DNA of 64,000 nt from Candidatus Nitronauta litoralis (lineage in GTDB: Bacteria; Nitrospinota; Nitrospinia; Nitrospinales; Nitrospinaceae), in assembly GCA_015698285.1 (NCBI GenBank), contig CP048685.1, forward strand, positions 1,302,001-1,366,000. Direction: 5' to 3'. Shown piece by piece: positions 1 through 64,000 of this stretch. The notes beneath the pieces were generated by a model, which searched no databases, had not been told where the DNA came from, and was given only the letters and a program-made list of their open reading frames with translations. How positions within the stretch are numbered: position 1 is the stretch's first letter; the number at the start of each line of letters is the position of its first letter. Both the position numbers and the translations under genes were made by a program.

Positions 1-422
1 TAAGACTTATATAAAAATTATTTTAATGCCGCATGCAGAAAATTATTTTTCTCCTGATAAGTTTCGCGTTACAAATTTACATGCGTTAAAAATGCCCAGA
101 GTGCCAATATTTTTTAAAAGATTGCCCCATAAGTTTTTCACAATTTCCACTACAAATATTTCTTGAATGATATGAAAGGGAGTAGATAAAGCACTACTCT
201 CTAAAATTCCCAAAATTTAATACCCTTAAAATTTTTTTTTATGAAAAATTTTGTTTAATGCTTTTAAAGGTGAACCGGTTTATGTCGACTTCAATTGAAG
301 GGCCAGTTTTTTTTTCCATAGCCCTTGTTTTTATAAAGTCTGCATGAATAAAATAATAGTTGCTTGAATCTTTTTGTCTACGTTTCTCGAGTTTATTAAA
401 CTTCTAATAGCATAGGGGGGCC
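1..422. other. AT-rich non-coding left edge
   Basis: No open reading frame with gene-like composition is visible. The stretch is strongly AT-rich with several T and A runs and presumably carries the promoter of the hydrolase gene starting at 423. A purine-rich run (AGGGGGG) sits just before that ATG and could be its ribosome binding site, although the spacing is only about two bases. No RNA gene or repeat was recognised. Confidence 0.5.
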
Positions 423-2048
423 ATGCCAAAGAATATAGTAATTTGCTCCGACGGAACTGGAAATACCGCGAATAAAAACCGGGGCACCAACGTTTTTAAA
501 ATATTTGAAGCGGTTGATCTTCGAGCCAGAAAATTCCGGCCTCCCCAGGATAAATCAAAAGTCATTGAAAAGCAGATAACCCTTTACGATGATGGGGTAG
601 GTTCCCAAAGTTTCATCGTTTTTAAAGTCCTCGGCGGTGCCTTCGGCTGGGGTTTGAAGCGAAATGTAAAACAGCTCTACACAGAACTCGCACGAGTTTA
701 CAAAAATGGAGACAATCTCTATTTTTTCGGATTCAGCCGCGGAGCTTTTACCATCAGAACGCTCATCGGGTTTATCGCAGAATGTGGAATCCCAAAAAAA
801 TCGGTATTTAAAAACAGGGCGGAGCTCAATCAGCTAGTTGATAATGCCTACAAGCATTACCAAAGAAACTATCGATCCCTGTTAAGCAGGATTTTCTTTC
901 CGGATTGGCTGGGGAATTTTTTACCGAAGGGTCTTTTAAAACGTCTCCCCGGTTTTATTGGCAACCGGCTCCCCTTCAGTGACAACTATGACCTCAATTT
1001 TTATTATCAAACTCCTCCCATAAAATTTGTTGGAGTCTGGGACACCGTTTCCGCAGTCGGGCTGCCTTTTAAATGGGCCACAGATATGTGGAATAAATAT
1101 ATTTATCGTTTTTCTTTCAGGAATAATAATCTTTATACAGGAGTGGAAAAAGCCTGCCACGCCCTTGCGATCGACGATGAAAGACAATCGTTTCATCCCA
1201 TGTTGTGGAACGAAGACCGGACGGCTTATTCCAACCAGGTTGAAAATGGAAAGACTCTCTACCAGAAAACTGAAAAGGACTGGGAAAATGACTGGATAGA
1301 ACAGGTGTGGTTTCCTGGTGCACATTCCAATGTTGGAGGGGGCTATCCTAAACAGGGCATGTCACTGGTCAGCCTTCACTGGATGATGAAGCGTGCCTAT
1401 CATGCGGGTCTTAAATTTTTTGACAAAGACTGGGACTACATCCGTGACCACGGCAACATAACAGACAAGTTGTATAAATCCCGGTCCGGACCGGCGGTTT
1501 ATTACCGTTACCTGCCGCGCAACATTTTTAAAATCTGTAAAACCTATAATGTGGATTGCCATATCCATGAAAGCCTGAGAGATAGAATTTCCCTTGGTTC
1601 AGAAGGCTACGCCCCGGGCAACCTTCCGCCCCGGTTTTACCTGATGGGAGATGAACCGGGTACGCACGATAAATTTTTCTTCAGTAACAAGGCGTTCAGG
1701 GATACCGACCCGGAAAAAGAATCTCCCCTATGGACAAGTTTGCAGCCTTTTATCCAGCTTCGTCGGCAAGGCTATTATCTTTTCCTGTTAACCACTTTGA
1801 CGGCTATTGGTATATACATTAATAATCTGTTTGCCATAGCAAAAATCAAGCTGTCCGGAGAAAGCAACCCGGATTGTCTGGAGTATTTGAAGGTTGCCTG
1901 GGAGGAGTTCAGTACCTGGGACCTCGCCATGAGTTTTTTCAATAATTTTCTTTGGGTGGCCCTGTTATTCGCGTTTGGCATCAGCCTGTTCACCCGGCTG
2001 AAGATGCAGGGTATGCGGACAAAATTCTGGCATCAGCATAGAAAATAA
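423..2048 (+). CDS. DUF2235-family alpha/beta hydrolase with C-terminal membrane segments
   Basis: The 541-residue protein opens with CSDGTGNTA, the typical start of DUF2235 proteins, and has a nucleophile elbow GFSRGAF (GxSxG) near residue 103. A conserved GVWDTVSAVG segment follows near residue 203 and a HSNVGGGYP segment near residue 294. Members of this family include Tle1-type phospholipases secreted by type VI systems as well as many stand-alone hydrolases. Two hydrophobic segments near residues 455-475 and 510-530 suggest membrane anchoring at the C terminus. No type VI genes lie nearby, so an effector role is not supported. Lipid or ester hydrolysis at a membrane is an inference from the family. 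Confidence 0.8.
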   Translation: MPKNIVICSDGTGNTANKNRGTNVFKIFEAVDLRARKFRPPQDKSKVIEKQITLYDDGVGSQSFIVFKVLGGAFGWGLKRNVKQLYTELARVYKNGDNLYFFGFSRGAFTIRTLIGFIAECGIPKKSVFKNRAELNQLVDNAYKHYQRNYRSLLSRIFFPDWLGNFLPKGLLKRLPGFIGNRLPFSDNYDLNFYYQTPPIKFVGVWDTVSAVGLPFKWATDMWNKYIYRFSFRNNNLYTGVEKACHALAIDDERQSFHPMLWNEDRTAYSNQVENGKTLYQKTEKDWENDWIEQVWFPGAHSNVGGGYPKQGMSLVSLHWMMKRAYHAGLKFFDKDWDYIRDHGNITDKLYKSRSGPAVYYRYLPRNIFKICKTYNVDCHIHESLRDRISLGSEGYAPGNLPPRFYLMGDEPGTHDKFFFSNKAFRDTDPEKESPLWTSLQPFIQLRRQGYYLFLLTTLTAIGIYINNLFAIAKIKLSGESNPDCLEYLKVAWEEFSTWDLAMSFFNNFLWVALLFAFGISLFTRLKMQGMRTKFWHQHRK

Positions 2049-2190
2049 TTAAGATTTCCCGTTTTATTGCCAAAAAGAACTATTTCCCCATTAGATAGTT
2101 ATTGGGGCTGTCATACTTTTTTCCAAAAATTTCCTGCAATGCGAAGGATTTTTATTCAAGGGCCGGGATTGAAGTAGGGACAAAATTGCC

Positions 2191-2324
2191 GTCATCGCGA
2201 ACGACCAGAGGGAACGTAGCCAAGGTATTTTTCCTAAACTTTCGTGCCCCGAAGGGGTAGATCCGGAGGTTTTCTCCAGTTTTCTCCGGGCGTTGGCTTC
2301 GTCGCATTAGCTCCTCGCAATGAC
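2191..2324. repeat. Dispersed inverted-repeat element, family A copy 1
   Basis: The element begins GTCATCGCGAACGACC and ends with a CTCCTCGCAATGAC terminus, so its ends are imperfect inverted repeats. A second copy at 54526-54641 shares the internal segment that includes TTCGTGCCCCGAAGGGG. It has no coding potential and resembles small non-autonomous (MITE-like) elements. The rest of the 2049-2459 gap holds nothing else recognisable. Confidence 0.75.
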
Positions 2325-2459
2325 GAACACTTTGTTCCGAAATATTTCACTTATACAAAGGTCTCGTTTCCAAAAGCCCTCATTCATTAGTTATATTAAA
2401 ATTATATAAAATTTGTTATAGTTTTATAAGGTTTTCCAATATTTTTTAAGAGATTTCTT

Positions 2460-3647
2460 TTGGATCAGTTAACTCCTGCCCAAATGGCTACCAAAATTCG
2501 CGAACGTTACCCGGAGTTTCGCGGATTTAACTTTCCAAGCGGACTCCTGGCCAGCGCATTTGGGACCTCGGCCATATCTCAATATTCACCGAATAAATCG
2601 AAATTTTTTCACGACTTCTGTCAAATTGGCGCGTTGTTGACTGACGAGGCCTGTTGCATTCGTCACCTGAAAACATTGAACGCTGGAATGATAGCCCAGG
2701 TTAAAAATGAAATATCCAAATTATCCAGTAAATTGCGACGAATTTTCCACGCGAAAGGTTATGAACGCGAAGTCAACAGAACCTTTGAGCAGCTCAGCAA
2801 CCTGAGCCGTCTGGTGAATGTCCGCCCGACCATGTCAGACTACACATCAACTTCAGTACGCGAGATGTTGTCACCCCTCGGAACCTTAGCTGAATGGAGA
2901 CACGCCACCGGGGCACTGGACTTTCGCGGAATCCTCTCCAAGGTGTTGTTTGAAGCGGAAGTGATGTGGGGATTCAACATTGGCGAAGGAGGGGCAAGGC
3001 CGATTCCAACTTTGTCCGGTTTTCTCCACCCAGATAATTTCATCCAGGACCTGCTGGCGCAGGGAAGGCATTTCAAGGACCCGGGTGCTTCCATGAGCCA
3101 CGGTGAATATACACATCGTATCCAATGGTGGATCATTTGCCAGGAACATTATAATGGAGGAACCTATAGGTTAAAGAACGCGCCGATTGATGTCTTCAAA
3201 ATTTTGGGGAAACATGTCACTAAACACTGGAAAGCGGAGATGGGAGAATATGCAGATTTTTTGCCCGAGTCCATGGTGATGCGAACCATGTGGGACCAAC
3301 TCGTGGACTCGGTTCCGGGAGATTTTCCGGAGGCGAATTCCACGCCTAATACAGATTCATTCCAATCTCCTCATAATCTAAATTATTTTATTATGAAACC
3401 CGAGAATCGCAGACTCTTTCCATTGCTACATAATTTTCTGGTCACCCGTTATAACCGCCGCGCCTGGGATACTGTACTTGGAGTCAAGGGTGAGCTTTAC
3501 ATGCATCAAGCATTAATAGACAAATGGCATTATCGGAAAGAACAATTTGAATCGACGGATACAGACCTGGTCGGCATTATTGATATGCTGATCGGCACTT
3601 CAGGAAAAATTGTGGAAACTCCACGTGCCTATTTGAAATGGGATTAA
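2460..3647 (+). CDS. Hypothetical protein, 395 residues, family not recognised
   Basis: A long uninterrupted frame starting at a TTG, with an in-frame ATG nine codons later at 2484 as the alternative. No signal peptide or clear membrane segment is seen. The protein looks globular and mixed in structure, with a charged helical stretch near residues 80-110 (KNEISKLSSKLRRIF) and aromatic-rich segments such as HRIQWWIICQEH near residue 222. No catalytic motif was identified. The gene stands alone between an AT-rich leader and a 429-base gap, so context gives no clue. Frame length and codon use support a real gene; the function is unknown. Confidence 0.6.
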   Translation: MDQLTPAQMATKIRERYPEFRGFNFPSGLLASAFGTSAISQYSPNKSKFFHDFCQIGALLTDEACCIRHLKTLNAGMIAQVKNEISKLSSKLRRIFHAKGYEREVNRTFEQLSNLSRLVNVRPTMSDYTSTSVREMLSPLGTLAEWRHATGALDFRGILSKVLFEAEVMWGFNIGEGGARPIPTLSGFLHPDNFIQDLLAQGRHFKDPGASMSHGEYTHRIQWWIICQEHYNGGTYRLKNAPIDVFKILGKHVTKHWKAEMGEYADFLPESMVMRTMWDQLVDSVPGDFPEANSTPNTDSFQSPHNLNYFIMKPENRRLFPLLHNFLVTRYNRRAWDTVLGVKGELYMHQALIDKWHYRKEQFESTDTDLVGIIDMLIGTSGKIVETPRAYLKWD

Positions 3648-4076
3648 CCCCAAACAATTATGAGTTTGATACCTCAAGGGTGCGCATCGGAAATAACAGC
3701 AAGGACTGACCCATAGGGCTGCTTGAAATACGGGAACTTGTACACAATTGACGATGATGCCGGAATGTTCTTACAATAAAATAAAAGGCAAATAGGCGAC
3801 CTTCACAAAATAAAAACAGGTAAGGGCGAAGGAAACAGCATGAAAGACCTGGTTTTGAGCCACAAGGGCTGTTTGTTGGGGCGTATGGTCGCAGAAGGCA
3901 AGATGAAGTCAAATCAGGAAGTCTCGGATTGGGTTATCAAGGTCCTGAAGAAATAAAAGCTCTAAAGACAAAAACCGAAATACAGGACTTGGCCCTTTTC
4001 TTTGAATCACCTTTATTGGATCAATAAATATTTTACGGCAGGAAATTTACTTCTGAGGCAAACTAAATAAGTAACA
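3648..4076. other. Intergenic stretch with no firm gene
   Basis: This 429-base gap separates the unrecognised protein from the convergent cytochrome c gene. The only sense-strand candidate is a 38-codon frame at 3840-3956, listed separately. A minus-strand frame at 3658-3912 has low-complexity Cys/Leu/Phe composition and is not credible. No terminator hairpin or RNA gene was recognised. Confidence 0.4.
3840..3956 (+). CDS. Possible 38-residue small protein
   Basis: An ATG preceded by GAAGGAAACAGC, a weak ribosome-binding-like sequence, opens a 38-codon frame. The product begins MKDLVLSHKGCLLGRMV and ends in a lysine-rich helix (DWVIKVLKK). It could be a small protein, the remnant of a larger gene, or chance. 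There is no family match and no supporting neighbour. Confidence 0.2.
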   Translation: MKDLVLSHKGCLLGRMVAEGKMKSNQEVSDWVIKVLKK

Positions 4077-4436
4077 CTATTTTCCCTTTTCCGTCTTCTG
4101 GTCGTTGCGTTGCAGATAACGAATATATCGGATCACTTCTTTCAAGTCCTCCGCCTGCAGCATTCCGCCCTGGGGTGGCATCTTCCCACGGCCATCCCGT
4201 ATCGATTTCAGCATCCGGCTATCGGAGGTTTTGTCTGGAAAGAACCGCTTTTCACGCAGGTTTGGAACCTTCTTATTCCCGGATTCATGGCACCCGGAAC
4301 AATAACCATAATAGACCTTGTGGCCCCGGATATAATCCGGCGGCGCAAGCGGGCGATCCGGTTCACAACCCATCAGGGTAAACAATAAAATACCTGCGAA
4401 AAGGTAATTCAGTGATTTAAAAAATCGTCCAATCAT
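4077..4436 (-). CDS. Lipoprotein c-type cytochrome, monohaem
   Basis: A 119-residue protein with a signal sequence ending in a lipobox (TLMGC), predicting attachment to a membrane outside the cytoplasm. The haem-binding motif CSGCH lies near residue 49. A KMPPQGG segment near residue 85 supplies the likely axial methionine, as in class I cytochromes c. Size fits a single-domain electron carrier. It is 23 bases downstream of the small lipoprotein gene at 4460 on the same strand, and argH lies further upstream, so the three may be cotranscribed. Its redox partner is unknown. Confidence 0.85.
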   Translation of the reverse strand: MIGRFFKSLNYLFAGILLFTLMGCEPDRPLAPPDYIRGHKVYYGYCSGCHESGNKKVPNLREKRFFPDKTSDSRMLKSIRDGRGKMPPQGGMLQAEDLKEVIRYIRYLQRNDQKTEKGK

Positions 4437-4459
4437 TCTAATCGTCTAATAAAAACCCG

Positions 4460-4579
4460 TCACCCCACTAAAGTCACTCCAAAAATTTCATTCGGGGGTA
4501 CAGGAGGCTTCTTGTTTCCACAACCTGCGATGATCAGCAACACCACCACCAGCAGAATAAAGAACGGTATTTTCCTCAT
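4460..4579 (-). CDS. lptM: LptM-like small lipoprotein (39 residues)
   Basis: A short frame with a strong ribosome binding site (GGAGG, about five bases before ATG). The product is a signal peptide with a long hydrophobic core, a lipobox IIAGC and a GNKKPPVPP tail. This matches the small lipoproteins annotated as LptM/YifL, which assist maturation of the LptD lipopolysaccharide translocon and typically read AGCGQKGPLYLP after cleavage. In many Gram-negative genomes this gene lies between argH and lysA; here argH is upstream as expected, but a cytochrome c takes the place of lysA. Identity rests on size, motif and neighbourhood. Confidence 0.7.
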   Translation of the reverse strand: MRKIPFFILLVVVLLIIAGCGNKKPPVPPNEIFGVTLVG

Positions 4580-4664
4580 TTTTTCCTCCAAAATCAACCA
4601 CCTTTCGCTTCTTTTTGAGAGCGGCGGTAGCTTCCAGAAATTTATAACCGCACGTCAAATTGCG

Positions 4665-6056
4665 TCACTTCCGTCGTCCGCGCGCAACCCATTCGCGTTT
4701 CAGACGCCGGATCTGCGCTTTCACCTGTGGCCCGGCCGTTCCGCCATGAACATTTTTGCGGGCAACAGAATTTTCAATTGAGATAAATTCGAACACGTCC
4801 TTCTCAAACACTTTCGAAATTTTCTTGAGTTGAGGCAGAGTCAATTGTTCCAGCGTGATTCCATTTTCCAGGCAGTGGGCCACCGTCTGCCCGGTCACCT
4901 CATGCGCCTTCCGGAACGGCATGTTTTTCATTACCAGATAATCTGCGATATCGGTGGCAGTCAGGAAACCGCTTTGTGCCAGCGCTTCCGGAGTTAGCGG
5001 GCGGAACTTTGCCGAATCCATCATTCCAGAAAAAACATCAAGACAGGTTTTTACGGTATCGACCGTATCAAACAATGGTTCTTTATCCTCTTGCATGTCC
5101 TTGTTGTAAGCAAGCGGCAGGCCTTTCATGACAGTGAGCAATCCCATAAGGTGCCCGAATACGCGCCCCGTTTTTCCACGCACCAGCTCAGCCGCATCCG
5201 GATTTTTTTTCTGCGGCATGATGCTGCTTCCCGTTGTGAACCTGTCAGACAACTCGAGAAATCCGAATTCACTGGAAGCCCATAAAACAACTTCCTCCGC
5301 CAGGCGACTCATGTGCATCATCAATAATGATGAAAATGAAAGAAACTCAGCGATGAAATCCCGGTCCGCCACGGCATCCAAACTGTTATTGGTGATTTTT
5401 GGAAATTTGAGTAACCTGGCTGTGTAGTGCCGATCGAGAGGAAAGTTCGTTCCGGCAAGAGCGGCGGAACCCAGTGGCATCACATTGACCCGTTTTAAAA
5501 CATCCTCCAACCGGTCGCGATCCCGACTGAACATTTCTACATAAGCAAGCAGGTGATGCGCCAGCAGGATGGGCTGCGCCCGTTGCAAATGCGTGTACCC
5601 TGGGATGATCTGCCGCTCATATTTCTCGGCAAGTCCGAGCATTACCTTGCCAAGTTGTTGCAGGGAGCGATCTATATTTCCAATCTCATCTCGCAGATAT
5701 AACCGGACATCCAGAGCAATCTGGTCGTTTCGACTTCGGCCAGTGTGCAGTTTGCCGCCAAGTGAACCAATCCTTTCTGTCAACCGCCGCTCGATATTCA
5801 TGTGAATGTCTTCAAGAGTTTCGTCTATCTGAAACTTACCTTTTTCAAATTCCTGTTCAATTTTTTTCAACCCGGCGATTATTTTCTGGGCCTCAACCGC
5901 ATTCAATACCTTTGCCTTTTTCAGGGTCTTGCAATGGGCGATACTCCCTTCGATATCATAGGCGTACAATCGCTGGTCATACGAAATGGATGCGGAAAAC
6001 CGCAACATTAAATCATCCAGACTTTCCTTAAACCGACCACTCCAAAGTTGCTTCAT
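4665..6056 (-). CDS. argH: Argininosuccinate lyase
   Basis: A 463-residue protein of full family length. It catalyses the last step of arginine synthesis, splitting argininosuccinate into arginine and fumarate in the cytoplasm. The start (MKQLWSGRFKESLDDLM) and the fumarase/aspartase-superfamily signature GSSIMPQKKNPD near residue 282, which carries the catalytic serine loop, are both present. The TGRSRNDQ and HLQRAQP segments that form the shared active site of the tetramer are also intact. No other arginine gene is in the window. It is followed by the LptM-like lipoprotein 85 bases downstream. Confidence 0.97.
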   Translation of the reverse strand: MKQLWSGRFKESLDDLMLRFSASISYDQRLYAYDIEGSIAHCKTLKKAKVLNAVEAQKIIAGLKKIEQEFEKGKFQIDETLEDIHMNIERRLTERIGSLGGKLHTGRSRNDQIALDVRLYLRDEIGNIDRSLQQLGKVMLGLAEKYERQIIPGYTHLQRAQPILLAHHLLAYVEMFSRDRDRLEDVLKRVNVMPLGSAALAGTNFPLDRHYTARLLKFPKITNNSLDAVADRDFIAEFLSFSSLLMMHMSRLAEEVVLWASSEFGFLELSDRFTTGSSIMPQKKNPDAAELVRGKTGRVFGHLMGLLTVMKGLPLAYNKDMQEDKEPLFDTVDTVKTCLDVFSGMMDSAKFRPLTPEALAQSGFLTATDIADYLVMKNMPFRKAHEVTGQTVAHCLENGITLEQLTLPQLKKISKVFEKDVFEFISIENSVARKNVHGGTAGPQVKAQIRRLKREWVARGRRK

Positions 6057-6128
6057 TTTTCAAAATTTCCAAAAGGTTTCTTATTTGCGCCCATCACGAG
6101 ATCGCATTAAAACAAAGGGCTCAGCTTA

Positions 6129-7283
6129 TCACAATGCACCCACCAATTGACCTGCCTGAGAGGCGTTTCCCGCCCATTTATCTTGAAGCACAATGTTCAT
6201 CTTTGCCCCTATTGGAATGACACGACCAAGAAACTCCAGGAACCACTCCTGAATATTGGGACACCCCGCGCTTCCATTTCGCCAGTCAAAATTCTTTTTA
6301 AAAAATTCGTTGAAGCGGGTCACATTGACACCGTGAATTCCATAACTGCCGGGTACCGGAGGCCCCAACCGCTTCAAACCCAGCCACCAGTGGCCGATTT
6401 CGTGATCGGGGTGCCCAAAGGGAATTTTGCGAACCCGGGTTTTCCCATTCACCTCTTCCTTTTTGTACCAGGTGGGTTCGTACACTTTGTTCTTTACCTG
6501 GTATTCACCAAGAGGTGTTTCTTCACCTTGACGCCCGAAGATCGCTTCGATTTCAAGAATCTGGTCGTTGTTATAATAAATACGGATCACACCGGTTTCA
6601 ATGATGCCAAGGAGGTACCATTTTTCCGGATCCGTATCATAACGTGCCAGTTCCTTTCCGGAAAATTTCAACGAAACGCCACCGGAAACTTTTTTATAAC
6701 TTGTGCGCGAGTCTCCGTATATCTGCTTTAAAATGTATTTCAAATTTTCTGTCACCTTGTTGTTCAAAATCATATGATCCACTGTGCTCGCCAGTTCCTG
6801 GTTTTCCTCTCGAGTCTTTTGGAGCTGGGTGGTGGTGACATTCAAATCCTTTTCGATCCGCGCTAACTCCTCCTTGGAAACAAGGCCCATTTCATTGAGC
6901 TGGGCGTACCATGCTAAATCAACTTTCTGGCGACCCGATTCTCCCAACACGATCTGGTAGATCAAAATTCCAACAAGTGCCAGGGATAGACCTGCAAGCG
7001 CCAACCCTTGAACCCATTGTTTTACCCTGTTGGAAAGGCGGTACCGGACCACTTCGCGTGCAACCTTTTTATCTTTTTCTTCCAGCGCCTGAAACTGCGC
7101 ACCTTGAAATTTCCCGTACAAACGGCTTTCGAGAGAGGAAAGGGAGCTTAAGTGAGTATGCAGTTTCCGGATGATCGCGTTCAGGTTTTCTCGCGTAGCC
7201 CGATCGTAACTCCCCTGTGGATTCTTATTGGCGATCAGGTTGTATTCTGTCAGCGATAAAATGTTGAGCTTGTTCGCGTCCAT
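6129..7283 (-). CDS. L,D-transpeptidase (YkuD) with N-terminal docking-like domain and membrane anchor
   Basis: The chosen ATG gives 384 residues; a longer frame adds 20 unconvincing residues and lacks the domain shared with the bactofilin. The first 45 residues, with the core GSYDRATRENL, match the N terminus of the bactofilin encoded at 7849-8427. A transmembrane helix follows near residues 100-125, then a coiled-coil-like stretch near 135-175. The C-terminal YkuD domain carries GIHGVN and SAGCPNI, the His and Cys of L,D-transpeptidases. The enzyme should make 3-3 crosslinks or attach proteins to peptidoglycan in the periplasm, with its N terminus in the cytoplasm. A Fic pseudogene separates it from the bactofilin gene. 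Confidence 0.85.
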   Translation of the reverse strand: MDANKLNILSLTEYNLIANKNPQGSYDRATRENLNAIIRKLHTHLSSLSSLESRLYGKFQGAQFQALEEKDKKVAREVVRYRLSNRVKQWVQGLALAGLSLALVGILIYQIVLGESGRQKVDLAWYAQLNEMGLVSKEELARIEKDLNVTTTQLQKTREENQELASTVDHMILNNKVTENLKYILKQIYGDSRTSYKKVSGGVSLKFSGKELARYDTDPEKWYLLGIIETGVIRIYYNNDQILEIEAIFGRQGEETPLGEYQVKNKVYEPTWYKKEEVNGKTRVRKIPFGHPDHEIGHWWLGLKRLGPPVPGSYGIHGVNVTRFNEFFKKNFDWRNGSAGCPNIQEWFLEFLGRVIPIGAKMNIVLQDKWAGNASQAGQLVGAL

Positions 7284-7291
7284 TGTTCTGA

Positions 7292-7745
7292 TTATAAATT
7301 GATTAAAGGTGGATAGCCAAATACATGATGTTTCCCCTCCCAATAATCCTCAAGAATTCCTGAAGCGGAAAGTTCTTTTAGATGTGAAATTGCAGTCTGT
7401 ATATGAACTTTTTGTGCTTTCCCATAAATTGTGGGAGTTGTCAAAGGCCATGTAAAGATTGGAATTGCCACATCTTGTACATTCATTTAATGATGCCTTG
7501 TTTCCAGTTCATTTTCCGTCTAAGAAAGGATGAATGGCCTCAAACTGGTAATGATCCATGGCACATTTAATAAAAGAATAGTTCCGGTTCTCATCCGGGG
7601 TGTTAACAATTTTCCCCCAGTTTTGTATCAGGCTGGCAATATCCGGAACCGAAGGCGGATTATAAATTATGTTTCCGGTTTTCGTATTCCTGATAAAATT
7701 TTTGTTGCTGACGATATCCTCTTGGGTTCTTAAAAAGCTTTTTAT
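7292..7745 (-). pseudogene. Fic/DOC-family protein, internally deleted pseudogene
   Basis: The upstream part, read on the minus strand to a stop at 7509, encodes NPPSVPDIASLIQNW and then DHYQFEAIHPFLDGK, the start of the Fic motif HPFxxGNGR. The frame stops exactly where GNGR should follow. A second fragment, 7486-7292, encodes a winged-helix-like end (TIYGKAQKVHIQTAISHL) of the type found at the C terminus of Fic proteins. Roughly 100 residues between the two, including the AMP-transferase core, are missing. It is therefore not expected to be active. It lies inside the envelope cluster, between the transpeptidase and bactofilin genes. Confidence 0.75.
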
Positions 7746-7848
7746 GAATCCCTAAAATTAATCTTAAGGAAAGTGTTGCTCATTTTGGAAGTTCCACACA
7801 ATATATAGGTCATATGAAGAAAAAGGAGTGTAAGAGGAAAATGGCTTT

Positions 7849-8427
7849 CTAATCGCTTGCCTGGGAAGAACCCATCCCTAGCAGGCTTTTGAAACTGTTC
7901 CAGGCGGTGGTGGGTTTGGGTTTTAGTTCCGGCTCCAGTCGGCAATGCCCCATGAAACGGGCTCCGTCTTCAATTTGCAGGGTTGCGGCTTCGACGTTCC
8001 CTTCAATCCGGCCATTCGCACAAAGATGCACCGTTCCTCGCGCGACAATATCCCCTTTGATAACTCCCCGGCAAACAATAGAAGCGGCGGTTACCTTTCC
8101 AACCACGGTCCCGGTATCGGCAACAACCAGGCCGCCCCCCAGAATCGCGTCGGCTTCATGACGACCTTCAACGAGCATTCCTCCGGAAATATCCACAGTA
8201 TGCTGGCTGACCGTACCCTTGGGAAAACGAAGCCCAAGAGTATGGCGTTTGTGTTTCCTTAATAAATCTGCTTCCGGACGAGAGCAATCTTTACTGAAGT
8301 TTTCAAGTTTCTGAACAAGTCGCAACAACTGATCCCGCGTATCACGGTCATAAAAACCATCGGGGTCTGCGTCAAGCAGGAGGTGAAACTGATCCGCTGT
8401 GAGGACCATCAATTTTGGAATGTCCAT
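7849..8427 (-). CDS. Bactofilin-family polymer-forming protein with N-terminal docking-like domain
   Basis: Residues about 75-170 form a glycine- and valine-rich right-handed beta-helix typical of bactofilins (SGGMLVEGRHEADAILGGG, GDIVARGTVHLCANGRIEG). These proteins polymerise without nucleotide into cytoplasmic filaments that position peptidoglycan enzymes. The first 45 residues (core GFYDRDTRDQL) are unusual and match the N terminus of the L,D-transpeptidase encoded at 6129-7283. The short C-terminal tail is disordered. The gene starts 6 bases after the MinD/ParA-like gene, so the two are almost certainly cotranscribed. Confidence 0.85.
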   Translation of the reverse strand: MDIPKLMVLTADQFHLLLDADPDGFYDRDTRDQLLRLVQKLENFSKDCSRPEADLLRKHKRHTLGLRFPKGTVSQHTVDISGGMLVEGRHEADAILGGGLVVADTGTVVGKVTAASIVCRGVIKGDIVARGTVHLCANGRIEGNVEAATLQIEDGARFMGHCRLEPELKPKPTTAWNSFKSLLGMGSSQASD

Positions 8428-8433
8428 CAGAAA

Positions 8434-9750
8434 TTAACCGAATACGCTTGCAATGCGGACCAGTGGTTTGGATAGCCCTCCGCTGCCAAGCCGGGTGAGG
8501 TACTTCAAAATTTCCTTGTCACTGTTTGCCAAGGTGGGAGATTGAGAATTTTCGGTGAGGATGCTTTCTGCAACACCGTTCATGCGGGCGGTCAGGCTCA
8601 TGTCTTTGTCGTAAAACAGAGCACCACGGTTGTTAGTGATGTTGATGACTTTATGATGCGGCAACAGACCCACGATATGAATCCGGTCCTTATACGTTTC
8701 GTATTTGTCCAGCGTATCCAGGTATTCCCGTAAACGGCGTAAGGCCTCCACCACTTCTTTCGATTCCGTCGAACGATTGAACAGTATTCCGAAACGCTTC
8801 TGCTTAATAGAGGAAAGAAACTCAACTTCGCCTGCACTCATTGTCATTCGGTTGGCGAATTCCTTATCGAGTCCGGTAAGAGCTCCGCTCTGGTAGTCAT
8901 TGCAAAAGTCTTCATAGTAATCAATAAATGAATGCAACGCATCAATGCTGCCGTTGATGGCTATGGAATTACTGAGGTCAAATACAAACATGACCTGATC
9001 GATCACATTCATCAGTGAAGTCAGGTGGTTCACGCCACCTGCCGGGGTATCCAGAATGACATGATCGAATTTATCAAACACCTGATTCAAAAACTCAAGA
9101 AACATCAACAGGAAGGCCGGTTCATTGATCCGTTTTCTGTGCACCCGCTTGCCGAGGATCGGCACTTCCCCGCCGATAATACTGAACCCGTATTCTTCAA
9201 TGAAATTAATGTATTCGTCTGGTAGGGGTTGGGAGTCCTGCTCCAACTCGTGCAAGACCGAACGGAATTTTCCGCTGTCCAGCTTGTTCAAAATTAAATC
9301 CAGTTTGGAAATGTCTGCGAGCGAATGAATTTCTCCCCGCATCAGGAACAGTTCATGAAGAAGATCGCCAAATTCAAATTCGCTGAAGCGGAACAGATCG
9401 GCATTCAAGCTTTTATAAAGAGCAAAACTACGTGCAAGGCGTTCATCGTCCAGTTCACATTCTCCTGCAATATGCGCCTGGAAACGGGTTAACACCTGAT
9501 ACAGCGACCGCAGAAAATCCACTTGGTAAGTTTGATTGGCCAAAGTACTGAACAGATCAAAAAATGTTTTCGGCGGATGGCTGTCGAGCAGACTGGAGAT
9601 GGTTGGAAGACGAAGATCCAGATCGATCAGGCACACCCCGCGACCGTTCCCACTTTTCTTCAAGGCCTTTGTCAAAGCCGCAGTGGTGTTGATCGACAAG
9701 GTGGTTTTGCCGATTCCCCCCTTGGGCCCGATAACCGAGACAATCCCCAT
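8434..9750 (-). CDS. MinD/ParA-like ATPase with large insertion
   Basis: A 438-residue P-loop ATPase opening with the deviant Walker A motif KGGIGKTT. The second conserved aspartate segment (CLIDLDLRLP) is at residues 40-50 and the switch segment HVILDTPAGG near residue 235. Between the last two is an insertion of about 150 mostly helical residues, much longer than in standard MinD or ParA (about 260-270 residues in total). Such ATPases position cargo on the nucleoid or membrane. No ParB gene is adjacent. It sits in a tight run rsmI / this gene / bactofilin with 6-base gaps, suggesting that it positions the bactofilin or envelope enzymes. That role is inferred. Confidence 0.8.
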   Translation of the reverse strand: MGIVSVIGPKGGIGKTTLSINTTAALTKALKKSGNGRGVCLIDLDLRLPTISSLLDSHPPKTFFDLFSTLANQTYQVDFLRSLYQVLTRFQAHIAGECELDDERLARSFALYKSLNADLFRFSEFEFGDLLHELFLMRGEIHSLADISKLDLILNKLDSGKFRSVLHELEQDSQPLPDEYINFIEEYGFSIIGGEVPILGKRVHRKRINEPAFLLMFLEFLNQVFDKFDHVILDTPAGGVNHLTSLMNVIDQVMFVFDLSNSIAINGSIDALHSFIDYYEDFCNDYQSGALTGLDKEFANRMTMSAGEVEFLSSIKQKRFGILFNRSTESKEVVEALRRLREYLDTLDKYETYKDRIHIVGLLPHHKVINITNNRGALFYDKDMSLTARMNGVAESILTENSQSPTLANSDKEILKYLTRLGSGGLSKPLVRIASVFG

Positions 9751-9756
9751 ACTTCT

Positions 9757-10455
9757 TTACTCTCCCTTTTTCGAATTTGCCCCGGCAACAATCAGGGTGA
9801 TTTCGCCTTTCCACTTACGCTCCGCATGCGTCTCGATCAGTTCCTCGAGAGTCCCGCGGTTTATTTCTTCATGCAGCTTGGTCATTTCGCGCGCAATAGC
9901 CGCTTCCCTGTTACCGAACACTCCCAGAATATCTGCCAGTGTTTTTCCAATCCGGTGGGGCGATTCAAAAAACACAACGGTGCAGGGTTGTGTTGCCAGC
10001 CAGGTCAGCCGTGTTGACCGACCCTTTTTCCGCGGAAGAAACCCTTCGAAAAGAAACCGGTCGGTTGGCAACCCCGAGACCACAAGTCCCGACAACAAGG
10101 CCGAGGCTCCCGGAATGGATTCCACCTCGATTCCCTCTTCGAGGGCTGCTTTTACCAGGTGGTATAGGGGATCGGATACTCCCGGGGTGCCAGCATCCGA
10201 AACCAGGGCAATATTTTCCCCGTTTTCCATTCGGCGGACAAATTCACGTCCTTTCGGAATTTTGTTGTATGAGTTGTAACTCGACAGGGGGGTTTTGAGG
10301 TTGTAATGACTCAGCAGAATCCGGGTCCGGCGGGTGTCTTCGGCCGCGATACAATCGACTTCCCCCAGGGTTTCGACACCCCGAAAAGTAAAATCCTTGA
10401 GATTGCCAATAGGAGTACTGACTACAAAAAGTCTGCCCTTGCCGCGTTCCGTCAT
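9757..10455 (-). CDS. rsmI: 16S rRNA (cytidine-1402 2'-O)-methyltransferase
   Basis: A tetrapyrrole-methylase-fold protein with the RsmI hallmarks GRLFVVSTPIGNL at the start, AAEDTRRTRILLSHY, ALVSDAGTPGVSDP and IPGASALLSGLVVSGLP. It methylates the ribose of C1402 in 16S rRNA using S-adenosylmethionine. I chose the ATG at 10455 (MTERGKGRLF), 232 residues; a TTG at 10494 would add 13 residues without family resemblance. It heads the rsmI / MinD-like / bactofilin run on the minus strand, with a 6-base gap to the next gene. Confidence 0.95.
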   Translation of the reverse strand: MTERGKGRLFVVSTPIGNLKDFTFRGVETLGEVDCIAAEDTRRTRILLSHYNLKTPLSSYNSYNKIPKGREFVRRMENGENIALVSDAGTPGVSDPLYHLVKAALEEGIEVESIPGASALLSGLVVSGLPTDRFLFEGFLPRKKGRSTRLTWLATQPCTVVFFESPHRIGKTLADILGVFGNREAAIAREMTKLHEEINRGTLEELIETHAERKWKGEITLIVAGANSKKGE

Positions 10456-10721
10456 ACTAATCGCTATTTTAGCCGGGGGGTGACATGATGGCAATAACTA
10501 TTTGGAAAAGAAGCGATTGTTGTGTAAGCTGAATGCTGATCCCCCCGACTACTATAGAGGGACCCGTAAGCGGCTACAAATAGTCGTTATGGCGGAGCTC
10601 CCTGATGCGACCCTTGCCCGGTTTAGTGGAGCAAATGGTTTTCATATTTCCGCCGCATCCAGTTCTAACAATATTTTGAATAATGTTAAGCTCAAAGACA
10701 TACGACAAAGAGAATAGGACG

Positions 10722-11882
10722 ATGAAAACTCCCCTCAGTAAAAAGATATTGTTTTCCTGTCTGCCGTTTTTGGTTTTTTTATTTTTAGCAGAGATAGGAC
10801 TCCGACTCAGTGATCAGCTTTTGCCCGTACGTGTGGTCTGTTTCCACCCTATATATGAAAGAGAATATTGTGCCAATACGGAGGGCAGTCTTAAATATGA
10901 AAATGTCATCAAAGTAAACCGTCACGGGATGCTGGACCAGAACTATCCAAAACCCAAAACTCCAGGCGCTTTGCGAATTGCGGTGCTGGGCGATTCCATG
11001 ACTGCAGGGGAAGAAGTAAAAAACACTCAGCGCTATCACGAAATCTGGGAGCGGGCGTTGCCCAAACGGCTGGGCCGGGATGTTGAAGTACTCAATTTCG
11101 GCGTGCGCGGGTTTGGCACCTGGGAATCGCTGCAGATGTATCATCTCAAAGCAAAACAATTTCAGCCCGATTACACTGTGCTCGGTTTTTACTGGGGCAA
11201 CGATATCGAAAACAATTTGCAGGCACAGTTGGAAGCGCAACCCAATCCATTGCGCGGTCAGTATGAAATTCCTTTGATACGGAAGATAAATCTTGCGCGT
11301 AAAGATTTTAATAAGTGGTTATGGAATCACAGTGCCGTGTACCACCTGACCCGCAAGGGATACAACGAGGTTGAAACGCATGTAAAAAACCTTTTTTCAG
11401 ATAATGGTCAGCGGACAGTGCGCATTCAAAAAGAATATGAAGCCCAGCCCCAGGCTTTTGAATTTGCCCGGCAGGGCATGGCGTTCAAACCTCCACCTCT
11501 GGGCGAGGATCTTGAGTCCACCGTAGACGATAAATTTTTCTTCGACTCGGAAGGCTGGCACCTGACCCGCAGGTTGATTCGGAAATTAAACGACGAAGTG
11601 CTGAAATCCGGAAGCCAGTTGATCGTGATCCATTTTATGGATGTTGAACAATACTACAACTACCCGCCACTATCGTTACGAGAGTTCGATACCTTCCTGA
11701 TGCAGGAAGGAATTCCCCATTTGAACATGTACCCGGCGTTTAACGCACTCGATCGCAAAGCACTGGCAGCGAATACTTTTGAACACGACAACCACTTCAA
11801 CGCCACCGGACACAAATTCCTGGCCGACAACAGCATCGACTTCCTCGTCCGCCAGATCCTCGGCTCCGGCCGGGTGACTTGA
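10722..11882 (+). CDS. SGNH/GDSL-type hydrolase, membrane-anchored
   Basis: The ATG at 10722, preceded by AGAGAATAGGA, gives 386 residues with an N-terminal signal anchor (about residues 8-26). SGNH blocks are visible: VLGDSMTAG (catalytic serine), NFGVRGFGTWES (glycine block), YWGNDIENN (Gly-Asn) and DNHFNATGH (Asp and His) near the C terminus. The family includes esterases and O-acetyl transferases acting on envelope polysaccharides or lipids. The active site should face the periplasm. It is transcribed divergently from rsmI, with a 266-base gap. The substrate is unknown. Confidence 0.85.
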   Translation: MKTPLSKKILFSCLPFLVFLFLAEIGLRLSDQLLPVRVVCFHPIYEREYCANTEGSLKYENVIKVNRHGMLDQNYPKPKTPGALRIAVLGDSMTAGEEVKNTQRYHEIWERALPKRLGRDVEVLNFGVRGFGTWESLQMYHLKAKQFQPDYTVLGFYWGNDIENNLQAQLEAQPNPLRGQYEIPLIRKINLARKDFNKWLWNHSAVYHLTRKGYNEVETHVKNLFSDNGQRTVRIQKEYEAQPQAFEFARQGMAFKPPPLGEDLESTVDDKFFFDSEGWHLTRRLIRKLNDEVLKSGSQLIVIHFMDVEQYYNYPPLSLREFDTFLMQEGIPHLNMYPAFNALDRKALAANTFEHDNHFNATGHKFLADNSIDFLVRQILGSGRVT

Positions 11883-12092
11883 ACGATACCCGGATGTTAT
11901 TCCTTTTACCTTCCTTAAAGAGCTGAACCCTCAAATTCAACGGTTTGCTCGCCAAAAACCGCCCAATTCCGTTATAAGTTTTTTTAAGCCAAATCTTGAA
12001 TATCCGAATTGTTAGAATTTGGTTTGAAATCCAGGCGCATTTTCATATACTGAATGTAGTGAATTTCCCGCAAAATATTTCGGAGGTGGATT

Positions 12093-12269
12093 ATGTATAG
12101 AAAAACCCTGAAGCAGTTATTGGGAATCCTTGTGATTGGCCTTTTTATAACCGGCTGCAGCACCGCCTCGCATCATATGAAGGTTTCAAAAAACCAGGGA
12201 AAAGTGGAAGCGCCGATCACTTACCTTGCTCACGATGCTGAAGAAGACAGCATTGATTACTGGGATTAA
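12093..12269 (+). CDS. Small lipoprotein, 58 residues
   Basis: A short frame with a good ribosome binding site (GGAGGTGG, five bases before ATG). The product has a basic start (MYRKTLKQ), a hydrophobic core and the lipobox FITGC near residue 22, followed by an acidic tail ending DAEEDSIDYWD. It is predicted to be lipidated and membrane-attached outside the cytoplasm. No family was recognised. A hairpin immediately downstream at 12293-12333 supports a monocistronic unit. Confidence 0.65.
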   Translation: MYRKTLKQLLGILVIGLFITGCSTASHHMKVSKNQGKVEAPITYLAHDAEEDSIDYWD

Positions 12270-12292
12270 AAAGGAACCCATCTTTTTAGACT

Positions 12293-12333
12293 TCCCCTGG
12301 CTTTTTCAATTTTAATTGGAAAGGGCCAGGGGA
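12293..12333. terminator. Hairpin after small lipoprotein gene
   Basis: TCCCCTGGC at 12293-12301 and GCCAGGGGA at 12325-12333 form a 9-bp stem. The intervening bases can pair further (TTCAATT / AATTGGAA), making a long AT-rich upper stem. There is no strong T run after it on the plus strand, so it may act weakly as a terminator or protect the mRNA 3' end. Confidence 0.5.
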
Positions 12334-12529
12334 GGTAAAAATCCATAATCCAACTGCCATCCCCCCCTTGGTATTTTCTTTTCCTCGCGAAAATCTGTCC
12401 GAATTTACTAACAGAAAACAAACCTGATCCAAAAGAGAAGTTTGCTAGTATTTATTGTGTCGTTTGAATAATTCTCCGGCAAAAATTTACCGGTGATACT
12501 ACACAATTACTACTTGAGGAAAACTTCTC

Positions 12530-12832
12530 TTGAAAATGAACAGAACCGCGATATCAATTGTCATCACCTTCCTGGTTTTCTTCCTGGCCAGTCCCGCCCT
12601 TTCGAAAAGCACACACCCGATACCAGATAACACTCCTGAGAATCAATCGGAGAAAATTGAACGGAGCAGCGCATTAGACCTCGCTTATTTTCCTGTGAGT
12701 TCCACGGGAACAAATAAACCGGGGAGTGTTCAATCGACCAATCCAAAAGCCAAGAAGTTGGACCGGAAACTGATCAAAAAAATCAGAAAACTTCTAAAGA
12801 AAAAAAGACGCCACCGCCGGTGCCTGGTCTAA
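12530..12832 (+). CDS. Small secreted protein with highly basic C terminus
   Basis: A 100-residue protein with a clear signal peptide (about residues 5-25, ending SPALS). The middle is polar and disordered, and the C terminus is extremely basic (KLIKKIRKLLKKKRRHRR). The TTG start is chosen because GAGGA lies about 10 bases upstream; an ATG two codons later is the alternative. A basic tail of this kind could bind nucleic acid, lipopolysaccharide or acidic polymers, or act as an antimicrobial-like peptide, but this is speculation. Its stop codon overlaps the end of the convergent ribbon-helix-helix gene. Confidence 0.55.
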   Translation: MKMNRTAISIVITFLVFFLASPALSKSTHPIPDNTPENQSEKIERSSALDLAYFPVSSTGTNKPGSVQSTNPKAKKLDRKLIKKIRKLLKKKRRHRRCLV

Positions 12833-13086
12833 TTAGCCCACCCGCAGCCCATCCAGAATGAGGAAATAACCTCATTGCCGCTATCCAGAAACTTACCGCC
12901 CTTATCCGCTTTCTTCAGGCGTTCTTTGATGCGTTGTTCCTGCCATTCAAACACTTCAAGATAGTTATCAACAGCTTCCGTAATAAGCCAGTTGCGGGAA
13001 CGGTCAAAACTGGAAGCAATATGATCCAGTTTTTTCTGGGTTTCCCTGGAAAGGCGAACGGTAACATTTCCCATATTTTGACTCAT
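12829..13086 (-). CDS. Ribbon-helix-helix DNA-binding protein, antitoxin-like
   Basis: An 85-residue protein whose start VTVRLSRETQKKLDHIASS and SRNWLITEAVDNYLEVFEW match the CopG/Arc-type ribbon-helix-helix fold used by many type II antitoxins. The C-terminal 35 residues would normally bind a RelE/ParE toxin. No toxin gene follows: downstream on this strand the next sequence is the convergent secreted-protein gene. It is thus an orphan antitoxin or a stand-alone regulator. A second methionine two codons upstream is also possible. Confidence 0.7.
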   Translation of the reverse strand: MSQNMGNVTVRLSRETQKKLDHIASSFDRSRNWLITEAVDNYLEVFEWQEQRIKERLKKADKGGKFLDSGNEVISSFWMGCGWAN

Positions 13087-13175
13087 AAACAATCATTCCT
13101 GATATAAAACTTTATAATTATCGTATTCAAACAAAGACAAGTTTCCCAGGCATTAACGAATCCTGAATAGGGCGT

Positions 13176-13343
13176 ATGAAGGACACATGGGGTTTAAAAC
13201 TGCTACCGGTGTGGGCGCTTTGCGGAAAGGGGATGCTTTTTTTCTGGTATTTCACCGAACAAGCCGGTACCCGAGACCTGAAACCTAGTCAGCGGCCACA
13301 GACAAAAACCTCCCCGCCGCCGTGGGATGTTTTTATATGGTGA
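13176..13343 (+). pseudogene. Fragment of a ceramidase-like membrane protein gene
   Basis: The translated frame contains WGLKLLPVWAL and FFWYFTEQAGTRDLKP. These align with LGLKLLPWLVAL and LYWHFTEQAGSGDLRP in the intact ceramidase-like protein encoded at 61579-62367. Only about 40 residues of homology remain, from the middle of the parent protein. After DLKP the frame runs into unrelated low-complexity sequence and a stop. It is a decayed partial copy next to the defence locus. Confidence 0.7.
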
Positions 13344-13415
13344 GGTATTTGCGAGTGAGAAAATAACCCCGCCTTTTGTCTTTAGATAGAAATATCCTTT
13401 TTTTCACATTTAAAG

Positions 13416-13448
13416 TTGACACAAATATCACTTGTGACCATAATGGTC
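13416..13448 (+). promoter_or_regulatory. Sigma-70-type promoter with palindromic operator over the -10 box
   Basis: TTGACA at 13416-13421 matches the -35 consensus. After a 17-base spacer, CATAAT at 13439-13444 matches five of six bases of the -10 consensus. The perfect palindrome GACCATAATGGTC at 13436-13448 covers the -10 box. A degenerate copy, ACCCATTAAGGTCATAT, lies just before the start codon at 13480. The downstream protein has an N-terminal HTH of the type that binds such palindromes, so autorepression is likely. Confidence 0.75.
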
Positions 13449-13479
13449 ATATCATTATAATTTTACCCATTAAGGTCAT

Positions 13480-16400
13480 ATGATTAAAAGGGGTGGGGCT
13501 CAAAAATCGAACGACGAATTATCTCCAGAGCGAATCCGGGCAATTCGTGAATCCCTCGGTCTTTCTCAAGATGTAGCTGGAGAAATTCTTGGTGGAGGCC
13601 CCAGAGCTTTCACAAAGTATGAGGCAGGTTCTATTAAGCCCGCTGCTGCCGTTATTAATCTTTTGAAGATTCTAGAGGTCAATCCAAAAGCCTTGGAAAC
13701 CTTAACTGGCAATGAAACCAAACCAAAGAAAATAAGTGGACGATCTCCCTTCGAAGTTAAGGGTAAGCATGTTGAAGAGTTATCTGCTGACCAATTGGTA
13801 AATTTGACAAGACGATTATTGGCGGCGGAGGCCTTTTCCTATTCTCTTCCTTCACCAACTATTCATGTACCGGAAAATATAAACGCCCCAGATGGAGGGG
13901 AAGACGCACGGATTAAATGGGAAGGAAGCCCAGAAAAAACTCTATACCTCTCCTGCCGTTTAAATCAATTTCAAATGAAGTCAGGGAAAATAGAAAACAA
14001 AAAGGCAGGCAAAGAGGTAATAAATAAAAAAGGCCAAATCAAAGAGATGGTTCGTTCTGTTTTGGAGGCGGGCGGAACCTACACTCTGCTTTGCGCGCAT
14101 GGGTATGTCCACCAGGAAACTCAAAAAAAAGAAACTGCAATTAGAAAGACTCTAACTGAGGCTGGTTTGTCATTTAAAGATCACCAAGTTCGATTTTTTG
14201 ATTCCAGCATGATTGCTGATTGGGTAAATACACATCCTTCTGTAGCCATATGGCTACTGGAGAAAACGGAAATCAGTTCTATTGGAAATTTTCGGTCCTT
14301 GGAGTATTGGAGTAATAGTCCAGAACATAGTATTGAATTTTTCGAGGACTCAAGGCTGAAAGAGGTACAAAGTAAGCTCCTTCCATCAATAATAAAACCA
14401 AAAAATGGAATGAGGGTTCATGGCCCTTCGGGAACTGGAAAATCGCGACTTATATTGGAGGCTTTAAGAGGCGAAGTAATAATTGACGGCACTAGCTCAA
14501 CTTCAATAAAAGATTTAGCCCTTTATGTAGATGAGCAATCAGCAGGTACACATTCAATTAAACACGCAATACAGAACCTTGCTGATTCATCTACACGAGC
14601 CATAGTTGTTGTAGATAGTTGCGATGTGCAGACCCATCGTCATTTGTTAAACCTGATTCAAAGAGAAGAAAGCAAACTATCCCTCATCACCATTGATGAT
14701 GAACCTCCTTTTATAGAGAAGGATGATACGGTCCTTGTGGGCCCGGCAGATAAGTTAGTAATTGATAAAATTCTAAAAACGGTAGCTCCAAATTTACGGG
14801 ACGAAGACCAAAGAAGGTTTGTAAAGTTTTCTCAGGGTTTCCCCAGAGTCGCAACTTTACTGGGGGAGTCTTGGACAAATGAGAAGCCAATTTTAGATGC
14901 ATTTAGTGAAATTGCGAAAATAATTATTATAGGCCGGGAAAAATTTGAGCCCGATCTCCTTTTGTATGGCGCTCAACTTCTGAGTATTTTTGGTGTGTTA
15001 TATGAAAGTGAAATTGAGGTTGTGGCTGATTTAAGTTCACGTTTGGATGCCGAAGGTCTTCGTTCTGCAATTTATAAATTAGAGGCGCGTGGTATTGTTC
15101 AAAAAAAAGGCAAAGCTTTATTGATTCAACCCCGCCCTGTTGCATTGTGTCTTGCTGAATTGAAGTGGTCTGAGTGGGGGAGAGACGAATGGGAAGACAT
15201 GATAGCTGGGCCATTATCTGAAGAATTAAAAAAAAGGGCATTTAGCCAATTGGCTCTTCTGAACACAACGGATCTGGGTATACAGATTGGAAAGTATTTG
15301 TTAAGGGCGGGTGGGCCCTTAGATTCCATAGAAAATCTATCTAAAACTGGAGCAGCGGAAATCTTTTCATGTTTGGCAGAGGTAGATGCTGAAGCTGCAG
15401 TTTCACTCCTTGAAAGATCTTTAGGAAGAGTGTCTCCTCAAAAAATCAAAATTTTAGATGGGGATGCCCGAAGACATATTGTGTGGGCTCTCCAAAAAAT
15501 TAGTTTCTGCACAGAAGTTTTTGAAAGAGGTGCCAAGATTATGTTGGACTTGGCAATAAATGAAAGTGAAAGTTGGGACAATTATGCTACAGGAAATTTT
15601 AAGTCCTTTTTCCCTGTTCATTTAGGAAATACGGAGGGAAATGCTGAAATGCGTTTTCGCGTCATTGATGATGCGCTTAACACAGATAATGAAAGCCAGC
15701 TTCTCATGGTTGTGGAAGCACTTATTTCAGGTTCTGAAACGGATTTTTTTTCTAGGGGAGTTGGAGCGGAAACACATGGGACCCGTCCTGTGAAAGAGCC
15801 TTGGCGTCCAAATACAGGGGAAGAATTTGTAAATTATATTGAAGGCTGTTGTAACCGGCTCATTGATTTATCTAAAAGAAAAGATGAAGTTGGAGCCGCT
15901 GCAAAACAAGGATTGGGAAATAAATTTCGATATTTAGCAAATAAGCAGTTCCTTAAAGTAGTGAAAAGGGCTGTAGAGGAAGTTGTTTCGGTTCATGGGG
16001 CATACTGGCCTGAAGCATATGAGAGCTTGGGAGATGTTCTTGTTCACGATATCGAAGGGCATTCAGCCGAATATATTAAGGAAATACAAGCTATCCTAAA
16101 AACTTTCACCCCCAAATCTTTAGAAGACCGCCTTCGTATCCTAGTAATAGAAATGCCATGGGATTACCCTTGCGATGAAAAGCTTAGCTTTGAACAAAGG
16201 GAAAAAAAGCAAAAAGAGGCTGTTGAAGATCTTGTAGGCGATTATCTCAAGACCCCCGAAGATTTGAAAAAAGCATTAGCAAAGATCAATTGTCTGCCAA
16301 AAGAAAAACGCCGAGGCCAATTACGAATGGCTTGGGTTTTTGGCTATCAAATTTCCAGAAAGTCTGAAAACCCTGAAAAGTGGCTTAATTTGATCACTAA

Positions 16401-17541
16401 AAGTTTGCTCGATATTAAAGCTGAGGACAGAGATTTTGATCTATTAGCAGGCTATTTACGGGGGCTATACCAGAAAAATCCTCAAGCCGTTGAAGAATTT
16501 AAACTGAATGCATCGGGTTCCGCAGATTTTGCCCCCGCTTTGCCGTCTATTTGTTTGAGAATTGGAATTCAAGCGGAAGATATTCCTATGGTTTCTGGCG
16601 CTTTGAAAGCTGAGTTGATTACCCCTTGGCATCTAATGCAATGGAGCTGCGGGGGCGTTTTGGCAGAATTATCGCCTGCGGATGTGTCACCCCTATTTGA
16701 TCTGTTAATCACAATAAGTGAAGAGGGATTTTGTGTCGCAATGGATCTCCTGGGAATGTATGCCTACGGTAGGCCTGAAATTTTAGAAGAGTTTATCCCG
16801 CAGATCAAACTGGCCGCAGAAAATTCTGGATTAAAATCAAAAGATGGACATAGGTCTCAAATGGACGAGCACCATTTCCAGGATATTATGAAATGGATAT
16901 TGCGAAAAGGTAGGGGAAATGTGGATGCTAGATCAATTGCGTCCATTCTGTCGAATCAGCTTGTTAATTTGGTAAATAATGGAAATGAAAGGTTGATCAA
17001 ACCATTGGTGCCTTTGCTGCTCTCAGATTTTCCTGAAATTTCGTGGCAAATTATTGGCCCGGCCATAACTTCAGATATAAGAGTGGCGTGGAAATTTGAA
17101 CACCTGCTAGGGGATAAATATTCATTTCGAGAAAGTAAGAACCCTCCAATCTTAAGTCTCCCAGAAGAAACTCTTTTTTCCTGGTGCCAAGCAAACAAAA
17201 AAACAGCACCGAGCCTTGTTGCCGCAATTGTCCCAGTCCTTACAACCCAAAACCCTAAGGAAACAGATATCGAAGTTCATCCAGTCATGAGAAAGCTCTT
17301 AGATGAATTTGGAGATCAGAAAGAAGTATTGGAAGGTATAGAAAGAAATATTTTCACTTATGGTTGGAGTGGTTCAAGGACTACCTATTTCCAGCTTTAT
17401 TTAATTCCATTTAAAGAACTAAAGGACCACCCAAGGAAAGAGGTTCGTTTTTGGGCTGAGAGGATGATAAATATCTTGAGGCATCAAAAAAACCAAGCGC
17501 GGGATGAAGACGAGGAGCAGGAAGCTTTTTGGTCTGTCTGA
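13480..17541 (+). CDS. HTH / PD-(D/E)XK-like nuclease / P-loop NTPase / helical-repeat protein, probable antiphage defence
   Basis: A 1353-residue protein in an AT-rich segment. Residues 14-66 form an XRE/MqsA-like HTH (IRAIRESLGLSQDVAGEILG). Residues about 120-265 resemble Mrr-like PD-(D/E)XK nucleases: PDGGEDARIKW with candidate metal ligand D142, and FQMK with Q165 and K167, a QxK variant. A P-loop GPSGTGKS lies at 315-322 and Walker B IVVVD at 375-379. A winged-helix-like region and about 800 residues of helical repeats follow, as in STAND-type sensors. The architecture suggests a single-protein defence system in which the helical part senses and the NTPase licenses DNA cleavage. A chromosomal regulator is the alternative. 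Confidence 0.7.
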   Translation: MIKRGGAQKSNDELSPERIRAIRESLGLSQDVAGEILGGGPRAFTKYEAGSIKPAAAVINLLKILEVNPKALETLTGNETKPKKISGRSPFEVKGKHVEELSADQLVNLTRRLLAAEAFSYSLPSPTIHVPENINAPDGGEDARIKWEGSPEKTLYLSCRLNQFQMKSGKIENKKAGKEVINKKGQIKEMVRSVLEAGGTYTLLCAHGYVHQETQKKETAIRKTLTEAGLSFKDHQVRFFDSSMIADWVNTHPSVAIWLLEKTEISSIGNFRSLEYWSNSPEHSIEFFEDSRLKEVQSKLLPSIIKPKNGMRVHGPSGTGKSRLILEALRGEVIIDGTSSTSIKDLALYVDEQSAGTHSIKHAIQNLADSSTRAIVVVDSCDVQTHRHLLNLIQREESKLSLITIDDEPPFIEKDDTVLVGPADKLVIDKILKTVAPNLRDEDQRRFVKFSQGFPRVATLLGESWTNEKPILDAFSEIAKIIIIGREKFEPDLLLYGAQLLSIFGVLYESEIEVVADLSSRLDAEGLRSAIYKLEARGIVQKKGKALLIQPRPVALCLAELKWSEWGRDEWEDMIAGPLSEELKKRAFSQLALLNTTDLGIQIGKYLLRAGGPLDSIENLSKTGAAEIFSCLAEVDAEAAVSLLERSLGRVSPQKIKILDGDARRHIVWALQKISFCTEVFERGAKIMLDLAINESESWDNYATGNFKSFFPVHLGNTEGNAEMRFRVIDDALNTDNESQLLMVVEALISGSETDFFSRGVGAETHGTRPVKEPWRPNTGEEFVNYIEGCCNRLIDLSKRKDEVGAAAKQGLGNKFRYLANKQFLKVVKRAVEEVVSVHGAYWPEAYESLGDVLVHDIEGHSAEYIKEIQAILKTFTPKSLEDRLRILVIEMPWDYPCDEKLSFEQREKKQKEAVEDLVGDYLKTPEDLKKALAKINCLPKEKRRGQLRMAWVFGYQISRKSENPEKWLNLITKSLLDIKAEDRDFDLLAGYLRGLYQKNPQAVEEFKLNASGSADFAPALPSICLRIGIQAEDIPMVSGALKAELITPWHLMQWSCGGVLAELSPADVSPLFDLLITISEEGFCVAMDLLGMYAYGRPEILEEFIPQIKLAAENSGLKSKDGHRSQMDEHHFQDIMKWILRKGRGNVDARSIASILSNQLVNLVNNGNERLIKPLVPLLLSDFPEISWQIIGPAITSDIRVAWKFEHLLGDKYSFRESKNPPILSLPEETLFSWCQANKKTAPSLVAAIVPVLTTQNPKETDIEVHPVMRKLLDEFGDQKEVLEGIERNIFTYGWSGSRTTYFQLYLIPFKELKDHPRKEVRFWAERMINILRHQKNQARDEDEEQEAFWSV

Positions 17542-17572
17542 TGGAATAAAGCTGGGAAAAATTAGAAATTTT

Positions 17573-18010
17573 ATGACATTTAGAACTGACATTAAAACCT
17601 GTATGAAAGATTGTATCTTGGCAATACTTTGGAATCGTCAAGAAATTTATGATTTTTTTCAAGACCATTCATGCACCTCAAAAGAGTTGAAACTCATAAA
17701 AAGTTTTAAGGATCAATCTATATCCAGAAGAAAAATGGTCGACTTGGTTTTCTCTGCTCTTTCAAAAAGGGATGATGGGGGGTGTAACCAATTTCAAAAA
17801 ATGTTTAGATCCTTGACAGAATGGTCGCATTTTGACGAATACTATTTTGATAAATTACATAAATTAGATCGTAATACAGCAGTGCGGCTTATTCGAAAAT
17901 TAAAATCCTTTTCTTCAATCTGCCACCAAAAAAAAGGTTCAGGATATTCCCTAATGTCATTTCTGCAATTAATTCCAAAATATCGCTTCATAATTGATGC
18001 ATTCATATAA
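17573..18010 (+). CDS. Small protein resembling the N-terminal domain of some restriction endonucleases
   Basis: A 145-residue helical protein from the ATG at 17573; an ATG at 17504 would overlap the upstream gene by 38 bases. Segments such as LWNRQEIYDFFQDH, SRRKMVDLVFSAL and LTEWSHFDEYYFDKL followed by LDRNTA resemble, from memory, the roughly 100-residue helical domain that precedes the nuclease in a group of restriction-endonuclease-like defence proteins. No nuclease domain follows, so this is a solo or truncated version. It lies immediately downstream of the HTH-nuclease-NTPase gene on the same strand and is probably its partner. No clear ribosome binding site is visible. Confidence 0.5.
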   Translation: MTFRTDIKTCMKDCILAILWNRQEIYDFFQDHSCTSKELKLIKSFKDQSISRRKMVDLVFSALSKRDDGGCNQFQKMFRSLTEWSHFDEYYFDKLHKLDRNTAVRLIRKLKSFSSICHQKKGSGYSLMSFLQLIPKYRFIIDAFI

Positions 18011-18051
18011 AAAGGTTTCCAATAAACAATTCGAAAATCCCAAAAACAAAA

Positions 18052-18078
18052 AAGCCGCCCTTAAAAAGGGCGGCTTTT
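18052..18078. terminator. Bidirectional rho-independent terminator
   Basis: AAGCCGCCC and GGGCGGCTT form a GC-rich 9-bp stem with a TTAAAAA loop. It is flanked by T's on the plus side and A's on the other, so it can terminate in both directions. It separates the plus-strand defence genes from the minus-strand tRNA-Asn / recR block. Confidence 0.9.
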
Positions 18079-18084
18079 AATATT

Positions 18085-18159
18085 TGGCTCCGGAGACAGG
18101 ATTCGAACCTGTAACCTTACGGTTAACAGCCGTCTGCGCTACCATTGCGCCACTCCGGA
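18085..18159 (-). tRNA. tRNA-Asn (GTT)
   Basis: The minus strand folds into a full cloverleaf. The acceptor TCCGGAG pairs with CTCCGGA, followed by a G discriminator and an encoded CCA. The anticodon loop CTGTTAACC gives anticodon GTT, and the T arm contains GGTTCGAATCC. The terminator at 18052-18078 lies directly downstream. It marks the right edge of the AT-rich defence locus, but no duplicated tRNA end was seen on the far side. Confidence 0.95.
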
Positions 18160-18265
18160 ATGGTGTCTTGTTTGGTGGGCTGCTGCGGCAAAGAAGTAAT
18201 TTTATCAGGTCTTGCGGCTGGGTCAAGCGCATAAATCGACCCAATTTTAACCATTTGGGCTCAAA

Positions 18266-18865
18266 CTACCCCATATCCGTGCGACCTTCCAGGGCTTTTT
18301 GCAGGGTGACGGTGTCAGCGTATTCAATATCGCCTCCGACCGGGACACCGCGCGCGATCCTGCTCAGTTTTACGGCGTTTTCCTTGAACATTTTGGCGAT
18401 ATAAATCGCGGTGGCCTCGCCTTCCAGATCCGGATTGGTCGCCAGAATAATTTCTTTCACGGCACCGGTATCGACCCGTGTTTTCAGGGCATCGAGTGTC
18501 AGCTCTCCTGGTCCGATGCCATCCAGTGGCGATATCACTCCCATCAGCACGTGGTACACCCCTTTGAACTCGCCAACGTTTTCCAGAACGTAAACATCGT
18601 ACGGCTCTTCAACGACGCAAATGAGACTGCGGTCGCGTTTGTCATCGGTGCATATGTCACACGGATTGCGCTCGGTGATGCCGTGGCACTCGGTACACAG
18701 CACAATTTTTTCTTTTACATTGGTGATGGCGGTCGACAATTTATCGGCGCGCATTTTTTCCCCGCGCAGGATGAAGAACGACAACCGCTCGGCGGTCTTC
18801 TGACCTATGCCGGGCAGGCGCTTGAGTTCCTGAATTAAATCGGTTAGTGCACTAGGACGTTTCAA
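18266..18865 (-). CDS. recR: Recombination protein RecR
   Basis: RecR works with RecO and RecF to load RecA at gaps. The helix-hairpin-helix LKRLPGIGQKTAERL is at the N terminus, a four-cysteine zinc finger (CTECHG ... NPCDICTD) follows, then the Toprim domain with ICVVEEPYDVYVLE and TNPDLEGEATA. No ATG is available. The TTG at 18865 gives 199 residues, close to the usual 200; another TTG at 18916 would add 17 atypical residues. It lies in the classical order dnaX, ybaB, recR on the minus strand. Confidence 0.95.
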   Translation of the reverse strand: MKRPSALTDLIQELKRLPGIGQKTAERLSFFILRGEKMRADKLSTAITNVKEKIVLCTECHGITERNPCDICTDDKRDRSLICVVEEPYDVYVLENVGEFKGVYHVLMGVISPLDGIGPGELTLDALKTRVDTGAVKEIILATNPDLEGEATAIYIAKMFKENAVKLSRIARGVPVGGDIEYADTVTLQKALEGRTDMG

Positions 18866-19090
18866 TTGTTGTCCATTAATTTTAAATAGGAAGATGTCCG
18901 GCAAGGGGAGAGGCAAATCACCCTGCTTCGCTTCCCTCTTTATAAAGAGGGAATATTGTAATCACACAAAACTATTTCCTCAGCGGAAAGTGGAAGGCTA
19001 AAAAGATGTTTCCAAACACCCGTTGTATAGCCAACAGGTTGTACATCACCCTACCGTAAGATGGTTCTACTTTGCCCCTCCGGCGAGGAG

Positions 19091-19408
19091 TTAACCGAAC
19101 AGACCGGGGATTTTGATGCCGCCTGTCAGTTGCGAAACCTCTTCGGCAAAGAGCGCTTTCGCCTGTCTGGTGACTTCATTCATTGCGCCGGCGGTCAGTT
19201 CTTCCAGGATGGCACGGTCCTGCATGTTGATCAGTTCCTCGTCGATCTGCACCGACAGAATTTCATTGAGTCCATTGGCTGTCACTTTCACCATTCCTCC
19301 GCCGGTAGAGGCTTCTATCCGCTTTTCCCGCAGTTTGTCCTGGACCTCTCCAAACTTGGACTGCATGTCTTTAAACTGCTGTAACATTCCACCGAATTTA
19401 TCGAACAT
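19091..19408 (-). CDS. ybaB: YbaB/EbfC nucleoid-associated protein
   Basis: A 105-residue protein with the family pattern MFDKFGGMLQQFKDMQSKFG, then GGGMVKVTANGLNEI and the C-terminal helix with TAGAMNEVTRQA. These dimeric proteins bind DNA and influence gene expression. The position between dnaX and recR is conserved in most bacteria and supports the call. A dispersed GC-rich repeat lies between this gene and dnaX. Confidence 0.95.
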   Translation of the reverse strand: MFDKFGGMLQQFKDMQSKFGEVQDKLREKRIEASTGGGMVKVTANGLNEILSVQIDEELINMQDRAILEELTAGAMNEVTRQAKALFAEEVSQLTGGIKIPGLFG

Positions 19409-19477
19409 GGTTTTATTTAACCTCTATTGGAGTTGCCCTTTTTTATTGGCATTAAATATTTCAGAAAGCTCTTTTAT

Positions 19478-19562
19478 TTTCCCTCCCCTTGAAAGGGGAA
19501 GGTGCGGGTGGGGTTTTTAATTCAACCTCCCCCGTACCCCCTCCTTATTTAAGGAAGGGGAC
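19478..19562. repeat. Dispersed GC-rich double-hairpin repeat, family B copy 1
   Basis: The sequence CCCTCCCCTTGAAAGGGGAA is followed by GTGCGGGTGGGG, then AACCTCCCCCGTACCCCCTC and an AAGGAAGGGG end. Related copies lie at 37731-37835, 56151-56236 and 58410-58494. Each contains two potential G/C-rich hairpins. It is intergenic, between dnaX and ybaB, and non-coding. Confidence 0.7.
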
Positions 19563-19677
19563 AAGGCGATGGTAATTTCCCAAATTTTTAAGGACCTCTG
19601 CAAAGAACTCCTTCACAAGAAAGACTACTTTGCCACCCAAACCGTTTTACACTACCGGTCCGCCGTCCGCGAAAGCC

Positions 19678-21342
19678 TTAACCGATGATGGTGCCTCCCA
19701 GAATTTCAACGGCGTCCTGTAAAATCTGTTGTTCAGTCGGACTTTCTTTTTTTTTATCTGATCCACTGCCTTTTCCACTGGCTGGATCTGACTGAGCCGG
19801 TGTTGGAGTAGACGCGGGTCTACAGTCCAGTTTGATTTTAACAGAAGGGCTGCCCATAACCGCTTCCGCAATTTCTTTCAGCAAGGCCTTGTTCTCATCT
19901 TTATCCGCCTGTCCCTGCGTGAACGGATCCGGAAACGCCAGATGCAGACATTCGTCACTGAGCTCCAGGACCTCAGCCTGCGCAAGATAGGTGGCGAAGA
20001 TGCGCTTGGCTTCACCCGCGCGCGCCTTGATCTGCTCCCACTTATTTTGGCCACCACCTGCTACTGGTGCTGATGCGGGGCTTGCAGGCGCTGGGCTCGA
20101 TGCGGTATTGGATGCTGTATTAGATGATGCGGCAGGTGCCGATGCCGGAGCGGCCGTGGGTCCCGGGCTGGCAGCAGGTACCGGGTGGTTACTTGCTGGC
20201 GCTGTCGGCTGCATCGTATTGATCTGATCAATCATGGCGTCGATATTTTGAAAAGGCCTTACGTCCAGCATTCTAATCAGTGCCATTTCAAAAACCGTAC
20301 GGGGTAGAGAGCTGCGTTTCATGTCCATTTCCGCACGCGACAGCGCCTGGAACATCTGCTGCAACTCATCCAGATGAATCGCTTCCGCCTGCCGGGTCAA
20401 CGCTTCGATGTCGCAACTTTTCTGATCCAGTAATGCACTCGACTCTTTCGCCACCTTGACGATCATTAGATTTCGCAGGTACTCCAGAAGATCTCGACAG
20501 AGCAGACCGAGATCTTTCCCCTCCAGCGTGGTGTTATGCACCGTTTGCATCAGCGCCGGGCCATCCTTGGACAAAATCATATCGAAAAATTGAATCAGCG
20601 CGTCCTGTCCGACAATCCCGAGCACCTGTTGCACGGAACCCGCATCGATGGACTTACCACTGAAGGCGATCACCTGATCGAGCAGGCTTTGCGCATCGCG
20701 CATACTGCCGGCCCCGTTTTTGGCAACCTCTTCCAGGCTGCCGGGATCGATTTTTATTTCTTCCTGGTCACAGATCAATTGCAACTGGTCCATGATCTGC
20801 TGATGCGACAGTGGCTTAAATTCGAAATGCTGGCAGCGGCTCAAAATCGTTTCCGGAATCTTGTTCATCTCGGTGGTCGCGAAAATAAACACCACACCCG
20901 GCGGCGGTTCCTCCAGAGTTTTGAGCAGGGCATTGAACGCACTCTTCGACAGCATGTGCACTTCATCGATGATGTAAACCTTGTAGCGGCAGGACGATGT
21001 GCTGTATTGAACGTTATCGATCAATTCACGCGCTTCGGCTACACCATTGTTGGAAGCGCCGTCGATTTCAAGAACATCGACACTGTGGCCGTCCCGGATT
21101 TCCACGCAATGGGTGCAGATATCGCAGGGTTCCGGTGTTGGACCCTGTTCACAGTTGAGGGCTTTGGCGAGGAGGCGGGCGGACGTTGTTTTGCCCACTC
21201 CACGCGTTCCCGAAAAAAGATAGGCCTGTGCAATGCGGTCGAGTTCGATCGCATTCTTCAGCGTGCGGACAATATGTTCCTGCCCGATGAGCTGGGAAAA
21301 TTTCTGCGGTCGCCATTTCCGTGCAGAGGCTTGAAATTTCAT
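19678..21342 (-). CDS. dnaX: DNA polymerase III subunits gamma/tau
   Basis: The clamp-loader ATPase of 554 residues. It shows MKFQASARKWRPQKFSQLIG at the start, Walker A GTRGVGKTT near residue 46, a zinc-binding CEQGPTPEPCDICTHC, Walker B IIDEVHML and the sensor segment FIFATTEMNKIP. An Ala/Pro-rich linker near residues 380-430 joins a C-terminal domain (EVLELSDECLHLAFPD). Nine consecutive A residues in the coding strand (19747-19755) lie about 25 codons before the stop, a possible slippage site. The SRP RNA gene is just upstream and ybaB and recR are downstream, all on the minus strand. Confidence 0.97.
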   Translation of the reverse strand: MKFQASARKWRPQKFSQLIGQEHIVRTLKNAIELDRIAQAYLFSGTRGVGKTTSARLLAKALNCEQGPTPEPCDICTHCVEIRDGHSVDVLEIDGASNNGVAEARELIDNVQYSTSSCRYKVYIIDEVHMLSKSAFNALLKTLEEPPPGVVFIFATTEMNKIPETILSRCQHFEFKPLSHQQIMDQLQLICDQEEIKIDPGSLEEVAKNGAGSMRDAQSLLDQVIAFSGKSIDAGSVQQVLGIVGQDALIQFFDMILSKDGPALMQTVHNTTLEGKDLGLLCRDLLEYLRNLMIVKVAKESSALLDQKSCDIEALTRQAEAIHLDELQQMFQALSRAEMDMKRSSLPRTVFEMALIRMLDVRPFQNIDAMIDQINTMQPTAPASNHPVPAASPGPTAAPASAPAASSNTASNTASSPAPASPASAPVAGGGQNKWEQIKARAGEAKRIFATYLAQAEVLELSDECLHLAFPDPFTQGQADKDENKALLKEIAEAVMGSPSVKIKLDCRPASTPTPAQSDPASGKGSGSDKKKESPTEQQILQDAVEILGGTIIG

Positions 21343-21380
21343 GGTGTGTTGGAAACGGGGGGAATTAAAAAGGCAGAATT

Positions 21381-21474
21381 GTTGGGGATCTCACAGCACC
21401 CGTAGAAACTTGCTACCGTTGCTTCCTTCCGGACCTGGCGGGGTTCACAAGGCCACGTTGCGTGAGGCCCAACA
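21381..21474 (-). ncRNA. ffs: Signal recognition particle RNA, small bacterial (4.5S) type
   Basis: The minus strand contains the conserved domain IV core: GTGAACCCCGCCAGGTCCGG followed directly by AAGGAAGCAACGG. The ends (GTTGGGCCTCAC and GTGAGATCCCCAAC) pair to close a single long hairpin of about 94 bases. It binds Ffh to target membrane proteins. It lies 38 bases upstream of dnaX, a common location. Confidence 0.93.
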
Positions 21475-21911
<437 letters not shown>

Positions 21912-22085
21912 TTATTGTTTTCCTTTAAATTTTCAGCGGGGGTTCAAAAAAGTGGGAACCCTACCGGGAAACTGTGACCAGCCTCTATCAATCGCATCCC
22001 TATAGTGCGAAGGTCTGGAGAAAACTTTCTAAACCCCGACTGGAAGCTTTTCCCGCCAACGTTTAGTTGCCCCTCCGGCGAGAAG

Positions 22086-22175
22086 TGGAGGAGGGAGTGG
22101 GATTCGAACCCACGGAACGCTCTCACGCTCAACGGTTTTCAAGACCGTCGCCTTCAACCACTCGGCCATCCCTCC
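22086..22175 (-). tRNA. tRNA-Ser (TGA)
   Basis: A 90-base class II tRNA on the minus strand. The acceptor GGAGGGA pairs with TCCCTCC, followed by an encoded CCA. The anticodon loop TCTTGAAAA gives TGA, reading UCA and related codons. A long variable arm (GAGCGTGAGAGCGTTC) and T arm GGGTTCGAATCCC are present. It lies between serS and tRNA-Ser(GCT). Confidence 0.95.
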
Positions 22176-22334
22176 GATTTAAATTGAACTTCTAAATTTT
22201 TGAATCTCTGTTTGTTTTCTAAGCCGAAACCTTAATATACCTGCCTGTATTCGATTTCCTAATAGTGTCCTGTAACTAACCGATTGTCAAGATGCTGTGT
22301 GCAGGATTTCACCCTGTTTTGCCTCATAAAGTTA

Positions 22335-23621
22335 TCAGGCTGGTCCAATCTTTTCGCGACCGCCCATATAGCTCTGCAAAGGGGCAGGGATCTGGATCGA
22401 TCCATCTTCCTGCTGGTAATTTTCCAGCACAGCGACCCATAATCGGCCTGCCGCAAGACCCGATCCATTAAGAGTGTGAACCAGCTCTGGCTTGCCTTTG
22501 GCGCCACCACGCCGGAACCGGATTTTCGCACGTCTCGCCTGGTAATCCACAAAATTGCTGCAGGACGATATTTCCCGATACATCTTCTGGCTCGGCAGCC
22601 AGACTTCGAGATCATAGGTCTTGGTGGATGAAAACCCCAGGTCGCCCGTGCACAGGTTCATCACGCGGTAGGGCAGGTCCAGTTTTTGTAAAATTGACTC
22701 AGCATCCTTAACCAGTTTTTCAAGTTCTTCAAAAGAGTTTTCCGGTTTGCAAAATTTTACGAGTTCGACCTTATCGAACTGGTGTTGCCGGATGATCCCC
22801 TGTGTGTCCTTTCCATATGAACCGGCCTCACGCCGGAAGCAGGCTGTATAAGCCGCGTAACAAAGGGGCAGGCTGTCTTCTTCCAGAATTTCATCGCGGT
22901 GCAGGTTGGTCAACGGGACTTCTGCTGTTGGAATAAGAAACAGCGGGTCGTCGGCCAGCCTGAACTGATCCTCCTCGAACTTTGGAAACTGACCGGTCCC
23001 TATCATGGATTCCCGATTGACCAGAAAGGGAGGAGATATTTCACCATAACCGTTCTCCTCCGTCTGCACATCCAGCATGAACTGGATCAATGCACGAAGC
23101 AGTCTGGCACCTTCCTTTTTGAAAACTGCAAACCTCGAAGCAGAAATTTTTACCGCACGTTTTTGATCCAGAATGTCGAGGGCTTCACCCAGCTCGACAT
23201 GGTTGCGTACTTCAAAATCAAATTTCCCCGGGGTTCCCCATTCCCGCACCAGTTCATTTGCGTCTTCGTTTTCCCCCTTGGGAACAGAATCATGTGGCGT
23301 GTTGGGGATCGCCAGTAGATGCTCCTGCAGTGCCTGCTCATTCTCCTCGGCGGTATCATCGTAGCGTTTGATCTCTTCGTTGATCTGCTTGACCTCTTCC
23401 ATAAGAGAAGTCGCGTCTTCGCCTTTTTGTTTGAGCTTTCCTACCTCTTGTGAAAGTGTCTTTTTCTTGTTTTTTAACTGCTCCGCATGCTGGATCCCTT
23501 CACGACGCTTCCGGTCTTTTTCGAGAAGCAGTTCAATTTCTTCAGCAACCCCAGTCCCGCGTTTTTTGAGCAGATCGCGGAACTCTTCCGGGTTTTCCCT
23601 GATTTTTTTTATATCCAGCAT
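22335..23621 (-). CDS. serS: Seryl-tRNA synthetase
   Basis: A class II aminoacyl-tRNA synthetase of 428 residues. The N-terminal coiled-coil arm that grips the long variable arm of tRNA-Ser is at residues 1-110 ([18 protein letters not shown]). The catalytic core shows [36 protein letters not shown], the motif 2 region [20 protein letters not shown] and motif 3 [17 protein letters not shown]. Two tRNA-Ser genes follow on the same strand. The start codon overlaps the end of the upstream TPR lipoprotein gene by one base, implying translational coupling. Confidence 0.97.
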
Positions 23622-24475
23622 TAACGTTGTCTCCGTGACTTTCTTTTCTTCCGTGATTTTCTCGACTTGGGCTGCTTGCTTTTTTTGATGCGCCCTTCAA
23701 GTCCTTCCAGTTTCATTTTCACCATGGCCGGGTATTTATATTTACCCTCCAGGGCTTTAAAACTTTTATAGGCAACCTGCAGCTTGCCCTCATCTTCAAG
23801 GCAGGAGGCCATCACAAAATCCATCTCGCCTTTGAAGGGGTTTTTGGGCTTCTTTTTTACAAACTGCTGGTAGCGCTCCCGGGCAACCTCGCATTTACCC
23901 AGGGTGTAATACAACTCAACAATTTTATATTGGGCCTGAGCCGACCAGTCGGATTCAGGATATTTTTCGAGCAGCAATTCAAACTCCACTACTGCCTGAT
24001 CGTAACTTTGCTTCTTGATGAACAGCGTGGCAATTTTGAACTGATGTTCAGGATTATCTTCAGGGACCTGGTTGCGATCGATCAGGTTCTGGTATTCGAT
24101 GATGGCCTGATCGTAATCCTTGAAATTGGTTTCCACAATTTCCGCGATGTATTTCTGCGCATCATAGCGGAAAGGGCCGCGCGGATTCTCCTGCACCACC
24201 TCTTTAAAATAGTTGATAGCCTGGATGTGGTCGTTCAACCCGTACAGGTTGATCTCCCCCAGGCGAAACAACGCTTCTTCTGCATATACGCCGGTGGGAG
24301 CAATCTCAAGAACTGATTTAAACTGCTCAACTGCGCTGTGGTTGCGACCCCCCACCCACTCTTCATTGGCCTGGTTGAGAAGTTTTTCTACTTTGGAATC
24401 CTGACAGGCACTCAACAGGAGGGCCATCAGACAAACCAGCCAAATCCCTGGCTTGCGGGGCCAACATAGTTTCAT
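23621..24475 (-). CDS. TPR-repeat lipoprotein (BamD/YbgF-like organisation)
   Basis: A 284-residue protein with a signal peptide and lipobox LLSAC near residue 24, followed by tandem tetratricopeptide-like repeats such as [16 protein letters not shown] and [17 protein letters not shown] up to about residue 255. It ends in a very basic Lys/Arg tail ([15 protein letters not shown]). Outer-membrane BamD and the Tol-associated CpoB have similar layouts, but neither identity is certain. It is predicted to be membrane-anchored and to bind protein partners in the periplasm. It lies between gyrA and serS on the same strand. Confidence 0.75.
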
Positions 24476-24499
24476 AATGTACCGGGACGTTCAGGAGGG

Positions 24500-26917
24500 T
24501 TACTCAACAAACTTTTCCACCGCAACAACGTGATTGCCTTCCTGGATCCGGGCAAGCCGAACCCCCTGCGTATTGCGGCCCATTGTCGAAATACCGTCGA
24601 CCGGCATCCGGATGATATTGCCGTTGCTGGTCACCACCAGCAATTCATCGTTTTCAGTGACCTGTTCAACGCCCACAACCGATCCGGTTTTGTCATTAGT
24701 CTTCATGGTGATAACACCCTGTCCGCCACGACCCTGCACCGGATAGTCTTCAACCGGAGTTCTTTTACCGTAACCATTCTCGGTCACCGTGAGAGCAGAG
24801 TTGCCGGGTTCAACAATCACAGCGCTGACCACCGCATCATCTTCCTTGAAACGGATGCCCACAACACCACGAGCCGTACGTCCCATAGCCCGGACATCGC
24901 TTTCCTGAAAACGGATGGCCTTGCCGAGACGTGTCGCCAGTATGACATCCTTGCTGCCGTCACTGACTTCCGCCGCGATAACACGATCCCCATCGTCGAG
25001 AGTCAACCCGATGATACCGCCCTGGCGAACGTTGCTGTAAGCCATCAGCGAGGTCTTCTTCACCACACCACGCTGGGTGGCGCACACCACAAATTTGTCT
25101 TCTTCAAAAGTTTTCACTGGAAGAATACTGGCTATTTTTTCATCCGGCTGCAACTGCAGGAGATTGGCGATGGATTTACCCTTGGCAACCCGTGTCGCCT
25201 CGGGAACCCTGTAAACTTTCAGCCAATGAACCTTACCGATATTAGTGAAAATCAGCAGGTAGTCTTTTGTGGAGGCGACGAACATCTGGGAGACCACATC
25301 CTCCTCACGAACCGCCATGCCCTTGACCCCTTTGCCACCGCGTTTCTGGGACCGATAGTTGTCGACTGCCAAACGTTTGATGTAACCGCTTCGCGAAAAC
25401 GTGATGACCATGTCTTCGTCAGCGATCATATCCTCTATGTCGATATCCCCTTCGTCGTCTTCAACGATTTCAGTTCGACGTTCACTTCCATATTTATCGC
25501 GAATAACGGTCAGTTCTTCCCGAATGATGGCAAGCTTGACATCTTCATTAGCGAGAATGTGCTCATACTGTTTGATTTCTTCTCGAACCGCAGCGAGGTC
25601 GTCCAGAATTTTTTGACGCTCAAGCCCGGTTAAGCGCTGCAGGCGCATCTCCAGGATCGCTTTGGACTGAATCTCGGATAACCCGAAGTTAGACATCAGA
25701 CTTTCTTTTGCTGACGCCGGGTCCTCTGCTTCCCGAATCGTCCTGACGACATCGTCAAGATTGTCGAGAGCGATTTTCAATCCTTCCAGGATGTGTTCTT
25801 TTTCACGCGCCTTTTTTAAATCAAATTCGGTTCGTCGCGTCACCACTTCCCGCCGGAAGGTGATGAAGTATTGCAAGGCCTCTTTGAGATTTAAAACTCT
25901 GGGCTGACGATTGACGATCGCCAGCATGATGATGCCAAACGTTTCCTGCAACTGTGTATTTTTGTAGAGCGTATTGAGGATGACCTGACTGTTGGCTCCT
26001 TTTTTGAGCTCGATCACAATACGAATGCCATCGCGGTCCGATTCGTCACGCAAATCAGATATGCCTTCGAGTTTCTTGTCGCGTACGAGTTGGGCTATTC
26101 TTTCAACTTGCCGCGCTTTGTTGACCTGGTAGGGCAGCTCACGGACGATGATGGTTTCCCTATCCGTTTTTTCATTGGTTTCTATATCAACACGGGCTCT
26201 TACCCGTATCTGCCCCCGCCCGGTGTGATAGGCAGAGCGGATTCCATTGGTTCCCTGGATGATTCCGGAAGTGGGAAAGTCCGGCCCTGTCATCTCCTCC
26301 ATCAGGTCCGGCACTGTGGCATCCGGCTGATCAATTAATTTGATTGTAGCGCTGACCACTTCTTTCAGGTTATGAGGCGGAATATTGGTGGCCATTCCAA
26401 CTGCAATTCCTGAAGCTCCGTTTACCAGAAGCTGAGGGAAACCGGCAGGCAACACCGTTGGTTCATTTCGCGAACCGTCATAGGTGGGTTGGAACTGGAC
26501 GGTTTCCTTTTCCAAGTCGCGCAACATCTCCTGGGAGATTTCGGCCATGCGGATTTCTGTGTAACGTGAGGCCGCTGCGGAATCACCATCAACAGATCCA
26601 AAGTTACCCTGACCGTCAACCAAAGGCTGGCGCAGTGAGAAGTCCTGCGCCATCCGAACAATGGTGTCGTAGATAGCAGAATCACCGTGCGGGTGATACC
26701 GACCCATAACAGCACCAACGATCTGCGCGGATTTCTTGTAAGGACGATTGAAGGTGTTGGATTCCTCATGCATGGCATACAAAGTGCGCCGATGCACGGG
26801 TTTTAATCCATCCCTGATATCAGGAAGCGCGCGTCCAATGATGACGCTCATCGCGTAATCGAGATACGAGCTTCGCATCTCGTCTTCTATATTTATTCCT
26901 TCTATCAGTTCACTCAT
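24500..26917 (-). CDS. gyrA: DNA gyrase subunit A
   Basis: An 805-residue subunit. The N terminus reads DEMRSSYLDYAMSVIIGRAL, and the quinolone-resistance region YHPHGDSAIYDTIVRMAQDF has Ser and Tyr/Asp-type positions normal for sensitive enzymes. The catalytic tyrosine is in AASRYTEIRM near residue 122. The C-terminal pinwheel domain carries a GyrA box QKRGGKG near residue 535, which wraps DNA for negative supercoiling and distinguishes it from ParC. gyrB lies immediately upstream on the same strand. Confidence 0.98.
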   Translation of the reverse strand: MSELIEGINIEDEMRSSYLDYAMSVIIGRALPDIRDGLKPVHRRTLYAMHEESNTFNRPYKKSAQIVGAVMGRYHPHGDSAIYDTIVRMAQDFSLRQPLVDGQGNFGSVDGDSAAASRYTEIRMAEISQEMLRDLEKETVQFQPTYDGSRNEPTVLPAGFPQLLVNGASGIAVGMATNIPPHNLKEVVSATIKLIDQPDATVPDLMEEMTGPDFPTSGIIQGTNGIRSAYHTGRGQIRVRARVDIETNEKTDRETIIVRELPYQVNKARQVERIAQLVRDKKLEGISDLRDESDRDGIRIVIELKKGANSQVILNTLYKNTQLQETFGIIMLAIVNRQPRVLNLKEALQYFITFRREVVTRRTEFDLKKAREKEHILEGLKIALDNLDDVVRTIREAEDPASAKESLMSNFGLSEIQSKAILEMRLQRLTGLERQKILDDLAAVREEIKQYEHILANEDVKLAIIREELTVIRDKYGSERRTEIVEDDEGDIDIEDMIADEDMVITFSRSGYIKRLAVDNYRSQKRGGKGVKGMAVREEDVVSQMFVASTKDYLLIFTNIGKVHWLKVYRVPEATRVAKGKSIANLLQLQPDEKIASILPVKTFEEDKFVVCATQRGVVKKTSLMAYSNVRQGGIIGLTLDDGDRVIAAEVSDGSKDVILATRLGKAIRFQESDVRAMGRTARGVVGIRFKEDDAVVSAVIVEPGNSALTVTENGYGKRTPVEDYPVQGRGGQGVITMKTNDKTGSVVGVEQVTENDELLVVTSNGNIIRMPVDGISTMGRNTQGVRLARIQEGNHVVAVEKFVE

Positions 26918-26992
26918 TTGTTTTTAACTTTAAAGGGTTATTTCCAGGTCGGAAAAAACTTGTTTCCTGAGACTTGCATGCAGGACAAAAGA

Positions 26993-29602
<2,610 letters not shown>

Positions 29603-29821
29603 TTAAAAAAGAAGTTAAAAAAATATAACCAGTAGTTAAAGAAGGGGCTGTGGATTTGAGGAAAAACCACATAAAGGTCCAATTCCTAAGGAACTTTTCA
29701 GTGTATAAACCAGTGCGAAATTGGGCTGTCTCCGGTTGCGGATGGGGAAAAGATTTAACCTGTTTATTATAGCAAATTTCGAGGGTAAATATGGACAGAA
29801 TTTACACGTTTTTTTAACAAT

Positions 29822-31228
29822 TCAACTTTGCTCTATGATTTTAACAATTTCGTCGACAGTATTCTCTATTTCCTTGTTTTCTTTAACTAATTTGGCGATC
29901 TTCTTGTGGGAGAATATGACAGTTGTGTGGTCTTTTCCACCAAACTGACGGCCAATTTCTGGAAGGGAGGCGGGAGTGTATTCCCGGCAGATATACATTG
30001 CGATTTGACGGGGCACAGAAATTTCCCGGGAACGTCTTTTTGACTTCAAATCCTGAACCTTCAGATTGAAAAAAGACGCTGCGGTTTTCATGATATTGGG
30101 GATGGTGAAGTTGCGATTTTTATCGACAGTGAAGTCGCGCAAAACCTCCTGAGCGAGCTCCATATCCAGATCCCTCTTGGTAAAAGAAGCATAGGCGATG
30201 ACCCTGAGGAGGAGTCCCTCAAGCTCACGGATATTGGATTTGATGTTTTGCGCAAGAAATGCTGCTACATCCTGAGAGATTTTTTTCTTGTGGCTTTCTG
30301 CCTTTTTAAAAAGGATGGCGATCTTGGTTTCCAGGTCCGGAGGGATGATATCGGCGATCAGGCCGCTTTCAAAGCGTGAACGCAGTCGTTCCTCGATGTC
30401 ATGCATGTCTTTAGGATAGCGGTCAGCCGAGATCACGATTTGCTTGTGATATTCGTAAAGCGAATTAAATGTGTAGAAAAACTCCTCCTGAGTCCTCTCC
30501 TTGCCCCCGAGAAACTGGATGTCATCGACCAGAAGGACATCTAATGGACGGTAACGCTCTCTGAAAGAATGCATCTGGTCACGTTTGATCGATTCAATCA
30601 GGTCCACCGTAAAGTTTTCCGCTGATAGATAGCGTACTTTGGCATCCGGGTGGGCTTTTAGGATTTCGTTGCCTATGGAATGCAGAAGATGGGTTTTTCC
30701 GAGGCCAACAGCCCCGTATAAAAACAACGGGTTGTAATTAAATCCGGGATTATTGGAAACCGCTTCGCATGCAGCCTGGGCAAACTGGTTATTGGGACCA
30801 ACAACAAAGCTGTTAAAGCTGTATTTGGGATTGAGACATGTCTGGTAGGAATTTCCCCTGGTTTGCATAAAAACCGGAGTTGAAGGTGGTGATTCAACCC
30901 TTGGTGCTGGTTGGGTAGCTGGTGCGGGCTCCGGTTCTTTTTTTTCCTCCACATTTTGTGAAGAGAGAGGGGCTTTTGGGCTGAGCCCTCCTGGAATCAC
31001 TTCAAACATGACCTCCATTTTCTCAGACGACAGGTTATTCAGCGTGTCCTGAATAAGGTCGAGGTAGTTTTCCGTCAGGCATTTTTCATAAAACCGGTTC
31101 GGTACTGCAATGGTCAATCGGTTTTTTTCATTTGAGGCTGAAAATGTTGGGGAAAACCAGGTGTTAAAATTTTCGGGGAGAATTTTTTTTTCTATTTCTT
31201 CCAAGCAGGAGTTCCAAAGAGAATTCAT
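29822..31228 (-). CDS. dnaA: Chromosomal replication initiator DnaA
   Basis: A 468-residue initiator. Domain I is at residues 1-85 and a Pro-rich linker at 105-140. The AAA+ domain has Walker A GAVGLGKTHLL and Walker B VLLVDDIQFLGG. Domain IV carries the DnaA signature (REYTPASLPEIGRQFGGKDH then TTV), which binds DnaA boxes. It heads the minus-strand block dnaA, gyrB, gyrA. The phage-derived cluster begins about 530 bases upstream in the opposite direction. Confidence 0.98.
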   Translation of the reverse strand: MNSLWNSCLEEIEKKILPENFNTWFSPTFSASNEKNRLTIAVPNRFYEKCLTENYLDLIQDTLNNLSSEKMEVMFEVIPGGLSPKAPLSSQNVEEKKEPEPAPATQPAPRVESPPSTPVFMQTRGNSYQTCLNPKYSFNSFVVGPNNQFAQAACEAVSNNPGFNYNPLFLYGAVGLGKTHLLHSIGNEILKAHPDAKVRYLSAENFTVDLIESIKRDQMHSFRERYRPLDVLLVDDIQFLGGKERTQEEFFYTFNSLYEYHKQIVISADRYPKDMHDIEERLRSRFESGLIADIIPPDLETKIAILFKKAESHKKKISQDVAAFLAQNIKSNIRELEGLLLRVIAYASFTKRDLDMELAQEVLRDFTVDKNRNFTIPNIMKTAASFFNLKVQDLKSKRRSREISVPRQIAMYICREYTPASLPEIGRQFGGKDHTTVIFSHKKIAKLVKENKEIENTVDEIVKIIEQS

Positions 31229-31759
31229 GGAGGGTCCTCAATAACGTGGCTAATAATACAAAAAATTTTTTGTTGAAACCGGGTGGGAATGAGAAAGAAT
31301 ATAAAAAACCCGGACGACCTTGGCAACCAAAAAAAACAAAAGAAAACATTTTAAATTCATAAGGGTAGCAATAACAAAATATTCGCGTTCAAATTTATTT
31401 TTAACAATTCACAACCGTCCTCACAAAAACCTCATACCTTGTCACAAGGATAAAAAAACCGCTTTGTTTCTCTATGTTTAAAGCAATAACACCTTGACTC
31501 ATTCGACATTAAGCAGAGAGCTAAAAAATTCCTTCCCTGGGAAATCCTTGCTCCTGCTTGATTTCCCGTTGGGTACGAAATTTATGCTTGCAATTTCCTG
31601 CTCCAAAGTACACGGGGCTTTTTCCTGCCTTAAGGGGGCAGGGGATTTCCGCTGCCCCCTCCCTCCTTTTTCAAAATGACGAAAAAATAGCTATTCAGGG
31701 AAAAATTTTTCTTCCGGTTTTTTTTAAACTTTTCAAATGACCAAAACTTTTTTTAATTT
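31229..31759. other. Region between dnaA and phage cluster
   Basis: About 530 bases, AT-rich near dnaA. It must contain the divergent promoters of dnaA and of the phage-derived cluster. No perfect DnaA box (TTATNCACA) was found on either strand, so an origin cannot be called here. A hairpin terminator is at 31633-31660. Short plus-strand frames near 31494 are not credible. Confidence 0.45.
31633..31660. terminator. Hairpin upstream of the phage-derived cluster
   Basis: AGGGGGCAG at 31633-31641 pairs with CTGCCCCCT at 31652-31660, a 9-bp GC-rich stem with a 10-base loop. It is followed by CCCTCCTTTTTC, a short T-rich run. It may stop rightward transcription before the phage cluster, or it may be a divergent copy of the GC-rich dispersed repeats. 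Confidence 0.55.
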
Positions 31760-32113
31760 ATGACTCTTGAATTTTTTAGAACAATAACGCCCTACCTGAA
31801 TCTTTCTCTTATGTTGGGGCTTGGCATGATCGGGTGGATCATTCGTCGTCTGCTTCTTGGAGTGGAATCCCGTTTGAAAGAAATAAAACAGGAGTCCCTC
31901 AGCCGGTTTGAAAAAATTGACCGCGTTCTGGAACGAATAGAAGCTGAACGGGTAACAGATCAGAGAAAATTGTATGAACAATTCGTCACAAAAGAGTGGT
32001 ACCTCCTCACTACCGGGAAAACCGAATCCTCCCTCGGAGGAATTTTCCAGCAACTGCAGGCGCTCAATAAAAAACTCCAACACCAAAAACCCCACTATTC
32101 CAAAACAGGCTGA
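31760..32113 (+). CDS. Small membrane protein with coiled coil, phage-type (DUF2730-like)
   Basis: A 117-residue protein with one transmembrane helix near residues 10-30 (LSLMLGLGMIGWIIRRLLLG) followed by a charged coiled coil (residues 35-70). Size and layout resemble the small DUF2730-type proteins that lie just before the terminase genes in Mu-like prophages; a holin is the alternative. It opens the plus-strand structural cluster. The assignment rests on topology and position, not on a motif. Confidence 0.55.
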   Translation: MTLEFFRTITPYLNLSLMLGLGMIGWIIRRLLLGVESRLKEIKQESLSRFEKIDRVLERIEAERVTDQRKLYEQFVTKEWYLLTTGKTESSLGGIFQQLQALNKKLQHQKPHYSKTG

Positions 32114-32123
32114 CCCTCCCCCT

Positions 32124-32549
32124 TTGGGGATACTGAACCCCCTGCTTTCGGATTTAATCGAAGCGCGTAGGGAAATTTTTAAGATCCTCCGGTTTTCTCT
32201 GGAGGAATTACCGATCCACCGGATACATGTCATGTATGTGGATCGAATTGTGGATGTCCTGAAGGCGCGGCAACAGACCAAACGCCTCGACCGGAACCAA
32301 TTATTGCTGGAATCGTTGCAAACGGTGGTTCAGTTCCTGCTGGACAGGGGGGAGGTCGATTGTGCGCGGGTCCTTGGGGACCATTTGGAGGAAATAGAAC
32401 AAAGGGTTAAGCGAACTTGGGATCTTTCCGACAATCTACAGACCTTGCCCGCGGATTCGCCGGAATCCGGGCCGCCATCACCCGCGCCGTCTCACCCTTC
32501 CCCGACAACGGAAAAGAAGGCATCCGGCTACGCAGAAAACAGGCCGTAA
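32124..32549 (+). CDS. Putative small terminase-like or packaging protein
   Basis: From the TTG at 32124, 10 bases after the preceding stop, the frame gives 141 residues; an ATG at 31974 in the same frame would overlap the upstream gene heavily. Residues 5-90 are helical (SDLIEARREIFKILRF, RNQLLLESLQTVVQFLL). The C terminus is Pro/Ser-rich and overlaps the terminase start by about 130 bases. Its location directly before the large terminase suggests the DNA-recognition subunit, but no HTH is evident. Confidence 0.45.
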   Translation: MGILNPLLSDLIEARREIFKILRFSLEELPIHRIHVMYVDRIVDVLKARQQTKRLDRNQLLLESLQTVVQFLLDRGEVDCARVLGDHLEEIEQRVKRTWDLSDNLQTLPADSPESGPPSPAPSHPSPTTEKKASGYAENRP

Positions 32550-34015
32550 ATAACCTCGCCTGGTTTGCCCGGACGTACTTTCCTCATTACCTGACCGACC
32601 CACCTTCAAAAATGCACGAGGCCCTTTTCGCCACTTATCAGCAAATAATCCTGGAAGCTGTTGAAACGAAACGCGGAAAGAAAGTGGCTGAAGCGGCCCC
32701 AAGGGGTCACGCCAAATCCACACTGACTTCGCTCATCCTCCCCATCTGGTGCATCGTGGGCCAACATCGGCGGTTCATTGGCATCATTTCCGACACCGGA
32801 CCCCAGGCTCAGGAGTTTCTTGAGTTTATCAAGGCAGAACTGGAAGCCAATGAACGGCTTCATTCTGATTTCCCTGAAGCCTGCGGGCGCTCCCGCCCCT
32901 GGCGACTGGGTCAGATCGTCACAAGAAATGGCGTCGGGATCAAATGCTGGGGCAAGAGAAAAGCGATTCGGGGAGCTCGCCACTCCAACAGACGTCCGGA
33001 TTTGATTATCTGCGATGACCTGGAGAGCGATGGCAATGTCGACTCACCAACACAAAGGGAAAAAGATCGCGTCTGGTTTTTTAAAGCACTCCTGAAAACG
33101 GGCGGGGTTTATACCGTGTACCTGGTGGTCGGAACGATTCTGCATTACGACTCCCTTTTATCCGGCCTCATGAAGCGACCGGGGTGGAACGGGAGGATCT
33201 GGCAAGCTGTGAACCGATTTTCCCCCTCTCCTTTATGGGAGTCCTGGGAATCTCTTTACATTAACCATGGTGAGGAGGCTGCTGATGAATTCTTTAATCA
33301 AAACCGGACAGTCATGCTCAAAGGAACCGATGTGCTCTGGCCGGAAGTCGAAGACTACGCCTACCTGATGAAAATGCGGGTATCCGAAGGGCCGGCCTTT
33401 TTTGATTCGGAAAAACAGAATGAGCCCCTGCACCCGGATGATGCCCTTTTTTGCGAAGACTGGTTTCAATTTGTTCAAGAAGGAGATATCGAAACCCGGC
33501 TCGCTGCTGAAAACTACCAGGGAATATTTTGTGCGGTCGATCCTTCCATGGGCAAAACATCAAGGCGGCATGATCCGTCGGCCATCATCATAGGGGGACA
33601 TCTAAAAGACGGCAGTGTGGATGTGCTCGAAGCCGATATCCAGAAACGCCATCCCGACAAACTGATGGAGGACCTGTTCGCCTGGCATAAAAAATATGGT
33701 TTCCATCTGGTGGGAATAGAAGAGGTGGCTTTCCAGGAATTGTTCAAGGATCACGTGGAAAAGGAAAGTCGAAAGAAAAAATTGTTCCTTCCCATCGAAG
33801 GCATTCGACCCAAAACAGACAAGCGCCTGCGCATTGCCCGCCTGCAGCCACATATAAAAAACGGACTGTTCCGGTTTCGGCGATGCCAATCTTTATTGCT
33901 CGATCAATTGCGCTATTACCCGAAAGCCGATCACGATGATGGACCGGACGCTTTGGAAATGCTGCTCACTCTGATCGCCAGTACTCACGGCGGTCCCCGT
34001 ATTCGAAATTTTTAA
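32417..34015 (+). CDS. Phage terminase large subunit
   Basis: The DNA-packaging motor, 532 residues from a TTG start. No ATG occurs before residue 66, and the conserved LAWFARTYFPHYLTDPP segment must be included. The ATPase half has Walker A PRGHAKST near residues 95-102 and Walker B LIICDDLES near 195. The nuclease half has AVDPSMGK, SAIIIGG and a final DHDDGPDALEML, all acidic metal-binding positions intact. It packages DNA through the adjacent portal. The long overlap with the preceding frame is unusual. Confidence 0.9.
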   Translation: MGSFRQSTDLARGFAGIRAAITRAVSPFPDNGKEGIRLRRKQAVNNLAWFARTYFPHYLTDPPSKMHEALFATYQQIILEAVETKRGKKVAEAAPRGHAKSTLTSLILPIWCIVGQHRRFIGIISDTGPQAQEFLEFIKAELEANERLHSDFPEACGRSRPWRLGQIVTRNGVGIKCWGKRKAIRGARHSNRRPDLIICDDLESDGNVDSPTQREKDRVWFFKALLKTGGVYTVYLVVGTILHYDSLLSGLMKRPGWNGRIWQAVNRFSPSPLWESWESLYINHGEEAADEFFNQNRTVMLKGTDVLWPEVEDYAYLMKMRVSEGPAFFDSEKQNEPLHPDDALFCEDWFQFVQEGDIETRLAAENYQGIFCAVDPSMGKTSRRHDPSAIIIGGHLKDGSVDVLEADIQKRHPDKLMEDLFAWHKKYGFHLVGIEEVAFQELFKDHVEKESRKKKLFLPIEGIRPKTDKRLRIARLQPHIKNGLFRFRRCQSLLLDQLRYYPKADHDDGPDALEMLLTLIASTHGGPRIRNF

Positions 34016-34064
34016 CGATAAAACCTTCCTTCTTCTTTTTAAAAACCTTTCAGCTGGATGACCC

Positions 34065-35231
34065 ATGCCGATCAAGTCCTGGTTTCAAAGTAAAGCAAGT
34101 CAGGCCACGCGGGCCCTGACATTGTGGCTGCCTCTTCCCGGAGCCTCCCGACTTAAACCGCGTTACGACCAATTGATGAAAGAAGGCTACCAGCAGAACA
34201 GCGTGGTCCATGCCTGTGTGCGGGAAATCGCCGGTGCCGCGGCTTCGGTTCCCTGGCTGCTCTATAAACACCCTAAACGCGGCGAATGGGAAGAGGTAAA
34301 TGACCATCCCCTCTTGAAACTGCTCCGTTGCCCCAATCCCTTTATGGGACAGTTTGAGTGGATGGAAACGGTCATATCCCAACTTTATCTTTCCGGAAAC
34401 GTATTTATTGAAGCAGCAGGGGCCCGAAATGCCAGACCTGCCGAATTGTATCCCTTGCGCCCCGATCGGATGAGTGTCCTGCCGGATCGAACGGATTTCA
34501 TCGCAGGTTTTGAGTATCGGGTCGGCAGCGAAACGGTCAGGTTTGCCCCGGAGCAGGTGTTGCATTTAAAGTTGTTCAATCCACTGGATGATTGGTATGG
34601 CCAGTCGCCAGTGGAAGTGGCCGCCATTGCCGTCGACAAACTCAATGCCTGTGATCGGTGGAACGCGGCACTCCTGCAGAACTCCGCCGTGCCTTCGGGA
34701 GCTTTGGTTTCAAAAAAGCGATTGAGCGACGAACAGTTTGATCGCTTGAAAAATGAAATGGCATCCAAGTTTCATGGTGTGCAGACAGCACGCCTTCCCT
34801 TGTTACTGGAGGAAGACCTCGAGTGGAAAGAACTTTCGGTGTCTCCAAAGGACATGGACTGGATCGAAGGTTTGCGGTTCAGCGCCCTTCAAATCGCACA
34901 GATTTATAACGTTCCACCAGAATTGATTGGCCTTGCTCCTGCCACCCACCAGAACCGGAAAGAAGCGCGCAAGGCGCTTTACACCGAAGTGGTCATTCCG
35001 GCACTGAGTCGATTGCGCGATGCTTTAAACCGTTGGCTGGTGCCCCGCTTTGGAAGCGACCTCGAACTGGATTTCAATACGGATCGGGTGGATGCCCTTG
35101 CAGAAGACCGCGATTCGGTCTGGCGTCGTGTAAACGCAGCGCGATTCCTGACGGTAAACGAAAAGCGGGAAGCCCTCGGTTATGAACCGATAGCCGGTGG
35201 CGATTCCCTTCCGCAACGCCCAGGACTTTAA
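34065..35231 (+). CDS. HK97-family phage portal protein
   Basis: A 388-residue protein with the family pattern NSVVHACVREIAGAAASVPW near residue 47, HPLLKLLRCPNPFMG, GNVFIEAAG, VLHLKLFNPLDDWYGQSPVE and APATHQNRKEARKALYTEVV. Portals form the dodecameric ring through which DNA enters the capsid. It begins about 50 bases after the terminase stop on the same strand and is followed by the prohead protease. Full length for the family; no frameshift seen. Confidence 0.93.
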   Translation: MPIKSWFQSKASQATRALTLWLPLPGASRLKPRYDQLMKEGYQQNSVVHACVREIAGAAASVPWLLYKHPKRGEWEEVNDHPLLKLLRCPNPFMGQFEWMETVISQLYLSGNVFIEAAGARNARPAELYPLRPDRMSVLPDRTDFIAGFEYRVGSETVRFAPEQVLHLKLFNPLDDWYGQSPVEVAAIAVDKLNACDRWNAALLQNSAVPSGALVSKKRLSDEQFDRLKNEMASKFHGVQTARLPLLLEEDLEWKELSVSPKDMDWIEGLRFSALQIAQIYNVPPELIGLAPATHQNRKEARKALYTEVVIPALSRLRDALNRWLVPRFGSDLELDFNTDRVDALAEDRDSVWRRVNAARFLTVNEKREALGYEPIAGGDSLPQRPGL

Positions 35232-35289
35232 AGATTTAATCTGCTGGTTTTATTTCCAAATTTTTCAAACAAACTTTCAAGGTTCACAG

Positions 35290-35826
35290 ATGGAATACAA
35301 AACGTTTGATTTCGATTTAAATAATGTTGAAGAGGATGGACGCTTTCAGGGCTACGCCGCTACATTTGGAAATGTCGATCTGGGTGGCGATATGATCGCC
35401 CCGGGGGCATTCACCGAAACCCTGCTGGAAACACAAGGGGGGAGGGTGCCTATCCTCGATCACCATAACCCGGAACAACAGATCGGTTGGAACCTGGAAG
35501 CTTTCGAGGATTCGCATGGACTGTTTGTCCTGGGCCAACTTGATTTAAATGTCCAGGCGGCTCGGGAGCGACACAGCCTGATGCGCCTGGCGCAAAAGGT
35601 CGGGGGTCGCACCGGTCTTTCCATCGGATTCCAGACGGTACTCTGGGAAAATGATTTTGAAGATCCCACAGTACGGCATCTTCTGGAGATTCAGTTAATG
35701 GAATACAGCATGGTGACGTTTCCCATGAACCCCCAGGCAAGTGTTACCGCAATGAAGATCAGCGATCCTCTTTCGAAAGCCTTGAACCAATTGATATCCA
35801 CGCTCCATCCCTCTTCCCTGCAATAA
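35290..35826 (+). CDS. HK97-family prohead protease
   Basis: The ATG at 35290 gives 178 residues; an upstream start in the same frame would overlap the portal. The pattern FQGYAATFGNVDLGGDMIAP is typical, followed by the catalytic-histidine segment ILDHHN and a GLSIGFQ segment carrying the serine of the S78-type protease fold. It cleaves scaffold or capsid N-terminal regions during maturation. The position between portal and capsid genes is classic. Confidence 0.92.
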   Translation: MEYKTFDFDLNNVEEDGRFQGYAATFGNVDLGGDMIAPGAFTETLLETQGGRVPILDHHNPEQQIGWNLEAFEDSHGLFVLGQLDLNVQAARERHSLMRLAQKVGGRTGLSIGFQTVLWENDFEDPTVRHLLEIQLMEYSMVTFPMNPQASVTAMKISDPLSKALNQLISTLHPSSLQ

Positions 35827-35935
35827 AAATCTCGTATTCTTTAAGCCCTGCCCGAATTTCCCTCCATAGTTTTTCAAAATTTTCCTGCCGTTCTTAAAAC
35901 GGTCACACCTCAAAATTTTTTTCAAGGAGAATGCA

Positions 35936-37126
35936 ATGCAAGACGTCAAACGTCTGGTGGAAAACGTCAACAAGTCTTTCCAGGAATTCAAAACCAAAAA
36001 TGATCAACGCCTCACCGAGATCGAGAAAGGCCGCAACGATCCACTCCTCAAAAAACAAGTAGACAGTCTGGTCAGCGAGGTACAGGACCTTACGGAAATT
36101 AAAAGTCGATTGGAAAACCTTGAGACCCGGATGTCGCGGCCTGCTCTCGAAGTCAATCAGAGTGCGGGTGACTCTGAAAGTAACGAACGGAAACAGGCGA
36201 TGTTGTCCTACCTCCGTTTCGGTGAACGCGCCCTCAGTCCAGATGAAATTAAACTGCTCTCAGTTGATTCCGATCCCCAGGGTGGATACTGGGTATCGCC
36301 CGAGATGTCTCACCAGATTGTCGAACGGGTGTTTGAAACGTCTCCCATGAGAAATGTTGCGACGGTGGAAACCATCAGTACCGATGCGCTGGAAATTCCC
36401 GAAGACATCGGGGAAGCGGGTGTCGGTTGGACAGGTGAAACCGGTGTGCGGAATGAAACATCCACACCAACCATCGGCGTTCGCCGCATTCCGGTACACG
36501 AGATGTATGCCATGCCCAAAGCTACTCAGCAGTTGCTGGATGACGCTCGAGTGAACGTTGAGGAATGGCTGGCCCGGAAGACGGCACTCAAGATGGGCAA
36601 TACCGAAAACACCGCGTTCATAAACGGGGATGGTGTCGACAAACCGCGTGGGATATTGACTTATCCGGGCGGGACCACCAACCCGGGTGAAATTGAGCAG
36701 ATCAACAGCGGCCATGCCAGCCAGATAACCGCAGATGGGTTGCGTACCATGGTTTACGCTCTCAAAACTCCCTTTATCCGAAACGCTTCCTGGTTGATGG
36801 CGCGCTCGACCATCGAGGCCATCGCCAAACTGAAAGATGCAGGCGGAGATTATCTCTGGGAGCCCGGGTTGAAGGCGGGTGAGCCTCAAAGTCTTCTTGG
36901 GCACCCCATCGAACGCATGGAAGACCTGCCGGCGGTTGCAGCCAATTCCCTGTCAATCGCCTTCGGCGACTGGAAGCAGGCCTACACCATTGTGGATCGG
37001 GCAGGTGTCCGCGTATTGCGCGATCCGTTCAGTGCCAAACCGTTTGTGTTGTTTTACACGACCAAACAAACCGGTGGTGATGTAACCAATTTCGAAGCCC
37101 TGGTTCTGCAAAAAACTGCAGCATAA
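35936..37126 (+). CDS. HK97-family major capsid protein
   Basis: A 396-residue protein with a strong ribosome binding site (AAGGAGAATGCA before ATG). Residues 1-90 are a charged coiled coil, the scaffold-like delta domain removed by the protease. The body shows DSDPQGGYWVSPEMS, MRNVATVETIS, TQQLLDDARVNVEEWLARKT and AFINGDGVDKPRGIL, all typical of HK97-type phages and gene transfer agents. It ends with a normal TAA. It is the best evidence that the cluster encodes a DNA-containing particle. Confidence 0.95.
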   Translation: MQDVKRLVENVNKSFQEFKTKNDQRLTEIEKGRNDPLLKKQVDSLVSEVQDLTEIKSRLENLETRMSRPALEVNQSAGDSESNERKQAMLSYLRFGERALSPDEIKLLSVDSDPQGGYWVSPEMSHQIVERVFETSPMRNVATVETISTDALEIPEDIGEAGVGWTGETGVRNETSTPTIGVRRIPVHEMYAMPKATQQLLDDARVNVEEWLARKTALKMGNTENTAFINGDGVDKPRGILTYPGGTTNPGEIEQINSGHASQITADGLRTMVYALKTPFIRNASWLMARSTIEAIAKLKDAGGDYLWEPGLKAGEPQSLLGHPIERMEDLPAVAANSLSIAFGDWKQAYTIVDRAGVRVLRDPFSAKPFVLFYTTKQTGGDVTNFEALVLQKTAA

Positions 37127-37236
37127 GTTTGCCTCCCGGGGTCATCGGGCGGATTGACCATTCTTTGTCACCTGCGCCCGGTTGTTCTCCCCTTCTATTT
37201 CCTTTCCTCACAACTTTTTTAATAAGGAGTGCCCTG

Positions 37237-37635
37237 ATGCGGGACATTCAAAATAATATCCAACCGAACCAGACCATCAAACCCTCATCATACACCGCGA
37301 GCCAGAACGGGACGGCGGTTGACCTGCGAGGGTTCAGTGCGGCAACGGCGCTGTTTTATATTTGGGCCGGAGATTTTACCGACACGGACGAAGTGTATAC
37401 ACCCAAACTTCAATCTTCCGACGACGCAAGTAACTGGACTGATGTCCCGGCTGCTGATCTGGAAGGCAGCCTGTCTGCGGTGAGCGCGTTTGGCCAGGAA
37501 GGAATGCAGTCGGTGGGTTACAAAGGATCCAGCCGCTATCTGCGCGGAGTCCTGTCCATAGCTGGAACTTCTCCCTCCATTCTTTCCAGTGCCACCATCA
37601 TCCTCGGGAAACCCCACCAGGCCCCCGCGGCTTAA
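37237..37635 (+). CDS. Phage structural protein, possibly head decoration
   Basis: A 132-residue protein from the ATG at 37237 (AAGGAGTGCCCTG upstream). The sequence is beta-rich with YTPKLQSSDDASNWTDVP and YKGSSRYLRGVLSI. Small proteins of this kind directly after the capsid gene are often head decoration or head-fibre-like proteins. No specific family was recognised. The call is based on position and composition. Confidence 0.55.
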   Translation: MRDIQNNIQPNQTIKPSSYTASQNGTAVDLRGFSAATALFYIWAGDFTDTDEVYTPKLQSSDDASNWTDVPAADLEGSLSAVSAFGQEGMQSVGYKGSSRYLRGVLSIAGTSPSILSSATIILGKPHQAPAA

Positions 37636-37672
37636 TAAAGAAAAATAGTTTTCCCCACCCCGCCTTTTATAA

Positions 37673-37835
37673 AGAGCTTTGCATAACCCCAAATAAATAT
37701 TGTTACAGAACCTATCGGGTAACCACTTTTTCCCTCCCCTTGAAGGGGAGGGTGCGGGAGGGGTCATGAAAAAAAATCACCTTTACCCCACTCCTTCTTT
37801 ATTCAAGAACGTGATTAGCAGTTCTTGAAGGGGGA
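37673..37835. repeat. Dispersed composite repeat, family B copy 2, inside the phage cluster
   Basis: It starts with the leader AGAGCTTTGCATAACC, shared with the copy at 58349. About 58 bases later comes TCCCTCCCCTTGAAGGGGAG and GGTGCGGGAGGGGTCATGA. The right half is altered by a segment with TTCAAGAAC and GTTCTTGAA arms. The element sits between the capsid and connector genes, so a host-type repeat has entered the structural cluster. Confidence 0.7.
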
Positions 37836-37927
37836 AGAACATTCAAAATAAACCCGGCATTCTTCTGCGGTTATGTAAATTTTTCTTTTTGAAGTTGAGG
37901 CTATTTAAAAGAAGGATGAGATTTCAA

Positions 37928-38155
37928 ATGAAAGTTGAAATGAAAACCACGCAATACGCCTGCCCGGAAGGTCACACGGTTGTCCGCTATTCCCAAGGCC
38001 AGCAAGTGGATTTACCGGACTTGCTGGCGAAATTATTTATTAAAGAAGGCTGGGCACACCGTGTATCCAAACGGCAGACCAAAGCCCAAGGAGCCGCGCC
38101 GGAAAATAAATCTCGAAAAGGCAACCCAAGTGAAAGGGGTATCCATGGCTCTTGA
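37928..38155 (+). CDS. Small phage-cluster protein, function unknown
   Basis: The ATG at 37928, with AGGATGAG eight bases upstream, gives 75 residues. The N-terminal part (YACPEGHTVVRYSQGQQVDL, LFIKEGWA) resembles short proteins commonly found between the capsid and connector genes of tailed phages. The C terminus is basic. It overlaps the start of the connector gene by 11 bases, consistent with coupled translation. Confidence 0.5.
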   Translation: MKVEMKTTQYACPEGHTVVRYSQGQQVDLPDLLAKLFIKEGWAHRVSKRQTKAQGAAPENKSRKGNPSERGIHGS

Positions 38156-38762
38156 ACTAAAAACCCCTCCGGCCGGGGAACCGTTAAGTCTTGCAGAAAC
38201 ACAAAGCTATCTCAAGACAACTGACCCATCGGAAACCGACTGGATCAACAATGCGATTCAGGCCGTGCGAGAAAGTTGCGAAGGGTTTACTCGACGTGCC
38301 CTGAAAACGCAAACCTGGATCCTGTGGCTCGATGCTTTTCAACCCGCCCATTCGCAAATCCAGGAAATTGAAATTCCACGCGCACCTTTGCAGTCGATAA
38401 CCCATGTCAAAACTTATAACAAGCATGACGAGGCCACGACACTGGATGCCACCCATTATCTGATGGACACCTCGGCAGTGCCCGGTCGCCTGATTTTGCG
38501 TGAGGGCTATTGCTGGCCAACGGATCTTCGTATCGCACGTGCTGTTGAAATTGAATTTGTCGCAGGTTTTGGTGATGCCAGTGATGTACCTGCTGGATTG
38601 CGTCAGGGCATGTTGCTCTGGATCCGTTTGCTCTATGCCAATAAGACCTGGCTGCTCGATTCCGGAGTACCTGTTCCGGGTTTAACGGAATTCAATTCGA
38701 AGGATCTTCCTTTGCCTGTCCGGGCTTTGTGGGATCCCTACCGTTTACCCCGCCTCGGCTAA
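38145..38762 (+). CDS. Phage head-tail connector (phiE125 gp8/HK97 gp6-like)
   Basis: The ATG at 38145 (AAGGGGTATCC upstream) gives 205 residues; a longer frame to 37980 lacks family features. The start PLSLAETQSYLKTT and WINNAIQAVRESCEGFTRRA are typical of head-tail adaptors, as is a later LREGYCWP and VEIEFVAGFGDASDVPAGLR. The adaptor attaches beneath the portal. Its presence shows that the particle has at least a neck. Confidence 0.8.
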   Translation: MALELKTPPAGEPLSLAETQSYLKTTDPSETDWINNAIQAVRESCEGFTRRALKTQTWILWLDAFQPAHSQIQEIEIPRAPLQSITHVKTYNKHDEATTLDATHYLMDTSAVPGRLILREGYCWPTDLRIARAVEIEFVAGFGDASDVPAGLRQGMLLWIRLLYANKTWLLDSGVPVPGLTEFNSKDLPLPVRALWDPYRLPRLG

Positions 38763-38790
38763 ACGGAAAGAACCTAATAGGAGCTGATTA

Positions 38791-39177
38791 ATGGGAATTG
38801 CTTTTCATTTTCCGGACGAGGGCAACCCGACCCTCACCTGGGTTCCCTCCAAACCACCGCGTTATCCCATAAGCCACAAACGGGAATTTCATCGGCAAGT
38901 GCGTGGCGAAACAGCCGGGGGTTTTGTGCTGGTGCAGGACCCCGCGGGGGCAGCGCGTGAACTATTTGAATTACAGTTCGACCATCTGCCACAGGTGGAT
39001 CGCGATCGGGCCGCTGCTTTTTTCGATACAGTCCGAAAGGCGGCGCAAACTTTTGATTACACCGATCCCTCCGGACAAATCATCCGAGTGCGCTGGATCA
39101 ATGATTTTGAATTCAAGCAAGCGGCTTGTGGGCGATATTCAGGAATCATTCATTTGTTGAAGGAGTCAGGAGCATGA
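38791..39177 (+). CDS. Putative phage distal-tail or minor tail protein
   Basis: A 128-residue protein with a ribosome binding site (AATAGGAGCTGATT before ATG). The segment RAAAFFDTVRKAAQTFDYTD followed by RVRWINDFEF resembles short minor or distal tail proteins of siphophages. Its stop overlaps the next ATG (ATGA). It directly follows the connector gene, with no tail tube or tape-measure gene in between. Confidence 0.5.
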   Translation: MGIAFHFPDEGNPTLTWVPSKPPRYPISHKREFHRQVRGETAGGFVLVQDPAGAARELFELQFDHLPQVDRDRAAAFFDTVRKAAQTFDYTDPSGQIIRVRWINDFEFKQAACGRYSGIIHLLKESGA

Positions 39178-39491
39178 TCGATTGGGGACAACTTGATATT
39201 AACAAAGTCACTTTTGAGGTAGATGCAGAAGGAGTCCAGGAGTTGACTGGAGCGGTCGTGATTCCTCTGAAAGTGTTTGATGGGTCCGGACAATTTATTT
39301 TCACCCATCCGGTTTCCATCCGAAGCGAGTTTTATCTGCAATTGAAAACGGTGGATGGCTGGCAAGTCCAGTTCAATAAAATTTTACAAAGCCGGTTGAA
39401 GGAAGAGCTTGGTCGGCGACGCCAGCGTTCGGTAGTTTCCATTCAGGACAGGTTGAAGTTGAGCGCAATCGAAAAAACTATTTCAGGCTGA
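39174..39491 (+). CDS. Small phage-cluster protein, 105 residues
   Basis: It starts at the ATG that overlaps the preceding stop codon by four bases. It is mostly beta-rich (VTFEVDAEGVQELTGAVVIP) with a basic C-terminal helix (LQSRLKEELGRRRQRS). No family was recognised. Position between a minor tail protein and the large hub-like protein suggests a tail or baseplate component. Confidence 0.5.
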   Translation: MIDWGQLDINKVTFEVDAEGVQELTGAVVIPLKVFDGSGQFIFTHPVSIRSEFYLQLKTVDGWQVQFNKILQSRLKEELGRRRQRSVVSIQDRLKLSAIEKTISG

Positions 39492-39494
39492 TCC

Positions 39495-42400
39495 ATGCGC
39501 GAAGATTTTACATCGGGTTTTATTTCAGGAAAAAATAAAACGACTCACGCGCCCGCCCTTCTATTAAAGCTGGGCTGGGCAGCACGGTCTTCAGCTCCGG
39601 CACTGGAATTGCGTTTGGCAGACCGGGCAATTTCAACCGGTTCGGAATTCTGGCAACCTCTGGTGCTTGGCTGGCAGGGGAAGGGTTCCGAGAGCCTCAA
39701 GGGAGTCACCCTTTGGAACGGAGAGTCCAGCCCGGCACCCGGCGCCTCCCGATTTTCGGATCTTTTTGCCCAGTATCCCCCGGAACGGGCATCTGTAGTG
39801 GTGTATCAGTGGTTCGAAGGGGAAGGTTTGAATGAAAGTGACCTGGCTCCCCTGTTTGCAGGCGTGATTGGCGGCCCGTTCGAATACGATGGTGTGGAAT
39901 GCAGGTTGCGGTTGACACCTTACTCAGAATCACTCGGGCAATTTGTGATAGGAGCACCCATCACGCTCAACGATTATCCCAATGTGCCGGTTGAAAACCT
40001 GGGTCAAACACGGCCTATCGTGATCGGTTCCGTAAAAGGTGCACCGGGTATGCGCGTTAGAAAAGTGGCGCGTTCCCAACTGACCTCGGTGGTCCTGCCT
40101 GGAGCCAGCACTCTGGATGTTTCGACAACAGATGGGTTTCCTGACTCCGGTGTTGTGTTGGTCAATGACGATGAGATTCTATATACGGGGAAAACTGCTG
40201 ACAGGTTTACGGGTTGCACGGGTATAGCCGAGTTCCATTTCGCTGACGACCAAGTTCTGGAAAAGGTGAACGACCACCGTTTTCTTTTTAGCGATCCCGC
40301 ATTTCCGATACAGTCGATCAACCGGGTTTGCGTTGCGGATCAACCTGTTGATCCGTCGGAGTACTCAGTAGATCTGGTCAGGGGTGAAGTGATATTTCCC
40401 AGGCAACCCAGGGAAGTCCAGTCGATCGACACTAAATTTCTACAGGCACAATTTGATGCTGTAGCGGCAGGCAATTCGGCATTGGACCCTTCCTTTGCAA
40501 TGCAACCAAATTTGCGAACACGTTACGCAAAAATCAATCAGACCCACCGTAAACTCAGCCTGTCTCAAACAGATGACCTTGCGGCTATAGGACAGATAGG
40601 TCGCGTCCTGTTGCGTGTCGAACATTTCATGGAGGAACAACTTTCCAGCGACTCGGTTTCAATTCGTTTGTCAGGAGTGGGGGAAGTGGGTGTGCTGTCT
40701 CCTCCAGCAAAAGATGATGTGGCGGTGACTACCGGGTCTACTGACATGACCCACAACCATCTTGATACATTTGGTTTCCCCATCGACATTCCGCAGCCGC
40801 CGATATCGCCGACTTCCAACGCTGACCATGTTGTAGAACAGGGTGCCATTTCCGGTACCGGTAAATATCAGAATCTGATTGCAGGCCAGAGTTTGATCAA
40901 TGTCCAGTTTCCTCCGGCACCCCCCGGTGCGATCAGGGGCGAATATCAGCTCAGCCTCAATGTTGAAGGCGGATTATTTGGAGTGGGGGAGGCGGCTTTG
41001 TTCTTTAACGGCAACAAAGTAGCGGAATGGAATCCGTCACGTTTCAATTTTGATTACTCTCCTTCTTTCACATTAAACGGTTCCAATCAGCCTTCTACCA
41101 TGTCGCTTTCTGTCGGAGCCCAGGGAGGGCAGTGGACTGTGAGCTTTACCAGTGTCAAACGCTTGTTGTTTTATCCGCACGGCACGCAGGCAACGCAGAT
41201 TCCACAGCAAACTTTAAAGACAGGGAGCACGCAAGAGTTATCACTACAGCCACCGGTGACCGCGGTTACAGAAAAATCGACGAGAACGATTGTTGATGTT
41301 TTTGATATTACCGATCAAGTGGACGGTAATTGGGACTGGTTCACCGGGCGCGAGGTGGAGGTTGAATACACAGGATCCAACGACGGTCGCACGGTGTATG
41401 TTCTTCACATTGCTTTTGAAATTGAATACGCCCGGCGCAGACTGAAAGCGACCGATACAATAACGGCGGATGTGAAGGGATTGGTAGACGATGGCTCGGG
41501 TTCCCTGAGCGGGTCTTCCAATGCTCTGTTGGAGCGGCCCGACCATGTGTTCTTGTGGTGTCTGAAAAAGATTTTACAGCTCCCTGATTCCGCTATCGAT
41601 CCGGTATCGTTTTCAAGTGCAGGCGATTCACTGCAAGCCGCCGTTCCAGGAGGATATCGTCTGAGCGGTGTGATCCAAAACAGCGGGTCACTTGAATCAC
41701 TATGGAAGGAATGGATGGTATCCAGTCGGTGCCGCCTGTCCTGGGATGCAGGGGGTCGCGCGCGCTTGTTGTTTCGTCCGCTCAATTCTTCGACCGGGCT
41801 CAATGGACAGGAAGCCAAAACGCTGGATGATTCGTCTGTTCTCCTCAACCCCAAAAATGGAAAGCCCAGAATCCAGTTAAAGCGTGGATCGGGTAATGCC
41901 GTCAGCACTGTTATCAACCTTCCTTATGACCGAAACTGGAGCGCAGGGACCAGGCAGGATCGTTACCGGAATTTAATAAGTGTCCAGGACCCGGTTCAGG
42001 TGGAGTTATTTGGTGCAAGTTCTCTGCCCGGTGGTAGACCGCTGGACTGGTGCACGGAACAGAGCATGGCACAGGATCTTGCTGCCTTTTACCTTGCTGA
42101 ATCTTCTCGTCCCCTCACTTCTCTGGAATGTGATGTGCCACTTGAGCATTTGGATCTTGAACCGGGAGACACCGTCAAGCTCAATTACCCTGATGCCGGG
42201 TTGAATGGTGTGTTTGCCCAACTGTCGGAGCGAACGGATCTTGCTGGGGGAGATACTCCGGATGGTTTGCAGGCGGTTCGTCTTTTGTTTCATTTATTTC
42301 CAATTGAATACCTACAGGAGTTTTCATTGACTACCTTCGAGGCCAATGAAAGCTCCGCGTTGATCCTTGACTGGCAGATGGATGAAAACCAGGGGATACC

Positions 42401-42662
42401 CGTTCTTGAACTGGCTGGCATTGCAGATGAACCCGGGATTTTATCTTATTCAGTTCAAACGGAGGAAGCGGTTCTACTGACTTCTTTCATAAGGAGTTTG
42501 AACTCAGTTCAATCCGCCGAAACGATTTCCAATGATTTGAGTTTTCAAACTTCCCCTGATCATGTGGCTGCGAGTGAAGGGATTTTCTCATCTGCTAATG
42601 GTGGCTGGGGACAGCAAGCCTGGGGTTTTTCCGGCTGGGGCGGAAGGGAAGTGTTGATGTGA
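39495..42662 (+). CDS. Large tail hub / tip-like protein
   Basis: A 1055-residue protein, the largest of the cluster. Residues about 90-200 (LAPLFAGVIGGPFEYDGVEC, LRLTPYSESLGQFVIGAP) resemble baseplate hub proteins of siphophages and gene transfer agents. A segment with VLPGASTLDVSTTDGFPDSG follows, then a long beta-rich middle part. Residues about 700-930 look like the hub fold of host-specificity proteins (SLECDVPLEHLDLEPGDTV). It probably contacts the target cell. No peptidase or lysozyme motif was seen. Confidence 0.65.
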   Translation: MREDFTSGFISGKNKTTHAPALLLKLGWAARSSAPALELRLADRAISTGSEFWQPLVLGWQGKGSESLKGVTLWNGESSPAPGASRFSDLFAQYPPERASVVVYQWFEGEGLNESDLAPLFAGVIGGPFEYDGVECRLRLTPYSESLGQFVIGAPITLNDYPNVPVENLGQTRPIVIGSVKGAPGMRVRKVARSQLTSVVLPGASTLDVSTTDGFPDSGVVLVNDDEILYTGKTADRFTGCTGIAEFHFADDQVLEKVNDHRFLFSDPAFPIQSINRVCVADQPVDPSEYSVDLVRGEVIFPRQPREVQSIDTKFLQAQFDAVAAGNSALDPSFAMQPNLRTRYAKINQTHRKLSLSQTDDLAAIGQIGRVLLRVEHFMEEQLSSDSVSIRLSGVGEVGVLSPPAKDDVAVTTGSTDMTHNHLDTFGFPIDIPQPPISPTSNADHVVEQGAISGTGKYQNLIAGQSLINVQFPPAPPGAIRGEYQLSLNVEGGLFGVGEAALFFNGNKVAEWNPSRFNFDYSPSFTLNGSNQPSTMSLSVGAQGGQWTVSFTSVKRLLFYPHGTQATQIPQQTLKTGSTQELSLQPPVTAVTEKSTRTIVDVFDITDQVDGNWDWFTGREVEVEYTGSNDGRTVYVLHIAFEIEYARRRLKATDTITADVKGLVDDGSGSLSGSSNALLERPDHVFLWCLKKILQLPDSAIDPVSFSSAGDSLQAAVPGGYRLSGVIQNSGSLESLWKEWMVSSRCRLSWDAGGRARLLFRPLNSSTGLNGQEAKTLDDSSVLLNPKNGKPRIQLKRGSGNAVSTVINLPYDRNWSAGTRQDRYRNLISVQDPVQVELFGASSLPGGRPLDWCTEQSMAQDLAAFYLAESSRPLTSLECDVPLEHLDLEPGDTVKLNYPDAGLNGVFAQLSERTDLAGGDTPDGLQAVRLLFHLFPIEYLQEFSLTTFEANESSALILDWQMDENQGIPVLELAGIADEPGILSYSVQTEEAVLLTSFIRSLNSVQSAETISNDLSFQTSPDHVAASEGIFSSANGGWGQQAWGFSGWGGREVLM

Positions 42663-42850
42663 ACGAATACATGCTGACCCGGGAAACCATCACGGTGGAA
42701 ATCACGGGACCGGATGGAAAGCGGAAAGGAAAAACGCGGGAGGTGATGAACCGCTTTTCTGAAAACGGGATTGAGGTTAATGATCCTGATCCAAACATTG
42801 TTGTGCGCATTTTAAACACAGAACAGGGGGATAACGATGATTGTGGATAG
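42659..42850 (+). CDS. Small phage-cluster protein, 63 residues
   Basis: A GTG start overlaps the stop of the hub gene by four bases; an ATG four codons later is the alternative. The product is acidic at its C terminus (NTEQGDNDDCG) with a basic middle (GPDGKRKGKTREVM). It overlaps the next gene by 14 bases. Tight overlaps on both sides support a real gene. Function not recognised. Confidence 0.5.
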   Translation: MNEYMLTRETITVEITGPDGKRKGKTREVMNRFSENGIEVNDPDPNIVVRILNTEQGDNDDCG

Positions 42851-43193
42851 TGGATTGCAACACATGGCCGACCAGATGGCTGAACAGAACCAGGCGGCGA
42901 TGTCCCATATGGCAGTGGGTACGGGAACCAATGTTCCGGCAAACACCGACACCACCCTGCAAACCGAATTGTCGCGGGTAGCACTGACTTCGGTAACGCG
43001 CTCGGACAAGAAAGTGACTTATGTCGCGACCTTCGGCCCGGGTGTTGGTACCGGGGCATTGACCGAGGCGGGGGTATTCAACGCAGCCAGTGCAGGTGAC
43101 ATGCTCACTCGCATCGGGTTCGCGGTTAAAAACAAGGGCGCCAATGACACCATGACGGTAACCATTGAGCACACTTACCAGAGGGTTTCCTAA
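42837..43193 (+). CDS. Tail-fibre-associated phage protein, 118 residues
   Basis: The sequence contains MAVGTGTNVPANTDTTLQTE and VTYVATFGPGVGTGALTEAG, a pattern seen in tail-fibre or baseplate-associated proteins where the fibre N-terminal region attaches to the tail. It is beta-rich without cysteine. It lies between the hub and fibre-like genes in a continuous plus-strand run with spacings under 10 bases. The specific role is inferred from context. Confidence 0.55.
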   Translation: MIVDSGLQHMADQMAEQNQAAMSHMAVGTGTNVPANTDTTLQTELSRVALTSVTRSDKKVTYVATFGPGVGTGALTEAGVFNAASAGDMLTRIGFAVKNKGANDTMTVTIEHTYQRVS

Positions 43194-43196
43194 ATC

Positions 43197-43655
43197 ATGC
43201 CGGAAACAACATCCCGACTCAACCTGACCAAGCCCGGTACCGGGAACGAAACCTGGGAACTTGATGTTGAGCGCTGGGCGGACAAGCTCGATGAATCAGC
43301 CGCGCATTATATGGTGGTGCCTCTGGCAGGTGAAGCGATAAACGGAGAAGTGTTCTTCAACGATTTTCTGTTTGATGTTCCGGTCAGCCTCGTTGGTGTT
43401 TCCCTGTTCGCCCGGCAGGCCCCAACCGGAGGAGCTTTCTCAATGGACTTCTTAAAAAATAATATCGAGCAGGGCAAAACGGTGAGCATTAATATCGGTC
43501 AGACGAGTGGCGGAGGTGCGGTGACGGGTTTGACTTACGATCCCCTGGCCGCGACTCCGGAAAAAATGGGTTTAAAGGTCAAGGGAGTCGGAGCCACCCT
43601 GCCTGGTGCGGAAATCACCGTTGTCATTCATTTTAATGTCCAACCTGTTCCCTAA
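43197..43655 (+). CDS. Phage tail-fibre-like protein, 152 residues
   Basis: The start (TTSRLNLTKPGTGNETWELD) resembles the N-terminal attachment domain of tail fibres, where a short motif on solving linear arrays (LTKPGxGxxxWxxxxN) recurs. The rest is beta-rich (SLVGVSLFARQAPTGGAFSM). It starts four bases after the previous stop. It may be the tail-proximal part of a fibre whose distal part is encoded by the next gene. Confidence 0.55.
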   Translation: MPETTSRLNLTKPGTGNETWELDVERWADKLDESAAHYMVVPLAGEAINGEVFFNDFLFDVPVSLVGVSLFARQAPTGGAFSMDFLKNNIEQGKTVSINIGQTSGGGAVTGLTYDPLAATPEKMGLKVKGVGATLPGAEITVVIHFNVQPVP

Positions 43656-43664
43656 AGGAGCGCT

Positions 43665-44765
43665 ATGACCATTAACTATCGAGGGGATGCGGTCCGGGCC
43701 ATCACCACTCTGGGGCTTGCTGGTGTCGATATTACTGAATGGCCCGTCAGTGTTGATGAAGTGGCCGCAATCAAAAGTAATATCGGATACAACACCGCAC
43801 TTGCTTCGGGAATATTCGCGCTGGGTCAACTGAACCTGGTAGACGGTATTGTGAATCCGTTCAGCAACGAAAATGAAATCGACCTCCCGGCTTCGTCCGG
43901 ACAGGTGTATGACGCAACGGGGGATTTTTACAAGAACGGAGTTGGTTCACCCAAGGCGACCTGGTCGAAGACCGTTGATTCCAGTGTCGGCGGGGCGGCG
44001 GGTTTTTCCATGCGCAATGTAGTGAACGCCATCAACCTGACATCCGATGGTGCTTTTGTGCGCGTGACACTATCGGCTCCGGCAACCGGTGAGGGGTTGA
44101 AGATCGACAACGTGAGTATCGGGGAACGCTCCGGTGCCACCGCCGATACCGTAGCTGCGCCAGTTTCCCTTTTATTTGGAGGGAATGCGGGAACCGGCAC
44201 CATTGCCGCCGGGTCCACACTCACCTCAGACTGGCTGGAGTTTGCTATCGATTCGGCCAAGGATTATCTGGTGATCTTTGATGTGTCGAACGACACCGCA
44301 AACGACATGCTGGGGCTTGCCACCAGCGGGGATGGGTATTACGAGCGATCCAGTTTTAACGGGTATAACGTATCAAGCGGATCCGGATACACACTGGTGA
44401 ACAGTGGGCAGAGTCTCGGATTGTCCGGATTTGAAGTGGCTGATGCGGATGCGAATGTCACGGTGCAATCTAAAGCGGTGACAGCCGACGCTGTGCCGGG
44501 CGAGGCCTTGCTCAGTTTTCTTTTGACACCGGGTGATGTTCTCACGCCGGATACGGATATCAAAGGTTATGTGTCCCGCGATGGCGGGAACACCTGGACG
44601 CAGGCGACACTTGCTGCAACACTGGCCGGATTTCCCTGGCAGAACCTGTTAACAGGTGGCGTTGATTTAAGCGGGCAGCCGAGTGGCACTTCTATGAAGT
44701 GGAAACTGGTGTCGGCGAACCACAAGGAATTTTATTTCGAAAACGTTTCACTTTTCTGGGACTGA
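43665..44765 (+). CDS. Putative tail fibre / receptor-binding protein
   Basis: A 366-residue protein preceded by AAAGGAGCGCT. It is Gly-, Ser-, Thr- and Asp-rich and apparently all-beta (GYYERSSFNGYNVSSGSGYT). The C-terminal part (ISRDGGNTW-like segment: YVSRDGGNTWTQATL) resembles beta-propeller or jelly-roll binding domains. It lacks an enzyme motif. Location at the end of the structural genes fits a receptor-binding protein. Confidence 0.55.
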   Translation: MTINYRGDAVRAITTLGLAGVDITEWPVSVDEVAAIKSNIGYNTALASGIFALGQLNLVDGIVNPFSNENEIDLPASSGQVYDATGDFYKNGVGSPKATWSKTVDSSVGGAAGFSMRNVVNAINLTSDGAFVRVTLSAPATGEGLKIDNVSIGERSGATADTVAAPVSLLFGGNAGTGTIAAGSTLTSDWLEFAIDSAKDYLVIFDVSNDTANDMLGLATSGDGYYERSSFNGYNVSSGSGYTLVNSGQSLGLSGFEVADADANVTVQSKAVTADAVPGEALLSFLLTPGDVLTPDTDIKGYVSRDGGNTWTQATLAATLAGFPWQNLLTGGVDLSGQPSGTSMKWKLVSANHKEFYFENVSLFWD

Positions 44766-44769
44766 TTAC

Positions 44770-45075
44770 ATGAACCAATTCAGAATACAAGCCGAGTCCG
44801 CCAACCCGAGAACGCGCATCAAGAACGAAGCACGCAGGCGGATCGTGAACGTGGTCGGGCCTGGCTGGAAACAGCAGAATATTCAGGCACGTGCAGCGGA
44901 ACTCCATCTTAAGGAAACACGTGGTGTGATCAATACTGAAGAGTCGGATGAGCTACAAGGAATTTTGAACTTGTGGGGATGGGTGAAAAGCGTACGTGCT
45001 GCCAGTGATTCTTTAGAGGTGTCTTTACCTGCCAATTACAAAGATGATTCCCATTGGCCAGCAGTGCCTGATTAG
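44770..45075 (+). CDS. Tail-fibre-assembly-like small protein
   Basis: A 101-residue protein that starts four bases after the fibre gene stop. Its N-terminal half is helical and basic (KNEARRRIVNVVGPGWKQQN). The C-terminal half contains LQGILNLWGWVKSVRAAS, resembling the short C-terminal proteins next to phage fibre genes that act as assembly chaperones. It is the last plus-strand gene of the structural cluster. Confidence 0.5.
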   Translation: MNQFRIQAESANPRTRIKNEARRRIVNVVGPGWKQQNIQARAAELHLKETRGVINTEESDELQGILNLWGWVKSVRAASDSLEVSLPANYKDDSHWPAVPD

Positions 45076-45167
45076 GTAGGTTTTTCTTGGCTTGATATCA
45101 AAATCCAAGGCGGGAATTTTCATTAAGTTTATCCGGAGCTTGTCTAAGTCCGCTTTGGACTGGTTGT

Positions 45168-45572
45168 CTATCGTGCTTTATCTACGATTGCGCGGATGTC
45201 GGCGTCGAGTTCTTTGGGTATGAAGGGTTTATTGATGACGCCATCGAAGCGGGCGGCGGCGATTTCCTTTTTCATTTCATCCTGGTCGTAGGCGGTCATG
45301 GCGATCACCGGCAATTGGAATCCGGATTCGCCTTTTGCGCGTTCGTGAATCTGTTGGGTCGCTTCAAAGCCGTCCATCACTGGCATTTCAAGATCCATCA
45401 GTACCAGATCAAACGTTTCCTGTTCCAGTTGTTCCAGCGCGAGTTTTCCGTTTTCGACTACGGTCACGTTGTGTCCCCGTTTGGTGAGGAGGCGTTTCGC
45501 CAGGTCCTGGTTGAGTGCATTATCTTCTGCGAGGAGAATTTTAAATCCAGGCAGGCTGGCAGGAGTGGGCAT
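45168..45572 (-). CDS. Single-domain response regulator (receiver only)
   Basis: A 134-residue CheY-like receiver. It has an acidic pair (LLAEDN), the phosphoacceptor aspartate in LVLMDLEMPVMDGFEA, the conserved threonine in IAMTAYD and the lysine in VINKPF. No output domain or histidine kinase is adjacent. It lies between the phage structural genes and the repressor, transcribed toward the structural genes. It could signal through a hybrid kinase elsewhere or belong to the host rather than the phage. Confidence 0.85.
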   Translation of the reverse strand: MPTPASLPGFKILLAEDNALNQDLAKRLLTKRGHNVTVVENGKLALEQLEQETFDLVLMDLEMPVMDGFEATQQIHERAKGESGFQLPVIAMTAYDQDEMKKEIAAARFDGVINKPFIPKELDADIRAIVDKAR

Positions 45573-45641
45573 TGAGTATAACTTTCTATTAAAAAACGGA
45601 ATGTGAGTTACGGAGCCGAGGTAAGTATTTTGAGGAACGTT

Positions 45642-46523
45642 TTATAGTTCCTTCCAGGATCCGATGATGCGACCGACTATCGGGTCGGGCTGTTCGCTCA
45701 GGCGGATTATCTGGACCTGGGAATTGGGGTTGATGGGTCTCAGGATAAGCCAGTCCTCTTGTCGCTCCAGATATTTAGCCGTGAGGCCCTCTTCATAAAA
45801 TACCGCATACATTTTGTTTCTGGCAATGGTTTTATCGTTACGATCGATCACGATAATGTCGCCTGAGTGCAGCATGGGCTCCATTGACTGGCCATCCACG
45901 CGGCTGGCCACCAGATTGGATCGTTTTCCTGCAGCCCGGATGTGCAGTAAAACGTAATCCTCTACGTTATTTTCCTGGATGATTGGCTGGCCGGCTGCAA
46001 TGGCGGAGTCGGTCAAGGGAATCGAGATATAGTCCTCCTTTCGGAAAGCGGGTCCTGATTTCATGCTGTCAGGCGCGACAATGCGAAGCTCGGGAGCCGG
46101 GGGAATCTCCCCAATGCGATCCCCGGCCGCATGCATCAGTGCGATACCGCTGGTTTCCTCCAGTTGACGAAGAAAACACAGGGAAATGGCACCGGAACCT
46201 TCTTCATACAGTGGCAGAACGTGTTCATGCAGCCCAAGAAAGCTGGCGAACCGGGAAGAGGACCAGCCCCTTTCCTGCCGCGCCTGGATCAAGCGGTTCC
46301 CGATTGCATGATGAAAGGAGGAGTTTTTGGGCAGGCCGGAAATCAGCCACTTCAAATCTATTTGAAAGTGATTGGCGATGAGGAAAAGGGTCTCTGCATC
46401 GGGAAAGGTGTCCCGTTGAAAAGCCTTTTTGAGCTTCTCATAGTTCAGGCCAACCTCCTGACAGAATTGAGACAGGGGGAGCTGGTTTCTCAAACAGGAA
46501 ATTCGGATAAGTACATTTTTCAT
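45642..46523 (-). CDS. LexA/CI-type repressor with two HTH domains and S24 peptidase
   Basis: A 293-residue protein. One HTH lies near residues 15-65 (LSQFCQEVGLNYEKLKKAF) and a second near 73-130 (RLIQARQERGWSSSRFASFL). The C-terminal S24 peptidase has an Ala-Gly cleavage site in AIAAGQP, the catalytic serine in DGQSMEPML and the catalytic lysine in LTAKYLE. Such repressors cleave themselves when RecA is activated by DNA damage. A tandem HTH is unusual for this family. It is divergent from the early genes at 46765, with a promoter and palindrome in between. Confidence 0.9.
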   Translation of the reverse strand: MKNVLIRISCLRNQLPLSQFCQEVGLNYEKLKKAFQRDTFPDAETLFLIANHFQIDLKWLISGLPKNSSFHHAIGNRLIQARQERGWSSSRFASFLGLHEHVLPLYEEGSGAISLCFLRQLEETSGIALMHAAGDRIGEIPPAPELRIVAPDSMKSGPAFRKEDYISIPLTDSAIAAGQPIIQENNVEDYVLLHIRAAGKRSNLVASRVDGQSMEPMLHSGDIIVIDRNDKTIARNKMYAVFYEEGLTAKYLERQEDWLILRPINPNSQVQIIRLSEQPDPIVGRIIGSWKEL

Positions 46524-46555
46524 ACGATAAAATTTATGGAAAACGGAAATTTTAA

Positions 46556-46610
46556 TTGACTATCAGGGACGATTGTACCATACTCATAATTGAGGGGACA
46601 ATATTCCCCT
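46556..46610 (+). promoter_or_regulatory. Rightward early promoter with palindromic operator
   Basis: TTGACT at 46556-46561 and CATACT at 46579-46584 are 17 bases apart, a good sigma-70 match. The palindrome AGGGGACAATATTCCCCT at 46593-46610, with perfect 6-bp arms, lies at the expected transcription start. It is the best candidate binding site for the divergent CI-type repressor. Confidence 0.65.
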
Positions 46611-46764
46611 TTCGTTAATTTTCAATAAATTAAAAGTTTGAGTGCTTTTGTTTCCTGTCGACTCTGCGGGTTCGTGCCGGTCAATATTTTAAATGGAATA
46701 CCAATAATTTAATTATAAAATTTTGGAAATCATAAAATTTTTTCGAATTTCGGGAGAGAAAAAA

Positions 46765-47199
46765 ATGGAACGAGGAAAAAGGAAATTAAGTGCAGTGAAG
46801 AGGTGTTTGAAAACCGGGGCGCGCTGGAGGGTCTGCCAGCCGGAACAAGTTAAATTGCAAACGGGTGAATGCCTGAAACGGGGTTGCGGCAAACGCGGTC
46901 TCTACCCTTTTGATGGGGGATGGCGATGTTTTTATTGTGGTCGGTACTTGTATGAAACGGGGTCGCCACTCAGAGCTTTATGGTTTCATTTTCGGCTGGC
47001 GCGGGAGTACTGGAGGATTCAATGTGCCAATGGCCGGGATTTTATCAACGGGATACCGGTGCCGGGTGTACCCGATCCATTACCCCATCGTTTGCAGAGG
47101 GATTTGTCGGATCCGGAGCCCCCGGCCTGGTTCTCGGTTTTTGTTGAAGTGGATGAAGAGGGCTTCAAACATTTTCTTAAACAAAACTATATTCATTAA
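46765..47199 (+). CDS. Putative zinc-ribbon protein of the early operon
   Basis: The ATG at 46765 (CGGGAGAGAAAAAA upstream) gives 144 residues. Four cysteines, in GECLKRGCGKRG and GGWRCFYCGRYL, form a likely zinc ribbon at residues about 36-64. The remainder is rich in aromatic and basic residues (ALWFHFRLAREYWRIQC). It is the first gene after the repressor-controlled promoter. DNA or RNA binding is inferred; no known phage regulator family was recognised. Confidence 0.55.
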   Translation: MERGKRKLSAVKRCLKTGARWRVCQPEQVKLQTGECLKRGCGKRGLYPFDGGWRCFYCGRYLYETGSPLRALWFHFRLAREYWRIQCANGRDFINGIPVPGVPDPLPHRLQRDLSDPEPPAWFSVFVEVDEEGFKHFLKQNYIH

Positions 47200-47214
47200 C
47201 GAGGTCAGGAATAT

Positions 47215-47793
47215 ATGAAGGGAAAAATGAAAGACCAGAAATTAAAAGAATGTAGGGCAGCCGGTAAAGGACGTAACTTTTGCTATGGGACTACGCGGGT
47301 CGTGCCACTGGTGGAAGCGGATCATCATTGGAAAAAGGATGGAGAGATAACTGAAAGTATCGGATTGGGAATTCTGCAGGAGATCACATTATGCAAACGC
47401 CATCATCAGGAGCTCAGCGAAAAGGGTATTTTGAAATTCTTTAAAACCTATGATCTGACGGAGTCTGAAAATTGGGAAGAAGACCTGGAGCAAGACAGGA
47501 ATATGAACTATCTGGACCCAGGAGTATTGGAAGGCGTGGCCAATTCCAGAAGAAGTGCACAGGTATCAAGCGGTTACGGATGTGTCCCGGGATATGAAGA
47601 CCTTCGGCAAGCGAATATTATCCTGGAAGAAATAGCCTTAACGGACAAGCAGCTCATGGCGATTTGTCTGGTCTTTTATGGTGGTGTCAAAAAGAAACAT
47701 GCGGCGCGTGCCATGAAAATATCGGCGCAGGCCCTTTCAGATCATATAAAAGCGGCGCTTAAAAAAATAAAAAGCAACATAAATAATTTATGA
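47215..47793 (+). CDS. HNH-like N terminus fused to sigma region 4-like HTH
   Basis: A 192-residue protein. The N-terminal part has spaced Cys and His residues (ADHHWKK, ITLCKRHHQELSEKG) as in degenerate HNH or zinc-finger modules. The C-terminal part, LTDKQLMAICLVFYGGVKKK followed by ISAQALSDHIKAALKKI, matches the HTH of sigma-70 region 4 and of phage late-transcription regulators. It starts 15 bases after the preceding gene and is probably cotranscribed. It may activate the structural genes. Confidence 0.55.
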   Translation: MKGKMKDQKLKECRAAGKGRNFCYGTTRVVPLVEADHHWKKDGEITESIGLGILQEITLCKRHHQELSEKGILKFFKTYDLTESENWEEDLEQDRNMNYLDPGVLEGVANSRRSAQVSSGYGCVPGYEDLRQANIILEEIALTDKQLMAICLVFYGGVKKKHAARAMKISAQALSDHIKAALKKIKSNINNL

Positions 47794-47858
47794 ACGACTC
47801 TTTTCAGACTCCTCATTGAAAAACTTTACAATTCACAATCTTTCTAAATTGGGATATT

Positions 47859-49790
47859 TTGCTCAAGTCAAGTCACTATTTTTTTTCGAGAAGAATTCAA
47901 CCCGAGTGGACTTTGAATATTTTACTAAATAATTTTCAGAAGCAAACTCTGTGGATATTACTTGTTGCGATCCTATTGAGTATGGTTTCCTTTCAGGTTA
48001 CGAAATTACGCCAGGAGGAAAAGTGGAAAATTGACTTCGACCATCATGTGGAAAAAGCTTCTTTGGCTCTCAGGGGTCGATTAGAAGTCAATCGACAGAT
48101 TCTCCATTTGTTACGTTCCTTATTTTATGCATCCAAACATGTAGATCGCGATGAATTCAAAATCTTTGCATCCCAAATTATTAAATCCAATGGCGGAATT
48201 AGAGCTTTGGAGTGGGTTCCCAGGGTAAAGGCAGAACATTATTTTAAATACAAACAACAGGCTATCCGTGATGGGTTTCCTCAATTTGAAACCCGGGAAA
48301 AAACAGCGGATGGGAATTTTGTGACAGCTGCCTCGCGTCCCGAATATTTTCCTGTTTTTTACATTGAACCCATGAGGGGAAACGAAAAAGCCTTTGGGTT
48401 TGATATGGCCAGTGACCCGACCCGTTTTGAATCCATGGTCACTGCACGGGATAAGGCTGAAGCTGTGGCTACAAAAAAGGTTCATCTGGTTCAGGATGAA
48501 GAAGAGCACGCAGGAGTGTTGATATTTTTACCCGTTTACGAGGGGAACAACCTTCCGAAGGATCCGGGAGGGCGTCGGGTCCGCCTTAAAGGATTTGTCC
48601 TGGGTGTATACCGGGTTGGTGATCTGGTGGAAAATGTTTTAGCTCCTATCATAAGACCGGATATGGAGTTGGCCATATTCCAGGGTGATGAAGATAATCC
48701 AGAAGACTTTTTGTTTAAAACTTTAAGCCCTGAACGGAAATTAGAAAGTCGCGAGGTATTAAATTTCTTTGGCCAGGACTGGCAACTGGTTTGGCAGGGT
48801 GATGCTTCGGGACCCAATCAGTACTTTCCGCATTTGATAGCCGGAATGGTGCTGGTTTTTGGTTTTTTATTTGCTATTGCCTTTGAATTGAACTTTTCCC
48901 GCCTCCAGGTAAAAACCCTTGTTGAAAATACTGTAGATGGAATCATCACCATGGATCAAAATTCCATAATCCGGTCATTCAATCCGGCTGCTGAGAAAAT
49001 GTTCGGGTATAAGGAGGAAGAAGTTGTGGGTCGCAAGGTCGGCCTCCTGATGCCTGTTGAGTTTGTAAATAGATATGGAGACGGTTTGGAAAGATATTTA
49101 AAAACAGGTGATAAACGCATCATCGGGACTTTGGTGGAAATCATAGGGCGAAAAAAAAACGGGCAGGAGTTTCCCATTGAAATAGGGGTCGCTGAATTTA
49201 AAAGGATGGGGAATCGGATTTTTACCGGGACCATCCGGGATATAACAGACCGAAAGAAATTGGAGAATGAACTGGAGGCGTTGTCTCAAACTGATGGCCT
49301 GACTGGAATAGACAATCGACGTTCCTTTGATATTAATATTGAAAAGGAATGGAACCGGGCGAGTCGAAACCAGGAACCCTTGTCTCTGATCCTGATGGAT
49401 ATCGACTACTTTAAGAAATACAATGATACTTACGGGCATGTTGAAGGGGATGAATGTTTGAAGAAGGTTGCTGCAGGGTTAGGGAGTAGCCTCAATCGTG
49501 CCAGTGATTTTCTGGGTCGGTATGGAGGTGAAGAATTTGTCGCCATTCTGCCGGGAATAGCATCAGAGAAAGCCCTGGAGATCGCTGAAAATATAAGAAA
49601 AACGTTAATTAATTTGAAAATTGAACATGCCTCAAGCGATATTGGGGATCACCTGACGATCAGCCTGGGAGTGGCGACCATAATAAATACCAAGGACCGA
49701 AAAATCGAGGTTCTGGTGAAGGCCGCTGACAAGGCCCTCTATGAGGCGAAACAAAAGGGTCGAAATCAAAGTGTCGCAGTACTCATTTGA
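47859..49790 (+). CDS. Membrane diguanylate cyclase, CHASE-PAS-GGDEF
   Basis: A 643-residue protein that should make cyclic di-GMP. The transmembrane helix near residues 30-48 (LWILLVAILLSMVSF) is followed by a periplasmic CHASE sensor (residues about 80-280, with FASQIIKSNGGIRALEWVPR). A second helix near 325-345, a PAS domain (VDGIITMDQNSIIRSFNPAA) and the GGDEF domain follow. The active motif is GGEEF, and an RASD inhibitory site lies five residues before it, so product feedback is likely. The TTG start at 47859 is chosen because no ATG precedes the first helix. It lies directly right of the phage cluster and looks like a host gene. Confidence 0.9.
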   Translation: MLKSSHYFFSRRIQPEWTLNILLNNFQKQTLWILLVAILLSMVSFQVTKLRQEEKWKIDFDHHVEKASLALRGRLEVNRQILHLLRSLFYASKHVDRDEFKIFASQIIKSNGGIRALEWVPRVKAEHYFKYKQQAIRDGFPQFETREKTADGNFVTAASRPEYFPVFYIEPMRGNEKAFGFDMASDPTRFESMVTARDKAEAVATKKVHLVQDEEEHAGVLIFLPVYEGNNLPKDPGGRRVRLKGFVLGVYRVGDLVENVLAPIIRPDMELAIFQGDEDNPEDFLFKTLSPERKLESREVLNFFGQDWQLVWQGDASGPNQYFPHLIAGMVLVFGFLFAIAFELNFSRLQVKTLVENTVDGIITMDQNSIIRSFNPAAEKMFGYKEEEVVGRKVGLLMPVEFVNRYGDGLERYLKTGDKRIIGTLVEIIGRKKNGQEFPIEIGVAEFKRMGNRIFTGTIRDITDRKKLENELEALSQTDGLTGIDNRRSFDINIEKEWNRASRNQEPLSLILMDIDYFKKYNDTYGHVEGDECLKKVAAGLGSSLNRASDFLGRYGGEEFVAILPGIASEKALEIAENIRKTLINLKIEHASSDIGDHLTISLGVATIINTKDRKIEVLVKAADKALYEAKQKGRNQSVAVLI

Positions 49791-49817
49791 CGAAAAGAAT
49801 ATTTTCTGAAGAAAATA

Positions 49818-50543
49818 TCAATCCATCCTGGGTTCATTTCCAAACCCGCACTCCCTCTTTAGTTTTTCCCCTGTGATCTTCTGATAGTAATCAAAACAAT
49901 CGGATCGGTCTGTTGGAACTTTTTCAACAAACGCGCTTTCGAGATATTCACCTAAAGTGGTCTCCCCATCCTGATTCCAATCCCTTTCACCCTCAACAAA
50001 ATCCTTGTTCCAGGCCGTCAGGAAGGCCTGGAAAATAAGGAGAACCCCCAGGGTTGAGATACTGATGCCGAGGAACTTTCCGACCCTTGGCAAAGGCCAT
50101 TTACCGATATAGGATTTTTTTCCACAGGTGTGGCAAAGCACACCGGGTCCGCCAAAGAAAAAGGGGAATACCAGAATGATGAACTCCGGGCCAAAAAAGT
50201 AAAAAACCACCAGGCTCAAAGCAACGGGCCAGATCGCATTAAATTTTCTGACCTGGGTGGGTTCGGTGTCAGGACTTCCACACTCGGGACAGGTGATCGG
50301 ATCCTCTAATGCGGAATCCAGTTGAGATTCTCCATCACTCTGTAATATCTGGCGGGCTTCTTCTGCACGGTCCGACGGAACCATCACCTTCACACCCCCC
50401 AGAGCCTGAGACAAGAGCCAGTCAATTGAAATAGTGTGCTCATTTCTGAGGAAGGCCGGAATGCCTGCATCACGCAAACGTTTCTGCGCGATATGCGCCT
50501 CGTAAGGCTGGGAATAGGTTCCAACTGTTTCCAGTGTTTCCAT
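49818..50543 (-). CDS. DUF2007-domain membrane protein
   Basis: A 241-residue protein. The first 70 residues (TYSQPYEAHIAQKRLRDAGI, GGVKVMVPSDRAEEAR) match the DUF2007 domain, a small fold of presumed signalling role. A CPECGSPDTEP zinc-ribbon-like segment and a later CHTCGKK pair follow, with two hydrophobic segments near residues 130-150 and 175-195. The C-terminal 45 residues carry a possible EF-hand-like loop (DWNQDGETTLGEY). It is divergent from etfB. Confidence 0.75.
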   Translation of the reverse strand: METLETVGTYSQPYEAHIAQKRLRDAGIPAFLRNEHTISIDWLLSQALGGVKVMVPSDRAEEARQILQSDGESQLDSALEDPITCPECGSPDTEPTQVRKFNAIWPVALSLVVFYFFGPEFIILVFPFFFGGPGVLCHTCGKKSYIGKWPLPRVGKFLGISISTLGVLLIFQAFLTAWNKDFVEGERDWNQDGETTLGEYLESAFVEKVPTDRSDCFDYYQKITGEKLKRECGFGNEPRMD

Positions 50544-50678
50544 ACGGCTTCCATATTTGGAAAAATTTCAGTATCTTTCTATTGTACCGGACCAGCCTTT
50601 AAAAGAAGATATCGAAAATGAAGAGTCTGCCCGGTTACTATTTTCACCTGACTCTGCGATAATACGGCAAGGAAACTT

Positions 50679-51467
50679 ATGAAGATACTCGTTTGCATTA
50701 AACAGGTTTATGATACCGGCGCCGCTTTGAAGATCCAGGATTCCAAAGTGGATGGCGAAGCGTTGCCGCGTGTGGTCAACCCCTACGATGAATTTGCCAT
50801 TCAGGAAGCGGTCAAGATAAAGCAAGCGAACCCTGAGGCCAGTATCACCGTCATTTCCCTGGGGCCAGAGAAGTTCAAGGATACGCTCCGGACGGGTCTC
50901 GCCATGGGCGCTGACGAGGCGGTTCATTTGCTCGATCCGGAATTTGACGGCATTGATTCTTCGGGTGTGGCCCACGCATTATCCCAGGCGGCTGTAAAAA
51001 AGGGTTTCGACCTGATCCTCTGTGGACGGCAAGCGGTCGATGATGATATGGCGCACATCGGTCCTGCCATGGCGGTAATGCTGGACGTGCCCTGCCTTAC
51101 GGTAATCACCAAATTGGTGTTTGCTGACGATTATCAATCCGCCACTGTCACCCGGCAAGTGGAGGGGGGATCGGAAGTTTATGAAATTGGTCTTCCCTGT
51201 GTGCTCACCTGCCAGAAGGGTTTGAACGAGCCACGCCTGCCCTCGCTGAAAGGCATCATGAAAGCCAAGAAAAAGGAAATCAACGTATGGGATGCCGCGG
51301 CTATCGGGTTTGATAAGGAAAAATACGGCGCAACAGCCAATCGAGTCCTGCAGATGGAGCTCTCTCCACCCCCTTCACGCAAGAAAGGGGTGATCCTTGA
51401 AGGGTCAACACAGGAAGCCTGCGCGGAATTGGCTCGGATTCTGCGTGATGAAGTTAAAGTGATCTAA
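50679..51467 (+). CDS. etfB: Electron transfer flavoprotein beta subunit
   Basis: A 262-residue protein with the family start MKILVCIKQVYDTGAALKI, NPYDEFAIQEAVKIKQ and the nucleotide-binding segment LILCGRQAVDDDMAHIGPAM. The C-terminal signature reads PSLKGIMKAKKKEI. EtfB pairs with EtfA to carry electrons from dehydrogenases through FAD to the quinone pool or to an acceptor. The alpha subunit, normally the next gene, is absent: the next frame is a small membrane protein that overlaps the etfB stop. Confidence 0.93.
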   Translation: MKILVCIKQVYDTGAALKIQDSKVDGEALPRVVNPYDEFAIQEAVKIKQANPEASITVISLGPEKFKDTLRTGLAMGADEAVHLLDPEFDGIDSSGVAHALSQAAVKKGFDLILCGRQAVDDDMAHIGPAMAVMLDVPCLTVITKLVFADDYQSATVTRQVEGGSEVYEIGLPCVLTCQKGLNEPRLPSLKGIMKAKKKEINVWDAAAIGFDKEKYGATANRVLQMELSPPPSRKKGVILEGSTQEACAELARILRDEVKVI

Positions 51468-51709
51468 TGGAAAATAATATGGAAGAAGCAGAAAAGGTAG
51501 TTGAAGAAGCGCAGGGAGATTCTGCCTCCGATCCAGATAGCCGGACTTCTGCGGCATCCTCCTCTTTCTGGAACCGGTACAAGGCGGAAATGGGACTTGC
51601 GGCTGTAGTGCTTTATGTTTTCCTTCTGGCGCTCGGTACTATTGGAGAATTGTTTAATGTGGAATGGATCCTCGACCTACCCCTGTTTCGGCCCCCCGGT
51701 AAATATTAG
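51467..51709 (+). CDS. Small single-span membrane protein
   Basis: An 80-residue protein whose ATG overlaps the last base of the etfB stop, so translation is probably coupled. The N-terminal half is acidic and Ser-rich, and one transmembrane helix lies near residues 45-63 (MGLAAVVLYVFLLALGTIG). It ends PLFRPPGKY. Its fixed coupling with etfB suggests a membrane partner, but no family was recognised. Confidence 0.55.
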   Translation: MENNMEEAEKVVEEAQGDSASDPDSRTSAASSSFWNRYKAEMGLAAVVLYVFLLALGTIGELFNVEWILDLPLFRPPGKY

Positions 51710-51727
51710 AAGAACAGGAGTAATAAT

Positions 51728-52132
51728 CTACTTTTGTCCGGGAATGAGATGATCAATGGGCAATCCGCGTTGCATCCTGTAATCCAGGTCGATAACAAAA
51801 GTACGCAACAGGGAATCATCTGAAGCCCGGCGGATTTCCGTTACTTCATTCGGAGATTTGCAGAGCGCGAAATAATATCCTATTTGATCTTTTTGAGATT
51901 CAATCACCTGGTCCCAGCGGTCGGTGACATAAACCACCGAATAGTCATCTTCCACCTCATCAATCAACCCCTCCTTCACTCCCTCAATGCCCATGGCCGC
52001 GCAGGCCGCCTCGTTGCCGGGATGAGGTCCTTTTTTCGGGCCGGATGGGTAATTTTCCAGGACCCACCACATCAAACCGGCTCCCAGCAGTATCCAGACG
52101 ACAATCAATTTTGATCTTAATGCATCGTACAT
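51728..52132 (-). CDS. Hypothetical protein with N-terminal membrane anchor
   Basis: A 134-residue protein. A transmembrane helix near residues 8-25 (LIVVWILLGAGLMWWVL) is followed by a Pro/Gly linker and a small soluble domain (VYVTDRWDQVIESQ, FVIDLDYRMQRGLP). It is likely periplasmic with an N-terminal anchor. It converges on the etfB unit and is divergent from creB. No family was recognised. Confidence 0.55.
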   Translation of the reverse strand: MYDALRSKLIVVWILLGAGLMWWVLENYPSGPKKGPHPGNEAACAAMGIEGVKEGLIDEVEDDYSVVYVTDRWDQVIESQKDQIGYYFALCKSPNEVTEIRRASDDSLLRTFVIDLDYRMQRGLPIDHLIPGQK

Positions 52133-52294
52133 AGCGGTGACGTATCCAGTGTCTTATCTATGTTTAGGTTAATTGGAAAACCTCACATTGCAAGGGCGGA
52201 AAAGAATACGGTGCAGGCTGTAGATCAATGTTCTTGCATTGGAAAGGATCATTGTGTTTCATAGATAAGTAATGGCCTCAAAGGAAAGTTTGCT

Positions 52295-52966
52295 ATGAAC
52301 CAGAAAATTCTGGTGGTGGAAGACGAACCGAGCATCGCCGATACTCTGATCTATACGCTGGAGAAGGAAGGGTTTGATCCTACCCGTGTAGCTACATTAT
52401 CAGAGGCGCGCGAACATCTGGCCGCGCGGTCCTACACGGCCATTGTGCTGGATGTCGGTCTGCCAGATGGCAACGGTTTCGAGTTCCTTAAAGAAATTCG
52501 CAAGGATCACTCAACACCGGTCCTGTTTTTGACGGCAAGGGATGATGAGGTGGATCGCATCGTGGGCCTTGAAATCGGTGCTGACGATTACATCACCAAA
52601 CCGTTCAGCCCGCGCGAGGTCTCGGCGCGGGTCAAAGCAATCCTGAGACGGACCACCCAGGTGCCTGAGGATCAGAAAAGTACCTTGTTCCTGGTGGAGG
52701 AGGATAAACGAATCATCCGCTTTCAGGGAAACGCATTGGAATTGAGTCGGTATGAATACGGGATATTGAGCCTGTTGCTCAAGCGACCGGGTCAGGTGTA
52801 TTCGCGCCAGCAGATCATGGAACATGTCTGGCCCGACCCGGATATGAGTTTCGAAAGAACCGTCGACACGCATATCAAAACCATCCGCGGGAAATTAAAA
52901 GAGATCAGCGATGAAGAAATCCTGGTGACCCACCGGGGAGTGGGATATTCGATCAAGGAACGCTGA
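52295..52966 (+). CDS. creB: OmpR/PhoB-family response regulator, CreB-like
   Basis: A 223-residue regulator. The receiver has KILVVEDEPSIADTL, phosphoacceptor D in AIVLDVGLPDGNG, and K in DDYITKPFSPREV. The C-terminal winged helix contains LELSRYEYGILSLLLKRPGQ and VDTHIKTIRGKLKEI. It is called CreB because a sensor kinase and a CreD-family membrane protein follow on the same strand, the order of the creBCD operon. Binding to the repeated TTCAT sites upstream of creD is inferred. Confidence 0.88.
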   Translation: MNQKILVVEDEPSIADTLIYTLEKEGFDPTRVATLSEAREHLAARSYTAIVLDVGLPDGNGFEFLKEIRKDHSTPVLFLTARDDEVDRIVGLEIGADDYITKPFSPREVSARVKAILRRTTQVPEDQKSTLFLVEEDKRIIRFQGNALELSRYEYGILSLLLKRPGQVYSRQQIMEHVWPDPDMSFERTVDTHIKTIRGKLKEISDEEILVTHRGVGYSIKER

Positions 52967-53030
52967 AGCAGATTATTTTATTTTAAAAACACTTATTAGA
53001 ACTGTTCCAAAAACCCTGGTTGGAAACCGT

Positions 53031-54461
53031 GTGAAATATTCGTCCAAAATTTTTGTCAGCATCATTCTAGTGCTGGGCCTTGGTTTCTGGGGCTACGGAT
53101 ATTGGCTGATGAAGGAAATCCGCAGTCAATATGCGCAGAGTATGGAAGACTCGCTGGTTGATTTCTCCAATGTTCTGGCCTCTTACCTGTCAGCGCAATC
53201 CAATAATGGGAAACTTTATTTTAAGGATTTTGGCGAAGCCTTTCGCAATTTCAGGAAGCTTGAATTCAACGCCAAAATACACGGCGTTTTTAAAGACAGC
53301 AGTCCCATCCACGCATACGTCACCGATGAAAAAGGAATCGTGGTTTTTGATTCGCGAGATCCCAATAACGTTGGCCAGGATTATTCCAAATGGAATGATG
53401 TTTATCTGACGTTAAGAGGAGAGTATGGTGCACGGTCAACACGGATGGACTCTAAAGACCCGTTGTCTTCTGTATATTTTATTGCCGCCCCCATCGTGCA
53501 TAGCGGAAAAATCATCGGAGTAGTATCCGTCATCAAACCGGAACAAAGCCTGCAGAAGTTTATTTCGCAGGGGCGGGAGAAGTTTTTTTCGATAGGGCTG
53601 CTGGTGGTGCTTGCGGCTTCAACGGTTGCCGTTCTGTTTTCCTATTGGCTGACACGGCCTATCCGATCGTTGTTGAAGTACGCCAGAGAGATTACTGGTG
53701 GCGGAAAAGCCCGGCCACCTAAAACTGGTTCGCATGAATTTGATAACCTCGGCCAGGCCTTCGATGAAATGAGAATTTCATTGGAAGGTAAAAAATCGGT
53801 TGAGAATTTTGTGCAGCACCTCACGCATGAACTGAAAAGTCCGCTGACTGCCATTCAAGGTGCCGCCGAGCTGTTGCAGGACGACATGCCTGCTGACAAA
53901 CGAAATCTGTTTGTCTCCAATATTGAGACGGAAACCAAACGAGCCCGCAGGCTGTTGGATGAATTGCTTTCCGTAGCTGAACTCGAAAGCCGCAGTTCAC
54001 TTAAAGATATAGAGCGCTTTTCTGTGTCCCAGATGCTACGGGAAATAACAAAATCCTTTTCTGCTTTGATCGAGAAAAAAGGTCTCCAGCTTGATATTTC
54101 TATAAAGGGTTCCAACCATTTTATTAAAGGGGAACGGTTGTTGATTCATCAGACCCTCAGCAATCTGTTGATCAACGCCATTGATTTTTCACCGGAAAAG
54201 GGAACCATTTTTATTGAGATAGACAGCGATGACCGACATATTAAAATTTCAATTCGGGACCAGGGACCCGGGATTCCCGAATACGCCCGGGAACGAATTT
54301 TCGAGAAATTTTTTTCGCTGGAACGACCCGGGACTGGCAAAAAAAGTTCCGGCCTGGGTCTCAGTTTTGTAGAGGAAGCCCTGTCCCTGCACTCTGGCAC
54401 CATCAGGTTAATCCCCACTCCAAGCGGAACCCACTTCCAGATCACAATTCCCCACTCTTAG
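53031..54461 (+). CDS. creC: Sensor histidine kinase, CreC-like
   Basis: A 476-residue kinase from a GTG start, 64 bases after creB. A transmembrane helix near residues 8-25, a periplasmic sensor of about 165 residues (KGIVVFDSRDPNNVGQDYS), a second helix near 185-205, and a HAMP segment precede the catalytic part. The phosphorylated histidine lies in VQHLTHELKSPLTAIQG. The ATPase has an N box (LSNLLINAIDFSP) and G boxes DQGPGIPE and GLGLSF. It should phosphorylate the adjacent regulator. Size matches CreC of E. coli. Confidence 0.9.
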   Translation: MKYSSKIFVSIILVLGLGFWGYGYWLMKEIRSQYAQSMEDSLVDFSNVLASYLSAQSNNGKLYFKDFGEAFRNFRKLEFNAKIHGVFKDSSPIHAYVTDEKGIVVFDSRDPNNVGQDYSKWNDVYLTLRGEYGARSTRMDSKDPLSSVYFIAAPIVHSGKIIGVVSVIKPEQSLQKFISQGREKFFSIGLLVVLAASTVAVLFSYWLTRPIRSLLKYAREITGGGKARPPKTGSHEFDNLGQAFDEMRISLEGKKSVENFVQHLTHELKSPLTAIQGAAELLQDDMPADKRNLFVSNIETETKRARRLLDELLSVAELESRSSLKDIERFSVSQMLREITKSFSALIEKKGLQLDISIKGSNHFIKGERLLIHQTLSNLLINAIDFSPEKGTIFIEIDSDDRHIKISIRDQGPGIPEYARERIFEKFFSLERPGTGKKSSGLGLSFVEEALSLHSGTIRLIPTPSGTHFQITIPHS

Positions 54462-54525
54462 AGAGACCTCTGCAGAACCCTAAAATCAAAGCAGATCGGT
54501 CTGGTAGCAATGATGGCTAACACCC

Positions 54526-54641
54526 GTCATCGCGAGCGACCAGAGGGGGCGCGGCCAAGGTATTTTTCCTAAGCTTTCGTGCCCCGAAGGGGTAGATCCA
54601 GAGGTCTGGATTACTTCGTCGCTATCGCTCCTCGCAATGAC
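54526..54641. repeat. Dispersed inverted-repeat element, family A copy 2
   Basis: It begins GTCATCGCGAGCGACCAGAG and ends CGCTCCTCGCAATGAC, inverted repeats of each other. Internal bases TTCGTGCCCCGAAGGGG are shared with the copy at 2191-2324. A leader GAGACCTCTGCAGAACCC lies about 60 bases upstream, similar to leaders of the other repeat families. It separates creC from the creD control region. Confidence 0.75.
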
Positions 54642-54670
54642 CCAATCCTTCCCGGGGGGTGCAGGACGAA

Positions 54671-54708
54671 TTCATGGAAAGTTCATAGAGACTTCATATT
54701 AGGTTCAT
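54671..54708 (+). promoter_or_regulatory. Four TTCAT direct repeats at 11-bp period, cre-tag-like CreB site
   Basis: TTCAT occurs at 54671, 54682, 54693 and 54704, each separated by six bases. The cre-tag described for CreB in E. coli is two TTCAC units separated by six bases, so spacing and core match with a T in place of the last C. The array ends 42 bases before the creD start and suits binding by two regulator dimers. The creD ribosome binding site GGAGG lies downstream. Confidence 0.75.
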
Positions 54709-54749
54709 AGTCCTTCTCCAAAATTGGGAAAAATAAACTGGAGGACGCT

Positions 54750-56123
54750 ATGAGTGACGTGAAGAAAAAATTTTTTGCTAACAGCATCTGGATTAAAATC
54801 TGGCTGATCGTTTTTATTTGTTTGATCCTGCTCATTCCTGTAGGGCAGGTGGAAGATTTGATTCATGAGCGACATCATTACAGCAATCAGGCCAAAGATG
54901 AGGTGACCAGAAAATGGTCGCGCAAGCAAAGCACCGGCAAGGTCGTCTTGTCTGTACCCATTATTCAGACACGCACCAGACTGGACAAGGAAGGGAAAAG
55001 CGAGACTTATGACCATCATAACTACGTTCATTTTTTACCGGACACGCTCCTGATCACAGCGGATACCCAGAGCCACGTTAAAAAACGCGGACTCTACACC
55101 ATTCCCCTTTACGAAACCCGACTCGTGTTGGAAGGCGGGTTTTCCAATCTCGAACAGTACACGCAGGATCTCAAGAACACAAAGATACTCTGGAAGAAGG
55201 CAGAGTTAAATCTTGGTGTGGACGAGGTGCGAGGTCTGAAAGAAGTTGAGGTGCAATGGAATGGCAACAAACTGGACCGGACGATCGGCAATATGGCTTC
55301 CGGTGTTTGCGGAAGCGCGATTCGATCCAAAATCCCCGGCACATCCGATTTTGTAAAAGAAAAAGGAGGGAAGTTTCATATCACGGTTGGTTTGAAAGGC
55401 AGCGACGCGTTGGAGTTCTTACCTTTCGGTGGGACAACAAAAGTGAATATGGTGTCCAACTGGCCGGACCCCAGTTTCGATGGTTCTTTTTTACCGGACA
55501 GCTCGGCTATCAGTAAAAACGGATTTCAAGCGGAATGGAGTGTATTGGGACTGAACCGAAACCTCCCTAAATCCTTCAGCGGCAGGCGTTCCTTGAAAAA
55601 CCTTCAAAAGGAAAGTCGCTTCGGTGTGCGTTTCCTGATGCCCCTGCAAAATTATCAGTTGAACACCCGGTCGGTGAAATATTCCTTCCTGTTCGTTGCC
55701 TTAACGTTCGCCACCATGTTCTTCATTGAAATTTTATACGGCCTTAAATTCCATCCCATGCACTACACCATCACCGGCACCGGACTCTGCCTGTTTTACC
55801 TTTTACTGATTTCGGTATCCGAGCACATAGGTTTTGCCTTGGCGTATGCGGGTGCATCGGGCGCAACCATCCTGACCATTTTCCTTTATGTACTGGGTGT
55901 GACCCATGCGAAAAAAGGAGCGTTCATCGTTCTGATGCAATTGTCCGTTCTCTACGGTTTCCTTTTTGTGCTGCTCAAGCAGGAAGATTTAGCATTGGTG
56001 GTGGGCTCGGTTGGCCTGTGGTTTGTCCTGGCTTTCATCATGTATGTCACCCGGCATATCGACTGGTTCAACATTCAGTTGCCGGAATCCGGAAAACCTG
56101 ACCGAAACCTTGCTGCCGGATAA
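54750..56123 (+). CDS. creD: Inner-membrane protein CreD
   Basis: A 457-residue protein with an N-terminal transmembrane helix (IWLIVFICLILLIPVGQVED) and a large periplasmic domain with GGFSNLEQY and LEFLPFGGTTKVNMVSNWPD. Then come about six C-terminal helices from residue 310 on (FVALTFATMFFIEILYGLK, HPMHYTITGTGLCLFYLL), as in CreD. CreD responds to CreBC and is linked to envelope stress and beta-lactam or colicin tolerance in other bacteria. Start ATG has GGAGGACG upstream. It is separated from creC by a repeat and the TTCAT array, so it has its own promoter. Confidence 0.92.
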   Translation: MSDVKKKFFANSIWIKIWLIVFICLILLIPVGQVEDLIHERHHYSNQAKDEVTRKWSRKQSTGKVVLSVPIIQTRTRLDKEGKSETYDHHNYVHFLPDTLLITADTQSHVKKRGLYTIPLYETRLVLEGGFSNLEQYTQDLKNTKILWKKAELNLGVDEVRGLKEVEVQWNGNKLDRTIGNMASGVCGSAIRSKIPGTSDFVKEKGGKFHITVGLKGSDALEFLPFGGTTKVNMVSNWPDPSFDGSFLPDSSAISKNGFQAEWSVLGLNRNLPKSFSGRRSLKNLQKESRFGVRFLMPLQNYQLNTRSVKYSFLFVALTFATMFFIEILYGLKFHPMHYTITGTGLCLFYLLLISVSEHIGFALAYAGASGATILTIFLYVLGVTHAKKGAFIVLMQLSVLYGFLFVLLKQEDLALVVGSVGLWFVLAFIMYVTRHIDWFNIQLPESGKPDRNLAAG

Positions 56124-56150
56124 CGGTTCTGCTAAAGCAAACCCTGGTGA

Positions 56151-56236
56151 TTTCCCTCCCCTGTTAAGGGGAGGGGCTTTCTATTCAACCTCCCCTATAT
56201 TCTCGCCTTTGCGCGGGTGAACTTTTTTTAAGGGGC
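56151..56236. repeat. Dispersed GC-rich double-hairpin repeat, family B copy 3
   Basis: TTTCCCTCCCCTGTTAAGGGGAGGGG forms the first hairpin (split here as TCCCTCCCC and GGGGAGGGG). AACCTCCCCTATATTC begins the second half, which is degraded. It lies directly after creD and may serve as its terminator. Confidence 0.6.
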
Positions 56237-56253
56237 AAGCAAGGAGGCCTCCC

Positions 56254-56365
56254 TCGACAGGCTCAGGGTGACATTTTAGACTCCGTCTTGTCATTCTGAG
56301 GACCAACGGGACGAAGAATCTCGCCTTTGCTTTTGATTTTCTAGCTTTGCAAAGACCACTTTCAA
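56254..56365. repeat. Dispersed repeat, family C copy 1 (reverse orientation)
   Basis: Read on the minus strand it begins GGTCTTTGCAAAGC, continues with GAAAATCAAAAGC and GGCGAGATTCTTC, then CTCAGAATGAC and later TGTCACCCTGAGCCTGTCGA. The copy at 63901-64000 has the same order of segments in forward orientation. No coding potential. Together with family B copy 3 it fills the 357-base gap before the outer-membrane protein gene. Confidence 0.6.
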
Positions 56366-56480
56366 TGGTGAGACAAGTTCGGTAGTCTTACTTAAGTTTT
56401 TGGGTGTCCTTTGGCGTACTTTGCATTAGAATTACCTCATGATCCGGTCGTATCCTCCCGATAAAGCAGTTAATTCCATT

Positions 56481-57170
56481 ATGAAAAAATACGTCCCTTA
56501 TATTGTTGCCATTTTTCTTTGTTTCAGCCTGGCCTCGGAAAGCTGGGGTGCACGGCGCAATGGAAATCCGTTTTACGTTTCCGCTGCGGGGGCCCTTGTT
56601 ATCCCACAGGACTCCGAGCTGACATCCGGTAATGGCGCGACCAACACCGCACTGCAGGCAGCAGAGGCCGAATCGGAGTTATCCACTGGGCTTGGCGTCA
56701 ATGCGGCGATTGGTTTGTTCTTCAAAAGGCGTTTCCGGGTTGAATTTGAGTACGCGTACAAATCGGCTGACATTGATCAGGTCAACCTGACTCTCCCGGC
56801 AGGGAATACGGTCGTCCCTTCTCAAGGCGATATGAGCATCAATACGTTTATGGCAAATGCCGCATTCGATTTCAGAAATTCGAGTCGCATTTCACCTTAC
56901 CTGGGTGCTGGATTAGGAGTTGGACTGGTGGATTTTCAAAACCCGACCTTTACCACCGGCGGTGTAACCATTCCCAGTAGCACAGACAATGATATGGGTT
57001 TCGCCTATCAATTATTCGGGGGGGTCAATTACTGGATCAACCCGCAGGTGGTCGGATTCCTGGGCTACAAATATATGAGTGTCAGCGATCCCACAATCGG
57101 CATGGTCACGCCCTCCATCGACACACATAACTTTGAACTGGGCATCCGTTACTATTTCAGCAGACCCTGA
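56481..57170 (+). CDS. Outer-membrane beta-barrel protein (OmpA/OmpW-like)
   Basis: The ATG at 56481 gives 229 residues with a clean signal peptide ending SLASESWGA; an upstream ATG at 56439 would place 14 polar residues before it. The mature part alternates polar and hydrophobic residues as in 8-stranded barrels (FRVEFEYAYKSADIDQVNLT, SPYLGAGLGVGLVDF, VVGFLGYKYMSVSD) and ends FELGIRYYFSRP. Surface porin or adhesion roles are possible. Confidence 0.75.
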   Translation: MKKYVPYIVAIFLCFSLASESWGARRNGNPFYVSAAGALVIPQDSELTSGNGATNTALQAAEAESELSTGLGVNAAIGLFFKRRFRVEFEYAYKSADIDQVNLTLPAGNTVVPSQGDMSINTFMANAAFDFRNSSRISPYLGAGLGVGLVDFQNPTFTTGGVTIPSSTDNDMGFAYQLFGGVNYWINPQVVGFLGYKYMSVSDPTIGMVTPSIDTHNFELGIRYYFSRP

Positions 57171-57408
57171 TTCCCTGCGATTTCAGAATATTTTGTAATC
57201 CTTTGGATAATCGTTATTTAGACGTTCCCTTATTTCGAATACATAGGTTTGTCTTAGAATCAGTTTCACATTCAAAGTATATATAATACGGAATGGTCCT
57301 GATTTGCCTGAGTGGGCAGTCTTTTGGAATTAAACGGGGAAGAATTTGAATCGGGTTTTAAGCAATGCGTTATTTAAAAATAAATTCCACCCGCCTTATT
57401 GTTCTTAA

Positions 57409-58275
57409 TCAACCACCAAAATAGGTTTCGTAAAAATTTTTCCGGTCTTTTGCGCAACGGAAGCCCACGTCCAGCCTTTTTGCAGAGGGATTGAGTTTCT
57501 CGCGATAAGCTGCCCGCGCCTTTAGCGCCACCACCTTCGTGTATTCTTTCTTCGGGAAATGCCCGACTCCCAGATACGACATGCCGCGCACTACGACATG
57601 TTTGCCATCAAAATATTTGGATTCATACGTGCTCCTGGGATAAGAACGGTAATAATCGTTCACCCACTCCCACACATTGCCGATCATATCCTCGACGCCA
57701 TAGGGACTGGCTCCTTCCGGAAATGAACCCACCGGCATCAGTCCGCGCCCGGTTTTACTTCGTGGCGATAAGCTGAGGTTGGCCCTGTTGCCATCGAACA
57801 TATCGCCCCACGGGTACGTGATCGGGTTTTCGCCGCGCGCCGCTTTTTCCCATTCGGCTTCAGTTGGTAAACGCTTGCCCGCCCACTCGGCATACGATGC
57901 GGCATCGAAGTAACTGACCCCATGCACGGGGAAGTCATCTTGTCCCTCGGGATAACGCATTCCCGACCAGGTTGGAGGCGGTGGATGGTCGGTTGCCTGA
58001 CTGAATATGTAAAACTGTTTATTGGTGACCTCGTACCGGTCGATAAAAAAATCATCGAGGTGAAACCGCCGTTGCGGCGACTCATCAGCGTACCAGGGTT
58101 TGCTGAGTCCCATCGAAAGCGCGTGGCCCTCGGTGTCTTTCTCATCACTGCCCATGCTGAAATAACCGGCAGGCACCAGGACCATTCCCTGCGGCGGAGG
58201 CTCGGCACAACCGCTCGTGGCAAGCGCGAACGCGAGTACAAGCAGCATCAAATATCGGGTAAAAAGGATTTTCAT
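57409..58275 (-). CDS. Formylglycine-generating-enzyme-like (SUMF1) lipoprotein
   Basis: The ATG at 58275 gives 288 residues with a signal peptide and lipobox ATSGC. The FGE-sulfatase domain follows: MVLVPAGYFSMGSDEKDTEG, FFIDRYEVTNKQFYIF, FPVHGVSYFDAASYAEWAGK, RLPTEAEWEKAARG, and MIGNVWEWVNDYY. The C terminus carries VGFRCAKD. True sulfatase-activating enzymes have two active-site cysteines; only the VGFRCA cysteine is clear here, so it is probably a non-catalytic member. It is predicted to be membrane-anchored on the periplasmic side. Confidence 0.85.
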   Translation of the reverse strand: MKILFTRYLMLLVLAFALATSGCAEPPPQGMVLVPAGYFSMGSDEKDTEGHALSMGLSKPWYADESPQRRFHLDDFFIDRYEVTNKQFYIFSQATDHPPPPTWSGMRYPEGQDDFPVHGVSYFDAASYAEWAGKRLPTEAEWEKAARGENPITYPWGDMFDGNRANLSLSPRSKTGRGLMPVGSFPEGASPYGVEDMIGNVWEWVNDYYRSYPRSTYESKYFDGKHVVVRGMSYLGVGHFPKKEYTKVVALKARAAYREKLNPSAKRLDVGFRCAKDRKNFYETYFGG

Positions 58276-58348
58276 AGATGCAGTGTAGCACTCCATAAAA
58301 TTTTCAGGTAACCGGTAAGGAGTGTACTACAATAGTCAGCATTCACTA

Positions 58349-58494
58349 GAGAGCTTTGCATAACCTAAACATTTTCATGGTGGAAAGTTTACAAGTCTTG
58401 AACTAACTATTTTCCCTCCCCTTGTAAGGGAAGGGTTTGGGAGGGGTCATGAATACAACCTCCCCTGGATCCCCTCCTTTTTTAAGGAGGGGAG
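58349..58494. repeat. Dispersed composite repeat, family B copy 4
   Basis: The leader AGAGCTTTGCATAACC is followed after about 60 bases by TTTCCCTCCCCTTGTAAGGG, GTTTGGGAGGGGTCATGA and AACCTCCCCTGGATCCCCTC, ending AAGGAGGGGAGTTG. It is the most complete copy. It lies between the FGE-like and ParB-like genes. Confidence 0.7.
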
Positions 58495-58558
58495 TTGATT
58501 CAAGACCCAGTATTCCTGAAGTATGGGAAGCCCTCCAATCAATAGAACAGGAAAGCGC

Positions 58559-59563
58559 ATGCAACTCAAACCCGCCGAATGGCCTCTTGAAACGATTTCC
58601 ATTGAGGAACTGCGCCCGGACCCGGTCACCGATTTTGCGCTGAGCCCGGTGCCGCACAAGCTGATCGAGTCAATCCGCCAGATGGGTGTCCTCACGCCGC
58701 TTCTGGCCTGCCGACAGAACGATACGGTCTCGGTGATCTGTGGGCACCGCCGACTGGCGACAGCAAAAGATTCGGGTATCTCCACCCTGCCGGTACGGAT
58801 TGCAGGGAGTTCCCTCACCCCTGAAGAAAAACTGTTACTGCAACTTCAGGACAACCGGGTCCATCGGAGTCTGTCGGACATCGAAACCGGGCGTGCGCTC
58901 ATTCGCCTGTCGGCAACTGATCTGGATGAAAGCGAAATCATTGAACATGTTTTGCCCCTGTTGGATCAGCAACCATCGAAAAAACGTCTGCACGATTTTT
59001 TAAACGCGCGGGAGTTTTCGAAAAATCTGCAGATCACCCTGCACAACCTGGCCATTCCGCTGCGGACCTATTCGATGCTGTACCCTTTAAGTGACGCAGA
59101 CCTCGATGCCATCCAGCACCTGCTCACCGTTTTACAGCCCGGTGCCAACAAATGTCGCGACTTGTTTGAATTGATCGGAGAAATTGCCGACCGCGACGCG
59201 GTCACCCCGGTTTCCCTGATAAACGACTCCGCCATTCAAAACGCGCTTGCAGATCAGTCGCTGAATCCCGGCGACCGGTACCAGGCGGTTCACCAGCACC
59301 TCTTCCAGAAACGCTTCCCCACCCTTTCCGAATTGCGGATCGAAGTCCGCCGGTCTCTCAGCCAGATGAAACTCGACGGCAAGGTGCGCATCCGTGTGCC
59401 GGAGCATTTTGAATCGGGCGAGCTCAAGGTGGAATTCAGCTTCCACACCCACGCTGAGTTCATCGAAAAGGCCGAATGCCTGTTCCGTGCCTCCGATTCT
59501 GAAGCCCTCTCGGATCTCTTGAAAATAGTTCAATCCCCCCAAAGCCATACAAACAAACGCTGA
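58559..59563 (+). CDS. ParB-like nuclease-domain protein
   Basis: The ATG at 58559, preceded by AGGAAAGCGC, gives 334 residues. Residues 10-110 match the ParB/Sulfiredoxin domain: SIEELRPDPV, LIESIRQMGVLTPLLA, VICGHRRLATAK, and LLLQLQDNRVHRSLSDIETG. The middle is helical and lacks the clear HTH of chromosomal ParB. No ParA is adjacent. It may be a stand-alone DNA-binding regulator or a relic of a partition or mobile element. It is followed by dinB about 290 bases downstream. Confidence 0.8.
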   Translation: MQLKPAEWPLETISIEELRPDPVTDFALSPVPHKLIESIRQMGVLTPLLACRQNDTVSVICGHRRLATAKDSGISTLPVRIAGSSLTPEEKLLLQLQDNRVHRSLSDIETGRALIRLSATDLDESEIIEHVLPLLDQQPSKKRLHDFLNAREFSKNLQITLHNLAIPLRTYSMLYPLSDADLDAIQHLLTVLQPGANKCRDLFELIGEIADRDAVTPVSLINDSAIQNALADQSLNPGDRYQAVHQHLFQKRFPTLSELRIEVRRSLSQMKLDGKVRIRVPEHFESGELKVEFSFHTHAEFIEKAECLFRASDSEALSDLLKIVQSPQSHTNKR

Positions 59564-59690
59564 ACTTGAATCGCCCTAACTCCTGTAAAATCAATGAGGT
59601 TGACGTAAATCCCATTCCATAATAGGATAGCAGTCAACACCCAAACACAACCTTGCGCTGAGCACCGGTGCAGCAAGGTTTAAGTATTTT

Positions 59691-59800
59691 TGCTGTCACC
59701 CTGAGCTTAGAGCCTGTCCTGAGCTTGTCGAAGGGAAGGGGCGCCGTGTCAGTGATTCCCCCTTTAAGGGGGAAGCGAAGCAGGGGGATTTGACTGCTTC
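59691..59800. repeat. Probable dispersed repeat upstream of dinB, family D
   Basis: GCTGTCACCCTGAGC is followed by CCTGTCCTGAGCTTGTCGAA and then CCCCCTTTAAGGGGGAAGCG. Parts recur in family C (TGTCACCCTGAGCCTGTCGA) and in the family B hairpins. It is non-coding and overlaps the 5' leader of dinB. Confidence 0.5.
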
Positions 59801-59849
59801 GGTAGCGCAGAGACCCCGATTTCTGGAAACAAACCGGACCGAATATTGT

Positions 59850-61124
59850 ATGAACCAGAATAATTTCACAGCGCATCGCAAAAAGTTCCCTGGCACTGGC
59901 CGTAAGGTTGCAGTGGGTGGAGTACAGGGTTCCCGCCAGATATTGCATGTCGATCTCGATGCCTTCTTCGCGTCGGTGGAGCAGATGCGCGATCCATCGC
60001 TCAAGGGCAAGCCGGTGATCGTCGGTGGAGACCCCAACGGGCGCGGTGTGGTTGCAGCAGCATCTTACGAAGCGCGCAAGTTCGGTGTGCATTCTGCAAT
60101 GCCCGTAGCGCGCGCCAAACGTTTGTGTCCCGATGCCATATTCGTGCGCGGATCGCACGGACTCTACAGCGAAATATCAAAACAGTTTTTTGAAATTCTG
60201 GAAACGTATTCACCGCTGGTCGAATCGATGTCGCTCGACGAGGGGTATATCGACCTCACCGGGTGTGAGCGCCTGCACGGCGGTCCGGCAGAGAAGACCG
60301 CGGCACGTATCCGCCATCAGGTTGAAGACGAACTCGGTATCTGTGCCTCCATCGGCATGGGCACCAACAAACTGATCGCCAAGATCGCGTCCGGTATGGC
60401 AAAGCCCAACGGTTTCCTGCGCGTGCCGCCCGGTCAGGAACGCAACTTCCTCAAGCGACTGCCGATCAAGCGCATTCCTGGTATCGGCCCCAAAGGCGAA
60501 GAACAGTTACGCCGCCTGGGGATCAAGACAGTCGGGCAACTCACCATGCTGCCGCTCGATGAACTGGAGAGGAGTTTCGGCGAGTGGGGCACACGGCTCT
60601 ATTATCGTTCACGCGGACAATGTGACTCACCCGTGCGCGCGCGGGAAGAAGCAGCGAAGTCCATCAGCCGGGAGACCACGCTGGAAGAGGATTCGCTCGA
60701 CCGTCCATATCTGAACGCAATGCTGAGTTACCTCACCGAAAAAACCGCTGCGCAATTGCGCGAAGAGGGTTTGTATGCGCGCACCGTTACGCTGAAACTC
60801 AGGTTCTACGATTTCAAAACCATCACGCGTTCGCGTACTTTGTCCGAAGCGTCCTGCGAAGATCATATTCTGTTTGAAAGCATCAGCAAACTGTTCACAC
60901 TTGCCGCCATGGATCGCATACCCGTGCGGCTGGTCGGCGTGTCGCTGAGCGGACTCACCACGGACCGGCAGAAACAGCTCGACCTGTTCCACCCGACAGC
61001 GCCGGAGCGGTGGGGTCGGTTGTATAAAGGCATCGACCGCCTGCGCACCAAGTACGGATTCGAAACCATCCTCCGCGCCAACAGTGTCCTCCGCGGACGG
61101 CGAACAGGAAACAATGCTGGATAA
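59850..61124 (+). CDS. dinB: DNA polymerase IV (Y family)
   Basis: A 424-residue translesion polymerase. The palm carries ILHVDLDAFFASVEQMRDP and the second catalytic pair MSLDEGYIDLTG. The helix-hairpin-helix region reads IKRIPGIGPKGEEQLRRLGI and the little-finger domain follows. The ATG at 59850 is chosen; an upstream ATG at 59790 lies in repeat-like sequence. The last 13 codons (VLRGRRTGNNAG) lie in the first unit of the 92-bp tandem array, so the end of the gene appears to have been shaped by that repeat. Confidence 0.95.
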   Translation: MNQNNFTAHRKKFPGTGRKVAVGGVQGSRQILHVDLDAFFASVEQMRDPSLKGKPVIVGGDPNGRGVVAAASYEARKFGVHSAMPVARAKRLCPDAIFVRGSHGLYSEISKQFFEILETYSPLVESMSLDEGYIDLTGCERLHGGPAEKTAARIRHQVEDELGICASIGMGTNKLIAKIASGMAKPNGFLRVPPGQERNFLKRLPIKRIPGIGPKGEEQLRRLGIKTVGQLTMLPLDELERSFGEWGTRLYYRSRGQCDSPVRAREEAAKSISRETTLEEDSLDRPYLNAMLSYLTEKTAAQLREEGLYARTVTLKLRFYDFKTITRSRTLSEASCEDHILFESISKLFTLAAMDRIPVRLVGVSLSGLTTDRQKQLDLFHPTAPERWGRLYKGIDRLRTKYGFETILRANSVLRGRRTGNNAG

Positions 61125-61545
61125 AAACGAAGGGGATTAGTAACTTAAAATTTAATTTACTGCCCCACCGCCAGGTGGTCCTCCGCGGACAGCGAACAGG
61201 AAACAATGCTGGATGAAAACGAAGGGGATTAGTAACTTAAAATTTAATTTGCTGCCCCACCGCAAGGTGGTCCTCCGCGGACGGCGAACAGGAAACAATG
61301 CTGGATGAAAACGAAGGGGATTAGTAACTTAAAATTTAATTTGCTGCCCCACCGCAAGGTGGTCCTCCGCGGACGGCGAACAGGAAACAATGCTGGATGA
61401 AAACGAAGGGGATTAGTAACTCAAATTTTAATTTGCTGCACGACCGCCAGGTGGTCCTCCGCGGACGGCGAACAGGAAACAGTGCTGGATGAAAACGAAG
61501 GGGATTAGTAACTCAAATTTTAATTTGCTGCACGACCGCTGTGAT
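61086..61545 (+). repeat. Five-copy 92-bp tandem repeat overlapping the dinB 3' end
   Basis: Units begin at 61086, 61178, 61270, 61362 and 61454, each with GTCCTCCGCGGAC, an AGGAAACA ribosome-binding-like sequence, an ATG opening the 8-residue frame MLDENEGD (MLDKNEGD in unit 1), and an AT-rich spacer. Most unit junctions carry a CCACC-GCAA-GGTGG hairpin. Copies are 92 bp with few substitutions and no length change. Unit 1 contains the dinB stop. There are no spacers, so it is not CRISPR. Confidence 0.95.
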
Positions 61546-61578
61546 TTGCGGGCAAGATGGATGCCCCTGTTGTTTCGA

Positions 61579-62367
61579 TTATATCCGTTGTTGCGGAGAG
61601 AATGTGAGACGCTTTGACAGATAATTTATAAGGTGATAACAACCAACTGCTGCAGCAAGGTGTTTGAGTGTGTGGCCGCTGACGAGGTTACCTGTCAGGG
61701 TGTACACACCGGCGTCGAAATGTTCGAGCACTTTCGCAAAGCCGTACCAGAGAATCAACTTCCATAAACAGTGCGCGTGTCCGTATTGACCGGGAAACCA
61801 GTGCAGCATGATGGGAATGGTCAGCAGTGGGAAGAACTGCACAACGGCATAGGGACGTAAATCCCCACTTCCCGCCTGCTCGGTGAAATGCCAGTACAAC
61901 ACCGTCCCGATTCCCAACGCCACCAACCAGGGCAAGAGCTTCAAACCCAGATCGGTATCCACCCGCTCGCTAATCACGGCAGCGTAGAGTCCCATGAATC
62001 CAATCCCTATAGGCAACCGATCCCATAGCAGGGTGGCATTATCCGGCGCCAGGTGATAGTAAGCGGAACCCGGCCCAACCAAGGCGATCCCAAAAAACGC
62101 AACGGCCCAGTTGATCCATTCGCGTGAATCGTGAAAGACTTCACGGTTATCCCGGTTGTTAATGGTGAACAGTAATCCCCATGTCCCGATCAAAAGGAAC
62201 GGCAGGTTGGAAAAAACGTTTCCACAAAACGGCACACCCAGGTAATTCTGGAAATCGGCAAAGTGGTGGTAGTGCACGTCTTGCGGAATGGGATCAGCCA
62301 GAAGGGCGAAGATGATACTAACAGCCAGCAGGGATAGTAATATTTCAACACGGCGACGTAGAGCCAT
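61579..62367 (-). CDS. Ceramidase-like (CREST superfamily) membrane protein
   Basis: A 262-residue protein with about seven transmembrane helices. Motifs SAYYHLAPDNATLLWDRLP, LYWHFTEQAGSGDLRPY and VSGHTLKHLAAAVGCYHLIN supply the His and Asp/Ser residues of alkaline ceramidase-like enzymes, which bind zinc and hydrolyse amide-linked lipids. The fragment at 13176-13343 derives from a relative of this gene. Its start overlaps the stop of the lipase-like gene by one base, giving a three-gene overlapping unit on the minus strand. Substrate unknown. Confidence 0.8.
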   Translation of the reverse strand: MALRRRVEILLSLLAVSIIFALLADPIPQDVHYHHFADFQNYLGVPFCGNVFSNLPFLLIGTWGLLFTINNRDNREVFHDSREWINWAVAFFGIALVGPGSAYYHLAPDNATLLWDRLPIGIGFMGLYAAVISERVDTDLGLKLLPWLVALGIGTVLYWHFTEQAGSGDLRPYAVVQFFPLLTIPIMLHWFPGQYGHAHCLWKLILWYGFAKVLEHFDAGVYTLTGNLVSGHTLKHLAAAVGCYHLINYLSKRLTFSPQQRI

Positions 62368-63029
62368 TAGCCTTTATGATCAAACCTGCCATGTTCAAGA
62401 AAAAATAATGTCTGGTGGATTACGGGTTTTTTATACATCATCAATGAATGGGTCACTGGCAGGATGATATGGTCGGTCATGCCTTCCAGGCGCGTACTTT
62501 CCACAGAAACCTTGCCGTCGTCTTTACCCTTTATGAGGCTGGAGTGAAAGATGTCTACCGTCCGATTACCGGCGATTATCCCAAGTTCATAGTCGGCAAC
62601 ATCATTCCAGGCGGAGGGCCCTTGTTCACAGGTCCCCAGTTGCTGGCCGGCAGGACCGTAAAGCGTTTTATATAACCAGTTATTCTTCCAGAAGTCAGTC
62701 ACTTCGCTGCCCTGGTTGGGTGGACCCTGCATCACCACCCGACCCAGGTTGGCCGGCTTATGGCGTGCGATATAGGCTCGCGTCAGCAATCCCCCCATGG
62801 AATGCGTTACAAAATGAATCTTGCCCTCGAGCGATTTGGCGAAACGATCAATCTTCGGATGCAGACGATCCGCCAGGGCCTCAATGTTGAATCGACTTGA
62901 AGGATAGTTGAGATTGAGTGTTCGGTACCCTTCCTTGCGGAACCTGGATTCCAGTCCGATCATGGAAAGGTGGCTGCGCAATATGCCATGCAGCAGAACA
63001 ACCCCATCTTTTTTTTTACCGGGGTTCAT
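62367..63029 (-). CDS. Alpha/beta-hydrolase, triacylglycerol-lipase-like
   Basis: A 220-residue hydrolase starting GVVLLHGILRSHLSM (oxyanion hole). It has the nucleophile elbow VTHSMGGLLTRAYI near residue 95, an Asp in the middle and His in LPVTHSLMMYKKP near the C terminus. The pattern matches EstA-type or PGAP1-like lipases, and it has no signal peptide. Overlap of four bases with the upstream intradiol-type gene and of one base with the downstream ceramidase-like gene implies one mRNA. Confidence 0.85.
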   Translation of the reverse strand: MNPGKKKDGVVLLHGILRSHLSMIGLESRFRKEGYRTLNLNYPSSRFNIEALADRLHPKIDRFAKSLEGKIHFVTHSMGGLLTRAYIARHKPANLGRVVMQGPPNQGSEVTDFWKNNWLYKTLYGPAGQQLGTCEQGPSAWNDVADYELGIIAGNRTVDIFHSSLIKGKDDGKVSVESTRLEGMTDHIILPVTHSLMMYKKPVIHQTLFFLEHGRFDHKG

Positions 63030-63811
63030 GCAGTTCTTAATTGGAAATCAAAGTGTCCTGTCAAAACACCAGGATCATCTGCTGCAGGTTTATATTCGAT
63101 GATGAGTCGCTCCTGCTCTTCCCTTTTTAATTTCAGATTGCGCAGAACAAAGTCGCGTGCATTCAGTGTTTGAATGAATCGGTTGTCAGGAATGGCATCG
63201 CCTTTGAAATAAGTTTGCGTCACCAGTTCGGGGAGGCCTTCGGCTTTCGCAATAAAATGGATGTGTGGCGGGCGGAACCAGCCGATATCGAGATCGGCGG
63301 GGTAGTACCCGGGGATGATGGTACGGACCCGGTAGGAGCCGGTGGCATCCGTAATGGTATGGCCCCAATATTGAAAATTGGGGTCGAGTTTTCTCTCAAT
63401 CGTTTTTCCTCGCGGATCCTCAAACGTGTTTGCGAATGAATCATCCTGATGGTTGTAACGACCGCTGCTCGATGCCTGCCATAACATTAGGGAAGCATTG
63501 GGTACCGCTTCCCCATTGGGGTTCAGCACTTTCCCTGTCAGTGAAACGATTTGCCCTTCGGCCCTCTTTTGTTTTCCTTTAACCTGGGTCAGGTCCCAGT
63601 CGTTAGACATGGGAAAAGATTTTCCCTTATTACCGAGCTCCCGGATGGGTTCTATCGGGTCGTCAGGGTCTGGAAAGAAAGGTCCGAGGACTTGTTCAAA
63701 AACTCGGTTGGGTCTTTTTAAGCCAACCAGGAAAATCGCAGCAGCCACGGGTCCGCCAACCAGTAAAAGTTTCTTAAAAAGTTGTCGTCTTGAAAGCGTT
63801 GCTTTGCTCAT
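63026..63811 (-). CDS. Intradiol ring-cleavage dioxygenase-like protein with Tat signal
   Basis: A 261-residue protein. The N terminus SRRQLFKK followed by a hydrophobic stretch is a twin-arginine signal, so it should be exported folded with its iron. The body matches protocatechuate 3,4-dioxygenase beta-like proteins: VLGPFFPDP, GKVLNPNGEAVPNASLMLWQ, the Tyr ligands in SSGRYNHQ and IIPGYYP, and the two histidines in RPPHIHFIAK. An exported enzyme of this class may act on aromatic compounds outside the cytoplasm, or may be a structural relative. It starts the three-gene overlapping operon. Confidence 0.85.
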   Translation of the reverse strand: MSKATLSRRQLFKKLLLVGGPVAAAIFLVGLKRPNRVFEQVLGPFFPDPDDPIEPIRELGNKGKSFPMSNDWDLTQVKGKQKRAEGQIVSLTGKVLNPNGEAVPNASLMLWQASSSGRYNHQDDSFANTFEDPRGKTIERKLDPNFQYWGHTITDATGSYRVRTIIPGYYPADLDIGWFRPPHIHFIAKAEGLPELVTQTYFKGDAIPDNRFIQTLNARDFVLRNLKLKREEQERLIIEYKPAADDPGVLTGHFDFQLRTA

Positions 63812-63900
63812 GAACTAGCTCCGTTTCGATAAGGCGTTTTATGTGTTAATGAAAATGTTTTCCCCTTCAATAACCGCTATTCGCGTTCTTTAATAATTAA

Positions 63901-64000
63901 AGAGACCTTTGCATAATTCTAAAAACAAAGTCCATTGCGAGAATCTTCCTCGCCTGGAGGCGAGTCAGAATGTAGTTGGCTTTTTATTTGTCATTCTGAG
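63901..64000. repeat. Dispersed repeat, family C copy 2
   Basis: It begins AGAGACCTTTGCATAATTC, followed by TAAAAACAAAG, GCGAGAATCTTCCTCGCC and GTCAGAATG. It matches, in the opposite orientation, the element at 56254-56365. It runs off the right edge of the window, so its end cannot be seen. It lies upstream of the intradiol-dioxygenase-like gene. Confidence 0.6.

Follow-up and report, generated by a model that had tools for sequence, protein, structure and literature searches.

Two bactofilin scaffolds are described in which the cytoplasmic tail of a cell-wall enzyme binds the filament protein, namely BacA with the N-terminal cytoplasmic tail of PbpC in Caulobacter (PMC12448750) and BacA with the tail of LmdC (PMC10945521); the binding of client proteins by such scaffolds is described as still poorly understood (PMC12448750). 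The locus analysed here resembles BacA-PbpC in that a single-pass wall enzyme with an N-terminal cytoplasmic tail would be brought to a bactofilin, and differs in that a 13-residue peptide binds the bactofilin core there, whereas here the same predicted folded domain is carried by both proteins and the enzyme is a putative L,D-transpeptidase (PMC12448750). With bactofilin-LmdC of Hyphomonas and Rhodospirillum it has in common adjoining genes and the build of the enzyme (cytoplasmic tail, one transmembrane helix, coiled coil and periplasmic catalytic domain), but LmdC is an M23 hydrolase rather than a YkuD enzyme, and the accessible part of that report mentions no shared domain (PMC10945521). 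The bactofilins, ParABS and PadC of Myxococcus are similar in that a bactofilin adjoins parAB and a Walker-type ATPase is tied to the bactofilin scaffold; they differ in using the adapter PadC as the link, the available text describing neither a wall enzyme nor a leader domain (PMC5703909). The known clients show that the cytoplasmic tail of a wall enzyme can bind bactofilin, by a different type of contact. No report of a domain shared by bactofilin and L,D-transpeptidase was found in open papers searched at the level of title and abstract.

Organisation of the cassette

The window is the whole stretch of DNA analysed, 64,000 nucleotides of Candidatus Nitronauta litoralis. The features in question, by window position, are as follows.

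4665..6056, minus strand: argH, near-constant downstream neighbour of the cassette (ORF list, locus clustering)
6129..7283, minus strand: putative L,D-transpeptidase (Ldt) with leader, 384 aa from ATG 7283 (PF03734, E 2e-10; H317 and C341 invariant)
6201..6584, minus strand: YkuD catalytic domain, Ldt residues 234-361, periplasmic by N-in topology (Pfam, motif conservation, Foldseek)
6948..7004, minus strand: predicted Ldt transmembrane helix, about residues 94-112 (hydrophobicity; N-terminal side positive)
7080..7283, minus strand: Ldt leader, residues 1-68 (BLASTP, alignment, AlphaFold, profile comparison)
7295..7788, minus strand: decayed Fic-family gene between bactofilin and Ldt, outside the system (sister genome G002 has it intact at the corresponding position)
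7849..8427, minus strand: bactofilin 2 with leader, 192 aa (PF04519, E 5e-18; AlphaFold model)
7942..8220, minus strand: bactofilin core PF04519, residues 70-162 (Pfam)
8230..8427, minus strand: bactofilin leader, residues 1-66, three predicted helices (BLASTP, alignment, AlphaFold, profile comparison)
8434..9750, minus strand: MinD/ParA-like ATPase, 438 aa, first cassette gene, ending 6 bp before the bactofilin (Pfam AAA_31/CbiA)
9757..10494, minus strand: rsmI, near-constant upstream neighbour of the cassette (ORF list, locus clustering, Pfam)

The bactofilin core scored 65.6 bits against the curated PF04519 cut-off of 27.9, and was modelled as a beta-helix like that of the Thermus bactofilin 6rib (best Foldseek matches 6rib, 2n3d and 6ria, probability 1.00, E about 0.01-0.03). 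For the Ldt, the start is ATG 7283 (MDANKL), TTG 7343 merely opening the mechanical ORF upstream. Its YkuD domain scored 41.9 bits against a curated cut-off of 23.4 and matched Ldt structures in Foldseek (E 1.5e-7). The usual YkuD catalytic motif is HG ... SxGC followed by Arg; here the motif reads SAGCPN, so that the Arg after Cys is missing, and the catalytic H317 and C341 are invariant in 34 relatives. A YkuD match was present in 43 of 61 genomes, 41 of them with exactly one, G014 with two and G004 with two cassette copies; the window genome has no YkuD protein besides the leadered Ldt, and the same is true of nearly every genome that has any. The ATPase carries a deviant Walker A motif (GPKGGIGKTT) and a Walker B motif (DTPAG), both conserved in 29 relatives, and lies above the cut-offs for AAA_31 and CbiA. 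Because it reached 33.0 bits against TIGR01968 (MinD equivalog), under the cut-off of 212.9, it is called MinD/ParA-like and not MinD.

An initial bactofilin search of 61 genomes gave 40 loci, containing 68 leaders. By ORF clustering and Pfam names, the order in most of these loci is etf genes, rsmG, parA, parB, leaderless bactofilin, rsmI, ATPase, leadered bactofilin, leadered Ldt and argH. The window genome differs in that parAB and the leaderless bactofilin stand apart, near G000:C1:1,374,000 and about 64 kb from the cassette, which is still flanked by rsmI and argH. A third bactofilin domain of this genome, also leaderless, lies in a 675-aa open frame (L002 1501-1788; G000:C1:3345804-3346091). 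No leadered bactofilin stands between ATPase and Ldt in the five genomes of genus g9 that have both, nor in G027, G035, G044 and G050. The intact Fic-family gene of G002 (HPFMDGNGRTGR) occupies L035 3289-4404 (-), between bactofilin and Ldt. Elsewhere in the window, 423-2048 (+) matches the T6SS phospholipase effector Tle1-like catalytic domain (PF09994, E 2.9e-69), and 2460-3647 (+) encodes a protein with DUF5636 (PF18686, E 3.5e-16).

Homology, fold and distribution of the leader

Residues 1-60 of the two window proteins were aligned by BLASTP without gaps at 33% identity (E 5e-9), and the Smith-Waterman score of the leader pair was 93, compared with a mean of 20 for shuffled sequences (sd 3.8, maximum 45, n=5000), that is, 19 sd above the mean. 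When profiles of 34 bactofilin and 34 Ldt leaders were compared, a probability of 99.8% was obtained (E 2.7e-28), with 0.2% for the reversed control. The two leaders are thus, as judged from their sequences, one homologous domain, and the N-terminal segment which the initial annotation had seen in both proteins stands; its length of 45 residues does not, since similarity across the aligned leader set reaches residue ~63-70 and the domain is ~63-70 residues long. The MDxxKL, GxYDRxTRxxL and KL pattern given there was read in both window leaders as MDxxKL...P-G-YDR-TR..L....KL, and a KFxxAxF segment is also common to both leader types in most relatives. The C-terminal parts proved unrelated, as had been proposed, being assigned by Pfam to YkuD (PF03734) in the Ldt and to bactofilin (PF04519) in the other protein.

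The leader was rejected as a known domain, as Pfam gave no convincing family (best chance-level match E 0.006, on 3 of 36 leaders), PDB sequences gave no match (best E 0.18) and NCBIfam matched neither the bactofilin nor the Ldt. A motif spotted by eye prompted a comparison of the leader alignment with PF01471 (PG_binding_1; segments L130-L146). The leader has a short DG-x-x-G-x-x-T-like stretch, and its hhalign probability against PF01471 was 18.4%, or 31.5% for bactofilin leaders alone, which is weak though above the reversed and unrelated controls; the similarity spans 26 columns only, PF01471 is absent from the Pfam families matched by any of the 36 leaders, and the leader is predicted to be cytoplasmic. 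Half a PG_binding_1 repeat was therefore kept as a lead only.

AlphaFold placed helices at residues 11-19, 28-43 and 50-60 of the bactofilin leader (pLDDT about 94-96) and at 12-18, 28-43 and 50-59 of the Ldt leader, the latter at low confidence (pLDDT about 36-66). Unrelated folds, which the initial annotation had named as a result that would speak against a common domain, were accordingly not what was predicted: both leaders have three helices at the same positions, with the Ldt model of low confidence. In every Ldt, the 19-residue stretch of highest hydrophobicity falls around residues 89-113, flanked by a net charge of +3 to +6 on its N-terminal side and of -4 to +1 on its C-terminal side. 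Because positive residues precede the transmembrane helix, the positive-inside rule puts the Ldt leader in the cytoplasm, so that both copies are predicted to face that compartment.

With a profile built from both leaders, exactly two matches were found in the 3.9 Mb genome, both in the window. The leader was present in 48 of 77 Nitrospinota genomes, every one of the same genus, family or order, and was absent from 13 genomes of other orders of the class; no third protein with a leader was found in the 77 genomes, and none was found on plasmids. A GTDB scan with the Ldt-leader alignment, using exact short patterns that may overlook more remote leaders outside the phylum, confirmed 36 loci; their titles read Nitrospina, Nitrospinaceae, Nitrospinae, Nitrospinia or Nitrospinota, apart from one that reads Nitrospirae bacterium. 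The wide occurrence away from bactofilin, Ldt and ATPase that had been raised against the idea was not seen, the leader being on no other protein in the genomes searched. Both proteins carry it in 35 of the 48 genomes, only the Ldt in nine (G027, G035, G037, G044, G048, G050, G055, G059 and G064) and only the bactofilin in four (G021, G031, G042 and G043), as tallied by open-frame length in one phylum in which many genomes are drafts and some are incomplete.

The bactofilin leaders (mean identity 43%) diverge much faster than the Ldt leaders (65%). The YDRxTR motif is lost or altered in the bactofilin copy of G017, G038, G021 and G043, and in genus g8 the bactofilin leader is without YDRxTR and shows lower conservation than the core. 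Exchange by gene conversion was rejected for the two leaders, as pairs from within a genome are no more alike than pairs from different genomes (permutation p 0.97); the weakly resolved tree is compatible with bactofilin and Ldt leaders having parted once, at an early date. By NG86, with several dS values close to saturation and estimates from single pairs only approximate, the bactofilin leader of G031/G042, which are without ATPase and Ldt, had a dN/dS of 0.15 and the remainder of the protein one of 0.30; Ldt leaders without a leadered bactofilin gave 0.18-0.41. These estimates indicate that purifying selection acts on each leader also in genomes that lack the other leadered protein.

These data bear on an explanation in which a structural module, serving for instance in oligomerisation or capping, was duplicated to give the leaders and is used separately by each protein, so that homology would imply no common location. 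Retention of each leader without the other, and the different rates and motif retention of the two copies, would be expected of such a module; it is difficult to see why a generic oligomerisation domain should be confined, across 77 genomes, to two proteins of a single cassette, and this explanation is considered distinctly unlikely.

Co-occurrence and candidate partners

Matches to the ATPase came from 44 genomes and matches to the Ldt from 46; in 43 the ATPase accompanies an intact Ldt. G019 and G057 have lost the ATPase and retain no more of the Ldt than broken, decaying pieces. In G058 the ATPase stands without the Ldt, and its match stops 74 bases short of a contig end; in G039 the Ldt stands without the ATPase, on a short contig of which the leadered bactofilin is the first listed gene. 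Contig ends apart, ATPase and intact Ldt thus occur together. Since genera g4, g8, g9 and g11 each include genomes with and without the pair, joint loss probably happened more than once, though some genomes are incomplete.

The initial annotation had proposed that both leaders bind the adjacent MinD/ParA-like ATPase, which would bring filament and enzyme to one place. The shared, predicted cytoplasmic domain beside the ATPase holds, and the joint occurrence in 43 genomes (G058 and G039 being exceptions at contig ends), the decay of the Ldt in G019 and G057 and the good conservation of both Ldt leaders and ATPase all argue for a connection. G021, G043, G031 and G042, of two genera, retain the leadered bactofilin without ATPase and without Ldt, with the low leader dN/dS in G031/G042 given above. 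As the bactofilin leader survives without ATPase or Ldt, and the Ldt leader without leadered bactofilin, the ATPase cannot be the sole partner of both, and its role as common partner was not supported; in its full form the proposal is judged unlikely. Because ATPase and Ldt co-occur, contig ends apart, the ATPase stays a good candidate for the partner of the Ldt leader.

A partner present throughout the order, either the leaderless bactofilin beside parAB or ParA/ParB, might instead bind both leaders and link filament and enzyme to the chromosome-segregation machinery or scaffold. Among relatives with contigs long enough to show it, nearly all, one-leader genomes included, have parA, parB and the leaderless bactofilin beside the cassette or the place where it would be. 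In Myxococcus, parAB is closely followed downstream by bacM, and the bactofilins BacNOP organise ParABS (PMC5703909). G012, G015, G030 and others nevertheless keep parAB and the leaderless bactofilin with no leader, and such a third component is regarded as improbable.

Proposed docking of filament and enzyme

A partner of both leaders must exist where one leadered protein stands alone, and the leader itself qualifies; self-association is favoured for this reason. The shared leader suggests that filament and Ldt are placed together, and like-with-like docking with an ATPase-positioned assembly is the best single reading, put forward tentatively and at somewhat less than an even chance. On this reading the leader would be a small cytoplasmic domain of three helices that serves for docking; its duplication in the order's ancestor would have left one copy on bactofilin and the other on the usually single YkuD transpeptidase. 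Bactofilin leaders would project from the filament and pair with one another and with the leaders of the membrane-anchored Ldt, so that periplasmic 3-3 cross-linking would be limited to the site of the filament, and the adjacent MinD/ParA-like ATPase would position or dissolve the filament-enzyme assembly. Any binding, a common location of the two proteins, the part played by the ATPase and the activity of the Ldt are all inferred.

In favour of like-with-like docking are the profile homology of the leaders, their predicted cytoplasmic position and matching predicted helices, a tree that allows one early split, the two leader copies per genome as a rule, with none on other proteins, and the fixed gene order ATPase-bactofilin-Ldt, with PbpC and LmdC as precedents. 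Purifying selection on a leader whose counterpart is absent would also fit, as a self-associating module is proposed to need no third partner. The faster divergence of bactofilin leaders, the fact that leaders of one genome are no more alike than leaders of different genomes, the lost or altered YDRxTR in four genomes and the low-confidence Ldt model were counted against it. Joint docking is not a requirement in every genome, since the leadered bactofilin is missing from nine with a leadered Ldt, and the leadered Ldt from four with a leadered bactofilin.

A single self-associating cytoplasmic domain on both a filament and the sole YkuD enzyme, with a ParA-type ATPase in the same operon, is possible but doubtful. 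The candidate recruitment element would be a defined, predicted folded and paralogous domain on both partners. As most of these genomes have no YkuD protein other than the Ldt, a link between the cytoskeleton and 3-3 cross-linking would be testable through one small domain, and the natural losses in several genera offer ready-made comparisons.

Follow-up and report, generated by a model that had tools for sequence, protein, structure and literature searches.

PD-λ-4 is an anti-phage system of E. coli that was obtained in a functional selection (Vassallo et al. 2022, PMC9519451), an attribution that we take from a review (PMC10952713) whose table entry for the system gives a P-loop NTPase only. 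In the E. coli PD-λ-4 locus the gene for component B directly follows that for component A, and a second E. coli A homologue is adjoined by an AbiP2-like reverse transcriptase, with no B alongside. The E. coli MqsA protein (YgiT), to which one domain described below is related, reads ACCT-N3-AGGT palindromes through its residues N97 and R101 (PMC4901048). In this work we have analysed a stretch of 64,000 nucleotides from Candidatus Nitronauta litoralis (contig CP048685.1, positions 1,302,001 to 1,366,000; hereafter the window, to whose first letter all positions refer). We propose, with a probability of roughly 0.75, that a gene of this window codes for an anti-phage effector of the PD-λ-4A family that was acquired horizontally, works as a single-gene system and, as judged from its sequence, would also repress its own transcription.

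The gene (13480–17541, + strand, ATG start) codes for a protein of 1353 residues that combines an HTH, an Mrr-like nuclease region, a STAND NTPase and a HEAT-like superhelix. By profile comparison it is a homologue of PD-λ-4 component A: the PADLOC profile PDLC03991 (PD-Lambda-4_A) matches residues 91–1348 with E=3e-86, over profile positions 4–1279 of 1283. The E. coli A copy, which this profile matches over its full length with 2532 bits, aligns with the protein from residue 91 onwards (E=3e-41, 25% identity over 767 residues), and the closest relatives of the protein are found in the Pseudomonadota. Homology to an experimentally selected component thus supports the predicted anti-phage role, and the same PADLOC match, together with the defence-gene contexts of the homologues, favours the single-gene antiphage protein that the original prediction, made from the letters of the DNA, had seen in this locus.

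Is the second component of a complete PD-λ-4 system encoded elsewhere, or by the ORF downstream? In the founding system A and B lie side by side, and here a small ORF (17504–18010, + strand) overlaps the 3΄ end of the 1353-codon gene. We consider this reading largely refuted and highly improbable, since the PD-Lambda-4_B profile finds no match anywhere in the genome, the small ORF has no similarity to B, and one of the E. coli A homologues also stands without an adjacent B. The small ORF is instead a remnant: of a restriction-endonuclease-like defence gene it retains the N-terminal half and lacks the Mrr_cat half. It shares 49% identity with plasmid relatives over residues 22–139, and a full-length relative (305 aa) carries a C-terminal Mrr_cat domain and lies beside AbiEii and Qat. 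Because no PD-λ-4_B is present in the genome, we regard the gene as a component A homologue and a single-gene, probably self-regulated variant rather than as part of a complete PD-λ-4 system. The remnant next to it, and the frameshift that splits one of the homologues, would also fit a decayed or silent genomic passenger without present function; the frame of 1353 codons is intact, however, and the catalytic residues, the promoter and the putative operator are all in place, which makes such a passenger distinctly unlikely.

The first part of the family homology, residues 91–265 (13750–14274, + strand), is indicated to be an Mrr-like PD-(D/E)xK nuclease of the QxK variant. The residues D138, G139, G140, D142, Q165 and K167 do not vary in a 16-member alignment of divergent homologues, and all of 34 homologues retain the D-GG-D...QxK core. 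In an HMM-HMM comparison with an Mrr_cat profile built from 25 domains, mostly with the motif DGGIDG...QAK, the region scored 42.5 (probability 87%), its DGG.D...QxK aligning with the DGGIDG...QAK of Mrr; the best of 60 column-shuffled controls reached 19.7 and reversed Mrr 12.5. The order and the spacing of the catalytic core are therefore those expected of the Mrr-like type. A Pfam scan of the nuclease region of the 34 homologues gave isolated weak matches only (Mrr_cat 0.018, DUF4365 0.043), and a PDB profile search with the region gave no meaningful match. Since AlphaFold2, run on residues 1–640 from five sequences, has low confidence over residues 91–265 (pLDDT mostly 22–60), the assignment of the nuclease fold rests on the motifs and the profile comparison. 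The nuclease-like region with a QxK motif had been proposed beforehand: its motif proved invariant, its Mrr-like character emerged from the profile with shuffled controls far below, and the fold itself was left at this low model confidence. An Mrr-like QxK nuclease is now indicated as the catalytic domain of the PD-λ-4A family.

The next part of the protein resembles the ATPases of the STAND class. The P-loop GPSGTGKS (residues 315–322; 14422–14445, + strand) has G315, G318, G320 and K321 invariant, and the Walker B motif IVVVD (residues 375–379; 14602–14616, + strand) has an invariant D379 in the same 16 divergent homologues; a winged-helix region is also present. Among the best Foldseek matches to a weak N-terminal model covering the NTPase region were 2fna, 2qen, RPP1, NLRP9 and Avs4, all of them weak (E 6e-3 to 4e-2); 2fna and 2qen are STAND-clade ATPases, and RPP1 is a plant NLR. 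By its P-loop, Walker B motif, winged-helix region and nearest, weakly matching folds, the ATPase part belongs to the STAND/NLR-type NTPases. Residues 561–1353 (about 790 residues; 15160–17538, + strand) were modelled by AF2 as an all-helical, HEAT-like superhelix with a mean pLDDT of 75, and the best structural matches of this model are HEAT superhelices such as importin 13 and transportin 3. The original prediction was accurate here, both motifs being present and the announced 800 or so residues of helical repeats being recovered in the model, and the three residues that it had proposed for mutation, D142, K167 and K321, are all invariant in the 16 homologues.

The domain that sets this protein apart from most of its relatives stands at the N-terminus. 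It had been noticed as an HTH at residues 14–66, and the profiles now place it at residues 8–75 (13501–13704, + strand) and identify it specifically as an MqsA-type HTH: TIGR03830 matches with E=2e-17 (63.0 bits against a cut-off of 61.8), PF15731 with E=4e-13 (50 against 30 bits), through its profile positions 68–129 of 131 only, and the DNA-binding half of MqsA in PDB entry 3fmy with E=5e-11 and 40% identity. A model of the HTH also fits 3gn5 (Foldseek) with an rmsd of 0.9 Å. The Zn-binding half of MqsA has no match in the protein, PF15731 covering the HTH part only, and a scan of neighbouring ORFs gave no match to MqsR.

Just upstream of the start lies a sigma-70-like promoter, TTGACA-17-CATAAT (13416–13444, + strand), with 11 of 12 consensus matches. 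It is the best site of a scan that found 11 sites in the region where 11.0 were expected; as the scan alone is at chance level, we argue for the promoter from its position and its conservation. Its -10 element is overlapped by putative operator 1, TGACCATAATGGTCA (13435–13449), a perfect 15-bp palindrome whose full form occurs once in the whole genome, at this very promoter. A weaker operator-like repeat, TACCCATTAAGGTCA (13464–13478; direct repeat D1, 83% identity), follows 29 bp past operator 1 and ends two bases ahead of the start codon. The palindrome of the window is not significant by itself, being reached by 21 of 200 shuffles, so that the case for an operator rests on conservation. Its core, ACCATNATGGT, which has the ACC-N5-GGT spacing of the E. 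coli MqsA sites, precedes the start by 17–45 nt in each of the five homologues that carry this MqsA-type HTH, namely the window gene, Luteibacter L010, Proteobacteria L011, Rhodobacterales L012 and Rhodospirillales L013; because L010, L011 and L013 are closely related, this count represents three independent lineages. The core was found upstream of none of 22 HTH-less homologues and in no unrelated locus among the 118 loci compared, L060–L063 having been retrieved by a longer form of the pattern. A further, more distant MqsA-like HTH is present in L039, which has no such operator upstream.

An MqsA-type HTH and a matching palindrome at the promoter make it very probable that the 1353-aa protein represses its own gene, and autorepression via the putative operator is strongly supported by this comparison. 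The suggestion that an operator-binding HTH would make the system self-limiting thus gains support from a promoter-overlapping palindrome conserved only together with the MqsA-type HTH. A different role for the HTH can be imagined: it might target the nuclease to particular DNA, or serve to dimerise the protein, instead of or besides repressing, the palindrome being bound by another regulator. A targeting role would agree with the fusion to a nuclease, and the residues with which MqsA reads its bases (N97 and R101; PMC4901048) align with R42 and K46 here, so the specificity of the HTH has changed. We nevertheless judge this alternative unlikely, because the presence of the palindrome follows that of the fused HTH without exception (5/5 against 0/22), because the full site is found a single time in the genome, and because another HTH, unrelated to the first, is accompanied by a palindrome of its own.

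This second HTH became apparent in a tree of 30 homologues from which the HTH region was left out. The homologues with an MqsA HTH form one clade (support 100/100). Another clade, consisting of L042, L044, L045 and L047 (100/100), groups with the HTH-less L040 and L048 and carries the unrelated HTH_37 domain, as seen in the two members scanned; the palindrome TTATATY-N6-RATATAA occurs in 4/4 of its members and nowhere else among 120 loci. PD-λ-4A proteins have thus, on the evidence of the tree and the promoters, acquired DNA-binding domains of the antitoxin type on two or more occasions, and each of these came with a putative operator of its own. Two HTH types, each accompanied by its own palindrome, point to a repeated capture of regulatory HTHs over chance fusion. 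In L023, from a Xanthomonas plasmid, a LexA-type DNA-binding domain lies at the N-terminus in the frame chosen, where no gene is annotated.

The locus has the features of a mobile segment. Its GC content is about 0.40–0.41 against 0.48–0.52 in the flanks, in agreement with the AT-richness remarked on earlier, and the gene was found in none of 76 other genomes of the phylum. On the right, the recR–tRNA-Asn block is kept in relatives, and homology to both congeners ends at 18041/18042, just past the tRNA-Asn gene (18085–18159, - strand) and its terminator; this is where the variable segment has its right border. On the left, the closest congener diverges right after rsmI (~10507), with an HNH nuclease gene at that place. 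Homologues, mostly HTH-less, are present in about 2% of the genomes sampled in the class to which the Rhodobacterales relative belongs; for the class that includes the Luteibacter relative the figure is 3.5%. They reside on plasmids and in islands, with known defence genes as neighbours: a Mza cluster and an integrase lie near L012, TniQ near L011, Piwi and a CBASS phospholipase near L017, and an Abi gene near L026. These contexts and the absence from the 76 other genomes of the phylum support the transfer that had been supposed for the locus. The homologue L013 is split by a frameshift. A phage origin was considered and rejected, as the match found in phages was HTH-sized only; a search of viral contigs with the single 1353-aa protein gave no relatives.

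What would such a protein do in the cell? The family, the catalytic motifs, the type of HTH, the conserved palindrome overlapping the promoter and the mobile context can be read from the sequence, and the following model builds on them. In the uninfected cell the HTH, probably as a dimer, would sit on the operator and keep the level of the toxic nuclease low. Upon infection the C-terminal superhelix may sense a phage product, the NTPase would then drive oligomerisation, and the Mrr-like domains would cut DNA in the manner of Avs and other STAND nucleases, with either cell death or direct restriction as the outcome. Engagement or oligomerisation may also lift repression. More tentatively, and as a possibility that we would not yet favour, STAND-type defence nucleases may repeatedly have taken up antitoxin-type HTHs to become one-molecule switches, self-repressed at rest, in which activation or oligomerisation triggered by the phage free the operator and derepress the gene. 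If this were true, sensing, killing and feed-forward expression would be coupled in one polypeptide.

Where it is known how bacteria silence their lethal immune nucleases, the task mostly falls to regulators with genes of their own. In the present case the effector itself seems to contain the control element, and the comparison of homologues pinpoints the exact DNA site. The PD-λ-4A family has been described before. In comparison with openly accessible journal papers, the following appear to be new: an autorepressor that forms part of the effector, the repeated and independent rise of this arrangement together with matching operators, and the assignment of the nuclease to the Mrr-like type.

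How does this protein relate to the systems already described? With component A of PD-λ-4 it shares homology from residue 91, the DGG.D...QxK core, the P-loop and the C-terminal helices, at about 25% identity over 767 residues; it differs in its additional N-terminal MqsA-type HTH and putative promoter operator, and in that the B partner of the E. coli system is absent from the genome. Similarly to Avs and the other NLR-like STAND defence ATPases, it is arranged in the order nuclease, STAND NTPase and long helical repeats, and Avs4 is a weak structural match to the model of its NTPase region. None of the Avs profiles in PADLOC matches it, however, and the NCBIfam match to Avs3a has E=0.13 over 67 residues. 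With E. coli MqsA it has in common the HTH (40% identical, model rmsd 0.9 Å), the operator geometry ACC-N5-GGT and the presence of two sites at the promoter. In contrast to MqsA, it has neither the Zn-binding, toxin-neutralising half nor an MqsR match among the neighbouring ORFs, the base-reading N97 and R101 are R42 and K46 in the alignment, and the operator core is ACCAT instead of AACCT. A last parallel is AcrIF24, described (PMC9638941) as a dual anti-CRISPR and autoregulator: in both cases an effector and its own autoregulatory function would reside in one protein, in AcrIF24 on the side of phage counter-defence and here in a predicted host defence nuclease.

DNA-binding domains other than the MqsA-type HTH of the defence gene are fused to some PD-lambda-4A homologues. 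Those carrying HTH_37 form a second clade, represented at loci L042, L044, L045 and L047, and upstream of these homologues lie palindromes of the form TTATATY-N6-RATATAA. In the homologue on a Xanthomonas plasmid (locus L023), the reading frame (L023:6839-7603), at a place where no gene is annotated, opens with a DNA-binding domain of the LexA type (PF01726, E=2e-16), and the palindrome CGCCGTA-N3-TACGGCG is found 54 nt upstream of this frame. The LexA domain and its upstream palindrome could place this homologue under DNA-damage control.

On a Rhizobium plasmid, a gene (L016:3816-7934) whose 1372-residue product contains an XRE HTH of the control-protein type lies immediately 5' of an HTH-less PD-lambda-4A homologue. 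In the closest congener, an HNH endonuclease gene (PF13391; L117:1878-2657) adjoins rsmI, a position equivalent to the left edge of the variable segment in our window.

A RelB/CopG-type ribbon-helix-helix gene (window 12829-13092, minus strand) is located upstream of the defence gene; no adjoining toxin partner was recognised, and DNA similar to this gene occurs at other places in two relatives. The 541-aa ORF at 423-2048 (plus strand) presumably resembles DUF2235 hydrolases. The ORF at 17504-18010 (plus strand), a truncated relative of an Mrr_cat restriction-endonuclease-like gene, lacks the catalytic half and is a remnant abutting tRNA-Asn; in Delftia, this plasmid-borne relative neighbours AbiEii and Qat.

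Follow-up and report, generated by a model that had tools for sequence, protein, structure and literature searches.

The conserved CreBC system has few targets that are certain, and these were partly found by scanning for a two-unit tag. The primary papers on this cre-tag are those of Avison in 2001 and Cariss in 2008. In front of creD of Candidatus Nitronauta litoralis, four such units stand in a row, and the locus raises the question of whether the CreB site has been doubled and respelled in this lineage, as originally predicted, or whether the array displays a layout that creD promoters have more widely. The four TTCAT units are very probably a docking site for CreB before creD, and, to judge from the comparison with relatives, the familiar CreB site of two copies may be no more than the first half of a switch built from four, which stands at a constant distance from the promoter.

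The array and its genes

In the window, the whole 64-kb stretch of DNA that was analysed, TTCAT is repeated four times at an exact 11-bp period (positions 54671-54708), just as the original prediction had stated. The array is on the plus strand, which is that of creD, follows creB and creC, and ends 41 bp ahead of creD, spanning -79 to -42 relative to the ATG. Units 1 (54671-54675) and 2 (54682-54686) are the upstream and downstream halves of a pair that matches the published cre-tag. Unit 3 (54693-54697) begins the promoter-proximal pair, at a position whose equivalent is weakly conserved in other creD promoters, and unit 4 (54704-54708), the unit nearest to the promoter, is a putative stand-in for a -35 element with a fixed distance to a -10-like hexamer across species. 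All four units share the period and the first four bases of the tag TTCAC-N6-TTCAC and lie where it is expected, upstream of creD and on its strand; the fifth base is T in every unit, so that no letter-for-letter tag is present. Judged by its letters, the array is a variant spelling of the cre-tag.

Runs of at least three consecutive TTCAY units gave two overlapping matches in the 3.92-Mb genome, both of them here, and none with the reversed pattern as control. With three mismatches allowed in a four-unit search, all other places in the genome had three, one-unit shifts of the array excepted. Given how often TTCAY occurs in the window, chance would produce a four-unit array at one fixed spacing about 0.0006 times per genome and 0.00001 times per window.

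The genes beside the array are genuine creBCD, since all three products exceed the curated equivalog cut-offs. These are creB (52295-52966, plus strand), a response regulator of the OmpR/PhoB family (NCBIfam NF008296, CreB equivalog, 291.1 bits against a cut-off of 273), the sensor histidine kinase gene creC (53031-54461, plus strand; NF008312, CreC equivalog, 542.4 against 356) and creD (54750-56123, plus strand), the presumed target gene, which encodes an inner membrane protein (NF008712, CreD equivalog, 436.8 against 275; Pfam PF06123). A ribosome-binding-like GGAGGAC, assigned by sequence, precedes creD (54740-54746, plus strand). Inspection by eye of the region upstream of creB for an autoregulation site revealed nothing array-like. 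A dispersed repeat without assigned strand (54520-54655) separates the array from the creC stop codon; the array lies outside it and is left intact. The copy number of this repeat differs greatly between species of one genus, with 35 matches to the 136 bp searched in the own genome, 24 in the congener G010 and one in the congener G011.

Conservation in the genus and spelling of the units

creD was found in four of the 77 genomes of the phylum that were searched, namely the own genome, two congeners and one genome of the same class; the nearest relatives with creD are Nitrospinaceae MAGs. The gene is thus present in 3/3 genomes of this genus, yet in only 1/74 of the rest of the phylum searched, a distribution that suggests gain by transfer or wide loss.

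Loss of the array before creD in relatives had been named as an observation that would speak against the prediction; both creD-bearing congeners keep it. Four units at the 11-bp period occupy the same place in all three creD-bearing genomes of the genus, each time as the sole near-perfect array of the genome. The units read TTCAT/TTCAC/TTCAC/TTCAC in G011, with the exact TTCAC-N6-TTCAC in units 2-4, and TTCAC/TTCAC/TTCAC/TTCAA in G010, with the exact tag in units 1-3. Array and creC stop codon overlap in G011, unlike in the window, where the dispersed repeat intervenes. The comparison covers these congeners, since the contig of the class-level relative (G003) begins 25 bases before its creD match. 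With four units in both congeners, mostly TTCAC, conservation of the array is clear, and TTCAT is a matter of spelling at the species level.

The CreB segment that corresponds to the recognition helix of this family is ERTVDTHIKTIRGKL in the window, ERTVDTHIKTIRNKL in G011 and DRTVDTHIKTLRAKL in E. coli, the version of the window being nearly the same as that of E. coli. Compared with G011 and E. coli, the helix holds nothing that explains why the fifth base is T rather than C, in keeping with a tolerated spelling and not with an altered CreB specificity. The idea of TTCAT as a mark of the lineage had to be given up, given the mostly TTCAC units of the congeners, a TTCAT array in a deltaproteobacterial MAG and the nearly unchanged helix; a lineage-specific change of the motif was rejected on the grounds of the TTCAC units in relatives and of this helix. 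In the deltaproteobacterial MAG (L028, 2290-2343), TTCAT/TTCAT/TTAAT/TTCAT stand at 11-bp steps before creD, with creBC about 3 kb from the array on the other strand.

A second pair in other creD promoters

To place the array among other creD promoters, 81 creD loci (80 and that of E. coli) were surveyed for TTCA-N7-TTCA within 260 bp upstream; creC loci without a creD match were excluded (7/16 in one search and 10/41 in another). The pair was present in all 36 loci with both creB and creC matches and in five of the 45 without a creB match, including three Rhodoferax/Curvibacter loci and L027, a genus relative with a contig that begins at the array. Downstream of the published cre-tag, many creD promoters linked to creBC carry another pair, weaker than the first and placed at +20 to +22, and the four units can therefore no longer be taken for a doubling peculiar to the lineage. 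The E. coli creD promoter carries TTCAC/TTCAC/TTCAA/CCCAC at 0, 11, 21 and 32, a Rhodoferax and a Variovorax have their units at 0, 11, 20 and 31, and a Zoogloeaceae MAG at 0, 11, 22 and 33. The last spacing also prevails in a searched order that looks like Xanthomonadales, with TTCAC, TTCAA, CTCAA or CACAA, and CACAC or CTCAC; its pair TTCAC-N6-TTCAA is the Stenotrophomonas pair in the consulted part of PMC4689548.

For statistics on the second pair, 73 non-Nitrospinaceae sequences were grouped into 22 clusters with one representative each. Four rows were excluded from these and the hexamer analyses, L119, L121 and L131 because ungapped anchoring gave them no clear first pair and L028 because of its TTCAT units; duplicates were dropped as well (L120 equals L081, L132 equals L116, L148 equals L117). 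L026 and L168 were anchored manually, and L083, L090 and L092 were retained though creBC was not found in their loci. Weighted by cluster, CA is most frequent at +24 (0.55) and +35 (0.68), where the cores of units 3 and 4 fall in a register of 22, against frequencies between 0 and 0.2 at almost every other offset; lesser maxima at +22 (0.30) and +33 (0.38) fit a register of 20, and a value of 0.48 at +48 falls where the -10-like hexamer starts. The summed score of the second pair over the 22 representatives, many of them related and more than half from one order-level search, was 135; 1000 shuffles gave 88.1 +/- 5.0 and never more than 106. In individual tests, P for the second pair was above 0.05 in 12/22 representatives, and units 3-4 match poorly in several species.

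Two further arrays were observed in the Zoogloeaceae MAG (G079). On inspection by eye, a second creD paralogue directly 3' of creD has its own array (L289, about 3163-3250), TTCAC/TTCAC/TTCTT/TTCAC at 11-bp steps, with a -10-like TACTCT 15 nt after the start of unit 4. On the minus strand of L288 (about 2020-1950), TTCAC/TTCAC/TTCAC/CTCAA precede a large predicted protein that by eye resembles VIT/von Willebrand A domain proteins and may be another target of CreB in this MAG.

A fixed distance to the -10-like hexamer

In the window, a putative -10 hexamer, CAAAAT (54719-54724, plus strand), starts 15 nt after the start of unit 4, leaving a gap of 10 nt; CAGAAT in G011 and CAGACT in G010 align with it. 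A sigma-70 -10 matrix was run over the positions +8 to +24 counted from the start of unit 4. In 18 of 25 representatives, among them the window, G011 and G010, the best-scoring -10-like hexamer stood exactly at +15, compared with a mean of 1.4 and a maximum of 6 in 2000 shuffles; these 18 have the geometry of a PhoB-type operator, 11-bp direct repeats that end about 10 bp before a -10. Among the seven with the best hexamer elsewhere, L153 looks like a mis-assigned register. Measured from unit 1, the hexamer lies at 46 in 3/5 representatives of register 20, at 47 in 2/2 of register 21 and at 48 in 15/18 of register 22. It shifts with unit 4 as the register shifts and is thus tied to that unit. 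Such a geometry predicts transcription starts, for example from the -10 TATCCT at 4638148-4638153 of E. coli K-12 (NC_000913.3).

These observations bear on a simpler reading, in which only units 1-2, the published cre-tag, matter and units 3-4 have no role and owe their perfect match here to local tandem duplication or chance. It agrees with the published tag being a pair, as given in the consulted parts of PMC4689548 and PMC3660660, and with the poor matches at units 3-4 just mentioned. We nevertheless regard it as unlikely, because the second-pair score is far above the shuffles over 22 clusters and the hexamer tracks unit 4, not unit 1. The spacers between the four units of the window, moreover, are unlike one another, which argues against a recent tandem duplication.

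The whole module, four units and the -10, was scored leaving one cluster out. The 25 representatives reached 15.9 to 35.3, with 17.3 for the window, and the rows set apart scored 9.1 (L119), -1.3 (L121), 10.5 (L131) and 9.4 (L028). As controls served 40 of the 45 creD loci without a creB match, leaving out L027, L083, L090, L092 and the cut-off L099. Upstream of creD, 39 of them scored at most 6.1 and one, on a short MAG contig (L089), 17.2, in an easy contrast, since the controls are mostly Bacteroidota and probably AT-rich. With a model built without Nitrospinaceae, the array ranked first in the window, narrowly (16.9, next 15.8) because this model prefers TTCAC, and first in the loci of both relatives (26.6 and 30.7, next 11.4 and 18.3 with one-unit shifts of the array set aside). 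A null of 734 random pieces without known operators had its 99% point at 8.1 and its maximum at 31.3.

Scanning the genome with the pair

The original prediction had further proposed that TTCAY-N6-TTCAY could lead to the regulon of this organism, an expectation that the genome did not bear out. The pattern occurs 61 times, three of them inside the array, with no excess at N6 in the genome over the 68.7 per spacing found for N4-N9 (412 in total); the reversed-pattern count of 15 is an unfair control, as its words differ. When the 58 other pairs were read in context, 14 were non-coding by a crude ORF test, and none of these 14 was conserved in G011, the nearest relative; the three pairs that are conserved there fall in coding frames. 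A wider regulon based on the pair scan was rejected for these two reasons, the missing excess at N6 and the 0/14 conserved non-coding pairs. Two readings fit: this organism has no strong target besides creD, or its remaining targets are too degenerate to be picked up by the motif. If the working site consists of four units and a fixed -10, scans for the pair alone yield many false sites, as here, and the longer module, if true, would be a far more specific search than the pair.

The scan also bears on a reading of the array by another regulator of the OmpR/PhoB family such as PhoB, whose boxes are likewise 11-bp direct repeats with a TCA core. In E. coli, the PhoB box is a direct repeat of two 11-nt units, CTGTCAT, and lies some 10 bp ahead of the -10, according to the consulted parts of PMC4415409 and PMC1906773. 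Such a reader is very improbable here: in the creD loci surveyed, the array accompanies creBC, the units of the window, TTCAT, lack the TG before TCA of the pho box unit CTGTCAT, and by eye no phosphate gene was recognised downstream of any of the 12 inspected non-coding TTCAY pairs in this genome. That the four copies reflect chance or a coding or repeat constraint, as the commonness of TTCAY pairs (61 at N6) might suggest, can be dismissed, since about 0.0006 such arrays are expected per genome and the array is non-coding, lies outside the dispersed repeat and is conserved in two relatives, which already contradicts this view.

Proposed mechanism

We infer CreB binding, the dimer arrangement, promoter activity and the direction of regulation. 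With a probability of roughly 0.8, the array would be the operator and promoter of creD, with tandem CreB dimer sites in a PhoB-like geometry and units 3-4 replacing the -35. Phosphorylated CreB would occupy the array as dimers arranged head to tail, with one dimer on units 1-2, where the cre-tag lies, and another on units 3-4, each unit being contacted on the same face of the helix in 11-bp steps. Units 1-2, the strongest pair in most species, would be filled first, and units 3-4, which end 10 bp before the weak -10 CAAAAT, would substitute for the missing -35. The PhoB operator is an OmpR-family operator that replaces the -35 element, and CreB, with units 3-4 in that place, would recruit sigma-70 RNA polymerase like PhoB at the pho box.

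In the consulted part of PMC4689548, creD of S. maltophilia is negatively regulated by CreBC and does not change significantly with phosphomimetic CreB. There CreBC lowers creD expression, and activation is thus not universal. The S. maltophilia group seems to have the same creD-promoter layout, and the same operator may serve repression when the bound CreB is not in its activating form.

We also lean, less firmly, towards a general form of this proposal, namely that in all bacteria with linked creBC the creD operator is a four-unit, two-dimer site, of which the cre-tag is the upstream loading half and the weak pair 10 bp before the -10 meets RNA polymerase. On this four-unit reading, Nitrospinaceae keep all units near consensus and hence display the full design, and the joint of 9, 10 or 11 bp between the pairs would mark them as separate modules. 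Apart from the primary papers, the literature located on the cre-tag, in the parts consulted, gives a two-unit tag only or a tag without sequence, and a general layout of four units with the -10 at a fixed distance may not have been described before.

Comparison with known systems

The closest known element is the cre-tag or blr-tag (TTCAC-N6-TTCAC) of CreB/BlrA, with which the array shares the unit, the 11-bp period, the orientation, the position before creD and the adjacent creBC. Units 1-2 of the window correspond to the E. coli pair, starting at -79 and -68 here and at -77 and -66 in E. coli. The array differs from the tag in having four near-consensus units instead of the two described, in the T at all four fifth bases and in a promoter-proximal pair of full strength. 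With the tandem pho boxes of PhoB, as described in the consulted parts of PMC1906773 and PMC4415409, it has in common the 11-nt head-to-tail direct repeats and a last unit 10 bp before the -10, whereas its unit is of the CreB type, TTCAC/T and not CTGTCAT, and the regulator gene next door is creB. The creD promoters of Enterobacteriaceae and of the Xanthomonadales-like order likewise open with a strong pair, to which another pair and then a -10-like hexamer are added, the hexamer usually at +15 from unit 4. Unlike in the window, their second pair is degenerate (TTCAA/CCCAC and CTCAA/CACAC, respectively), and in Enterobacteriaceae it lies 1 bp closer.
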